A program made the translations under genes and the position numbers. DNA of 40,078 nucleotides, taken from NCBI GenBank assembly GCA_944325005.1, contig CALUYO010000015.1:1-40078 (forward strand). The letters are read 5' to 3'. Below, one piece after another: positions 1 to 40,078 of the stretch. This stretch comes from Candidatus Gastranaerophilales bacterium. GTDB taxonomy: Bacteria; Cyanobacteriota; Vampirovibrionia; Gastranaerophilales; Gastranaerophilaceae. How positions within the stretch are numbered: position 1 is the stretch's first letter; each line of letters begins with the position of its first letter. Below the pieces are notes generated by a model that was given only the letters and a program-made list of their open reading frames with translations, ran no database searches and was not told the DNA's origin.

Positions 1-58
1 TTTTGTATGAAATTTTATCACCCTTTTGTTGTGCTATTTCATCATCACGCCTTAAGTT

Positions 59-334
59 TTGACAGCGATTTTTAAATATAAAAAAGAGTTAGATAAATGT
101 TTTCAGCAATTTATTGTCTATAACATAGTTAAACCCTCTCTGAAAATCCGTAAATTAACAAAAAGATGGGGTAGTTATAACAAAAATAGTAATACTATAA
201 CAATGAATATTGAAGCTATAAAAGCAAACAAAGACTGTATTGATTATGTTATTTATCACGAATTGTGTCATTGTCTGTATCTTTCACATAATAAACAATT
301 TTATACTTTGCTGGAATCAATTTACAAGTTGTGA
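59..334 (+). pseudogene. YgjP/DUF45-type metallopeptidase, C-terminal fragment
   Basis: The reading frame carries the two hallmarks of the YgjP-like (DUF45, SprT-related) metallopeptidase domain: a WGS motif (KRWGSYNKNSNTITMN) and a zinc-binding HELCH followed by a downstream histidine (HELCHCLYLSH). Full-length family members are usually above 200 residues. Here only about 90 are open, beginning at a TTG that follows an in-frame TAA at 53-55 and a TGA at 8-10. The C-terminus also stops soon after the helix following the zinc site. I read it as a 5'-truncated and probably 3'-truncated remnant. A short functional minigene is possible but less likely, because the following 1 kb is also made of gene fragments. 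Confidence 0.6.
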
Positions 335-352
335 TATTCTATCCAGACTTAA

Positions 353-699
353 TCATTGAGTTGGATTGGTAAATCTGAACAATAGTTTAGCAGGTGATAT
401 CCTGTAATATTCATATCCTTCGTAATAATCAGATGGTAGTCCTTTAGTTTCTTCTTCAGTATTTGGAACGTAGCCTATATAGAAAATTTCACCGTCATTG
501 GCCTCTTTTGTTCTTTGATTTGCAATTTGTTCCAACATTGGGCGGCAATCCGTAGTTCTTCCAAGTCCGTTTCTGAACATATCACCAAGATCGGCCATTT
601 ATAAATATTTCCTGCAATATTTATATTCTGGTTTGTAAAAGTTATATGTTCAATTTCTGAATCAAAGTTTTTAACAACATCTTGATAATATAAATTCAT
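353..699 (-). pseudogene. alpha/beta hydrolase remnant with internal deletion (first copy)
   Basis: Read on the minus strand, the start at 699 gives an N-terminus (IEHITFTNQNINIAGNIYK) that matches the region after the signal peptide of the intact hydrolase at 2178-3236 (TIRKVSFLRSNNILLVGNLF). At about 600 the frame changes and the next open stretch reads ADLGDMFRNG, then ANQRTKEA and YYEGYEYYR. These match AADIGAANREG, AKQRTKEA and FREGYEYYR in the intact paralogue. The roughly 100 residues between, which carry the nucleophile elbow, are missing, and the C-terminus with the catalytic histidine is absent. The gene is therefore dead. A homologous middle segment lies on the other strand at 806-1114. 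Confidence 0.75.
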
Positions 700-805
700 T
701 TGTTTCTCCTAATTTCTATTGATTTTAACTTACATAAATTTAAATATAATATCAATCATTTAATTGCGTGATTTATATACAAGTTTATTTAAACTTTATA
801 CCTAA

Positions 806-1114
806 AATTTCGACGAGCATCAAAAATATCCTGCAATAGTTGTTTCCCATCCCGGGGACTGTGTAAAAGAGCAATGTTTCTCTCTTTATGCCTGGAATTT
901 GGCAAGAAACGGATATATAGTTTTGGCCTTTGATGCAAGTCATCAGGGTGAAAGCGAGGGAATGCCCCGATATTTGGAAGCCCCTACATCTCGTGTTGAA
1001 GATATACGTTCTGCAGAAGATTTCCTTGTATCACTGGATTATGTTGACTCAGTAAAAATCGGAACAATGGGGATTTGTGCGGGTGCCGGAAGCTGCATAT
1101 GCTGTTCAAAATGA
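806..1114 (+). pseudogene. alpha/beta hydrolase middle fragment, opposite orientation
   Basis: The frame is open from 806, just after an in-frame TAA, and reads HQKYPAIVVSHPG, then NGYIVLAFDASHQGESEG, RVEDIRSAEDFLVSLDYV and GTMGICAGAG. It aligns with the central part of the intact dienelactone-hydrolase-like protein at 2178-3236, including the cysteine nucleophile elbow (GxCxG). There is no start codon or signal peptide in frame. Upstream, the codons for a matching PK appear in a different frame, which implies one frameshift. After CAGAG the match continues as AAYAVQNE in another frame, which implies a second. It covers most of the interval deleted from the minus-strand remnant at 353-699. 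It may be its displaced and inverted middle, or a second dead paralogue. Confidence 0.7.
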
Positions 1115-1309
1115 ATGAGTCCAGAATATGAATATTCAAATCGGCAATCAGTTTTTGATGTAATTCTTGAAGATAATGAAACAACCAGAGTATTAATACA
1201 TAAACTTCCGATGGCAATAAATATGTCTGAACTAAACGGAAATGAAAAATACTGTTATCTGTCGGATAGACTTCCTGCAGAACCATTTTATTATTCAATT
1301 GAGTATTAG
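1115..1309 (+). pseudogene. cyclophilin-like fold protein, truncated
   Basis: The 64-residue frame contains FDVILEDNETTRVLIHKLP, then MSELNGNEKYCYLSDRLP. This is the characteristic N-terminal half of the small bacterial cyclophilin-like fold proteins (Cyclophil_like family), which commonly sit beside aldo/keto reductases, flavodoxins and alpha/beta hydrolases. The second half, normally with a GD-LMLYG type motif, is missing: the frame ends in YYSIEY and a stop. The ATG overlaps the TGA region of the preceding hydrolase fragment, so this was probably a neighbouring gene in a formerly intact redox cluster. Probably non-functional. Confidence 0.6.
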
Positions 1310-1337
1310 AAAAGTTATTCCATACTGATTTTACAAT

Positions 1338-2165
1338 TTAGGGTTTAAGCGGTCCATAGAAAAATGATGCCGTTGCCCCGCCATCGATTAAAAAGTCGGA
1401 GCCGGAAATAAATGCACCCTTTTCACTCATCAAAAGTTCGGCGATATTTGCTACCTCATCCGCAGTTCCCGGACGCCCCGCAGGGCATTTGGCAAACATA
1501 TTTTTATAAAAATCTCCTCTCGGACCGTTAAATTCATCTATTGCAAGCGGAGTTACAATAATCCCCGGAGAAATTGAATTAATCCTTGCTCCTCTTTCAC
1601 CCCATTTTACGGCTTGCGCCATAACTCTTTTTACATTACAGCGTTTTGCCATCTGGTATGCGTGAAGTGTATCTTTTATATTTTCAGGCTTTAAGATTTC
1701 AAGGTTTAACAATTCTTCAGTTGGCGTGAAGGCTAACTGTTCATCTTCATCAGGCGTCAAAGCAGGCATTCTATGACCTGATTGAGAGGAGATTGTAACT
1801 CCTGTTCCGCCTCTTTTTATAACTTTTCCGACCTCTTCAAGCAGTACAGCTGTTCCGTATAAATCAACTTTTAAAATCTGCTCAATTGAGGCTTGAGAAG
1901 GCGAAACTCCGGCACCGTTTACAAGCATTGAAATCTCGCCGTATTTCTGTCCCTCTTTTATCATATCAAGAATTGAGTCACGTGAGGACAAATCCATTTT
2001 GAAAGGAACAGCGTCAAAGCCTGCATTATTTAAAATATTAGAGATATTATTTGCGTTATCAATATTCCAATCGCCTAGAATAATCTTTTTGTCATTGCCG
2101 ATACGTCTTGCTATTGCCATACTTATTTGACCGGCGCCTGTTACAAGTAAAACATCTTTTGTCAT
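1338..2165 (-). CDS. short-chain dehydrogenase/reductase (SDR)
   Basis: A 275-residue classical-type SDR, an NAD(P)-dependent oxidoreductase with a Rossmann fold. The cofactor loop is TGAGQIS (residues 9-15), so the usual final glycine is serine. NGAG (83-86) is the NNAG-type motif. The active site has serine in ISSQSG (about 126-129), Tyr170 and Lys174 in YQMAK. ISPGIIVTPL and the C-terminal SGSDFLIDGG are typical. An insertion of about 30 residues (HRMPALTPDEDEQLAF onward) lies between the Ser strand and the Tyr helix. An AGGAGG ribosome site precedes the ATG. It is the third gene of an operon after the aldo/keto reductase and the hydrolase, 12 bases behind the hydrolase stop. Substrate unknown. 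Confidence 0.9.
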   Translation of the reverse strand: MTKDVLLVTGAGQISMAIARRIGNDKKIILGDWNIDNANNISNILNNAGFDAVPFKMDLSSRDSILDMIKEGQKYGEISMLVNGAGVSPSQASIEQILKVDLYGTAVLLEEVGKVIKRGGTGVTISSQSGHRMPALTPDEDEQLAFTPTEELLNLEILKPENIKDTLHAYQMAKRCNVKRVMAQAVKWGERGARINSISPGIIVTPLAIDEFNGPRGDFYKNMFAKCPAGRPGTADEVANIAELLMSEKGAFISGSDFLIDGGATASFFYGPLKP

Positions 2166-2177
2166 TGAATCCTCCTG

Positions 2178-3236
2178 TTATTTATTTAATGATTTATTAA
2201 AAAATTCTGCCAGTTTATCGACTGACTGATTTACATATTCGGCTTTGTCGTATAAATCTATATGGCTGGCTTTTTTGATTGTGAAAACTTCTTTATTACC
2301 GTCAGGTAGAGCATTGTAAAATCTTTCTGTCTGCCATTTTGAATCGGCATTTTCACCGGCTATCAAAAGTGTAGGCTGAGTCAAAAGATTTATATTTTCT
2401 ATAGCAGAAAATGCCATTTTTGTTGCAAAACTTCTGTAAAGATAAAGGTTGTTTGCTCTCGGGTGCATTGCACGGGAGGTTCTATAGTATTCATAACCTT
2501 CTCTGAATGACGGTGCAGTATTTTCATCAGGTTCTGGACACATATAAACCTTTTTCAGGTCTGCCCCTCTTGCTTCTTTTGTACGTTGTTTTGCGACATC
2601 TTCAAGAATTTTTATCTGCTCGTCAACGGTTCTGTTTCTCAGCCAGCCTTCACGATTAGCGGCACCGATATCAGCGGCACTTACTCCTGCAACTGCTTTA
2701 ATCCTGCGTTCTGTCGGAGCTGCTGCAATTACATATCCTCCGCCTGCACATAAACCTAAGGCACCGATTTTGTTTTCATCAACAAACGGAAGTGTTACAA
2801 GATAATCTACTGCATATCTTATATCTTCAACTCTCTCATAAGGCATCTCGGACGCATACGGAACGCCGCCGCTTTCTCCCGCATAAGTTGAATCAAATGC
2901 AAGCGTTACAAATCCTTTTTCGGCAAGTTTATACGCATACAGGCCTGATGATTGTTCTTTTACACTTCCTGCCGGATGAACGGCAATTATTGCTGGATAT
3001 TTTTTATTTATATTGAAATCTTTCGGGAAGAACAGGTTTCCGACAAGAAGTATATTGTTGCTTCTTAAAAAAGAAACTTTTCTTATCGTTACACCGCCGT
3101 TTAAATCAACCGGAGTAACAGTTGCAGGCTCGGTCAAAGGAACTCCCGGCAAATCTTTGGTATTTGCCAAGACATTTGAATTTGTACAAAATACAAAAAA
3201 TAATGAAATAACAAAGATTTTAAAAATTTTTATCAT
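2178..3236 (-). CDS. exported alpha/beta hydrolase (dienelactone hydrolase-like)
   Basis: A serine/cysteine-hydrolase fold enzyme of 352 residues. I place the start at 3236, not at the farther ATG at 3302, because AAGAAGGG sits just upstream and the protein then begins with a clean signal peptide (MIKIFKIFVISLFF, cut near NVLA). The longer start would also run into the preceding gene. The nucleophile elbow is GALGLCAGGGY with Cys163, which suggests a dienelactone-hydrolase-like nucleophile. The likely acid is the Asp in AGENADSKW and the histidine is in ASHIDLYD. It sits between an aldo/keto reductase (23-base gap) and an SDR (12-base gap), probably in one transcript. Two dead relatives lie at 353-699 and 806-1114. 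Substrate unknown; the location is periplasmic or membrane-associated. Confidence 0.88.
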   Translation of the reverse strand: MIKIFKIFVISLFFVFCTNSNVLANTKDLPGVPLTEPATVTPVDLNGGVTIRKVSFLRSNNILLVGNLFFPKDFNINKKYPAIIAVHPAGSVKEQSSGLYAYKLAEKGFVTLAFDSTYAGESGGVPYASEMPYERVEDIRYAVDYLVTLPFVDENKIGALGLCAGGGYVIAAAPTERRIKAVAGVSAADIGAANREGWLRNRTVDEQIKILEDVAKQRTKEARGADLKKVYMCPEPDENTAPSFREGYEYYRTSRAMHPRANNLYLYRSFATKMAFSAIENINLLTQPTLLIAGENADSKWQTERFYNALPDGNKEVFTIKKASHIDLYDKAEYVNQSVDKLAEFFNKSLNK

Positions 3237-3258
3237 TCTTATACCCTTCTTTTTATCT

Positions 3259-4251
3259 TTAGTACAACCCTGTTTTAATATGAGGAACATACGGTGCTTC
3301 AAGAGCTTTTATAACATCATTGGATAATTTAATATCAAGAGCTGATACTGCTTCTTCAACGTGTTCAGGTGCTGTACAGCCAACAATAGGAGCTGTTACA
3401 TAAGGCTTTGATAACATCCATGCAAGAGAAGTTTGTGCCATTGAATAACCTAATTCTTTTGAGATTTTTTCAAGGTTATCTACAACAACCTTGTCTTGAG
3501 CATCCGTTGCACCCCATACCGCAGGTGAAACCTTATCGACTTTGTTACGGTCGGTTTTTGTTCCCCAAGGATGAGCACATCTTCCGCCTGCCAGCGGACT
3601 CCAAGGTACAACTGCGATTTTTCTATCTTGACATAACGGCATCATTTCACGTTCTTCTTCTCTGTAAATCAGGTTGTACTGGTTTTGCATAGATACAAAT
3701 TTTGTCCAGTTATGCTTTTCTGCAATATTGTTCAATCTTTCAAATTCCCAGGCAAACATTGTAGAAGCACCTATATATCTTGCTTTTCCGCTTTTTACAA
3801 CATCATGAAGAGCTTCCATAATTTCTTCCATCGGAGTTTCGTGATCAAGTCTGTGAATTTGATATAGGTCAACATAGTCCAAACCTAATCTTTTTAACGA
3901 ATGGTCTATTTCAGCCATAATATTTTTTCTTGAAGACCCCGCTCCGTTTGGTCTGCCTTCTCTCATAGCAAAATGAACTTTTGTCGCAACAACAATTTCA
4001 TCTCTATTCAATCCGAATTCTTTAATCAGTTTCCCTGTAATTTCCTCACTTGTTCCAAGCTGGTAAACATTTGCCGTATCAAAATAATTGATGCCCAAAT
4101 CTATTGCCTTTTTAAAAATAGGTTTTGCATCATCGAAATCCTTTGCCCAAGGAAAAACGCCGTTTTCTTCACCGGGTTTGCCAAAGCTCATACAACCTAA
4201 GCAAATTCTTGATACATCGACTCCGGTATTTCCTAATTTTACATATTGCAT
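3259..4251 (-). CDS. aldo/keto reductase
   Basis: A 330-residue NAD(P)H-dependent carbonyl reductase with the (beta/alpha)8 fold. The catalytic tetrad is visible: Asp58 and Tyr63 (FDTANVY), Lys91 (VATKVHF) and His133 (YQIHRLD). SMQNQYNLIYREEERE and VPWSPLAGG are family motifs, and IVGCTAPEHVEEA is the C-terminal phosphate-binding region. Length and motifs fit the YajO/AKR11-like reductases. AAAGGAGGT precedes the ATG. It is the first gene of the three-gene operon and is divergent from the LysR gene at 4372, its likely regulator. The true substrate cannot be read from sequence. Confidence 0.92.
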   Translation of the reverse strand: MQYVKLGNTGVDVSRICLGCMSFGKPGEENGVFPWAKDFDDAKPIFKKAIDLGINYFDTANVYQLGTSEEITGKLIKEFGLNRDEIVVATKVHFAMREGRPNGAGSSRKNIMAEIDHSLKRLGLDYVDLYQIHRLDHETPMEEIMEALHDVVKSGKARYIGASTMFAWEFERLNNIAEKHNWTKFVSMQNQYNLIYREEEREMMPLCQDRKIAVVPWSPLAGGRCAHPWGTKTDRNKVDKVSPAVWGATDAQDKVVVDNLEKISKELGYSMAQTSLAWMLSKPYVTAPIVGCTAPEHVEEAVSALDIKLSNDVIKALEAPYVPHIKTGLY

Positions 4252-4336
4252 AGTAAAAACCTCCTTTTATATTTCTTGATTTGTATTATTATTTTAAACT
4301 ATCTTTTATTAAAAAACCAATTGAAATATGCTATTA

Positions 4337-4365
4337 TTGATTTAATTATTCTATTAATATATAAT
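4337..4365 (+). promoter_or_regulatory. predicted promoter of the LysR gene (leaderless arrangement)
   Basis: TTGATT at 4337-4342 and TATAAT at 4360-4365 are separated by 17 bases. The hexamer ends six bases before the ATG at 4372, so transcription would begin at or next to the start codon. No Shine-Dalgarno sequence is present. The 120-base divergent region also has to hold the aldo/keto reductase promoter and a LysR site; I could not single out a convincing T-N11-A palindrome. Confidence 0.5.
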
Positions 4366-4371
4366 CGTAAT

Positions 4372-5262
4372 ATGAATACAAAACAAATTGATTATATCTT
4401 AGAACTTGCTCAAACATTGAATTTTAACAGGGCTGCAGAAAATCTTTTTATATCACAGCCGACATTGACTTACCAGATAAAGGAAGTTGAGAAAGAATTA
4501 AATTTTAAAATATTTGAAAGGACCGGCAAAAGCGTTTCATTAACCCCTGCCGGCGGACAATTCTGTTCTGCGTTACGCAGTATTAAGGATGAATTGAAAA
4601 ATGCCATAGAACTGGGGCAAAATTTTAGCAGAAAATATTCTGATGATATTACAATAGGTATTCCTACCCGTTCCTGCATATATTTTTTACCGCAGGCAAT
4701 TAAAGAATTTTCAAAAATTTATCCTGAAATTTCAATTACCCCGATATTTAACGGATTTTACAGACCGGAGGAATTTTTAAAAGGAAATCAGGACATATTT
4801 TTTACATTTGGGAACGAAATGAAACATGTTCCTGATACAAAATGCTTTCATCTGTATGAAAGCCATATTTATCTGATAACCAAAAAAGATGATGAACTGG
4901 CACAAAAAGATATCGTAAAAGTTGAGGATTTGAAAAGCAGGACTTTAATGGTAGGAGGAGGTTCTCCGCCGGAATTAAAAAGATTACAGCAAAAAGTTAT
5001 TAATACGGTTAATGTCGAATATTTTAACAGTTTGAACCATGAAACAACCTTGACAAATATTGCATCAGATAAGGGTATTTGTTTAACCCCCGGATTTTTC
5101 AACGATTTCAGCGAAGAATTTGCCTGGACACCAATAGAAACAGATGAACATTTTGACTGCAAATTGTGTATTCATGTAAATGACAAAAGAGAATGTGTAA
5201 AAGATTTTATAAAAATTTTGCAAAATATTTACTCTGAAAAAGCAAAACAATATAAGTTATAA
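4372..5262 (+). CDS. LysR family transcriptional regulator
   Basis: A 296-residue LysR-type regulator. The N-terminal winged helix-turn-helix is clear: QIDYILELAQTLNFNRAAE, then LFISQPTLTYQIKEVEKELN, then RTGKSVSLTPAG. The rest is the periplasmic-binding-protein-like effector domain. I start it at the ATG at 4372 rather than the ATG at 4246, because the extra 42 residues are hydrophobic, unrelated to the family and overlap the divergent gene. It most likely controls the divergent aldo/keto reductase, hydrolase and SDR operon, as LysR regulators usually do for a divergent neighbour. The inducer is unknown. Confidence 0.93.
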   Translation: MNTKQIDYILELAQTLNFNRAAENLFISQPTLTYQIKEVEKELNFKIFERTGKSVSLTPAGGQFCSALRSIKDELKNAIELGQNFSRKYSDDITIGIPTRSCIYFLPQAIKEFSKIYPEISITPIFNGFYRPEEFLKGNQDIFFTFGNEMKHVPDTKCFHLYESHIYLITKKDDELAQKDIVKVEDLKSRTLMVGGGSPPELKRLQQKVINTVNVEYFNSLNHETTLTNIASDKGICLTPGFFNDFSEEFAWTPIETDEHFDCKLCIHVNDKRECVKDFIKILQNIYSEKAKQYKL

Positions 5263-5316
5263 CTCCTGTTTGTGGATTAAATAATATTAACCCATATAAG
5301 GGTTTACAGGATATGA

Positions 5317-7353
5317 TTAATTTTCTATTGACTGTAATGACGATATTGGATTAGTCAGTATATCTTTACAGGATTTGCTAAAGCTAATGTTCCAATGTTC
5401 TTCCATAAAATCAATTAATTTTGTACTTCGTTTGATAATTTCCTTTGAGGTCCACTCTGGCTCTTGTGCAACTTCTTGTTCACTGTAAGAGCCTTCCATA
5501 TAACCTGTTCTTAATGTTGTTTTACCATCTTCGGATATCTTTGCCTTTTTCTTTTCATCAAAAGAATCATTTTGTAAAATAGAGTTTATTGGTTGCGATA
5601 ACAATAAAAGATTTCCTATAGCATTTTTGTAATATGCTTTTTGTTCTTCATTTAAATCTCCAAATCTGGAAGTCCAATATGTATTAGTGTCATTTTGAGG
5701 ATATATATGTTCAATTGTTTTATCTTTATCTTTTAGTAATATTTCCGGTTTAACTCTGGGATTTCTTATTTTATTTTTAGTTAATGACATTTCATATTCA
5801 TATAAAAAGTATCTTATTTTATCCCAAGCGTAGTATCCATCACTGGTTTTAAATTTGTCTTGAATATATTCGTTGAAAAATGTTTTTATATTTCCATCCG
5901 TTGAAAAACAATCATTTTTAAGAATGGTGTTCATATCATCAATTATTTTTTCTACTGTTACGTTGTTATAACCATGATATAAATCTTTTGAATAATTATA
6001 AAATTTTGCATCATAACTGTTTCTTCTAAAATGATTTAATGCAAAAACAATAAAGACAAATCTTTCAATAGTTTGAAGTAGTTTAATTAAAAGCTCTTTT
6101 GTTAAGCAATTTTCTTCATATTTCTGTAATGCAACAGTTATAAGAGGTCGAAAATGAGCCCCTGCATTAACTCTATTAAATTTATCCAGTAATTCAACTA
6201 TATCTTGCTTGTTTATATATCTTGAAGCTGTTTTAGGATAAAATGAATCAACCCAAAAGCAGGCACTTCCTGCAAGGCTGCTAACATAATTGTTTATTAC
6301 GGCTAGAGTTAGATTATCGGGATTTGTTGTTCCGGTATAACTGATATCTTCATCATCAGGGTCATTATAATCTGATTTTGTAATTAAGTTCGATAATTTT
6401 AAACTTTCATAAACTTTCTTTCTTACAAATTGTTTTTTTAATAAAAATTCTTCAAAATCATTCCCCTTTTGCCTAGAATATCCCCAATAAAATATCCAGT
6501 GAGTTTTCAGAAAATCATCATCCAATAACTCTTCATTGTTATCTTTATTTTTGCCTAATTGTTTATATATTTCTGCCCATGCTTCGACTATAGCTGATTT
6601 AGTATCAATAATATCTTTTTTATTATCAGATATTATTGTTGTTAAAAATAATAGCCTATTTTTTAATAATTCTAAGATTGAAAGTTTTTTCCCTCTATTA
6701 TTCATAGATTCAAAAGCAACATTTATATCAAAATCTTTTTCAATAATAAACTCATTAAATTTCAACTTATTTACTAATTTATCATAGACATTTTTAATAC
6801 CGATTTCATTATTATTTTTATATAATTCATTCAATTTGTCTCTAAAAAATAACTGCGCATTTTCTAATTTATTTGTGTACAAAGTTCTTTGAAGTTCCGG
6901 AGTATTTGGTTCTTTTAGTATTACATGGTTAAAATAGAGAGAACTTTCTTTATCGCAAATATATTGAAATTTATATTTTCGTTTATTTGTTGCAATATTA
7001 TTTTCATATAAATATTTGCTCCTTATATTTTCAACAGAATCACTTTCATATTCAGAAAAAACTATTTTATTGTTACTTTTAGTAAAATTATTATCTTCGG
7101 CAAACTCTATAATTGATTGTATTAGTATAATGCATGTGGTTAGCCTTTGCTGGCCATCAATAACTTCATAAGTATTATTTTCATTTTCTTTTATTGATAA
7201 AACTCCCATATAATGAGGAGTATCCTTAACATTTAGCAAATCTTCCCAAAAATCTGCCAACTGTTGCGTATCCCAAATATATCCACGTTGATAATCCGGA
7301 ATTGTATATGTGCGTTCTCCAAATAAACTCTTTAATGTTTTTAATTCTGACAT
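5317..7353 (-). CDS. GmrSD-type DUF262/DUF1524 nuclease, probable phage defence
   Basis: A 678-residue single-chain protein with the DUF262 domain at the N-terminus (IPDYQRGYIW at residues 18-27 and IDGQQRLTT at 65-73, the ParB/Srx-like NTP-binding signature). A DUF1524 HNH-type nuclease domain follows near the C-terminus (KTIEHIYPQN, then NAIGNLLLLSQPINS). This layout is that of GmrSD type IV restriction enzymes, which cut modified phage DNA, and of related defence proteins. A strong AAGGAG precedes the ATG. The gene stands alone, with no methylase or other defence genes nearby, and lies between a LysR gene and a 5'-truncated aldo/keto reductase, as if inserted. It is visibly richer in AT than its neighbours. 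Target specificity cannot be inferred. Confidence 0.88.
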   Translation of the reverse strand: MSELKTLKSLFGERTYTIPDYQRGYIWDTQQLADFWEDLLNVKDTPHYMGVLSIKENENNTYEVIDGQQRLTTCIILIQSIIEFAEDNNFTKSNNKIVFSEYESDSVENIRSKYLYENNIATNKRKYKFQYICDKESSLYFNHVILKEPNTPELQRTLYTNKLENAQLFFRDKLNELYKNNNEIGIKNVYDKLVNKLKFNEFIIEKDFDINVAFESMNNRGKKLSILELLKNRLLFLTTIISDNKKDIIDTKSAIVEAWAEIYKQLGKNKDNNEELLDDDFLKTHWIFYWGYSRQKGNDFEEFLLKKQFVRKKVYESLKLSNLITKSDYNDPDDEDISYTGTTNPDNLTLAVINNYVSSLAGSACFWVDSFYPKTASRYINKQDIVELLDKFNRVNAGAHFRPLITVALQKYEENCLTKELLIKLLQTIERFVFIVFALNHFRRNSYDAKFYNYSKDLYHGYNNVTVEKIIDDMNTILKNDCFSTDGNIKTFFNEYIQDKFKTSDGYYAWDKIRYFLYEYEMSLTKNKIRNPRVKPEILLKDKDKTIEHIYPQNDTNTYWTSRFGDLNEEQKAYYKNAIGNLLLLSQPINSILQNDSFDEKKKAKISEDGKTTLRTGYMEGSYSEQEVAQEPEWTSKEIIKRSTKLIDFMEEHWNISFSKSCKDILTNPISSLQSIEN

Positions 7354-7534
7354 GATTAACTCCTTAAAAGTTAATATTATTATAAAAATATAATAAATAC
7401 AAACTTCTACAGCATAAATAAAGCATTTAAAGGTTTACATACCGACCCAAAAGCTTGATAATATTTAGCATATATTAATAATAAATGTAATAAATTTTTT
7501 AAGTTTTGAAATATAACAATTTTGTCATAATATT

Positions 7535-7837
7535 AAACTGTACTTTACGCCTGAAGCGCTTGAACACAATATGGAAATAGTTAAACCCGTTAAAAAATGG
7601 GCAAGACGTAAAAATGTAACACCTGCACAGTTTGCACTTGTGTGGATGTTGTCTGAAAAACCCTGGATAGCCCCTATCCCCGGGACAACAAATCCTGAAC
7701 ACCTTGATGACTTCTTAGGTGCAGCGGATGTCAGAATGTCAACGGATGAATTAAAAGAGTTTGAAAAAGATTATTCTAAAATTCATCTTGTCGGACACAG
7801 AGCAGATCCCTTCACAGAAAGCCAGATTGATAAATAA
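7535..7837 (+). pseudogene. aldo/keto reductase, C-terminal fragment
   Basis: The open frame reads KLYFTPEALEHNMEIV, then NVTPAQFALVWMLSEKP, APIPGTTNPEHLDD and LGAADVRMSTDEL. This is the last third of an aldo/keto reductase, including the cofactor-phosphate loop (IPGTT). The barrel strands with Asp, Tyr, Lys and His are missing, and no start codon or ribosome site fits a separate gene, although an internal ATG lies at 7571. The similarity begins near 7535, and the AT-rich 180 bases upstream hold nothing else. The lost 5' part was probably removed when the region beside the GmrSD gene was rearranged. Confidence 0.8.
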
Positions 7838-7849
7838 TTTTTATCCTTT

Positions 7850-8299
7850 TTAGGTTAGAGATTTTATCAAATAAATCATATCAACTAATTGTTTTCCGTT
7901 CTCAACGATAGGATGAGAATAATTATCGGTAAAAAAATTTTTTATTCTGCGGGTTTGAACAAACCCGCGTTTTTTATAGAAATTAAGCGTTGTATCATTT
8001 TCGCCTGTTCCGAGGATTACTGTTCTAAATTTTTCTTTATATCTGTTACATACATAATCAAGTAATTTAGAGGCGTATCCTTTATTTTGATATTCGGGGT
8101 AAGTTGCAAGATTTTTTATTTCAACGGTTTCCGCATCAATCTCCATAACCGCACAGATTGATGTCAATATATTATTATCGTACAAAGCAAAAAGTTTTGA
8201 CGATCCCAGATATTTGTTAATCATTGCTTCATCTTCATCCCCGACTAGCAATATGTCCATAAAATCGGTTTTATTTGAAATAACTTTTCTAATTTCCAT
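7850..8299 (-). CDS. GNAT family N-acetyltransferase
   Basis: A 149-residue GCN5-related acetyltransferase. The acetyl-CoA binding motif A is ATYPEYQNKGYASKLLDYV (Q-x-x-G-x-A type) after the beta strand VEIKNLATYP. The following VILGTGENDTTLNFYKKRGF matches the C-terminal motif B region (NxxxxxFYxxxGF). It is divergent from the SUMF1-like gene at 8363 with a 63-base gap. The acceptor substrate is unknown. Confidence 0.88.
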   Translation of the reverse strand: MEIRKVISNKTDFMDILLVGDEDEAMINKYLGSSKLFALYDNNILTSICAVMEIDAETVEIKNLATYPEYQNKGYASKLLDYVCNRYKEKFRTVILGTGENDTTLNFYKKRGFVQTRRIKNFFTDNYSHPIVENGKQLVDMIYLIKSLT

Positions 8300-8362
8300 C
8301 TTTCAGCTTATTTTTTCTGCTTATTTATCCATGATAGTATAAAGTTAGCGGGAGTAAATATT

Positions 8363-9250
8363 ATGAAAAAAATATTTTTATTATTGGCATTTGTTCTTCT
8401 AAGCATTTTAGTTACTAAAGTCAATGTTTTGGCAGATGATTTAACAGGTTTTATCCTTATACCTGCAAACGGGAATATCAAAGAATTTTATATAGGGCAA
8501 TTCCCTGTTACAAATTTACAGTACAAAACTTTTGTTGATAGTGAAAATGTTAAAAGGCCAAAGTACTGGAAAAACGGAATTTATCCAAACGGCAAAGCAA
8601 ATCATCCTGTTGTATTCATTTCGTATAATGATGCAATTGCTTATTGCAAATGGCTGGAGAAAAAATATCCCGGTTATACATTCAGGCTTCCGACAGTTCG
8701 GGAATGGGAATATGCGGCCTCGGGCGGTAAAAATTATATTTACCCCTGGGGAAATCGGATAAATGACAGCAATTTTAATTATAATAAGCTTGTTGCCTCT
8801 GTCTATTTAAAACAAAATCCGACAGTAACATATAACAATCCAAAATCTTCAAGTTACGGGAAAAGTCTACCGCTAAATCGGGTTATATCAATAAATTCAA
8901 ACGGAAATGTATCCGGTTGGATTAATCACAAAAACTATACGGGTTTTGTTTATACGGATTTGTTTAAAAAAATTATGAGTAACGGCGGTTATACAACCCC
9001 TGTAAACCAATACCTTGGCGGCAAAAGCCCTTTCGGGGTTTATGATATGTCAGGGAATGTCTGGGAATGGACAAGTACAAAAATTATAGCGGCTAACGGC
9101 GCTGAAAAAGGACAGTCAGTCTATGCAATAAAAGGTGGTTCATGGTATGCAAATCCATCTTCCTGTAAAATAACAATGTCAGGTGAGGGAAGAAAGCCTA
9201 ATACCGGTTACAATACAGTCGGGTTCAGGGTTGTGGCTGTCAAAAAATAA
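8363..9250 (+). CDS. exported SUMF1/FGE-fold protein
   Basis: A 295-residue protein with a signal peptide (MKKIFLLLAFVLLSILV, cut near VLA) and a formylglycine-generating-enzyme/SUMF1 fold. Visible motifs are FYIGQFPVTNLQYKTFV, HPVVFISYNDAIAYCKWL, FRLPTVREWEYAASGG, GVYDMSGNVWEWTST, IKGGSW and VGFRVV. In aerobic FGE the active site needs two cysteines after GGSW. Here the first position is Ala (SWYANPSSC) and only the second Cys remains, so sulfatase-type formylglycine formation is unlikely. A structural, ligand-binding or other SUMF1-family role fits better. It is preceded by a GGGAGT ribosome site and followed by the repeat protein and a second SUMF1 protein on the same strand. Confidence 0.85.
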   Translation: MKKIFLLLAFVLLSILVTKVNVLADDLTGFILIPANGNIKEFYIGQFPVTNLQYKTFVDSENVKRPKYWKNGIYPNGKANHPVVFISYNDAIAYCKWLEKKYPGYTFRLPTVREWEYAASGGKNYIYPWGNRINDSNFNYNKLVASVYLKQNPTVTYNNPKSSSYGKSLPLNRVISINSNGNVSGWINHKNYTGFVYTDLFKKIMSNGGYTTPVNQYLGGKSPFGVYDMSGNVWEWTSTKIIAANGAEKGQSVYAIKGGSWYANPSSCKITMSGEGRKPNTGYNTVGFRVVAVKK

Positions 9251-9360
9251 ATACATAATTTAATAAATGAACAATCTATATTTATAAATCGTTAAAGTAA
9301 ATACAAATATAAATTTTGTTAATCCGATAAAACACGCAATTAAAAGAAAGGAATTGTACA

Positions 9361-9645
9361 ATGAAAAAATTTTTAACACTTTTAGTTTTAGCAATGTTTG
9401 TGACGGGAACTTCAACAGTAACAGTTTATGCCGCTGAAGCAACAGGTACGTCAACTGTACAAGTTCAAAAACAGGGTTTAAAAGACGGTCTTAAAGGCGG
9501 TGCTAAACACGGAATGAAATATGGTGCAAAAGATGGAGCCAAAGAGGGTTTAAAATACGGATTAAAAGACGGACTGAAAGATGGTTTAAAAAACGGTGCG
9601 GTTAATGGTACAAAAGAAGGCCTTAAAAACGGCGAGAAAAAATAA
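9361..9645 (+). CDS. small exported protein of G-x-K-x tetrapeptide repeats
   Basis: A 94-residue protein with a clear signal peptide (MKKFLTLLVLAMFVTG, probable cut after VYA, residue 24). From residue 39 a glycine occurs at every fourth position without a break to residue 91 (39, 43, 47 and so on: 14 glycines). The unit is G-(L/A/M/T)-K-x, with one valine in place of lysine, and x is mostly D, E, N, Y or H. The register is the GxxxG glycine-zipper spacing, on a cationic background. I know no named family for it. A GAAAGGAAT ribosome site precedes the ATG. It sits 45 bases before the second SUMF1 protein gene and 110 bases after the first, so the three may form one export-linked set. Confidence 0.8.
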   Translation: MKKFLTLLVLAMFVTGTSTVTVYAAEATGTSTVQVQKQGLKDGLKGGAKHGMKYGAKDGAKEGLKYGLKDGLKDGLKNGAVNGTKEGLKNGEKK

Positions 9646-9690
9646 AGCTTGCAAGCATAAAATTATAGTATTACAGGAAAGGATGTTTAT

Positions 9691-10641
9691 ATGTTAAAAA
9701 GAATATTTATTATAAGTCTGATAACATTTTGTACCGTAAATTTTGCGCAGGCCGCAAATATGAGGGTTAATCCTGAAGCAAAATCTTTCAGATACAGTAC
9801 AACTGTTGAAAAAGAACGCCCGCAGCTTGATGAAATAACCAGAAGTCTTATTGCCGCATATCAAAGAAATCCTACGGAAGCAAACAAACAGGCTTTGAGA
9901 AATCAAATAGCCGTAAATTACGATAAAGTTGTTGCAAAGAAAAAAGCAAAACTTGAAGAGTTGAGGAAAACTGCCAAAGACCAATCAAAGATTGATGAAA
10001 TGCAGGTAATTGTTGATGAAATGCTCAGAGACAGGGAAAGTAGAATAGATCAGACTTTGAACCGCTTTACGGATTCCCGCCTTAAACCCGGTGTTCGTGA
10101 AACAAAAGACGGATATCTGCCGGTTCTCGGTGCGGCTCAGAATGTTTCAATAGCTTATACTCCTGTAACAAATGCGGAATATGCAGAATTTTTGAAAGCA
10201 ACCGGCAAAAATGCAGCCGCCTCTGCTCTGCAGAGTAAAGCAAATTATCCTGTAGTAAACGTTTCATATAACAATGCGGTTGCATATTGCAATTGGCTTA
10301 CTAAAAAAGACAGAAGTGCAGTTTACAGACTTCCGACAGAAAAGGAATGGGAACAGGCGGCAGGACACATGCCTAAAGATGCGGATTTTAATGCCGGTGA
10401 AAACAAGGGAATTACACCTGTAAATGCATTCTCGGGAACTCTTTCCGCCTCTGGCGCTATTGATATGTGGGGTAATGTTTGGGAATGGACTTCGACATCC
10501 AGAACCCAAAATACAAAAGCTGTTAAAGGAGGCTCATGGGATTCAGCGAGAACCGATTGCAGAACCGAAGAACGTACAGAAAGCCGAACCCTCAGCAACG
10601 GCTATGATAATGTCGGATTTCGTGTTGTCAGGGTAAAATAA
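9691..10641 (+). CDS. exported SUMF1/FGE-fold protein with helical N-terminal domain
   Basis: A 316-residue protein with a signal peptide (MLKRIFIISLITFCTV, cut near AQA). A charged, probably coiled-coil region follows (about residues 35-120, with KKKAKLEELRKTAKDQSKID and DEMQVIVDEMLRDRESRID), then a SUMF1 domain. Motifs are YTPVTNAEYAEFLKATG, YPVVNVSYNNAVAYCNWL, YRLPTEKEWEQAAG, AIDMWGNVWEWTSTS, KGGSW and VGFRVVRV. As in the upstream paralogue, the first FGE active-site cysteine is replaced (SWDSARTDC: Ser), so classic FGE activity is unlikely. The helical part may anchor or oligomerise the protein in the periplasm. A GAAAGGAT ribosome site precedes the start. Confidence 0.85.
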   Translation: MLKRIFIISLITFCTVNFAQAANMRVNPEAKSFRYSTTVEKERPQLDEITRSLIAAYQRNPTEANKQALRNQIAVNYDKVVAKKKAKLEELRKTAKDQSKIDEMQVIVDEMLRDRESRIDQTLNRFTDSRLKPGVRETKDGYLPVLGAAQNVSIAYTPVTNAEYAEFLKATGKNAAASALQSKANYPVVNVSYNNAVAYCNWLTKKDRSAVYRLPTEKEWEQAAGHMPKDADFNAGENKGITPVNAFSGTLSASGAIDMWGNVWEWTSTSRTQNTKAVKGGSWDSARTDCRTEERTESRTLSNGYDNVGFRVVRVK

Positions 10642-10715
10642 CCGGTAAACATAAGGGCGTATCTACTTTAAATTTTACAATTTCCCTTTATATACATAAA
10701 TTATTCCTTTTTAGA

Positions 10716-11720
10716 TTAATCTTTAAATTCCTGAGATTTAACAGAGCCCAGTTTTGCTATATCTCTATCTGTTCTGTTGCCGTAAATAGTTATTTTATTT
10801 AATTCAGTTTCTATTTTATTAAATTCTTCATTAGTCAAAACAATATCTGCCGCACTGAGGTTTTCAATTACCCTCTCATCTTTTCTCATTCCCGGAATTG
10901 GTACCACATGGGGATACTTATGCAGCATCCATGCAAGAGATAATTGAGCCGGTGTTACGCCTTTTTTGTCAGCAACAGAGTATAATAAATCTAAAAGCGG
11001 CTGGTTTTTAACAACATTTTCAGGATTAAATCTTGTAATAACACGTCTTACGTCATCGCCTTTATACACGTTATCCTTATTATATTTACCTGACAAGAAG
11101 CCGCTTGCCATAGGTGAAAAAGCTACAAAACCAATATTCAATTCCTGACAGGCAGGAATAACATCTTTTTCAAACATTCTTTCCATCATAGAATATTCGC
11201 TTTGAATTGCTGCTAAGGGAGTTACTGCATGAGCTTTTCTTATCTGTTCTTCTGTTGACTGTGATTGACCCCAGGCACGAATTTTACCTTCTTTTATGAA
11301 TTCACCCATCCAACCTGCAACTTCTTCTACATTACTGTCTAATGGCACTCTGTGTTCATAATAAATATCTATATAATCTGTTTGAAGCCGTTTTAAAGAA
11401 GCATTCAGTGCATTTGTCACGCCTTGTTTGCTCAATTTGCCTTCCGGAATTTCTTGCCCCGGCTGGAACACCGGAACAAATTTTGTTGTCAAAATAATTT
11501 TGTCCCTAAAAGGTTTTACAGCTTTTCCGACAAGTTCTTCATTTACATAGGGGCCATAAGCCTCTGCTGTATCAAACAATGTGCAGCCTAAATCATAAGC
11601 CTTGTGTATAAGCCTTATTGATTCTTCTTCCGCAGGTATTGCACCATAACCGTGGCTAAATCCCATACAACCCATACCGACTGCCGAAACTTCAATATCT
11701 CTTAATTTTCTATAATTCAT
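10716..11720 (-). CDS. aldo/keto reductase (AKR13/YakC-like)
   Basis: A 334-residue NAD(P)H-dependent reductase. Catalytic residues are Asp50 and Tyr55 (FDTAEAY), Lys80 (TTKFV) and His123 (YYEHRVP). GMGCMGFSHGYG near the N-terminus, AIQSEYSMMERMFE, FSPMASGFLSGKY and VPIPGMRKDERV complete the family pattern. AGGAGGT precedes the ATG. It belongs to a different subgroup from the reductase at 3259-4251. The gene is transcribed alone; a palindrome at 11775-11791 lies in its promoter region. Substrate unknown. Confidence 0.92.
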   Translation of the reverse strand: MNYRKLRDIEVSAVGMGCMGFSHGYGAIPAEEESIRLIHKAYDLGCTLFDTAEAYGPYVNEELVGKAVKPFRDKIILTTKFVPVFQPGQEIPEGKLSKQGVTNALNASLKRLQTDYIDIYYEHRVPLDSNVEEVAGWMGEFIKEGKIRAWGQSQSTEEQIRKAHAVTPLAAIQSEYSMMERMFEKDVIPACQELNIGFVAFSPMASGFLSGKYNKDNVYKGDDVRRVITRFNPENVVKNQPLLDLLYSVADKKGVTPAQLSLAWMLHKYPHVVPIPGMRKDERVIENLSAADIVLTNEEFNKIETELNKITIYGNRTDRDIAKLGSVKSQEFKD

Positions 11721-11774
11721 ATTTACCTCCTGTTTATGTATACAATTATAATAATATAATTATGACCATAAGTT

Positions 11775-11791
11775 AATGACAAAAAGTCATT
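11775..11791. promoter_or_regulatory. palindrome, possible operator of the aldo/keto reductase gene
   Basis: AATGAC-AAAAA-GTCATT is a perfect 6-base inverted repeat with a 5-base centre, about 55 bases upstream of the ATG at 11720. On the minus strand it contains TTGTCA, which could serve as a -35 element for TATATT 18 bases later. A repressor or activator bound here would be well placed. It has no U-run and a short stem, so it is not a terminator. Confidence 0.4.
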
Positions 11792-11835
11792 TAGCTATTA
11801 TTTTGTAAATTTTTTAAAAAAAATTGAATATAAAT

Positions 11836-11868
11836 AAAAGAAGTCCAAATTCGTATCAGACTTCTTTT
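11836..11868. terminator. probable terminator of the NTF2-like gene
   Basis: AAAAGAAGTC (11836-11845) and GACTTCTTTT (11859-11868) form a perfect 10-bp stem with a 13-base loop, just after the NTF2-like stop codon (minus strand). The arms end in T-runs on both strands. The stem is short of GC pairs, so termination strength is uncertain. Confidence 0.55.
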
Positions 11869-11875
11869 CATGTTG

Positions 11876-12256
11876 CTATATGATAGTAATTTTATTTGTA
11901 CTGATGAATATCTTCGAAATAATTTTCCATTCTCCGTTGATTTTTAAAAGCTGAAATAAATCAGAATAAGTATTTGTTTTCCCCTCTAAACAACAATGAA
12001 CACACGCAACAGTTTCTTCCAGGGCAATGACATCCGTTCTTATTTTTAATTCAGGCTGTGCTCCGACTTTGTCAATAAAGTTAAAAAGATTTTCAATATA
12101 GCCCTCCATTAATGCTTCACCGGAAATCCCATGTATAATAGCATTTTTATGACACACCGGTCTTAATATTTCAGATTTACCTTGAACCTGTGCTTCATAG
12201 TATTTGTCCATAACTTGTAAAACATTTTCATATTCTTGTCTTAAAGATTTTGTCAT
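11876..12256 (-). CDS. NTF2-like (SnoaL/lumazine-binding type) protein
   Basis: A 126-residue protein with the pattern of the NTF2-like cone fold: an N-terminal helix pair (YENVLQVMDKYYEAQVQGKS), the LRPVCHKNAIIHG segment, and alternating C-terminal strands (VACVHCCLEGK, YSDLFQLLKINGEWKIISKIF). The 'L...NGEWKI..K.F' ending is typical of putative lumazine-binding and SnoaL-like proteins, which bind small ligands or act as isomerases or cyclases. GAAAGGAGA precedes the ATG. It lies upstream of, and in the same direction as, the aldo/keto reductase, but a hairpin separates them. No catalytic role can be assigned. Confidence 0.75.
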   Translation of the reverse strand: MTKSLRQEYENVLQVMDKYYEAQVQGKSEILRPVCHKNAIIHGISGEALMEGYIENLFNFIDKVGAQPELKIRTDVIALEETVACVHCCLEGKTNTYSDLFQLLKINGEWKIISKIFISTNKITII

Positions 12257-12284
12257 AATAGTCTCCTTTCTTGTTATTTTGTAT

Positions 12285-12331
12285 TATTATGCTCATTCCA
12301 ATGTCCTATGGAACTTGAAATGAGCATAATA
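12285..12331. repeat. long inverted repeat upstream of the NTF2-like gene
   Basis: TATTATGCTCATTCCAA (12285-12301) pairs with TTGAAATGAGCATAATA (12315-12331), 16 of 17 positions, around a 13-base loop that itself contains CCTATGG. No T-run follows on either strand, so it is not a standard intrinsic terminator. It sits 29 bases before the NTF2-like ATG (minus strand). It may be an operator, a leader hairpin or a small mobile-element relic. Confidence 0.6.
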
Positions 12332-12449
12332 GGCGGCAAGTATAAATTTTAGGGCTGCCTAATCCTTGTGATGAAAAGAATTAAATATACAATTGATATA
12401 TTATAATTCGTGTGGGCACAAGATTTGCGTAATGTTTTTTCAAAGCCAA

Positions 12450-13058
12450 TTAATCAACTTGTAAGAACCGTTGTATAACAGTTTTAATCCTGTGGAAGCT
12501 TGATTTGAATATTGCGCATTCATGGTCTAACAGTTTAAACTGACCGTTTTTTGCTCTGCCAATTTGCCATACCTGAAACTCAGATAAATCACAGATAGCA
12601 AATCCTTTATTTTTTATTTTGTTTATAACATCTAAAACGGGGTTGCCATCCTCAAAACGATTAATAGTATCAAGTTTTTCTTCTAACAGGTAATAACTTT
12701 TTTTATGTTTGCCCTTTTTATATATTTGAGCATCAAAATCCTGTACCGGTCTATTTTTTACAAACGGGTTCTTATGTGAAATTTTTAATACATCACCCAT
12801 AGGTGTTTCAAATGCTATCGAAGAGGCACCTGAACCTATTATTTTTTTTATTTTTCTTTGTGCGATTTTTGTATCTTTTAAGTCTTCAAGAAATTGGAGC
12901 AGTATGCTTTTTTTTTGCGGGATTATATCAGAAATGTCTTCATCCTCACAGATATCATATAATACGCGTTTTAAAGTAACCGGTTTTTCATAAATAATCT
13001 GTCGAAATCCGTTTACAGAATTTTCCGTCATATAAAGATTTTTTTTTATGTTTATCAT
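12450..13058 (-). CDS. kinase-fold-like protein, short
   Basis: A 202-residue protein. IIGSGASSIAFET followed by VLKIS looks like a protein-kinase glycine-rich loop and ATP-anchoring lysine. YYLLEEKLD is where a hinge would be, and CDLSEFQVWQIG with KLLDHECA resembles a degenerate catalytic loop and metal-binding segment (HRDxxxxN/DFG). The C-lobe beyond this point is almost absent. I infer a minimal or degenerate kinase-like fold, active or pseudokinase unknown. No Shine-Dalgarno sequence is present; TATAAA lies six bases before the ATG. It shares direction with the gene at 13095-13766, 36 bases upstream. Confidence 0.55.
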   Translation of the reverse strand: MINIKKNLYMTENSVNGFRQIIYEKPVTLKRVLYDICEDEDISDIIPQKKSILLQFLEDLKDTKIAQRKIKKIIGSGASSIAFETPMGDVLKISHKNPFVKNRPVQDFDAQIYKKGKHKKSYYLLEEKLDTINRFEDGNPVLDVINKIKNKGFAICDLSEFQVWQIGRAKNGQFKLLDHECAIFKSSFHRIKTVIQRFLQVD

Positions 13059-13064
13059 ATTTTA

Positions 13065-13070
13065 TTTATA
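13065..13070 (-). promoter_or_regulatory. -10-like hexamer of the kinase-like gene (leaderless arrangement)
   Basis: On the minus strand TATAAA is followed by six bases and the ATG at 13058. No ribosome-binding sequence occurs before the start. No good -35 was identified, so this rests on position alone. Confidence 0.35.
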
Positions 13071-13094
13071 ATGTATATGTTTCCTGTTTTTGTG

Positions 13095-13766
13095 TCATTC
13101 TCGTGATCTTCCCGCTTCATAACCTGTCCACATGTAAAACAAAGGAAGCAGTTTTGCAATTCCAAGTTTTTCAATCATAGGGAATTTTGCCATAACAAGC
13201 GCACCTGAAATTACATCTATATTGGCAATAGTATCAACAAATTTAACTTTTCTTTTTTCTTTTGTGTTATTAGTTCCGTTAATTCTATTAGAGATTCCGG
13301 CGCCTGCATACATCCCTCCAAAAATTCCGCCGATAAGCATTCCTGCTTTAACTTTGTTATTATTCAAAGGTTTAACATTTTCGCATAACTTTAATACAGG
13401 CTTTATAAGTAATGTCGGAACTACAGCGTTAAAGAATTGAAATACTCCTTCACGTATTTTATATTTGGGGTTTGTATCCTTGTCTGATAAAATTCCACCC
13501 AGTATTCCGCCTGTAATTGAGCCGGTACTGAGCATTATCATCTCTTTTTCCGAATATTTAAGGTTCAGCAGAGATTTTTTCTGCATTTTTGAAAACAGTA
13601 AAAGAGGCAATGCCGTCCCGAGCAGAGTACCGGCAGTAATACCGATATGTTCCTTTACAGTAAGAGGTTTACGTTTCGGGATTGCAAAAAAATTGTTATT
13701 TGCACTATGTTTGAAACCAAAAGTCGAAAATGTTTTTTCGGGGTAATTGTTTATAGGAGCAAGCAT
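13095..13766 (-). CDS. glycine-rich membrane protein, unknown function
   Basis: A 223-residue protein that I do not recognise. After a polar N-terminus it has several hydrophobic, glycine-rich segments likely to span the membrane: IGITAGTLLGTALPLLLF, IMLSTGSITGGILGGIL, VFQFFNAVVPTLLI, AGMLIGGIFGGMYAGAG and DVISGALVMAKFPMI. The repeated G-x-x-G spacing suggests packed helices. Charged loops (KYKIRE, NNTKEKRKVK) separate them. It is probably an inner-membrane protein. The following gene on the same strand is kinase-like, and the two may be co-transcribed. Confidence 0.6.
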   Translation of the reverse strand: MLAPINNYPEKTFSTFGFKHSANNNFFAIPKRKPLTVKEHIGITAGTLLGTALPLLLFSKMQKKSLLNLKYSEKEMIMLSTGSITGGILGGILSDKDTNPKYKIREGVFQFFNAVVPTLLIKPVLKLCENVKPLNNNKVKAGMLIGGIFGGMYAGAGISNRINGTNNTKEKRKVKFVDTIANIDVISGALVMAKFPMIEKLGIAKLLPLFYMWTGYEAGRSRE

Positions 13767-13874
13767 AATTTTTGTTTTACATATCCTTTATAAGATGCTA
13801 AATTATGTCAGACATTTACATATTAAATCGAAAACATTAACAGTCAAGATGTTTTTTAAGTTTTGTTTCTTGTG

Positions 13875-13880
13875 TATAAT
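13875..13880 (+). promoter_or_regulatory. -10 hexamer of the Nudix gene (leaderless arrangement)
   Basis: A perfect TATAAT ends six bases before the ATG at 13887. The six bases (AGAAGT) contain at best a very weak ribosome site. A T-rich stretch at 13852-13857 is the only -35 candidate at normal spacing. Confidence 0.45.
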
Positions 13881-13886
13881 AGAAGT

Positions 13887-14396
13887 ATGAAATATTGTAT
13901 AGAATGCGGGACGAAATTAATTGAAAAAGAATGTGTAAATTTTGGTATAAGTGAGGGGCTTGTTCCTTACTGCCCTCATTGTAATGAATTTCGGTTTCCT
14001 ATGTACAACGTTGCTGTGAGTGCAGTTATTTTTAACCCTGATTATTCTAAAATTCTTTTAATTCAACAATACGGCAGACCGAGGAATATTCTTGTTGCCG
14101 GATATGTAAATAAAGGAGAAAATCTTTCATCAGCACTTATTCGGGAAATAAAAGAGGAAGTTAATCTTAGTGTCAGGGATTATAGATTTAATGAGTCAGC
14201 ATATTATGAAGGATCAAACACTCTTATCTGTAATTTTATTGTACAGGCAGAAAATGAAGATTTTTCTTTATCTCAGGAAGTTGACGAAGCCGAATGGTTT
14301 GATATTAATACTGCTAAATATGTTGTTTACAAAGGCGGGCTTGCTGAAGGCTTTTTGAATAAAGCCGTTTCAAAACTAAATCTTGTTATGTTATAA
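13887..14396 (+). CDS. Nudix hydrolase with N-terminal zinc ribbon
   Basis: A 169-residue protein. Cys4/Cys7 and Cys29/Cys32 (CIECG and CPHC) form a zinc ribbon, as in NudC/YjaD-type and related Nudix proteins. The Nudix box runs from Gly72 (GYVNKGENLSSALIREIKEE), a good match to Gx5Ex7REUxEExGU except that the last Gly is Asn. It should hydrolyse a nucleoside diphosphate linked to another group; NADH or NUDIX-capped substrates are possible but not shown. I start at 13887 rather than at the upstream in-frame start at 13863, because the zinc ribbon begins there and TATAAT overlaps the longer version. dapF follows 28 bases later. Confidence 0.9.
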   Translation: MKYCIECGTKLIEKECVNFGISEGLVPYCPHCNEFRFPMYNVAVSAVIFNPDYSKILLIQQYGRPRNILVAGYVNKGENLSSALIREIKEEVNLSVRDYRFNESAYYEGSNTLICNFIVQAENEDFSLSQEVDEAEWFDINTAKYVVYKGGLAEGFLNKAVSKLNLVML

Positions 14397-14424
14397 TAAT
14401 ACATAACTGAAAGGATAAATTATA

Positions 14425-15258
14425 ATGAAAACAATTAAAATAACTAAAATGCAGGGGTGTGGAAATGATTTTATAATTGTTGATTACCCTGAATTTGAAA
14501 AGACAGGCATAAAAGCGGATGAATTGGCCGTAAAATTATGCGACAGGCATTTTGGTGTCGGAGCAGATGGAATAATTATTCCTAAAACTGATACAAAAGA
14601 CACTGATTTAGGCTGGGATTTTTACAATTCGGATGGTTCAACAGCTCAAATGTGCGGAAATGGCATGAGATGCTTTGCCAAATATGCCTATGATAACAAA
14701 CTTGTTAATAAAAAAGCTTTCAGCGTCCAAACACTTGCGGGAATAATAAAGCCGGAACTTTTAGAAAACGGATTGATAAAAGTTAATATGGGCAAACCTA
14801 TTTTGGAAGATAAAAAAATTCCTTTCTGGGGTGAAAGAAGAATAACTGCTCTAAATAGAGAATTTGATATTACACCTGTTTCTATGGGAAATCCTCACTG
14901 CGTTATTATTACAGATGAAGACCCGATGGAATTGGCGAAAACATACGGCCCGATAATTGAAAAACATGAATACTTTCCTGAAAAGACAAACACTGAATTT
15001 GTAAAAGTTAAATCACGTATGGAAATAGATATGCGCGTTTATGAACGCGGATGCGGAATTACTCTGGCTTGTGGAACAGGTGCATGTGCAAGCGTTGTGG
15101 CATGTGTTTTAAATAACTTAACAGAACAAAAGGTTAAAGTAAATCTTCTCGGTGGCCCTGTATTCGTTGAATGGCAAGGCTCTAAGGATGATACTCAGCA
15201 GGATATTTTCCTTATAGGTTCTGCAAATTACAGTTTTTTTGCAGAGTATGTATTGTAA
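14425..15258 (+). CDS. dapF: diaminopimelate epimerase
   Basis: A 277-residue DapF that interconverts LL- and meso-diaminopimelate, for lysine and peptidoglycan synthesis in the cytoplasm. The N-terminal KMQGCGNDFIIVD and the two active-site cysteines are intact: Cys77 in MCGNGMRC and Cys216 in ACGTGACA. GVGADGII, MGNPHCVI and YERGCG are further family motifs. It lies 28 bases after the Nudix gene and about 60 bases before rpsF, so the region may be one long transcription unit. AAAGGAT precedes the ATG. Meso-diaminopimelate synthesis fits a Gram-negative-type wall. Confidence 0.97.
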   Translation: MKTIKITKMQGCGNDFIIVDYPEFEKTGIKADELAVKLCDRHFGVGADGIIIPKTDTKDTDLGWDFYNSDGSTAQMCGNGMRCFAKYAYDNKLVNKKAFSVQTLAGIIKPELLENGLIKVNMGKPILEDKKIPFWGERRITALNREFDITPVSMGNPHCVIITDEDPMELAKTYGPIIEKHEYFPEKTNTEFVKVKSRMEIDMRVYERGCGITLACGTGACASVVACVLNNLTEQKVKVNLLGGPVFVEWQGSKDDTQQDIFLIGSANYSFFAEYVL

Positions 15259-15316
15259 ATTAAGCTTTTTCCATGATATTATTATTCCATACACTAGAAT
15301 AGGAGAAATTAAAAAT

Positions 15317-15616
15317 ATGAAAAATTATGAGTTACTAACTGTATTTAAACCGAGTTTAGATGCAGAAGAAGTAGATAAAGCTATTGAAGCTCTCGGAAAA
15401 ACTGTTTCTGATTTGGGCGGAAAAGTTGTTTCTACTGACAAAACAGGCAGAAAAAAATTAGCTTACGATATCCAAAACTTCAGAGACGGATTTTTCGTAA
15501 CTTCAGTTTTAAGCCTGCCGGAAGAAAAAGTTGCTGAATTTAGACGTCAGTTAAGATTGAGCGACAACATTTTGAGAACAATGTTTCTTGAAGCAGCAAA
15601 AACTGCAGCTGTATAA
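15317..15616 (+). CDS. rpsF: 30S ribosomal protein S6
   Basis: A 99-residue S6 protein: MKNYELLTVFKPSLDAEEVD, KKLAYDIQNFRDGFFVT and RLSDNILRTMFLEA. It binds 16S rRNA together with S18 in the platform of the small subunit. The start at 15317 is preceded by GGAGAAA; an upstream in-frame start at 15239 overlaps dapF and adds residues foreign to the family. It is the first gene of the conserved rpsF-ssb-rpsR order. No long 5' leader with an S6:S18 binding motif was found here. Confidence 0.97.
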   Translation: MKNYELLTVFKPSLDAEEVDKAIEALGKTVSDLGGKVVSTDKTGRKKLAYDIQNFRDGFFVTSVLSLPEEKVAEFRRQLRLSDNILRTMFLEAAKTAAV

Positions 15617-15637
15617 AATTAAAGGAAAGAAGGAAAA

Positions 15638-16036
15638 ATGAGCATAGCAAAAGCTGTTGTTACAGGAACATTATACAGAGCACCGGAAAAACGTTTTACA
15701 CAAAATAACGTTGCAGTGTCCGCTTTTGTTCTCAATATTGGTGAAAGAGAAGAAACCCTTATAAGAGTGCTTTCAAAAAGAAATGCCCTTGATGAAGTCG
15801 TTTCATCTTTGACAAAAGGCGAAAGAGTTCTTGTTGAAGGCAGACTTCAAACAGCTACCGTTAAATCTGATGACGGTACAGAAAGAAGAATCTATGAGAT
15901 TGATGCAAATACAATCGAAAGATTAGGTGAGGGTTCAGCACCTGCAAATCAAAAATTCGGAACGGAAGAAATCGTTAAGTTTGAATCGGATGACCTGTCA
16001 AACGAGCTGATTAACGAAGACGAAATTCCATTTTAG
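15638..16036 (+). CDS. ssb: single-stranded DNA-binding protein
   Basis: A 132-residue SSB: an OB-fold at residues 1-100 (KAVVTGTLYRAPEKRFTQN, VAVSAFVLNIG, ERVLVEGRLQTATV), then a short acidic linker and the conserved C-terminal tip DEIPF that recruits replication and repair partners. It is slightly shorter than E. coli SSB. It lies between rpsF and rpsR, the usual arrangement in many bacteria. AAAGAAGGAAA precedes the ATG. Confidence 0.95.
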   Translation: MSIAKAVVTGTLYRAPEKRFTQNNVAVSAFVLNIGEREETLIRVLSKRNALDEVVSSLTKGERVLVEGRLQTATVKSDDGTERRIYEIDANTIERLGEGSAPANQKFGTEEIVKFESDDLSNELINEDEIPF

Positions 16037-16135
16037 GGAGCGTAGCCGCTCCACCCGCCACTCAGGTGTTGCATAAAACTTGTACAATCTAAACTAAAGA
16101 AGGAGCGTAACCGCTCCACTAAACACTTAGGTGTT
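16037..16135 (+). repeat. duplicated two-hairpin element between ssb and rpsR
   Basis: Two 34-base units (16037-16070 and 16102-16135) are 28/34 identical and start 65 bases apart. Each has a perfect hairpin GGAGCG-TAGC/TAAC-CGCTCC, then a second small hairpin (CAC-TCAG-GTG in copy 1, AACAC-TTAG-GTGTT in copy 2). Loop and spacer bases change while the stems are kept, and the second stem is longer in copy 2. The first unit begins immediately after the ssb stop codon. No T-run follows, so neither is a terminator. Confidence 0.8.
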
Positions 16136-16188
16136 AAATAATTTAATGTAGTATGAAATAAAAATGGCTAGAAAGGCTAAATAACAAA

Positions 16189-16422
16189 ATGGCAAGACAA
16201 AACAACGACGAAAAGAAAAAACGTAAAAATTGCAGTTTATGCGCTGACAAAGTTGAAGCAATTGACTACAAAGATGCTGCAAAGTTGAAAAGATACCTGA
16301 CTGAAGCCGGAAAAATTATTCCGCGCAGAATTACAGGCAACTGTGCTAAGCACCAGAGAATGATTGCAACAGCAATTAAACGTGCAAGAGAAGCTGCTAT
16401 TATTGATTACGTTTTTGACTAA
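16189..16422 (+). CDS. rpsR: 30S ribosomal protein S18
   Basis: A 77-residue S18: [53 protein letters not shown]. It binds S6 and 16S rRNA in the 30S platform. The two N-terminal cysteines (CxxC) and the later NCxxH keep a zinc-ligand-like pattern, so it appears to be the C+ form. The basic N-terminal extension ([10 protein letters not shown]) is normal. It is the last gene of the operon, followed by a terminator at 16444; rplI does not follow. Confidence 0.97.
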
Positions 16423-16443
16423 TCACAAAAAGTAATAAATTGT

Positions 16444-16479
16444 AAAATAATAACCTGCATGCCGGCGGGTTATTATTTT
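16444..16479 (+). terminator. intrinsic terminator of the rpsF-ssb-rpsR operon
   Basis: AAAATAATAACC (16444-16455) pairs perfectly with GGTTATTATTTT (16468-16479). The stem extends inward by a T-G wobble and two GC pairs around the loop ATGCCG. The T-rich 3' side continues as GTTT. It lies about 20 bases after the rpsR stop. Confidence 0.85.
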
Positions 16480-16500
16480 GTTTATATAATGAATACTATC

Positions 16501-16528
16501 TTGAAAATTATTCCGAATATTGTATAAT
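16501..16528 (+). promoter_or_regulatory. promoter of the pseudopilin gene
   Basis: TTGAAA (16501-16506) and TATAAT (16523-16528) are separated by 16 bases, a near-consensus sigma-70 promoter. A Shine-Dalgarno sequence (AAAGGAG, about 16549-16555) then precedes the ATG at 16562. The gene is thus equipped for normal expression although it is out of frame. Confidence 0.75.
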
Positions 16529-16561
16529 ATAAAATAGATATACAATTGAAAGGAGTAAGTT

Positions 16562-17313
16562 ATGAGAAGTTTTAAGTTTAAAAATGTCGGGGGGGGGGCA
16601 ATTTAAGCGCTTCTTTCGGGGCTTTTACTCTTGCTGAAGTTTTAATTACTTTGGGAATACTGGGTGTTGTAGCTGCACTTACACTGCCATCCCTTGTTCA
16701 AAAATACAGAGAACAAGCAACAGTTGCGAGAGTAAAAAAGTTTTATAGTGTATTTTCTCAGGCTTATACAATGGCTGTTATGGAAAATGGTACTATTGAT
16801 ACCTGGGCATTAGAGAATAGTGCAATGTATGAGGATGACGATGGTAATTTTCTGCATACAGATGCCTCATTAGAGCAATATGATAAATTTTTTACTATTA
16901 TTTCAAAATATTTGACAAAAGCCGGTTATGAAAAGATACATAATACCAAAGGCGAAGGAGGTTCTCTAAATTCCGGTTATATTCTTTCTGACGGAACACA
17001 AATAGTTGCTATGTGGCTTTCGCCTTCTAATTGTTCAGAAGCTGATCCGACATCAAAATGTGGTGATTTTTATATAAAGACTGATAATAAACCATATTAC
17101 GATGATGATGGAAATATACGTCCGAATTTATTTGCATTTTATTTAATGCCTAATAAAATAGAACCTTTAGGAATAGATGATACAAATTTTAAGAATTATT
17201 GTTTAAACGGACGAAATTACTCGAGATGCACCGGCTGGGTGATAATGAATGGGAATATGGATTATTTGCATTGTAATGATTTATCAATAAACGGAAAAAC
17301 AAAATGTAAATAA
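16562..17313 (+). pseudogene. pseudopilin (prepilin-type N-terminus), out of frame at a G10 tract
   Basis: The ATG at 16562 has a good promoter and ribosome site, but its frame ends at a TAA after 14 codons, just past ten consecutive Gs. Changing the run to 11 (or 8) Gs joins it to the open frame through 17313. The protein then has a short leader followed by FGAFTLAEVLITLGILG, a class III prepilin signal: position -1 is Ala, Glu at +5, and a hydrophobic helix follows. The body (SLVQKYREQATVARVKKFYSV onward) resembles secreted type II/IV pseudopilins, with several cysteines near the C-terminus. In-frame translation could also begin at the ATG at 16651, but that would lose the signal. Either the gene is phase-variable and 'off' in this copy, or the homopolymer is misread. 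Confidence 0.8.
16589..16598 (+). repeat. poly-G tract of ten bases inside the pseudopilin gene
   Basis: Ten consecutive Gs at codons 10-13, in an otherwise AT-rich genome. No other G or C run of comparable length is seen in the window. Such tracts slip during replication and are the commonest basis of coding-level phase variation. Confidence 0.9.
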
Positions 17314-17329
17314 AACTATATTTCTGCTA

Positions 17330-18589
17330 TTATTTTTCATCAAAGATAATTCTGTAATACATATCAGCCTTTATATATGGATTTAACGGCTGTTTTTTCC
17401 ATAGTTTCAGGTTAATCTCTGCCGGCAGTCTATAGACTGTAATAATTTTGTCATATTGCAACGGAGAAATATTATTACATCCATCTTTGTATTTACAGCT
17501 TCCGCCAAGATGTATGAAATCAGTGAAATTTTTTACATCATCGGTTACGTTGTTACTGTCAGAAAACATGCTGATATTGTTTGTATTATACGCATAAACA
17601 TAATCATAGCCGAAGTCTCTGGCGTTCAAACCGGATAACTGTATGGGATATCGTGTCATCTTGCCGTTTACTTTTGCCCGAAATTTTAAAAAATTTCGGG
17701 TAAGTTTATATTTCGCGACTATCAGATTATCTTTTTTGTCATATTGAATTGATACGGGCAAAAATCTGCCGTACTCAGATGTACAAAATTCTTTATTATA
17801 CTCCTGATCCCATGGAATGAAAGGTAAGCTCAAACCTACAAGAGCATTTGGATTATTCATTTGTGCGCTGACTTTTGACGGACCTTCAATTCTTTCATGG
17901 TAATCTCCTTTATAATCTAATTGATTACAGGTAATTGCTCCCCACCACGGTTTATTGTCCTGAATCTGCCCGAAAACATTTTTATCGGGTTCATAATTTG
18001 TTTTTGCAAAAAGAGAATTTTTTACGTGTTCTTTTCTTATATCAAATATTTGTTTTTTTGTTAAATAATCATATTCACTTAGCGGGTTAACCTTTATCGT
18101 TTCAAAAGCGGACGTATCTTTTATGTTCAAAATTTTGTTATCGTTAAAAGAAAGGATTAATGCCGGACAGCAAAACCATATTAAAGCGGCAAGAATAATT
18201 ATTTTAGCAGTTACAAGCAAGCTTACCGGAACTTTTTCGAGTAAATCCGGTCCGCTATGGTTGTTATAATCATACCTGGAGTCCAAATAACCTTCTGTTT
18301 GTAATTTTTTTAATTCTTCACAGTCTTTTATAGTACTTTTTGCCATCTGGTCATCCGGATTAATTTGTAAAATTTCATTACAAACCGATATTGCATTATC
18401 ATAATCCCCAATTGCCATGTAATATATTGCTTTCCATGACAACACTGTTTCATTCTGAGGCGCAAGCCCGAGAACATAATTTATGTGTTCTAAAACTTTT
18501 TGTTTTTCCTCATCACTTGAATTTGTCGTAATAGTCGGTACAATGTTGTCAAGATTTTCTATCAGTTTTTCTAATTCTTTATTATCCAT
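17330..18589 (-). CDS. TPR-containing membrane protein
   Basis: A protein of 419 residues from the start chosen here. The N-terminal cytoplasmic part has TPR-like helices (ETVLSWKAIYYMAIGDYDNA, ISVCNEILQINPDDQMAKS). One membrane segment follows (VSLLVTAKIIILAALIWFCC). The large C-terminal part, beginning near FNDNKILNIKDTS and containing several cysteines, would lie outside the cytoplasm; I recognise no domain in it. I start at 18589 because that ATG overlaps the preceding stop by 8 bases (ATGGATAA) and follows AGAGG, whereas the ATG at 18625 would reach 44 bases into the upstream gene. It is the last gene of the five-gene operon that starts at 21101. Confidence 0.65.
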   Translation of the reverse strand: MDNKELEKLIENLDNIVPTITTNSSDEEKQKVLEHINYVLGLAPQNETVLSWKAIYYMAIGDYDNAISVCNEILQINPDDQMAKSTIKDCEELKKLQTEGYLDSRYDYNNHSGPDLLEKVPVSLLVTAKIIILAALIWFCCPALILSFNDNKILNIKDTSAFETIKVNPLSEYDYLTKKQIFDIRKEHVKNSLFAKTNYEPDKNVFGQIQDNKPWWGAITCNQLDYKGDYHERIEGPSKVSAQMNNPNALVGLSLPFIPWDQEYNKEFCTSEYGRFLPVSIQYDKKDNLIVAKYKLTRNFLKFRAKVNGKMTRYPIQLSGLNARDFGYDYVYAYNTNNISMFSDSNNVTDDVKNFTDFIHLGGSCKYKDGCNNISPLQYDKIITVYRLPAEINLKLWKKQPLNPYIKADMYYRIIFDEK

Positions 18590-19478
18590 TGTAACCTCTG
18601 TAATTTCTTTCTTTAATTTTGTCAACTATCAAAATTATATCGAATAAAAATGAAACTCCGATAAATATTCCTATCGGTAGGAACATAAACCAGATATTGT
18701 CTTTTATACAATCATTCAACATATCTTTACACATTCCCATAAATATCGCACCTATACTAAAAAATACGACAGACATCCATTTAAATTTTGTTTCACCTAC
18801 GCTTGTCAAAACAGGTTTTACACCTTTATGAAGATAATCTTCAATTTTTTCTTTTATATCTTCCTGTACCCCTGCACCTTCAAATTTGTATGAAAACTTA
18901 TTCACTTTCCTGCCGCAGTCAACTATATTATAAATTAACCTCAGGGGGGCAAGAGGAGTATTAGTTAAAGAAAATTGTTTATTATTTAAAACCGTAAAAT
19001 TAAGTTTAACCTCATTTAATACAATATAAGTCCCGTATTTATTGCGGGCAAGTGTAGTTACCAGACTAATTTCTAAATTATTTATTTCTCCATACCCGCA
19101 GGCAAAGTCGTACTGTGGACGGTTAAAGTTAAATTTAACCCTGTCAGAGAGGAAATCTACTGATTTGAGATTTAAAGTTGAAGCAAGCGCGGACAGTGCA
19201 AAATACCTTTCTACTGCCGTACATATAACCCCCAGATATAATGCGGCAGGAAGAATTACAAAAACTCCCCATGCTATCCAGGGATCTTCCGGGTTATTTT
19301 TCAAAAAAGTGTCAAAGGTTACTGATGCCCATGAGAAAAAGCCCTGCACAGATTTTTCCGCATCAATTGAAAAGTGCGTATAAGCTAAGATAAGCGCTGC
19401 AGTATATATAATTGACAATATAGTCAATGTTATTACTAATTTCTTTGAAGTTTTTGAAGAAACGTTGTTTATATGCAT
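18582..19478 (-). CDS. multi-pass membrane protein, unknown function
   Basis: A 298-residue protein with two N-terminal membrane segments (LVITLTILSIIYTAALILAY and AWGVFVILPAALYLGVICTA) and two C-terminal ones (WMSVVFFSIGAIFMGMC and WFMFLPIGIFIGVSFLFDII). These flank a soluble domain of about 110 residues that is rich in strands (LEISLVTTLARNKYGTYIVL, KLNFTVLNNKQFSLTNTPL). I recognise no family. The domain ends in GVKPVLTSVGETKFKW before the membrane. It lies downstream of the M48 protease (64-base gap) and overlaps the TPR gene by 8 bases, so the three are probably co-translated parts of one envelope function. Confidence 0.65.
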   Translation of the reverse strand: MHINNVSSKTSKKLVITLTILSIIYTAALILAYTHFSIDAEKSVQGFFSWASVTFDTFLKNNPEDPWIAWGVFVILPAALYLGVICTAVERYFALSALASTLNLKSVDFLSDRVKFNFNRPQYDFACGYGEINNLEISLVTTLARNKYGTYIVLNEVKLNFTVLNNKQFSLTNTPLAPLRLIYNIVDCGRKVNKFSYKFEGAGVQEDIKEKIEDYLHKGVKPVLTSVGETKFKWMSVVFFSIGAIFMGMCKDMLNDCIKDNIWFMFLPIGIFIGVSFLFDIILIVDKIKERNYRGYNG

Positions 19479-19542
19479 ACTTTACCAACCTTTTTGTTTA
19501 TATGTTATCAGATTTACCATTATTTGTAAATGTTTATTTCTG

Positions 19543-20328
19543 TTAATGGTATTTTTGAATTAATTTAAGTCTTTCTTTTGTCGAAGGGTGAGTTGAAAAA
19601 TAGTGTAAAAATTCCGGATGTTTTTCTTTTTTCTCAAGCATTTTGAAAAAGTCTACCGCCCCTGTATTCCGCCCATATAATCTGTATACAATTTCATTTG
19701 CGAATTTGTCTGCTTCACGCTCCTGTTTTCTTGAGTATGTAAGCCCGTTTAAATCAGATATACTGCCGATAGTCATATCTATATCATTGTTCCCTGTTGA
19801 AAAAATTGAACTGACTAACGCAACTATAATTTGTCTGCTCATGCTTTTTAAATGGTCTCTGTGTGCATAATGACCAAGTTCATGCGCAAGAACAAAGGTA
19901 AGCATCTCTTCATTCTTTACCTGATTTAACAAACCTTTTGTAAAAAATATTGTACCATTCGGTGTAATAAATGCATTAATTTCGTTTTTATTAACTTCAT
20001 AAATGTGGAATTTAGATTTACCCTGCAAATTTTTATCTAGCGGAATAATTTTATTTCTTATGTTTTCAAGTTTTATAATATCGTTATTTTTCTCATCCAC
20101 ATTTGGTTTTGTTCCGAATGAAAATGCATTTTCTATTTTCATTTGGGTTTCGTTTGACATTCTGTCTATAAAAAAACAACCGATGGCATCTGCAAAAATA
20201 TACAATAAGAATAAAATTGCAGCTATACCGGCAATCAGAATTATAAATTCAATTCCGACATTGGACTTGCCGACATTAACGTTATTATTTATTACACTTA
20301 AATATTTTTCTTCTAAACTTTTATTCAT
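19543..20328 (-). CDS. M48 family membrane metalloprotease
   Basis: A 261-residue zinc protease of the M48 family (HtpX/Oma1/LoiP-like). One N-terminal membrane segment (IEFIILIAGIAAILFLLYIF, residues 26-45) precedes the catalytic domain. The zinc site is HELGH (149-153), with Glu203 in SRKQEREAD as third ligand. NAFITPNGTIFFTKGLL and HPSTKERLKLI are typical. The catalytic domain could face either side of the membrane; family members degrade misfolded or damaged membrane proteins. The start overlaps the preceding YbjQ-like gene by 8 bases, which implies translational coupling. Confidence 0.9.
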   Translation of the reverse strand: MNKSLEEKYLSVINNNVNVGKSNVGIEFIILIAGIAAILFLLYIFADAIGCFFIDRMSNETQMKIENAFSFGTKPNVDEKNNDIIKLENIRNKIIPLDKNLQGKSKFHIYEVNKNEINAFITPNGTIFFTKGLLNQVKNEEMLTFVLAHELGHYAHRDHLKSMSRQIIVALVSSIFSTGNNDIDMTIGSISDLNGLTYSRKQEREADKFANEIVYRLYGRNTGAVDFFKMLEKKEKHPEFLHYFSTHPSTKERLKLIQKYH

Positions 20329-20773
20329 AAGTTATAGCCGTACCATAGGCAATTATTGCGCATTGAGGAACACTTTCTTGTGCGTTATATGTCTCGTTAA
20401 GCATTACTGATTCTATACGTGCGTTTATAATAAAATTTGCTCCACGAGCTTTTTCACGCATCCTAAGTATTGCTTCACGTCTGCCTCTGTCAAGAATTGA
20501 TTCAAATGTCGTGAGTCTGCCGCCGAATATATTTTTTAATGATGCAACAAAATTTTTGAAATAATCACCGCTTATAACACATTCACCTGTTACAAGCTCA
20601 ATTTTTTTTATTTTTCTTTTTGTATCCCATGTTTTTGCACCAAAATTTATAATTGGTTTTCTAATAAGTGCAATTTCACGTTTTTTTATATTATCAAAAT
20701 GGCGTTTTTCAATAAATGTTCCCGTCAAAAAAGTTATTCCGAGCAGAATAAGTAGAAATATTATATCGCCCAT
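20321..20773 (-). CDS. membrane-anchored YbjQ-like protein
   Basis: A 150-residue protein: an N-terminal membrane helix (MGDIIFLLILLGITFLTGTF), a charged stretch, then a YbjQ/UPF0145 (DUF74) domain. The domain is recognised by ISGDYFKNFVASLKNIFGGR, FESILDRGRREAILRMREKA and GANFIINARIES, and ends with AIIAYGTAITYE. YbjQ-type domains form pentameric rings; their function is unclear ('heavy-metal-binding' was suggested). This form looks like a membrane-tethered version of the soluble YbjQ encoded four bases upstream. The stop overlaps the M48 protease start by 8 bases. Confidence 0.8.
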   Translation of the reverse strand: MGDIIFLLILLGITFLTGTFIEKRHFDNIKKREIALIRKPIINFGAKTWDTKRKIKKIELVTGECVISGDYFKNFVASLKNIFGGRLTTFESILDRGRREAILRMREKARGANFIINARIESVMLNETYNAQESVPQCAIIAYGTAITYE

Positions 20774-20777
20774 TAAT

Positions 20778-21101
20778 TTATCCTTTCGGTTGAACTTTTA
20801 CTGCTGTTCCGTATGCATAAACTTCTGCAGCACCAACGGTAACTGATGATGTGGCAAATCTCACATTAATTACTGCATTTGCGCCCATTTTCATAGCTTG
20901 CTGTTCCATTCTGGAAACCGCTTCTTTTCTGGCTTCCGTTAACAATTCAGTGTAGCTTTTTAATTCACCACCGACCATGTTTTTTAAACCTGCACCGAAA
21001 TCTTTAATAGCATTTTTGGCTCTTACCGTACTTCCGGTAACAAGACCATATTGAGCGACAATCGTCATACCGGGAACACTTTCAATGTTTGTTAAAATCA
21101 T
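20778..21101 (-). CDS. YbjQ family protein (UPF0145)
   Basis: A 107-residue soluble protein of the YbjQ/UPF0145 family: VPGMTIVAQYGLVTGSTVRA, LKNMVGGELKSYTELLTEAR, RMEQQAMKMGANAVINVRF and EVYAYGTAVKV. Its length is the family norm. It is the first gene of the operon that continues with the anchored YbjQ copy, the M48 protease and two membrane proteins. GGAGGTTATGATAA upstream supplies the ribosome site. The pairing of a soluble and an anchored copy suggests hetero-oligomers; this is inference. Confidence 0.9.
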   Translation of the reverse strand: MILTNIESVPGMTIVAQYGLVTGSTVRAKNAIKDFGAGLKNMVGGELKSYTELLTEARKEAVSRMEQQAMKMGANAVINVRFATSSVTVGAAEVYAYGTAVKVQPKG

Positions 21102-21170
21102 TTATCATAACCTCCGCAAAAAATTATAAAGTATTCCAAAGACATTGTAATCATATAACTATATGATAAA

Positions 21171-22622
21171 TTATTTAATCACTTCAATCGTATCATAATC
21201 TACAAGATAGGGAAGATGCTCTTCTGTTATCAATTCGCCGGGAAGCAAAACTGCAATCCCCGGAGGGCATTCTGCAATTACTTCTGCAGCAATCCTACCG
21301 ATTGCATGTTCTTTTGAAATAACTTCTTTATGAGAGTAGAAAGCCTCCCTTAGTGTCATTTTAATAATCGGTGTAAGCATAGGCATATGCTTTTTCTTTT
21401 CAAGGTAGCAGATATCTGTGTAATTTGTTTTATCAATCTGTTGTAAACATTTTACAAGGTAATGCATATCAGCTCTTGTATTGCCAATATTTGAAAGAAT
21501 TAAAAGCCCTGCATCAGATGCGCTTTCAACTTCTATATTAAAATCAATTTCTAATATTGATTCAAGTCGTTTGCCTGACAATCTGTCATCTCTGATAAAC
21601 ACTTTTGTAATATCTGTTTTATAGCCGAAATCAGGCTGAAGATGATGGATATGTTCAAGCTTATCAATTTCGCGTCTTAAATATTTTGCATTTTGAACTG
21701 CACGTTCAAGCTGTTTTCTTCCTCTCGGGCTGTCAAGATTTGCCCGTGCAGCATCAAGACTTGCAAGAAGCATCAATGATGGGCTTGTTGTATGCAGAAG
21801 CTTCAAAGCTTTTTCAACTGCATCAGCGTCAATCAGAGAATTTTGAGCAATATGAAGCATTGAGCTCTGGCTCATACTTCCGCCTGTTTTATGCAGTGAA
21901 TGAACGACAGCATCAGCGCCCAGTTTCAAGGCAGTTGTTGGTAGATGATTGTTGAAATTCCACAAACATGCATGAGCTTCATCAACAATCAGAGGAACAT
22001 TGTGTTTTTTACAAATTTCCGAGATTGATTTAATATCAGAAACAACTCCCTCATATGTCGGGTTTGTAATCCAAACCATACCGGCATCAGGATTTTTAGT
22101 GAGCATTTCTTCAACGCTTTCCGGTGTAACATTACCCCAGATACCCCATTCATCAAACTTTTTAGGTATAAGCCACAAAGGTTCTGCACCTGAAATTATC
22201 ATACCTGTTAAAATTGAACGGTGGCAGTTTCTGTTTGTAATAATTTTTTGCCCGCGCTTTGTCAAACCCATTGCAAGAGCAAGGTTCCCAGCTGTAGACC
22301 CATTGATTAAAAAGAAAGTTTTTTCAGCACCGAATGCTTTTGCCGCAAGTTCCTGAGCCTCTTTTATCGGACCTGTTGCAGGATGAAGAGTCCCGAGCCC
22401 GTCAAACTCATCTGTTGTATCAATACATAAAGCTTTTTTGCCTATAAGTTTTTTAAACTCTGGTAAAGAGCCGTTCCCTTTTGTATGCCCCGGGATATGA
22501 AACTGGTAAGATGGGTTTTCATAAGCTTTTTTCAGGGCTTCTACAATAGGGGCTTTAACTTTAATTTTAGTATATTTATTTTCAGCTGTTTTATTCATGG
22601 CTTTTTTTGTTACATTCGTCAT
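21171..22622 (-). CDS. Orn/Lys/Arg decarboxylase-family PLP enzyme
   Basis: A 483-residue fold-type I PLP enzyme of the short, Gram-positive-style arginine/lysine/ornithine decarboxylase family (SpeA/YaaO-like). Family marks are FHIPGHTKGNG near the N-terminus, FFLINGSTAGNLAL, VWITNPTYEG, IVDEAHACLW and the PLP-lysine motif HSLHKTGGSMSQSSM. The C-terminal domain includes CPPGIAVLLPGE, the usual hairpin of this family. It would make agmatine, cadaverine or putrescine; the speE gene at 30596-31447 fits a polyamine route. It is divergent from the porin gene and no Shine-Dalgarno sequence precedes it, but TATATT lies seven bases upstream of the ATG. Confidence 0.9.
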   Translation of the reverse strand: MTNVTKKAMNKTAENKYTKIKVKAPIVEALKKAYENPSYQFHIPGHTKGNGSLPEFKKLIGKKALCIDTTDEFDGLGTLHPATGPIKEAQELAAKAFGAEKTFFLINGSTAGNLALAMGLTKRGQKIITNRNCHRSILTGMIISGAEPLWLIPKKFDEWGIWGNVTPESVEEMLTKNPDAGMVWITNPTYEGVVSDIKSISEICKKHNVPLIVDEAHACLWNFNNHLPTTALKLGADAVVHSLHKTGGSMSQSSMLHIAQNSLIDADAVEKALKLLHTTSPSLMLLASLDAARANLDSPRGRKQLERAVQNAKYLRREIDKLEHIHHLQPDFGYKTDITKVFIRDDRLSGKRLESILEIDFNIEVESASDAGLLILSNIGNTRADMHYLVKCLQQIDKTNYTDICYLEKKKHMPMLTPIIKMTLREAFYSHKEVISKEHAIGRIAAEVIAECPPGIAVLLPGELITEEHLPYLVDYDTIEVIK

Positions 22623-22629
22623 AATTATT

Positions 22630-22635
22630 AATATA
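22630..22635 (-). promoter_or_regulatory. -10-like hexamer of the decarboxylase gene (leaderless arrangement)
   Basis: On the minus strand GTG-TATATT is followed by seven bases and the ATG at 22622. No ribosome site is present. The A8/T8 run between this gene and the divergent porin gene is shared by both promoters. Confidence 0.4.
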
Positions 22636-22670
22636 CACTAAAAAAAATTTTTTTTGCATATATTTTGTGT

Positions 22671-22676
22671 TACATT
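22671..22676 (+). promoter_or_regulatory. extended -10 element of the porin gene (leaderless arrangement)
   Basis: TGT-TACATT, an extended -10 form, is followed by seven bases and the GTG at 22684. No Shine-Dalgarno sequence exists between them. It supports the GTG start over the TTG at 22654, which lies upstream of the element. Confidence 0.4.
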
Positions 22677-22683
22677 AATATTT

Positions 22684-23991
22684 GTGAACTATTTTTGTAA
22701 AAGAATAGCTGTAATATTTGTTTTAATGATGCTTGCCCCGCCTGTTTTCGCTTTTGGAAAACATAAACAACAGGTGGTAAATCCTGTCGAACAGCAGGAA
22801 GTTATTCATCTTGATATTACAAAAAACGAAAATGAACAATCCGCATCAGGAGAAGTTCAAAAGAAGAATAACGACTGGGTGCAGAAAGATATTATCAGGG
22901 ATAACGTTGATACGGAGTTCTCGATATTTGATAACCTTTTGGATACGGACAAAGACTCTGAGCATCCTTTTAAGATTGAGGAAGAATCACTTTTCGGCAG
23001 AATTTATAAGAAAAAACTTGAAAGAACATCTATACCGTCCTTTCTGCTTAAAGATGAATTGACTTTTAAATATAAAAAGGGTCCTATTGATAAAGTTCAG
23101 TTTTATGGCGCTTATCAGGGTAATCTGGGTTTTGGTTTTGAAGGCGCGGATTATGATACGGACTATGGTTTCGGGTTTATGGAGGCCGGTGTTGTCGGGG
23201 ATTTTAAAGATAGAAATACCGATTTTAAACTGCAATTAAATTTTAAACCGGGCGAAAATCGAACATATCTTCAAGGTCTGGTTACTGACGCCTACATAAT
23301 GAGCACTCATATCCCGCATCATAAAGTTATCATCGGGAATTCGCGAAATCAAGTCGGCTTTGAAGGCGGTATGGGGTCATATGTCCTGCCTTTTGCAACC
23401 CGTTCACAGATTTCCAGAACTTTCGGTAACACAAGAGCCCTCGGGGTAAGGGTTGTAGGTGACTATGATTTAATTGACTATAGTTTGGCATTAAACAGTT
23501 CGGACAGATTTTTTAAAGAATTTTTTCCCGGGGCAGAATTTACGGGCTGGGTAAACTTTAAACCTCTTGGAAAAACAGACGGCAAATATGGAACACTTGT
23601 TATCGGAGGGGGGCTTAATGCCGGGCATAACGATACAAGCTATACAGTAGGAGGCGCATACGCAAGCTACAGATATAAAAAATTTATGGCAAATTTTGAA
23701 TATGCAATAGCTGACGGCTATAACGGAACCTACAGAAGTACAGATAAAGCCGAAGGTTTTTATACAACTCTTGCATACAGAATTACGCAAAAACTTCATA
23801 TTCTGGCGCGTTATGATCAGTTTGACCCGAACCGCGACATTGCAGATAATAACCGGCGAGAATACTCGGTAGGGCTTAACTACTTTATAAAAGGTCAGGC
23901 TCTGCGTCTAATATTGAATTACGTATTCTGTGACAATGAAGATACAGAGGACAGTCATAGAATAATCCTAGGAACTCAGATTGTCTTATAA
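22684..23991 (+). CDS. outer-membrane porin (OprO/OprP-like beta-barrel)
   Basis: A 435-residue exported protein. With the GTG start at 22684 it begins with a standard signal peptide (MNYFCKRIAVIFVLMMLAPP, cut near VFA). A linker of about 90 polar residues follows, then amphipathic strands of a beta-barrel: DKVQFYGAYQGNLGFGFEG, TDFKLQLNFKPGENRTYLQG, HHKVIIGNSRNQVGFEG, RREYSVGLNYFIKGQALRL. The last strand, HRIILGTQIVL, ends in a hydrophobic residue as outer-membrane proteins do. The pattern is that of the phosphate-selective porin O/P superfamily; the solute is not known. It is direct evidence for an outer membrane. Confidence 0.8.
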   Translation: MNYFCKRIAVIFVLMMLAPPVFAFGKHKQQVVNPVEQQEVIHLDITKNENEQSASGEVQKKNNDWVQKDIIRDNVDTEFSIFDNLLDTDKDSEHPFKIEEESLFGRIYKKKLERTSIPSFLLKDELTFKYKKGPIDKVQFYGAYQGNLGFGFEGADYDTDYGFGFMEAGVVGDFKDRNTDFKLQLNFKPGENRTYLQGLVTDAYIMSTHIPHHKVIIGNSRNQVGFEGGMGSYVLPFATRSQISRTFGNTRALGVRVVGDYDLIDYSLALNSSDRFFKEFFPGAEFTGWVNFKPLGKTDGKYGTLVIGGGLNAGHNDTSYTVGGAYASYRYKKFMANFEYAIADGYNGTYRSTDKAEGFYTTLAYRITQKLHILARYDQFDPNRDIADNNRREYSVGLNYFIKGQALRLILNYVFCDNEDTEDSHRIILGTQIVL

Positions 23992-24068
23992 AAGGCCACA
24001 AGAAAAAATATCGCCGGATAATCAATATCTTGCAAACTTATCCATACATACTTACAGTCGTATTTAAA

Positions 24069-24281
24069 TTATGAAATTTTTTCGTCGTCTTTTTTGTGCT
24101 TAACGTCTTCTTTGATTACAATAAGGTTGTTGATTATTTTCATAGCACAGGTAGGAAGCACTACATCATCAAGCCCTGTTGCGATGCTTATTATTTTTCC
24201 TGCCCCGAGTACAACCTCATCTCCTTTATAGAAGAATTTGTAATCGTCTTTTCTGTCTGAACGTATAGTAATTTGAGACAT
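24069..24281 (-). CDS. small conserved-looking protein, unknown function
   Basis: A 70-residue protein that I do not recognise. The predicted strands (QITIRSDRKDDYKFFYKGDE, IISIATGLDDVVLP) and a lysine/aspartate-rich tail (EDVKHKKDDEKIS) suggest a small beta-fold. AAGAGGT precedes the ATG at good spacing, and the coding strand matches that of the next two genes upstream (nucleotidyltransferase-like and hisS). Kept as a gene because of this ribosome site and its position in the row. Confidence 0.55.
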   Translation of the reverse strand: MSQITIRSDRKDDYKFFYKGDEVVLGAGKIISIATGLDDVVLPTCAMKIINNLIVIKEDVKHKKDDEKIS

Positions 24282-24316
24282 ATTTTTTACCTCTTTTTTA
24301 ATACAAAATACAAAAT

Positions 24317-24661
24317 CTATATCGCAGGTGCGGCATCACGCTGCCCTTTATTATTATAAAAAATGCCTTCTGCCATAACTTCATCATAAATTTCTTCATC
24401 CTGCTTGAAGCTTTCAGGCGTATAAGGATAAAGGTCTATGCAAACATCCATTTCTGTTTCAATTTTTCCGATAATCGGCCAGATTTGCTCCCTTTTTGAC
24501 TTATCTTCAATATCAAAAATTGCGGCAATCTCTATATCTTCATCCGGATGAAGCTTGCCGTCTGTATGAATGCCAAATAAATATAAACCTTTAAAATCGC
24601 TGAAAACACGATTAAAAGCAAATGTAATTTTTGCGATTACTTCATCAACAGAATTAGCCAT
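24317..24661 (-). CDS. nucleotidyltransferase-fold protein (MNT-like, degenerate)
   Basis: A 114-residue protein resembling the minimal nucleotidyltransferase domain (Pol-beta superfamily). LYLFGIHTDGKLHPDEDIEIAA replaces the usual GSxARGxxxxxSDIDLxV: the first glycine pair is FGIH and only part of the acidic pair remains (DEDIE). A third acidic position may lie in MDVCIDLYP. In toxin-antitoxin pairs MNT proteins accompany a HEPN protein, but no HEPN neighbour is present. It follows hisS by three bases with AAAGGAT as ribosome site, so it is co-transcribed with it. Activity doubtful. Confidence 0.65.
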   Translation of the reverse strand: MANSVDEVIAKITFAFNRVFSDFKGLYLFGIHTDGKLHPDEDIEIAAIFDIEDKSKREQIWPIIGKIETEMDVCIDLYPYTPESFKQDEEIYDEVMAEGIFYNNKGQRDAAPAI

Positions 24662-24664
24662 AGT

Positions 24665-25906
24665 TTATCCTTTTAATTTAGCGGTAACATCTTTTCTATC
24701 AACAGCAATCTGTTCCGAGGTTGACAGATTTTTGATTGAAACTTTATCAGCTTTAATTTCATCCTCGCCTAAAATTAGAGCGAAGTTTGCAACTTTTGAA
24801 GCTTTTTCAAGCTGTTTTGTAAATTTTTTATTAGCAAGATCAAATTCAATATTAAGTCCTTCTGCCCTGAGCTGTTCAGCGAGTTCCAATGCATCAGCCG
24901 TCGAATTTGAAACAATATACCCGTCAAGTTTTTTTGACTCAACTTGCGGCAGCAGAGAATTTAATCTTTCCATACCCATTGCCCAGCCAACAGCCGGCGT
25001 ATCTTCTCCGCCGAGATTTTTGACAAGACTGTCATAACGTCCGCCTCCGCAGACTGCATTTTGCGAGCCCAAATTGTTTGACTTAATTTCAAAAACCGTT
25101 CTGTTATAATAGTCTAAACCTCTGACTAAAAGTTTATTTTCAACATATTTTATTTTCAGCCTGTCTAAATAAGATTTTAATTCTCTGTAGTGCTGTGCGC
25201 ATTCTTCACAGATAAAATCGGATTGAATAACTTTTTGAATTTCCGGTTTTGCAAAAATTTCTTTGCAAGAGTCAACTTTGCAGTCCAGAAGTCTTAAAGG
25301 ATTTTTTTCATATCTGTTCTGACAGTCTTCGCAAAGATTTTCAAACTCGGGTTTCAAAACTTCTTTAATTCTTTTTTTATATTCTTCACGGCATTTCGGG
25401 CATCCGAGCGAATTTATCTCTACTTCCAAATCGTTTAAACCGAGAGATTTCAAATAATCTACCGCTAAAAGAATAACTTCTGCATCTGCAGCCGGTTCTT
25501 TAATCCCGAACATTTCAACACCGACCTGATGGAATTGTCTTTGTCTGCCTGCTTGCGGACGTTCATATCTGAACATCGGGCCTTTGTACCAGAGTTTTAC
25601 CGGCGCAGACAATCTGGCCATTCCGTTTTCAATAAATGAGCGAACTACACCTGCCGTGTTTTCAGGGCGTAATGTTATTGAACGATCGCTTTTTTCAAAA
25701 GTGTACATTTCTTTATTAACAATATCAGTTGTATCTCCGACACCGCGCGCAAACAATTCTGTTACTTCCATAATCGGAGTTCTGATTTCTTTGTAACCGT
25801 AACGGGTAAATATATCAAGCGCATTTGCCTCAAGTTTGTGCCACTGTTCAATTTCCTGAGGTAAAATGTCTTTTGTTCCTTTAAGCACTTTAATCATTTT
25901 AGTCAT
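24665..25906 (-). CDS. hisS: histidyl-tRNA synthetase
   Basis: A 413-residue class II synthetase that charges tRNA-His. Visible marks are GTKDILPQE at the N-terminus, the motif 2 region MFRYERPQAGRQRQFHQVGVEMFG, the histidine-binding RGLDYYNRTVFEI, QNAVCGGGRYDSLV, the motif 3 region AVGWAMGMERL, and a C-terminal anticodon-binding domain. A CxxC pair around residues 169-172 (CPKC) and others at about 192-218 may bind zinc. The start at 25906 is preceded by TATAAT six bases away and no ribosome site; an ATG three codons later is possible. Confidence 0.96.
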   Translation of the reverse strand: MTKMIKVLKGTKDILPQEIEQWHKLEANALDIFTRYGYKEIRTPIMEVTELFARGVGDTTDIVNKEMYTFEKSDRSITLRPENTAGVVRSFIENGMARLSAPVKLWYKGPMFRYERPQAGRQRQFHQVGVEMFGIKEPAADAEVILLAVDYLKSLGLNDLEVEINSLGCPKCREEYKKRIKEVLKPEFENLCEDCQNRYEKNPLRLLDCKVDSCKEIFAKPEIQKVIQSDFICEECAQHYRELKSYLDRLKIKYVENKLLVRGLDYYNRTVFEIKSNNLGSQNAVCGGGRYDSLVKNLGGEDTPAVGWAMGMERLNSLLPQVESKKLDGYIVSNSTADALELAEQLRAEGLNIEFDLANKKFTKQLEKASKVANFALILGEDEIKADKVSIKNLSTSEQIAVDRKDVTAKLKG

Positions 25907-25912
25907 AAAATT

Positions 25913-25918
25913 ATTATA
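25913..25918 (-). promoter_or_regulatory. -10 hexamer of hisS (leaderless arrangement)
   Basis: On the minus strand a perfect TATAAT is followed by AATTTT and the ATG at 25906. No purine-rich ribosome site intervenes. The upstream gene (25950-26276) ends only 43 bases away, so this promoter would sit in a short intergenic gap. Confidence 0.45.
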
Positions 25919-25949
25919 TAAATTTGAGCGTCAATTGTCAAACCAAAAT

Positions 25950-26276
25950 TTAACTTTCCCATTTTTTCGGATCAAAACGTAAATCTTTAACATTCAGTTT
26001 CAGCGATTTCAAATACGGCTCAAATTTTACCAGCAGCTGAGTTTTTCTCAAAGTCAGCTCCTGCGCCACAATTGCATTTTCACAGGCAATTACCATAACC
26101 CCGCCGCCAAGCATTGAGTAAGGTTTTGATTTCTGTGCAAACTTTTCCCCGGCTACTTTATCCCAAAATTTATACAGGTTATTACGGGTTATAGCTTTTT
26201 TTATCTCTTTCTGCCCGAGCAATTCTTCAACAAGCGACTCTGTTGTTACAAAATCTGTATAGAGAACCTTTTTCAT
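25950..26276 (-). CDS. DUF721 (DciA-like) protein
   Basis: A 108-residue protein of the DUF721 family: LYKFWDKVAGEKFAQKSKPY, then GGGVMVIACENAIVAQELTL and KFEPYLKSLKLNVKDLRF. This matches the W..vvG...a..t.p..l..g.L.V.v.s..wa.eL pattern. DciA, a family member, helps load the replicative helicase in bacteria lacking DnaC, so a role in replication initiation is plausible. It is divergent from nrnA (35 bases between starts) and lies upstream of hisS on the same strand. Confidence 0.75.
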   Translation of the reverse strand: MKKVLYTDFVTTESLVEELLGQKEIKKAITRNNLYKFWDKVAGEKFAQKSKPYSMLGGGVMVIACENAIVAQELTLRKTQLLVKFEPYLKSLKLNVKDLRFDPKKWES

Positions 26277-26277
26277 T

Positions 26278-26305
26278 TTGAAACCAAACTTTTTTGTGCT
26301 AACAT
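26278..26305 (+). promoter_or_regulatory. promoter of nrnA with extended -10 (leaderless arrangement)
   Basis: TTGAAA (26278-26283), a 16-base spacer, then TGC-TAACAT with TAACAT at 26300-26305, followed by six bases and the ATG at 26312. No Shine-Dalgarno sequence occurs. Confidence 0.55.
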
Positions 26306-26311
26306 TAAGAA

Positions 26312-27277
26312 ATGGATTATCCTAAATTAAATGATATCATAAAATCGTCTAAAAATATATTGATAATTTCACACGTTAACCCTGACGGAGACACATTAGG
26401 CTCAATGTGCGGATTGTATTCTGCAATCCTTGAAAATTATAAGAAGAAATGCGATATGCTTGCAATTTCTAAAATTCCGGATGTCTATTCTTATATTCCG
26501 CATATTAATGATGTTATGCACATAGATGATGTTGATAAATCACGTGAATATGACCTTGTTATAAATGTCGATGTCGCATCAATAGAGAGAATTTGTGATG
26601 CTCAAATTCTTTTTGCAAAAGCAAAATGCACAGTAAATATTGACCATCACAAAACAAACAACGCATATGGAGAATTGAATTTTATAAATCCTGATGCAAG
26701 CTCAACCGGAGAAGTTCTGTTTGAATGTTTCAATAAAATGGAGTGGAAAATAAATCTTGATACTGCAATTTGTCTTTATACAGCAATTTTGACAGACACA
26801 GGCTCATTCAGATTTGATAACACAAAACCATCTACTTTTGAAACAGCCTCAAAACTCGTAGAAATAGGTGTTCAGCCATCAGTAATTTATAAACAAGTTT
26901 ATGAATCGGATTCGAAAACGCTTGTATTGTTTCAAGCTCACTGTATAAGCAAAGCTAAATTTCTTGACGATAATAAAATTGCTTACACGCTTGTTTACAA
27001 AAAAGATATGGAAAAATTTTCAGCAGGCGACGACTGCATGGAAGGGCTGACAGAAAAACTAAGAGCAATTGTTACAACAAGAATAGCTTTCGTTGCAAAA
27101 GAGATGAAATCGGGCGGAACAAAAATTTCTATGCGCAGTAAATTTGCTGATGTTGCGGAAATTTGCGGAGTTTTCGGCGGCGGCGGTCACAAATTTGCTG
27201 CAGGATGTACCATAAAAGCTCCTGTTGAAGATGCAGCAAAAAAAATACTGGAAGAAATTAAAAAATATGAACTTTAA
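26312..27277 (+). CDS. nrnA: DHH/DHHA1 phosphoesterase, oligoribonuclease/pAp phosphatase (NrnA-like)
   Basis: A 321-residue DHH-superfamily phosphoesterase that degrades nano-RNAs and/or dephosphorylates pAp. The metal-binding motifs are present: ISHVNPDGDTLGS (motif I), NVDVAS (motif II) and NIDHHKTN (motif III, the DHH motif). The later TDTGSFRFDNT and the DHHA1 domain ending in GVFGGGGHKFAAGC, the RNA-substrate binding GGGH motif, follow. It overlaps the BrkB-family gene by 11 bases, so the two are translationally coupled. Confidence 0.9.
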   Translation: MDYPKLNDIIKSSKNILIISHVNPDGDTLGSMCGLYSAILENYKKKCDMLAISKIPDVYSYIPHINDVMHIDDVDKSREYDLVINVDVASIERICDAQILFAKAKCTVNIDHHKTNNAYGELNFINPDASSTGEVLFECFNKMEWKINLDTAICLYTAILTDTGSFRFDNTKPSTFETASKLVEIGVQPSVIYKQVYESDSKTLVLFQAHCISKAKFLDDNKIAYTLVYKKDMEKFSAGDDCMEGLTEKLRAIVTTRIAFVAKEMKSGGTKISMRSKFADVAEICGVFGGGGHKFAAGCTIKAPVEDAAKKILEEIKKYEL

Positions 27278-28196
27278 AACTTTTGTAAGAGGTATAAAAA
27301 GATTAGTTATATCTGTCATAAAAAACGATTTCTACGGCATGGCTGCAGAAATGGGCTTTATGATGGTTATAGGAATTTTTCCTTTTATGCTTTTTCTAAC
27401 AGCAGTTTTCGGCTGGATGGGAAACAAAGCTATGATGGGGCCGATTTTAAGATTTCTTGCAACATTTATGCCCCAGCAGGCAATGGATTTGATTATGACT
27501 GTGCTGTCGGAAGCCATGATTTTTTCTCACGGCCGTTTAATTGCTATAATAGGTTTCTGTGTAACAGTAATATTGTCGACAAATGCTGTAGCAGTTGTGC
27601 TTAAAGGTATGAACAGAGCTTACAAAGTTACTGAAACGAGGAACTTCATATATACACGCGCTCTGTCTTTAATAATGGTGTTTGTTGATACTATGGTAAT
27701 GTTTTTGAGTATAAACCTTATTGTATTCGGGAAAGCTATTATTAATCTAATGGTAAGTCATTTTCATATGTCAAACGGAGTTGCAATTACGCTTTTGACT
27801 TTACGCTGGCCTGTTGCATTTGCAGCTTTGTATTTAATGGCATTTTTAAGCTATTATATTTTGCCTGATTTACGGGGGAATGAAAGATTCAAAAGAAAAA
27901 GTGCAATCCCCGGAACCTGGTTTTTCGTTACTTTCTGGTTAATCGGCTCATGGGGGTTTTCAATTTACGTAAACAATCTGAAAACTTATAACATGGTTTA
28001 CGGAACAATCGGAGCGTTTGCAGTTTTGATGGTATGGCTCTATTATACATCCGTTTTAATTCTTATCGGAGCTGAAATAAATTCTCAGGTATATAACCAG
28101 CTTGAGCGCAAAGCGCAGGAAATAAGGGATGATTTTGCAAATCTTTCTGTTATAGAAAAAATTGTACAAAAGGTTAGAAAAACTGAAGAAAAATAA
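27267..28196 (+). CDS. YihY/BrkB family inner-membrane protein
   Basis: A 309-residue membrane protein of the YihY/virulence factor BrkB (formerly RNase BN) family with about six helices: MGFMMVIGIFPFMLFLTAVF, LIAIIGFCVTVILSTNAVAV, SLIMVFVDTMVMFLSINLIV, AFAALYLMAFLSYYILP and YGTIGAFAVLMVWLYYTSVL. Family marks are NDFYGMAAEMGF at the start, the YILPD loop and IGAEINSQV at the end. I start at 27267 because a farther ATG at 27225 reads through the end of nrnA, while GGAAG lies upstream of the nearer one. Exporter function is suspected in the family but unproven. Confidence 0.85.
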   Translation: MNFKTFVRGIKRLVISVIKNDFYGMAAEMGFMMVIGIFPFMLFLTAVFGWMGNKAMMGPILRFLATFMPQQAMDLIMTVLSEAMIFSHGRLIAIIGFCVTVILSTNAVAVVLKGMNRAYKVTETRNFIYTRALSLIMVFVDTMVMFLSINLIVFGKAIINLMVSHFHMSNGVAITLLTLRWPVAFAALYLMAFLSYYILPDLRGNERFKRKSAIPGTWFFVTFWLIGSWGFSIYVNNLKTYNMVYGTIGAFAVLMVWLYYTSVLILIGAEINSQVYNQLERKAQEIRDDFANLSVIEKIVQKVRKTEEK

Positions 28197-28227
28197 AAAA
28201 GCTGTTGAAATTTATCAACAGCTTTTT
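28196..28227. terminator. bidirectional intrinsic terminator
   Basis: AAAAAGCTGTTGA (28196-28208) pairs perfectly with TCAACAGCTTTTT (28215-28227) around the loop AATTTA. A/T-runs on both sides allow termination of both the BrkB-family gene (plus strand) and the RseP-type gene (minus strand), whose ends converge here. Confidence 0.9.
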
Positions 28228-28247
28228 ATTAATATTATTTTATTATG

Positions 28248-29624
28248 TTACTTAACGAACAAAGGCTGAACAAGCACATATATATCGTTAAATAATACAA
28301 ATATCAAAAGAAGTATTAACAGCGAGAAAAATACCGTCATTATTTTATTTGATAATTCTTCGCTTACAGGTTTACCCTGAATTTTTTCAATCAGAAGGAA
28401 TAACAGATGCCCGCCGTCAAGCGCCGGTATCGGAAGTATATTCAATATTGCCAAATTCATTGATATTACTGCAGTTAAAAGTATTCCGTAGAAAATACCT
28501 TCATTACTTATAATATCGCCGCCAACTTTAGTAATCAAAACAACACCGTGCATATTTTTAAGCGGGATTTTTCCTGTAAATAATTGTTTTAAAACAATCA
28601 GCATTGACTTTGTTTCGTTATAAAGATAGTTGTAACTGGTTGTTAATGCTGATTTAACACCTGTAACAGGAATAAGAATTTCTTTTCTGTTAAGTGTGAT
28701 CCCGATCAGTCCATCCTTATCAGAGTAAAGAGGTTTTAACAAAATTTCTTCTCCGTTTCTCAAAACTTTTATGTAAAGAGGCTTTTCGGTATCGGAAAGT
28801 GCGTATGCCAGATCTTTCAGAGAGTATGTGCCGTCTGTTTCAATAAATTTTTTGCCTTTTACTTCATCACGTAATTTTATCTGTGCATCTGAAAGTTTTA
28901 CTTCATCGGGTTTATATAGTTCAACGGCATTAAGAACATTTTTACTGAGAATTATTTTACCTTCTTTTTGAAGATTCTGAGGAATTTTCACTGCTAAATT
29001 CTTCTGAATAATTTCATTTTCTTCGAATGCCGGATTAATTTTTTTCAAATTTTCGTAATTTTGTTGAACAACTTCTTCATTTGTTTTTCCGTCATACGAA
29101 GCGCTGTACATTGCATATAAATTAACACCGTATTTAGTATCAACGTTTGTATTGTTAATTTGTAAAATTTTATCGCCTTTTTGCATTCCTGACTGCCATA
29201 CGCTTGCTTCTTTCGGAGCTACAATATCGTTAACATAGATATCGAATTTTCCTGACGGCATATTATGCCACAAAGCTGCTGTTAAAAGAACAAGAACATA
29301 AGCACAGATTACGTTTGCAATAACACCTGCCGAGAAAATAATTGCTCTCTGCCATACAGGTTTATTCATTAATCTGTCAGGAGAATTTTGAGGCAGTTCT
29401 GAATCCTTGTCATCATCAGGGAAAGACACGTAACCGCCAAAAAGAAAAGCATGAACAACAAGCGTAATTCCGCCGACTTTCTTTTCCCACAGCGTCGGTC
29501 CAATCGGCAAACCTATACCGAATTTGTCGACTTTAACCTTAAAAAGTAAAGCAGCACCGAGATGCCCTAATTCATGTACAAGAATTAAAAGTCCTATAAG
29601 TAAAATCATTATTATGATTGACAT
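28248..29624 (-). CDS. rseP: site-2 protease, RIP metalloprotease RseP-type
   Basis: A 458-residue intramembrane zinc protease (M50/S2P). The active site HELGH (residues 17-21) lies in the first membrane helix, and the second metal-ligand region is LNILPIPALDGGHLLF near the C-terminus. LWEKKVGGITL and the FPDDD loop match RseP. PDZ-like segments occupy the periplasmic middle (KEASVWQSGMQKGDKILQIN). It cleaves membrane-bound anti-sigma factors and leftover signal peptides. GGAGAGGG sits just upstream of the ATG at 29624; a TTG at 29642 is in frame but would include this ribosome site. Confidence 0.9.
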   Translation of the reverse strand: MSIIIMILLIGLLILVHELGHLGAALLFKVKVDKFGIGLPIGPTLWEKKVGGITLVVHAFLFGGYVSFPDDDKDSELPQNSPDRLMNKPVWQRAIIFSAGVIANVICAYVLVLLTAALWHNMPSGKFDIYVNDIVAPKEASVWQSGMQKGDKILQINNTNVDTKYGVNLYAMYSASYDGKTNEEVVQQNYENLKKINPAFEENEIIQKNLAVKIPQNLQKEGKIILSKNVLNAVELYKPDEVKLSDAQIKLRDEVKGKKFIETDGTYSLKDLAYALSDTEKPLYIKVLRNGEEILLKPLYSDKDGLIGITLNRKEILIPVTGVKSALTTSYNYLYNETKSMLIVLKQLFTGKIPLKNMHGVVLITKVGGDIISNEGIFYGILLTAVISMNLAILNILPIPALDGGHLLFLLIEKIQGKPVSEELSNKIMTVFFSLLILLLIFVLFNDIYVLVQPLFVK

Positions 29625-29693
29625 TAAATTATCCCTCTCCAAATTTATTTATAAAACAGCATAAATATTTTACCATGAAATTTTTTGAAATTA

Positions 29694-30596
29694 TTATCTT
29701 AAACTTTCCGGAGGCACAAAATGATTTTTCAGATAATTTTTTCTTAAAGGTGTGTTAACAATCTTGTTTTTTTCGGTCTGTTTATTAATCGTCAAAATTA
29801 CAACCTCAGGTGGATTAAAAGTCCTGTATCCGCTTAAAGTCCCAATCCCTCCGGTTACATAAAGATGTTTATTATTTTCAACAATATAGCCCTTTCTGTA
29901 TTTTGCATTAAATTTTGAAGGAATAAAAGGAGCGCCGAGAAACGGCAGATATATTTCTCCTCCATGTGTATGACCGCTCAATGTCAAACAGACATTATCA
30001 GGTATTTGCGGAAATATGTCGGGATTGTGCACCAGAACAATTACAGGAGTATTAATAGAGCCGATAACTTTTGTGACATTTAATTTGTAATGCCATAAAT
30101 CTTTAAATCCGACTATTCTCACTTTTTGTTTTTCAGGTTGTATAAATATACTTTCATCTTCGAGCACTGGAATTCGTGCATTTTTAAGAATATTTTTTAC
30201 AATATCAGGCGGTCGGTAATCGTGATTGCCTAGTATTGAAATAACCCCGTATTTTGCTTTAAAGTGTTTTAATGTTTCACTGATTTGATTTACAGGTATG
30301 CCTGATATTTGAATATATTTTGCGTCAAAATCACCTAAAAGCACTATTAAATCAGGGTTTTGGCTATTTGTTTTATTAACAATTTGTTCAAGTTTTTTAA
30401 TATTTATATTTCCAGTGCCTATGTGAATATCTGAAATTACTGCAATTTTAAAGCCATTGAGAGTTTGGCTCCAATTTGGAAGAAATAAAGTTTGTTTTTT
30501 TATTACAAGCCTGTCAGGTTCAAAATATTTGGCATAACAAAATCCTAAACTTGCAATGACAAGTAATATTAAGACAAACTTTAATATCTTTTTCAT
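29694..30596 (-). CDS. membrane-anchored metallophosphoesterase (YaeI/YkuE-like)
   Basis: A 300-residue calcineurin-like phosphoesterase with an N-terminal signal anchor (ILKFVLILLVIASLGFCYA). The metal-binding blocks are in order: ISDIHIG, LLGDFD, ILGNHDYR, LVHNPD and LSGHTHGGE. The second block reads GDF in place of the usual GDx. Family members of this type (YkuE, YaeI) act on lipid-linked or small phosphoesters at the membrane. It overlaps speE by one base (TAATG), so the two are coupled. Substrate unknown. Confidence 0.88.
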   Translation of the reverse strand: MKKILKFVLILLVIASLGFCYAKYFEPDRLVIKKQTLFLPNWSQTLNGFKIAVISDIHIGTGNINIKKLEQIVNKTNSQNPDLIVLLGDFDAKYIQISGIPVNQISETLKHFKAKYGVISILGNHDYRPPDIVKNILKNARIPVLEDESIFIQPEKQKVRIVGFKDLWHYKLNVTKVIGSINTPVIVLVHNPDIFPQIPDNVCLTLSGHTHGGEIYLPFLGAPFIPSKFNAKYRKGYIVENNKHLYVTGGIGTLSGYRTFNPPEVVILTINKQTEKNKIVNTPLRKNYLKNHFVPPESLR

Positions 30597-31447
30597 TATA
30601 ACAATTCTTTCAAATAATTCGGAAGTGCAAAACGTGCATTGTGGTAATCTTTATTATATATTTTGCAGGTTTTTACAATATCCTCATATCTGTCATCAGC
30701 AAAGTATGATAAAGGTTTAACATCTTCTGAACAAAATGCCCACGCCCAGTAACCGCCAGGGTATGTAGGAATATTTGATGTATAAGTTGAGCAAATCGGG
30801 AATACTTTTTTCAGCAGGTTATACATCTTTTTAACCGCGTCTTTCTGTGCAAAAGGTGATTCTGATTGAGCAACCATAATCCCGCCCTTTTTCAGAGAAT
30901 TTTTTATATTAGTGTAAAATTCTTCTGTAAACAAACCTTCCCCGGGACCTATTGGATCAGTAGAATCAATTAAAATTATATCGTATTCGTTCTTTTTATC
31001 TTTGATAAATTCTATTGCGTCTTCGACTTTTATCTCAACACGCGGATCTGTCAAAGCGCAGGAAATTGTCGGTAAAAATTCTTTGCAGGCATCAATTACC
31101 ATTCCGTCGATTTCACAGAGAACAACTTTTTTAACGGTTTTGTGTTTCAAAACTTCTCTAACCGTACCGCCGTCGCCGCCGCCGATTACAAGAACGCTTT
31201 CAGGATTTTTGTGATGCATCATAGGAATATGCGCAATCATTTCGTGATAATGATATTCGTCGCCTTCTGTTGTCATCATCAAATCATCAAGTGTTAAAAC
31301 ACGCCCGAGAGCACTTTCTGTTTCAAAAACTTCGACTTTCTGGAAGTCTGACTGTTTTGAAAATAAAACTTTTCCGGCTTTTATAGCAATCCCGAAGCCT
31401 GATGGTGTAATCTCATGATAATATCCGTTTTCTATTCCGTTTTTCAT
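30596..31447 (-). CDS. speE: polyamine aminopropyltransferase (spermidine synthase)
   Basis: A 283-residue spermidine-synthase-type enzyme that transfers the aminopropyl group of decarboxylated S-adenosylmethionine to putrescine. Marks are YHEMIAHIPMMHHKNPESVL, VIGGGDGGTVREVLKH (the cofactor loop), CEIDGMVID and the catalytic region IILIDSTDPIGPGEGLF, where the key Asp acts. YPGGYWAWAFCS is the usual C-terminal gate. Length is normal for the family. GGAGAG precedes the ATG. With the decarboxylase-family enzyme at 21171-22622 it implies polyamine synthesis, although S-adenosylmethionine decarboxylase is not in this window. Confidence 0.95.
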   Translation of the reverse strand: MKNGIENGYYHEITPSGFGIAIKAGKVLFSKQSDFQKVEVFETESALGRVLTLDDLMMTTEGDEYHYHEMIAHIPMMHHKNPESVLVIGGGDGGTVREVLKHKTVKKVVLCEIDGMVIDACKEFLPTISCALTDPRVEIKVEDAIEFIKDKKNEYDIILIDSTDPIGPGEGLFTEEFYTNIKNSLKKGGIMVAQSESPFAQKDAVKKMYNLLKKVFPICSTYTSNIPTYPGGYWAWAFCSEDVKPLSYFADDRYEDIVKTCKIYNKDYHNARFALPNYLKELL

Positions 31448-31544
31448 TTTCTCTCCTTTATTTATTAATTATTTTTTATGAAATTATAACATAAATAGCA
31501 ATTTTGTTTTGTAAAAATTTTTATATTCTATAAGGGGAAAATAA

Positions 31545-32228
31545 ATGGGAAATTTGGGAAAAATAATTTTTAATGCAGTAAAAAAAAGTTATGCAGTAAG
31601 CGCTGACGGCGTTTCAAAAATGCCAAAAGGCACAAAATTCGACCTAAAAAATCCGTATATACTGGAAGCACTGCCCGAACAAAAAATTGATGAATTTGTA
31701 AAATTTGACGGTAAAGATTTAAAAACTGTCTGTGAAGCACTTGATAACGGACAGATAAGGAAAGGATTTGACAGTGGAGAACTGCAGGCTTTGTACAAAA
31801 AAGCTTTTTCGAATATAAAAGTCCCGACTGATGTAAATTGCGATGCTATGGTATATTTAGGTTCGCTGCCCGAAAGCATAGGTTCAAAGTTTGATGCACA
31901 CGGTCTTGCCAAAATGAGTGTTACTGACCAGTTAAAACAGTTAAATAATTTATTAGCAAACGGAATTGATAAAACAAGAACATTTTGCACAGCCCCTCTT
32001 GTTGCAACAAAAGGGGTAGGTTCAGGACTCGGAACATCAGGAAGTGCATATCGCGACGGGTCTTTTATTCTGGTAGGCGATAAAGGGAAAAAGCTTGTAG
32101 ATGACGGGATAAAACATGTTATTGTAAACGATGCATATTACAATATTTTATCTGACCTGCAAAGAAGATTTCCGGATGTAAATTTTGTAAAAGCAAATGA
32201 AGCTGCCGAATACTTCAGCAAATTGTAA
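31545..32228 (+). CDS. hypothetical protein, no recognised family
   Basis: A 227-residue soluble protein without a signal peptide. The N-terminal half contains NPYILEALPEQKIDEFVKF and QIRKGFDSGELQALYKKAFS. The C-terminal half has a glycine-rich loop GVGSGLGTSGSAYRDGSFIL followed by VGDKGKKLVDDGIKHVIVND and LQRRFPDVNFVKA. It reads like an alpha/beta domain with a possible ligand loop, but I cannot name it. AAGGGGA precedes the ATG. It is divergent from speE and converges with the XRE gene five bases after its stop. Confidence 0.7.
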   Translation: MGNLGKIIFNAVKKSYAVSADGVSKMPKGTKFDLKNPYILEALPEQKIDEFVKFDGKDLKTVCEALDNGQIRKGFDSGELQALYKKAFSNIKVPTDVNCDAMVYLGSLPESIGSKFDAHGLAKMSVTDQLKQLNNLLANGIDKTRTFCTAPLVATKGVGSGLGTSGSAYRDGSFILVGDKGKKLVDDGIKHVIVNDAYYNILSDLQRRFPDVNFVKANEAAEYFSKL

Positions 32229-32233
32229 GCAGG

Positions 32234-32500
32234 TTAAATATCTACTAACGTAAAATTTTCACCGAGTTCATCGTCTATCATTTTAAACAACTCGGGTAAT
32301 TTACACCCAAAACCTATTGCAACTTTTGTTAATGTAACCAATCCCCACTCACCTTCTCCTCGTTCTAATCTGGAAAGAGTTGAACGTGGTATGTCATTTT
32401 CGTATGCAAAAATACACAAACTTTTTCCGGTTAGTTTTTTTCTTAGTCCTCTAATAATTGAGCCTACTTTTATGCAGTATTCTTTTTCTCTGTTTTTCAT
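32234..32500 (-). CDS. XRE family helix-turn-helix regulator
   Basis: An 88-residue single-domain DNA-binding protein. VGSIIRGLRKKLTGKSLCIF, then FAYENDIPRSTLSRLERGEG and LVTLTKVAIGFGCKLPELF match the five-helix XRE (Cro/C1-type) domain, with recognition helix around IPRSTLSRLERG. I chose the ATG at 32500, where the family domain begins. A TTG at 32539 adds 13 residues, and on the minus strand a TATAAT (32548-32553) lies just ahead of it. It is divergent from the DUF1796 gene and probably autoregulated. Targets unknown. Confidence 0.8.
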   Translation of the reverse strand: MKNREKEYCIKVGSIIRGLRKKLTGKSLCIFAYENDIPRSTLSRLERGEGEWGLVTLTKVAIGFGCKLPELFKMIDDELGENFTLVDI

Positions 32501-32572
32501 TGTAAAGATTGATATCCAAGCTTCAATATTTTTGTTCAATATTTGGGATTATAATGTTATAATTATTTTGCT

Positions 32573-32592
32573 ATATCCCAAAAACGGGATAT
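32573..32592. repeat. inverted repeat between the XRE and DUF1796 genes
   Basis: ATATCCC (32573-32579) and GGGATAT (32586-32592) form a perfect 7-bp palindrome with a 6-base AAAAAC centre, immediately before the DUF1796 start. A related half-site, TTGGGATTATA, lies at about 32543. It could be the operator of the divergent XRE regulator. No T-run follows, so it is not a terminator. Confidence 0.45.
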
Positions 32593-32605
32593 GATGAGGA
32601 TGCTT

Positions 32606-33319
32606 ATGTTTAATCTGCTTAAGTTAAAAATGTTAATCTGTAAACTCTCAACTTGTTGGATAGTTTCTGGTAAGACAAGAAAACTTGCAAGAGAGTTTTT
32701 ATTCTGGTTCTCGTTTGATGATTACAGGCACTTTAAAAATTTAAACTACCATTTTGTTTCTTTAGGAAATAATTGCTTACCACGTGCATTACTTGTCGCA
32801 GCGGGTCTGAAACCCAGACGGTTTTACGGCGAAAAATCCTGCCCTTTTGATTTGTATTTTTCTACTGATTTAAAAAGAACCATTCATCTGATAGAAAACG
32901 ATTTTTCGGATTTTTTTCAAAATATAAACCTTGATGCATTTCCGCATGATGATAAATTATCTTTAAGACAATTTAAAAAATGTTACCGCAGAAGAATTCA
33001 GAATTTTTTGAGAATCCAAAATTCAGATAAGACTGTTTATTATGTTTATTCAAATTATAACAAAGTTCCTGAAATAGATGAAATATCAAGATTGTATAAT
33101 GTTCTAAAATTAAAACGCGGAACAAAACCTTTTGAACTTATAATTTTGACGAAAAAACGGATTGACATTCCTAATGTTATCCAGATTCCTTATGATATAC
33201 AAATTGATGATAGCAGGGCAATCGAGTATATTATTAACCGGTATAAAGATTTTAATAATAAATATACAGTGTTTTGTGATTATATGCGCGAAAAACTGAC
33301 GGAAACTATTCTCCCATAA
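32606..33319 (+). CDS. DUF1796 family putative cysteine peptidase
   Basis: A 237-residue protein of the DUF1796 family, described as papain-like putative cysteine peptidases. The signature is visible: FVSLGNNCLPRALLVAAGL, with the candidate nucleophile Cys, then EKSCPFDLYFST. The histidine may be FPHDD, and VYYVYSNYNK and FELIILTKKR are typical later strands. I start at the ATG at 32606, five bases after GAGGA; ATGs at 32591 and 32594 lie in frame before that ribosome site. It converges with the HIT gene, overlapping its end by 14 bases. Biological role unknown. Confidence 0.75.
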   Translation: MFNLLKLKMLICKLSTCWIVSGKTRKLAREFLFWFSFDDYRHFKNLNYHFVSLGNNCLPRALLVAAGLKPRRFYGEKSCPFDLYFSTDLKRTIHLIENDFSDFFQNINLDAFPHDDKLSLRQFKKCYRRRIQNFLRIQNSDKTVYYVYSNYNKVPEIDEISRLYNVLKLKRGTKPFELIILTKKRIDIPNVIQIPYDIQIDDSRAIEYIINRYKDFNNKYTVFCDYMREKLTETILP

Positions 33320-33617
33320 TGTGCAGATGAAGGTGAAAAACTTCCTGTCCTGCTTCTTTACCTGTATTGATAAGTGCTTTATATGATTTTAAACCGATTT
33401 TTTTAGTTGTTTTTTTAACGGCCATAAGTAACTCACCCATAAGATTTTTGTCATCAAGTTCATTTAAGGATGCAATATGAACTTTCGGAACTAAAAGAAG
33501 ATGTACGGGAGCTTTAGGATTAATATCTTTAAATACAGCTACATAATCATTTTCGTACACGAATTCAGTGTTAAAATCCCCGTTAATTATTTTACAAAAT
33601 ATACAATCATTACCCAT
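33306..33617 (-). CDS. HIT family protein (Hint-like nucleotide hydrolase)
   Basis: A 103-residue protein of the histidine-triad family. CIFCKIINGDFNTEFVYEND is the N-terminal signature, with a CxxC that may bind zinc. INPKAPVHLLLVPKVHIAS holds the phosphate-proximal residues, and QEVFHLHLHIMGE carries the HxHxH triad. Such proteins hydrolyse adenosine-phosphoramidate-type compounds. It ends soon after the triad, slightly shorter than many Hint proteins. A normal ribosome site (GGAGATAAAC) precedes the ATG. Confidence 0.93.
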   Translation of the reverse strand: MGNDCIFCKIINGDFNTEFVYENDYVAVFKDINPKAPVHLLLVPKVHIASLNELDDKNLMGELLMAVKKTTKKIGLKSYKALINTGKEAGQEVFHLHLHIMGE

Positions 33618-33671
33618 TGTTTATCTCCTTATTTTTTTATATCATTATATCTTAAAAAAATGTAAACTGAC

Positions 33672-33700
33672 TTGCCATTTAAATTTATGTAAAGTAAAAT
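33672..33700 (+). promoter_or_regulatory. promoter of the beta-lactamase-fold gene
   Basis: TTGCCA (33672-33677) and TAAAAT (33695-33700) are spaced by 17 bases. A Shine-Dalgarno GGGAGGAAT follows at 33721 before the ATG at 33739. This is a standard leader arrangement, unlike the leaderless cases in the window. Confidence 0.6.
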
Positions 33701-33738
33701 AGAATTATTCAAAACCCTTTGGGAGGAATTTAATATTT

Positions 33739-34914
33739 ATGCCGGAATTAGCAAGACGACAGTATGACAGGCAGAAGTACAGGATTAATCATTATGATAC
33801 AGGTACTGTGAATACAGGTACCGTAAATATTGTTCGTGAACCTGTACATATAAGACGCAGGATTGATACAAAAAAGGTTCGCAGAAATTATCTAATTCAC
33901 AGAGTTGTCTCTGTTGCCGCCGTATCTGTGCTGGGATTGACTATTCTGCCGTACGGGTTTAATAAAGTTACCGGAATGATGTTTAATCCGACACCGTATA
34001 AAGAGGTTAAGGCTGATTATCATAAACTTTTATTCCCCACATCCGATTATCTTTCAAATCACTGGTTTTTGGGACAGCGTTCGCTGGAAAGTGCAGAAGT
34101 TAAAAAAACTGAGATGACACCGATTGTTGAGAAAACTGAGCTTACTGGGCTTGAAAATCAACTTAATAATCTGGCTTCCATGTATCCGTCTATACATCCT
34201 TCAATATATGTTTGGGATTATGAAACGGGTAATTATGCTGATATTAATGCTGATGAAATTTTTCCGACCGCAAGTATTATAAAACTTCCGGTTCTGGTAG
34301 AACTTTTCCGTTCAATAGAAAAAAATCAGCTTACTATATATGATGAAATGCCTTTGACTGAATATTACAGAACAGAAGGTTCAGGAAGCTTGCAATTTAA
34401 AGCTGCTAATTCAAAGTATTCTATTGATACCCTTGCCAGAATGATGATAACTGAATCTGATAATTCTGCAACAAATATGCTTATGGCCCGCCTGGGTTCT
34501 ATGACAGATATTAATTCTGCGATAAGGGAATGGGGACTTAAACATACTTATGTTCAAACATGGCTGCCTGATTTAAGTGGTACAAATCACTCTACCGCCC
34601 GCGACATGGCTGAGATACTTTATAATATTGATAACCCCGAGTTTTTAAGTACAAGCTCGCGTGAAAAAATATTTGATTACATGGGACATGTTCATAACAA
34701 CCGTCTTATTGCTGCCGGTTTGCCTGCAGGTGCAACATTTTTGCATAAAACAGGCGATATCGGAAAGATGCTCGGGGATGCCGGAATTGTATATGCTCCA
34801 AACGGTAAAAAATATATTGTCGTAATTTTTGCACACCGTCCGCATAATTCTCCGCTCGGAAAAGAATTTATCGTAAAAGCTTCGGAAATAATATATAGAA
34901 ACATGGTTTATTAG
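33739..34914 (+). CDS. membrane-anchored serine hydrolase, class A beta-lactamase/PBP fold
   Basis: A 391-residue protein with a basic cytoplasmic N-terminus (residues 1-52), one membrane anchor (VVSVAAVSVLGLTILPYGF, about 56-74), a linker, and a catalytic domain. SIIK (Ser179-Lys182), SDN (240-242) and HKTGDIG supply the three serine-penicilloyl-transferase motifs. The Glu-x-x-Leu-Asn loop that gives class A beta-lactamases their deacylating water is not evident. It could be a beta-lactamase-related hydrolase, a carboxypeptidase-like enzyme acting on peptidoglycan, or a true beta-lactamase. A TGTVN-TGTVN duplication is present at 22-30. It stands alone. Confidence 0.85.
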   Translation: MPELARRQYDRQKYRINHYDTGTVNTGTVNIVREPVHIRRRIDTKKVRRNYLIHRVVSVAAVSVLGLTILPYGFNKVTGMMFNPTPYKEVKADYHKLLFPTSDYLSNHWFLGQRSLESAEVKKTEMTPIVEKTELTGLENQLNNLASMYPSIHPSIYVWDYETGNYADINADEIFPTASIIKLPVLVELFRSIEKNQLTIYDEMPLTEYYRTEGSGSLQFKAANSKYSIDTLARMMITESDNSATNMLMARLGSMTDINSAIREWGLKHTYVQTWLPDLSGTNHSTARDMAEILYNIDNPEFLSTSSREKIFDYMGHVHNNRLIAAGLPAGATFLHKTGDIGKMLGDAGIVYAPNGKKYIVVIFAHRPHNSPLGKEFIVKASEIIYRNMVY

Positions 34915-34948
34915 TTTTTATGCGGGTATTGCATATAAATTTTCGTGC

Positions 34949-34954
34949 TAAAAT
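34949..34954 (+). promoter_or_regulatory. extended -10 element of the aldolase gene (leaderless arrangement)
   Basis: TGC-TAAAAT, with TAAAAT at 34949-34954, is followed by six bases (TTTTGT) and the ATG at 34961. A possible -35 (TTGCAT at 34929) is only 14 bases away, but the extended -10 could compensate. No ribosome site. Confidence 0.45.
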
Positions 34955-34960
34955 TTTTGT

Positions 34961-35731
34961 ATGACAAAGATTTTGGATTGTACTCTGCGCGACGGAGGAT
35001 ATGTTAATAATTGGGATTTTACGGATGAATGCATACTTGCATCATTGCATACGGCTGAAAATACCGGTATTGATTATTTTGAGGCAGGATATGAGATGCC
35101 TGAATGTATAACTTCTTCGAGTATAAAACTTGTCATTATGGTAGATGCCAAAAATATTCGCCCTGTAAGCAGAATTGCGGATTGTGTCAGGTTGACATGT
35201 TATCCGCATCAAATTCGGACTGCGATAAATGCAGTTGAAGATTTTAAAGATCAGGGATTTGAAGTCTTTTTACATTTGATGACTGCTGATAAATTTGAAG
35301 ATTATGGGCTTTTAAAAAACTGGAGTAATAAAAATATTTTAACTTCAATATATTTTGCGGATAGTTTCGGTTCATTTATGCCTCGTGATGTTGAAAGAAT
35401 TTATAATAAACTTCATGACTGCGGTTTTGAAAATATAAGCTTTCATGCGCATAATAATTTACAGCTTGCTTTTACAAATACAATTAAGGCTGTTGAACTC
35501 GGTGCATATAGTGTTGATGCCTCTGTATTCGGTATGGGCAGAGGTGGTGGCAATCTCCCTGTAGAAGTACTTTTAAAGTATTTGGAGATAGATAACAGCG
35601 GGTATCTTGAACTTATAAAAAAATACTTTCTGGGTTTATATAATTATCATCCGTGGGGTTACAGCTATGAAGCATTAATAGGCGGTTTAAAAAATATTCA
35701 TCCGTCACAGGTAAGTCAAGCAATTGTATGA
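34961..35731 (+). CDS. DRE-TIM metallolyase (HMG-CoA lyase/aldolase-like)
   Basis: A 256-residue TIM-barrel aldolase of the DRE-TIM superfamily. ILDCTLRDGGYVNNWDF is the hallmark N-terminus with the D-R-E region, FEAGYE follows, and ISFHAHNNLQLAF supplies the metal-binding HxH. GMGRGGGNLPVEVL is the glycine-rich segment typical of 4-hydroxy-2-oxovalerate aldolase and related proteins. It is shorter than HMG-CoA lyases and lacks a DmpG communication domain. Similar short proteins occur near surface-polysaccharide genes. It is followed 52 bases later by clpB. Substrate unknown. Confidence 0.85.
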   Translation: MTKILDCTLRDGGYVNNWDFTDECILASLHTAENTGIDYFEAGYEMPECITSSSIKLVIMVDAKNIRPVSRIADCVRLTCYPHQIRTAINAVEDFKDQGFEVFLHLMTADKFEDYGLLKNWSNKNILTSIYFADSFGSFMPRDVERIYNKLHDCGFENISFHAHNNLQLAFTNTIKAVELGAYSVDASVFGMGRGGGNLPVEVLLKYLEIDNSGYLELIKKYFLGLYNYHPWGYSYEALIGGLKNIHPSQVSQAIV

Positions 35732-35783
35732 TGCGGTGTTTAATCTAAGCATTTATAATTTCTTCTAAAAAGAGGAATTTAGG

Positions 35784-38405
35784 ATGCTTTTAACAGATCA
35801 TGTTCAGGCGATTATAAAATCGGCCAAATCTATAGTTGTTGCACGTAATTATCCGGAGCTTGCGCCGGAGCATTTGATGCTTGCGTTAATGCTGGATCAA
35901 AATGATTTGCCCAAAATACTTTTGGAGCGCGTTGGGGCGGGTAATCCTGAAATTGTTGACAGGCTCAATAATTACGTGTCGAAGCGTGCATATTTTGCAA
36001 GAGGGAAATTTTCGGATGTAAGATTTTCCGTTGAAACTATTCAGCTGATGAAAGTTGCTCAAGAAGAAGCCGAAAAGCATAATGATGAACAGGTAAGTAT
36101 AGAACATTTATTTCTGGCCCTTTTCAGACAGGATAACAGAACTTTAAACCATCTATGGGAACAGTCAGGTATTAACAGACTTGAACTTTATGAAAAAATG
36201 ACGGAAGAAGTTAATAATATTGTTAATGTTGAAGAAACTGTTGATGCAAAATCTATACAATCGGCTTCTCCCGATGAAAAGAAAGACGATAAAAAGAATG
36301 AAAAGAAAAATGAAGCTCTTAGTAAATATACAACAGATTTAACAGAACTGGCAAAAAACAATAAACTTGATCCTGTTATAGGTCGTGATGATGAAATCCG
36401 CCGTACAATCCAAATTTTAAACAGGCGTTCTAAAAATAATCCTGTGATTATAGGCGAGCCGGGTGTTGGTAAGACTGCAATTATAGAGGGTCTTGCCCAG
36501 AGGATTGTTTCCGGCGATGTCCCTGAAAGTCTTAGAAACGATAAAATTCTTGCCCTTGATCTCGGAGCTTTGCTTGCAGGTGCATCATATCGGGGTGAAT
36601 TTGAGGAACGTCTGAAATCAGTTCTTAAAGCTATAGAGGAAAAATCCGATGATTTAATGCTTTTTATAGACGAAATTCATACAATTATGGGTGCAGGCTC
36701 ATCAGAGGGCTCCGCCGATGCCGGAAATCTGCTAAAACCAATGCTTGCAAGAGGCGGAATAAGGGTTATAGGTGCAACCACTACCGATGAATACCGTCAG
36801 TATATTGAAAAAGATAAAGCTATGGAACGTCGTTTTCAGCCTGTTATTGCAGATGAACCTTCTGTAGAAACAACAATAAGCATCTTAAGAGGGCTTAAGG
36901 ATAAATATGAAGGTTATCATGGTATAAAAATTATGGATAGTGCAATTATTGCAGCTGTGAAGCTTTCGAAAAGATATATTTCCGACAGACAGCTTCCTGA
37001 TAAAGCAATAGATCTTCTTGATGAAGCTGCATCTGCTCTCAGAATTGAAATTGATACAATGCCGGAAGAAATAGATACTTTTATTCGTGAAAAAATTCAA
37101 CTTGAAATGAATAAAAAAGCGCTTGAAAAAGATAATACTGCAGAAGCTTCTAAAAAACTTGAAAAAATTACTAAAAAAATTACCGACTTAGAGGCCAAAA
37201 TAGATAGGTTAAAAGAGCAATGGCTTAAAGAAAAAAAAGTCATTGATTCTTCTGCGGCCGTAAAACGTAATATTGAAAAACTAAAAGCCCAGATAGAATT
37301 AAATAAGAAAAATCCTACTATGTCAGCCTCTCTTGAGGCAAAATACAGTCAGATGCTTGATATGGAAAAGAAACTTAAAGAAATTCAGGCACAGTCAAGT
37401 AAAAGTCGTCTTTTAAAAGAAGAAGTCGATGAAGATGATATAGCATCTATTGTTGCAAAATGGACAGGAATTCCAGTTAACCGTCTTATGGAAGACGAAT
37501 CTAAAAAATTAATCGGTATGGAGCAGGTTATGCATGAACGTGTTGTCGGCCAGGATGAAGCAGTTACAAAAATTGCAAATGCCATTCGTCTCTCGCGTTC
37601 AGGTTTGCGTGATCCGAAGCGGCCTATCGGTACTTTCCTTTTCCTCGGCCCTACAGGGGTCGGGAAAACAGAGCTAGGTAAAACTCTGGCTTATATTTTA
37701 TTCAATAATGAAGATGCTCTTGTACGTATTGATATGTCCGAATTTATGGAAAAAGCCGCTATTTCAAGATTAGTCGGAGCTACAGCTGGCTATGTCGGTT
37801 ACGAAGAAGGCGGTCAGCTCACAGAAGCTGTCAGACGTAAACCTTATTCCGTTGTACTCTTTGATGAAGTGGAAAAAGCCCATCCGGATGTTTTTAATAT
37901 AATGCTTCAAATGTTTGATGACGGGCGTTTGACTGATGGACAAGGCAGGCTTATTGATTTTAAAAATACCGTTATAATTATGACAAGTAACCTCGGAAGC
38001 GATGTTATTCTTAACGAAAATCTGTCTGACAGTCAAAAGAAAGATGAACTTAATAAAGCTTTAAAAGAAAAATTTAAACCTGAATTCTTAAACCGTATTG
38101 ATGAAATAATTATGTTTAAAGCTTTAACTCTTGATGAATTAAAGCATATTGTTGATATTCAAACGGAATCGCTTAAAAAGCGCCTGCTTGATCAGGATAT
38201 AAGACTTGAACTTACCGATAGTGCAAAAGATTACCTTGCAAATGAAGGATATGAACCGCTTTATGGTGCACGGCCTCTGAGACGTGTTATAAGACAAATG
38301 ATTGAAATTCCTATGTCTATGAAAATACTTGAAGGAGAGGTAATTAAAGGTGACAACGTAACGATAGACTTGAAAGATAATATATTACAATTTAATAAGA
38401 ATTAA
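35784..38405 (+). CDS. clpB: AAA+ disaggregase ClpB
   Basis: An 873-residue Hsp100 unfoldase that works with DnaK to dissolve protein aggregates. The N-domain has two repeats ([13 protein letters not shown] and [10 protein letters not shown]). NBD1 has Walker [11 protein letters not shown] near residue 225 and Walker B LFIDEIH near 293. The long coiled-coil M-domain (about 410-535, from IDTMPEEID) distinguishes ClpB from ClpC. NBD2 has Walker [11 protein letters not shown] near 625, Walker [12 protein letters not shown], and [10 protein letters not shown] at the end. The linker after the N-domain is lysine-rich ([12 protein letters not shown]). A strong ribosome site (AAGAGGAATTTAGG) precedes the ATG. 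No IGL/IGF loop for ClpP docking was found. Confidence 0.95.
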
Positions 38406-38427
38406 TATTAAGCTGTAAATTGATATG

Positions 38428-38456
38428 TTGAATTATTAAAAAAAATAGTTTATAAT
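38428..38456 (+). promoter_or_regulatory. promoter of the prepilin-adhesin gene with A-tract in spacer
   Basis: TTGAAT (38428-38433) and TATAAT (38451-38456) are separated by 17 bases that include eight consecutive As (38438-38445). Downstream, before the Shine-Dalgarno AAGAGG (38475-38480), come nine As and (CA)4. A three-codon ORF (ATG-AAA-GTA-TGA, 38482-38493) overlaps the true start at 38490. Confidence 0.7.
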
Positions 38457-38489
38457 GTAAAAAAAAACACACACAAGAGGAATGAAAGT

Positions 38490-40078
38490 ATGAAGAATTC
38501 AGTATGGAACTACGGCACAAATGTGTCGTTATTCGGACGTACATTTAGAGAAAAGTCTGTATTAAATTATGGTTTGCAAAAATTTTCTGCCTTTACATTA
38601 GCAGAAATGATGGTTGTAATGCTCATCATGAGTATCATATTGGCAGCCATGGCGCCTGTAATGACCACTCGTAATAAATCAGAGAGTTTATCTCCGTGGC
38701 GTTATACGGATGACGGTTCCAATGCCTATTTTGGTATAGCAAAGAGTCAGATCGCCATGATCGGCCAGCGCGATTTAGCAGAGGATAACAGTGATGATCC
38801 TGCGCGTTTAATCATTAATGCGGATTCCGATTCCACTCCAATCCATTTATCCTTTAAACGTAATAATACCAAAGTTGGTCGTTTACAGTTGACCGGCGAT
38901 GCTAACCTTGTATTGGGCAGTGCCGATTTAGCCAGTGCAACTGGGACAAAGAACAGTTCCTTTGGAATAAATTCAATGGATGGAGTAACTAGCGGCAGTG
39001 CTAATACAGCTATTGGCGCAGAGAGTTTAAAATCAGTCACCAGCGGTAGTTATAATACCGGTGTTGGCGAAGCGAGTTTATTTTCCAATACAAGCGGGGA
39101 AGGTAATATCGCCATCGGCAGTTCCGCCTTACGCAATAATACAACGGCGAATTATAATGTAGGCATCGGTCAGGACAGTATATCAGGTAATACAAGCGGT
39201 GGCAGTAATACTGCCGTTGGTTATGGTTCATTTTCTCGTAAGAGCGGGAACAATAATGTAGCTATCGGCGCCCTTGCATTACAGCAGGGTGGCGGTGACG
39301 GTAATATTGCCATTGGAGCCAATGCAAATAATGTTGATATGGAAGGTTTAAAAAATACAATATCTATCGGTTATGATACAGATGCAACCGGTGAGGGCTC
39401 TCTGGCTATAGGTCATTCCATTGCGAATGGTCAGGCATCAATCGCCATTAGTCCCGGAGCTTTATCCTCCCCTCAGCCTCGAACAACAGCCGACGATACA
39501 GGTTCTATAGCAATTGGCGGTAATGTCCAGGTAAAGGGTGGTTCTACCAGTATAGGTACAGGCTCTCAAGCAACCGGTTTATCTTCTGTTGCGATAAACG
39601 CTTATGCAACTGCAAATTCAGCAATTGCCATCGGTGATAGTTCCAGTGCATCAGCCGAAAGTTCTATTGCAATCGGTAATGGGGCTAGTGCTTCAAAAGG
39701 AGCTTCTATTGCAATCGGTCACGATGCTAATGCAACTTCAGATACTCCTTATTCCTCCTTCGCTAATTCTATAGCTCTAGGTAATTCATCGGAGGCATTA
39801 GGTAACTCTTCAATATCCATCGGCGATTCACGGGCACATGGTACTACTTCAATCGCCATTGGCAATAATGCAAATGCCTTAGGTAGTCAGTCAATATCAA
39901 TAGGTGAGTCTGCCGGCAGCAGTAATAGTGAAGCTCCAGGAGCAGGCATTATAGCAATAGGAACTTATGCGTGTCGGCATGTAACCGGCATGAACAAGGT
40001 CTGTATCGGGAATTATTCCGGTCCGGCTGGTGGATCTGCTGATGCAACTGATTCCTCTGAAAGTATCTATTTGGGAAG
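38490..40078 (+). CDS. prepilin-type N-terminus fused to trimeric-adhesin/tail-fibre head repeats (partial)
   Basis: The frame is open from the ATG at 38490 to the window end (529 complete codons), so the 3' part is missing. Residues about 1-30 are a long polar leader. KFSAFTLAEMMVVMLIMSII is a class III prepilin signal with the same Ala at -1 and Glu at +5 as the pseudopilin at 16562. After a spacer (GIAKSQIAMIGQ, HLSFKRNNTKVGRLQLTGD) come repeats. First are units like SGSANTAIGAESL and SGEGNIAIGSSAL, of the type found in phage tail-fibre and S74-chaperone proteins. Then come YadA/Hia head-like units such as ESSIAIGNGASASKGASIAIG. Codon use is richer in GCC, GGC and ATC than in neighbouring genes. 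It is probably a surface fibre or adhesin built on a pilin export signal. Confidence 0.85.
   Translation, partial: MKNSVWNYGTNVSLFGRTFREKSVLNYGLQKFSAFTLAEMMVVMLIMSIILAAMAPVMTTRNKSESLSPWRYTDDGSNAYFGIAKSQIAMIGQRDLAEDNSDDPARLIINADSDSTPIHLSFKRNNTKVGRLQLTGDANLVLGSADLASATGTKNSSFGINSMDGVTSGSANTAIGAESLKSVTSGSYNTGVGEASLFSNTSGEGNIAIGSSALRNNTTANYNVGIGQDSISGNTSGGSNTAVGYGSFSRKSGNNNVAIGALALQQGGGDGNIAIGANANNVDMEGLKNTISIGYDTDATGEGSLAIGHSIANGQASIAISPGALSSPQPRTTADDTGSIAIGGNVQVKGGSTSIGTGSQATGLSSVAINAYATANSAIAIGDSSSASAESSIAIGNGASASKGASIAIGHDANATSDTPYSSFANSIALGNSSEALGNSSISIGDSRAHGTTSIAIGNNANALGSQSISIGESAGSSNSEAPGAGIIAIGTYACRHVTGMNKVCIGNYSGPAGGSADATDSSESIYLG

Follow-up and report, generated by a model that had tools for sequence, protein, structure and literature searches.

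Described proteins with long GX3 registers

Long series of glycines spaced four residues apart (GX3 or GxxxG registers) are known from several proteins. FliH, a cytosolic flagellar-export protein, carries up to 12 GxxxG motifs, and the longest Swiss-Prot case outside low-complexity sequence has 10 (PMC2674601). The FliH repeats are predicted to be helical and have been proposed to mediate helix dimerisation, and lysine is infrequent at the second variable position (x2) of their units (PMC2674601). Another example is that of the eukaryotic, cytosolic proteins Yae1 and Lto1 (PF09811, Yae1_N), the "deca-GX3" proteins, in which GX3 occurs about ten times and drives protein-protein complexes: mutating the glycines of Lto1 impairs Yae1-Lto1 binding, and the GX3 motifs are needed for complex formation (PMC4523923). 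Extended GxxxG motifs are also found in small exported proteins, namely, Cdz and the class IIb glycine-zipper bacteriocins; CdzC/D have small hydrophobic residues at the x positions and use type I secretion (PMC5380434). Finally, Rpn/PD-(D/E)XK-type nuclease or transposase-like proteins can end in C-terminal G-x-K/R-E-G, Lys/Glu-rich GxxxG runs.

The window analysed in this work, a stretch of 40,078 nucleotides from a Candidatus Gastranaerophilales bacterium, encodes a 94-residue protein (9361..9645, forward strand) with a repeat of the unit G-[LAM]-K-x, referred to here as the GxKx protein. It shares with the AxxxG(xxxG)mxxxA segments of FliH/YscL the long unbroken register, the variable repeat number and the predicted helical state. 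However, the repeat is one segment of FliH, in which a C-terminal FliH domain comes after it, whereas the GxKx protein stands alone: it has a signal-peptide-like start, ends right after the repeat and has Lys nearly always at x2; no flagellar genes were recognised near its gene. With 13 GxxxG motifs it exceeds both the FliH and the Swiss-Prot maxima (PMC2674601), in support of the original description as an extreme GxxxG extension. It differs from Yae1/Lto1 in its signal peptide, and from Cdz in its Lys/polar x positions and Sec-type signal (PMC5380434); hydrophobic x positions of the Cdz type were not found in the GxKx homologues. The nuclease- or transposase-like proteins are different again, being about 300 residues long, with the repeat as a tail, without a signal peptide and without the neighbouring gene described below.

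Pfam gave no match above cut-off, the best being Yae1_N (16.2 versus 27.5 bits). The strongest NCBIfam signal was FliH PRK13386 (E 1.3e-7), for which only residues 28-88 align and the score of 31.2 bits lies far below the equivalog cut-off of 192; the other NCBIfam matches were weaker and attributed to chance. PHROGs returned only families of unknown function (E 1e-6 and weaker) and PADLOC no match, and the sole PDB result, the NG repeat of Rhoptry neck protein 2 (9ygj), was rejected as compositional. A literature search with GLKDGLK and related phrases found no paper, Rfam had no match within 7800-11900, and the window contains no tRNA. It had been remarked at the outset that no described family with this exact register was known. 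This holds for the exported, stand-alone, lysine-registered form, which is undescribed in Pfam, NCBIfam, PHROGs, the PDB and the papers searched, but not for long GX3 runs as such, which are known from FliH and Yae1/Lto1.

Sequence and register of the GxKx protein

The reading frame starts with ATG, 8 nt behind a good Shine-Dalgarno sequence, AAAGGA (9347..9352, forward strand). By inspection, the N terminus (KK, a hydrophobic core and V-Y-A|A) resembles a Sec signal peptide (putative residues 1-24, 9361..9432), with cleavage near residue 24 (VYA|AE) that would leave a mature protein of about 70 residues. Glycines occur at residues 16, 29, 39, 43, 46, 47, 51, 55, 59, 63, 67, 71, 75, 79, 83, 87 and 91. 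Fourteen of these, from residue 39 to 91, form an unbroken four-residue register, and Gly46 is the single additional, off-register glycine. The 14 corresponding units cover residues 39-94 (9475..9642). In 13 of the 14 units, Gly is followed two residues later by Lys, the exception being GAVN (residues 79-82). The position directly behind Gly is occupied by Leu, Ala or Met in 12 units, by Thr in one and by Glu in one. In 200,000 shuffles of the mature protein, which has 69 residues including 16 Gly, the longest register run reached was 9. The register, the lysine position and the hydrophobic or small residue beside each glycine were thus confirmed as originally described.

The protein has a net charge of +7 and a pI of about 10, consistent with the cationic background that had been noted, and the net charge ranges from +7 to +11 across the four forms examined. 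The repeat is hydrophilic (mean Eisenberg -0.13) and contains no Trp, Phe or Cys; Tyr is the sole aromatic type in the mature protein. The 14 repeat glycines are encoded by a mixture of GGT, GGA and GGC and the leucines by TTA, CTT and CTG, whereas the Lys codon is always AAA. With several codons each for Gly and Leu, the repeat was not recently amplified as DNA and is not a young microsatellite; TRF detected only weak period-12 and period-36 arrays. Elsewhere in the window, near its end (38984-39719), imperfect tandem repeats with periods of 51 and 42 bases (unit like ATTGCAATCGGTAATAGGGCC...) are possible coding sequence for the head repeats of a YadA-type adhesin.

Homologues in two phyla

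The GxKx gene is absent from all 32 other genomes of the genus. Relatives were sought with short exact peptides across about 85,000 species genomes and then with profiles, and four homologues were located outside the window species. The exact-peptide scan identified a Gastranaerophilales MAG (L039, 61% identity), whose copy has one in-frame TGA ahead of the repeat, and a Kiritimatiellae MAG from goat rumen (L040), whose copy of 85 aa is intact. A profile of three sequences led to an intact 70-aa copy (L057/L068) in G531, a genome of the same phylum as the Kiritimatiellae MAG, and a profile of four to an 86-aa copy on an IMG/VR contig (L107). Genome G992 carries a GxKx sequence identical to that of L039. 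As the exact-word scan misses divergent copies, L057 among them, the true number of homologues must be higher.

All five sequences share a signal-peptide-like start, a (G-[LAM]-K-x)n array and a basic tail ending in Lys/Arg; in the four homologues the start consists of basic residues, a hydrophobic core and A-x-A or similar, a layout that lends support to the predicted export. The number of units, which was to be checked, does vary, from 14 in the window to 12 (L039), 9 (L040), about 8 (L107) and 7 (L057). Of the 42 units in the window, L039, L040 and L057 sequences, 39 have Lys at x2, and x3 is mostly Asn, Asp, Tyr, Lys or Glu. On sequence features, the five fit the definition proposed here for an exported GxKx-repeat family, namely, signal peptide, register and basic end.

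Other matches were rejected. A pattern of four GxKx units, run on 386 genomes of the phylum, matched, besides this gene, simple DNA repeats or nuclease-like tails, and a reversed control pattern matched about as often. The G-x-K/R-E-G nuclease-like tails were recurrent background, and the remaining profile matches were also tails of this kind or simple repeats. L002 and L005 proved to be antisense to ORFs of the (DKPA)n and (PEVK)n types, and L108 antisense to an SPSIS-repeat protein. The match in Prevotella, L041, was a peptidase-like ORF, and a phage match (H2/L042) and a plasmid match (H1) correspond to an antisense frame and an Rpn-type nuclease. L002, from the same genome as the window, encodes at 1055-1687 a membrane-anchor-like protein with a long C-terminal (DKPA)n repeat.

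Purifying selection and decay of the locus

The comparison of the window with L039 gave pN 0.14 and pS 0.69 over the 51 codons of the repeat, and dN 0.30 and dS 1.33 over all 87 codons. Synonymous changes dominate, and the repeat is therefore under purifying selection and the protein translated and kept. In L039, both the GxKx gene and its neighbour SUMF1-B (see below) are interrupted by stops. In-frame stops were also seen in SUMF1-B copies of other species of the family Gastranaerophilaceae (L037, L077, L079/L081 and L080), which suggests, from the sequences, a repeated and ready decay of the locus in this lineage. Two of the SUMF1-B stops are TGA at conserved Trp codons; recoding of TGA as Trp was considered and dropped, since other stops replace Asp, Glu, Gln and Leu codons, marking these copies as pseudogenes.

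Association with an exported SUMF1-fold protein

Two genes for exported FGE-fold proteins flank the GxKx gene on the same strand: SUMF1-A upstream (8363..9250; Pfam FGE-sulfatase, 1e-42) and SUMF1-B downstream (9691..10641; Pfam FGE-sulfatase, 9e-29). SUMF1-A is missing beside SUMF1-B in both sister species that have the latter (G032 and G003), and its link to the GxKx gene is not conserved. SUMF1-B, on the other hand, is the immediate same-strand neighbour of the GxKx gene in four of the five loci. It lies downstream in the window (gap of 45 bp) and upstream in L039 (21 bp), L068 (159 bp) and L107 (14 bp); in L107, the SUMF1-B stop is followed after these 14 bp by the GxKx ATG behind an AAGGAG site, and then by a terminator-like hairpin. 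The SUMF1-B orthologues are about 58-81% identical to that of the window over their full length, including the N-terminal helical domain, which is conserved.

The question whether homologues always lie beside SUMF1-fold genes is answered in the negative: four loci show the association, whereas the fifth, in the Kiritimatiellae draft genome G418, has a GxKx gene and that genome gave no match to SUMF1-B. Downstream of the G418 gene come an alpha/beta-hydrolase gene, then a sigma factor gene, and a protein kinase gene. The sigma factor shares 57% identity with its counterpart downstream in L068, and a protein kinase occurs in both loci, so that the wider locus is related. Only some 3% of the genomes sampled yielded SUMF1-B (11 of 383 in the family and 10 of 387 in the phylum sample), and for this reason its repeated adjacency to the GxKx gene is not due to chance. 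Most SUMF1-B genes have no GxKx neighbour, the only cases across the two samples being the window, G992 and G531; the GxKx protein is thus dispensable for SUMF1-B. The pair is optional from the SUMF1-B side and close to a rule from the GxKx side.

The model of SUMF1-B has a helical N-terminal domain (residues 48-126, pLDDT by block mostly 74-93) and a poorly modelled FGE domain. Foldseek places the protein with the FGE structures 6muj and 1z70 (E 3e-5 to 6e-5), its PDB relatives include FGE, PvdO and EgtB, and PorK/GldK are among the sequence matches. The best single-sequence PDB match is SUMF2, a paralogue that is not known to have FGE activity. PorK/GldK are exported envelope proteins of the same fold family that work in complexes; SUMF1-B, however, has an N-terminal helical domain of its own and is not a GldK (NCBIfam 38 versus 350 bits). 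All 14 orthologues share Cys290, which lies towards the end of the FGE domain. The protein is mildly basic (net charge +9).

Several further genes were observed around these loci. Five SUMF1-B or GxKx loci of the Kiritimatiellae phylum (L068, L083, L084, L086 and L040) contain a metallo-beta-lactamase-fold hydrolase and also sigma-70 region-4 factor, Ser/Thr kinase and aldo/keto reductase genes. The window has an aldo/keto reductase gene (10716-11720) after the pair. In L107 (2100-5503), the pair lies next to genes further downstream that by inspection are prophage-like, among them a reverse-transcriptase-like ORF (4352-5503, minus strand) and one resembling lysozyme; such surroundings are a possible route for the spread of the pair.

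A shared upstream element

In G032 and G003, SUMF1-B directly follows a divergent acetyltransferase gene, without SUMF1-A and the GxKx gene. Just 5' of SUMF1-B, both have the element ATGAACAA-N13/14-TCGTTAAA, whose counterpart in the window, the putative promoter/leader region ATGAACAA-N14-TCGTTAAA (9267..9296, forward strand), lies 5' of the GxKx gene. From the position of the element it follows that the GxKx gene separates SUMF1-B from its old upstream region and ends 45 bp ahead of it. Among 33 genomes, three have a single copy of the element, namely, that of the window, G032 and G003, and a further genome has it at a site without similarity to the window locus. This near-unique occurrence is a stronger argument than the local alignment of the upstream region to L037 and L038, which scored above all 500 shuffles, narrowly, in AT-rich sequence. 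The shared element points to one transcription unit, and the GxKx gene is probably co-transcribed with SUMF1-B. A looser match, TGAACAA-N-TCGTTAA, is present within an unrelated gene (28267-28291) and is probably due to chance.

Predicted structure

AlphaFold2, run with four sequences, models the GxKx monomer as a signal helix (residues 3-16) and one helix spanning residues 30-91, at low confidence (mean pLDDT 58.7, mostly 50-71; pTM 0.26). A single long helix is plausible on this model. The hydrophobic moment of the repeat has its maximum at 90 degrees; at 100 degrees, the angle of a helix, it is only about 0.12 when taken over the full length. In a regular helix, the stripes of Gly and of Leu would therefore wind round the axis, so that the repeat is not an ordinary amphipathic membrane helix. 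Going by this geometry, helices could stay in close contact all along only with several partners or in a right-handed supercoil.

Possible function of the GxKx protein

The best reading of these data is that of a real exported, stand-alone GX3-helix protein and not a chance repeat. A functionless low-complexity ORF grown by DNA slippage would agree with the weak 12-base periodicity, the absence of the gene from the rest of the genus and the stop in L039. This is highly improbable, as synonymous changes dominate, several codons are used for Gly and for Leu, and genomes of another phylum have the same signal peptide, register and gene neighbour. It had also been proposed that the protein is antimicrobial or packs against membranes, and a small, cationic, exported, glycine-zipper-like protein of sporadic distribution does resemble a bacteriocin. 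Its composition does not support such a role: the repeat is hydrophilic, Tyr is the only aromatic residue type, the moment at 100 degrees is small, and the x positions are Lys or polar and not hydrophobic as in Cdz (PMC5380434). Antimicrobial or membrane activity is considered improbable on this composition. No immunity gene or dedicated transporter was recognised by eye among the window ORFs and the homologue loci.

Given the gene pair, the export of both products and the Lys register, an exported helical partner or scaffold is the most economical reading, and a likely co-transcribed small partner of SUMF1-B is tentatively preferred here, at somewhat less than even confidence. Removal of the signal peptide would leave about 70 residues, mostly in one long helix with a Gly stripe at every fourth residue and, in each unit, a Leu/Ala/Met and a Lys position. 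This helix may act as a small partner or scaffold of SUMF1-B in the periplasm or at the cell surface. GX3 runs in soluble proteins serve to pack helices. By analogy with Yae1-Lto1 and FliH, the Gly face of the GxKx helix could pack closely against a second copy or against the helical N-terminal domain of SUMF1-B, and the Lys side might enable the assembly to bind anionic envelope material, the ligand that its charge suggests. Homologues in distant genomes of two phyla keep the signal peptide, repeat and basic end, in agreement with a partner role; G418, with a GxKx gene and no SUMF1-B match, speaks against it, and the protein may act otherwise. The many SUMF1-B genes that lack a GxKx neighbour, the stops in both genes of L039 and the low confidence of the monomer model also count against this reading. 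Since SUMF1-B is itself basic, simple electrostatic pairing of the two is not favoured. The pairing was observed for the genes; physical contact of the proteins is what we infer from it, as Sec export would follow from the N-terminal sequence, the helical state from the model and the packing from the described GX3 proteins.

Two alternatives concern the role of SUMF1-B. The GX3 helices may pack only with one another into bundles or fibres of a self-assembling envelope or surface protein, whose Lys stripe would coat extracellular LPS, nucleic acid or anionic polysaccharide, with the SUMF1-fold neighbour merely co-expressed. The gene in G418, the positive charge of all four forms examined and a varying repeat number with a constant register, as expected of a structural array, are in favour of this; it is nonetheless unlikely, since one specific SUMF1-fold gene adjoins in four of five loci and the upstream element is shared. 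Alternatively, the exported SUMF1-fold protein could modify the G-L-K-x units, its superfamily including the formylglycine-generating enzyme, EgtB and PvdO. Tandem, near-identical units beside an enzyme-fold gene in an apparent operon, the FGE, PvdO and EgtB relatives in the PDB and the invariant Cys290 would fit. Such modification is nevertheless quite doubtful: without Cys, the GxKx protein does not qualify as a classical FGE substrate, GxKx neighbours are missing beside most SUMF1-B genes, and the best PDB match is SUMF2.

A bolder reading, for which the likelihood is low, is that the pair constitutes a new two-gene exported module across phyla. Its Gly/Lys helix, with a period of four (90 degrees per residue), would form a strongly right-handed rope that serves the SUMF1-fold protein as a scaffold or as a repeatedly modified substrate. 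As an exported helix, the GxKx protein would represent a nearly pure GX3 helix of natural origin that lies neither in the membrane nor in the cytosol, longer in register than the FliH and Swiss-Prot maxima of the 2009 survey (PMC2674601). The structural role of a long soluble GX3 run would become testable in a protein of 70 residues, and an otherwise unannotated SUMF1-fold protein of gut bacteria would gain a candidate partner.
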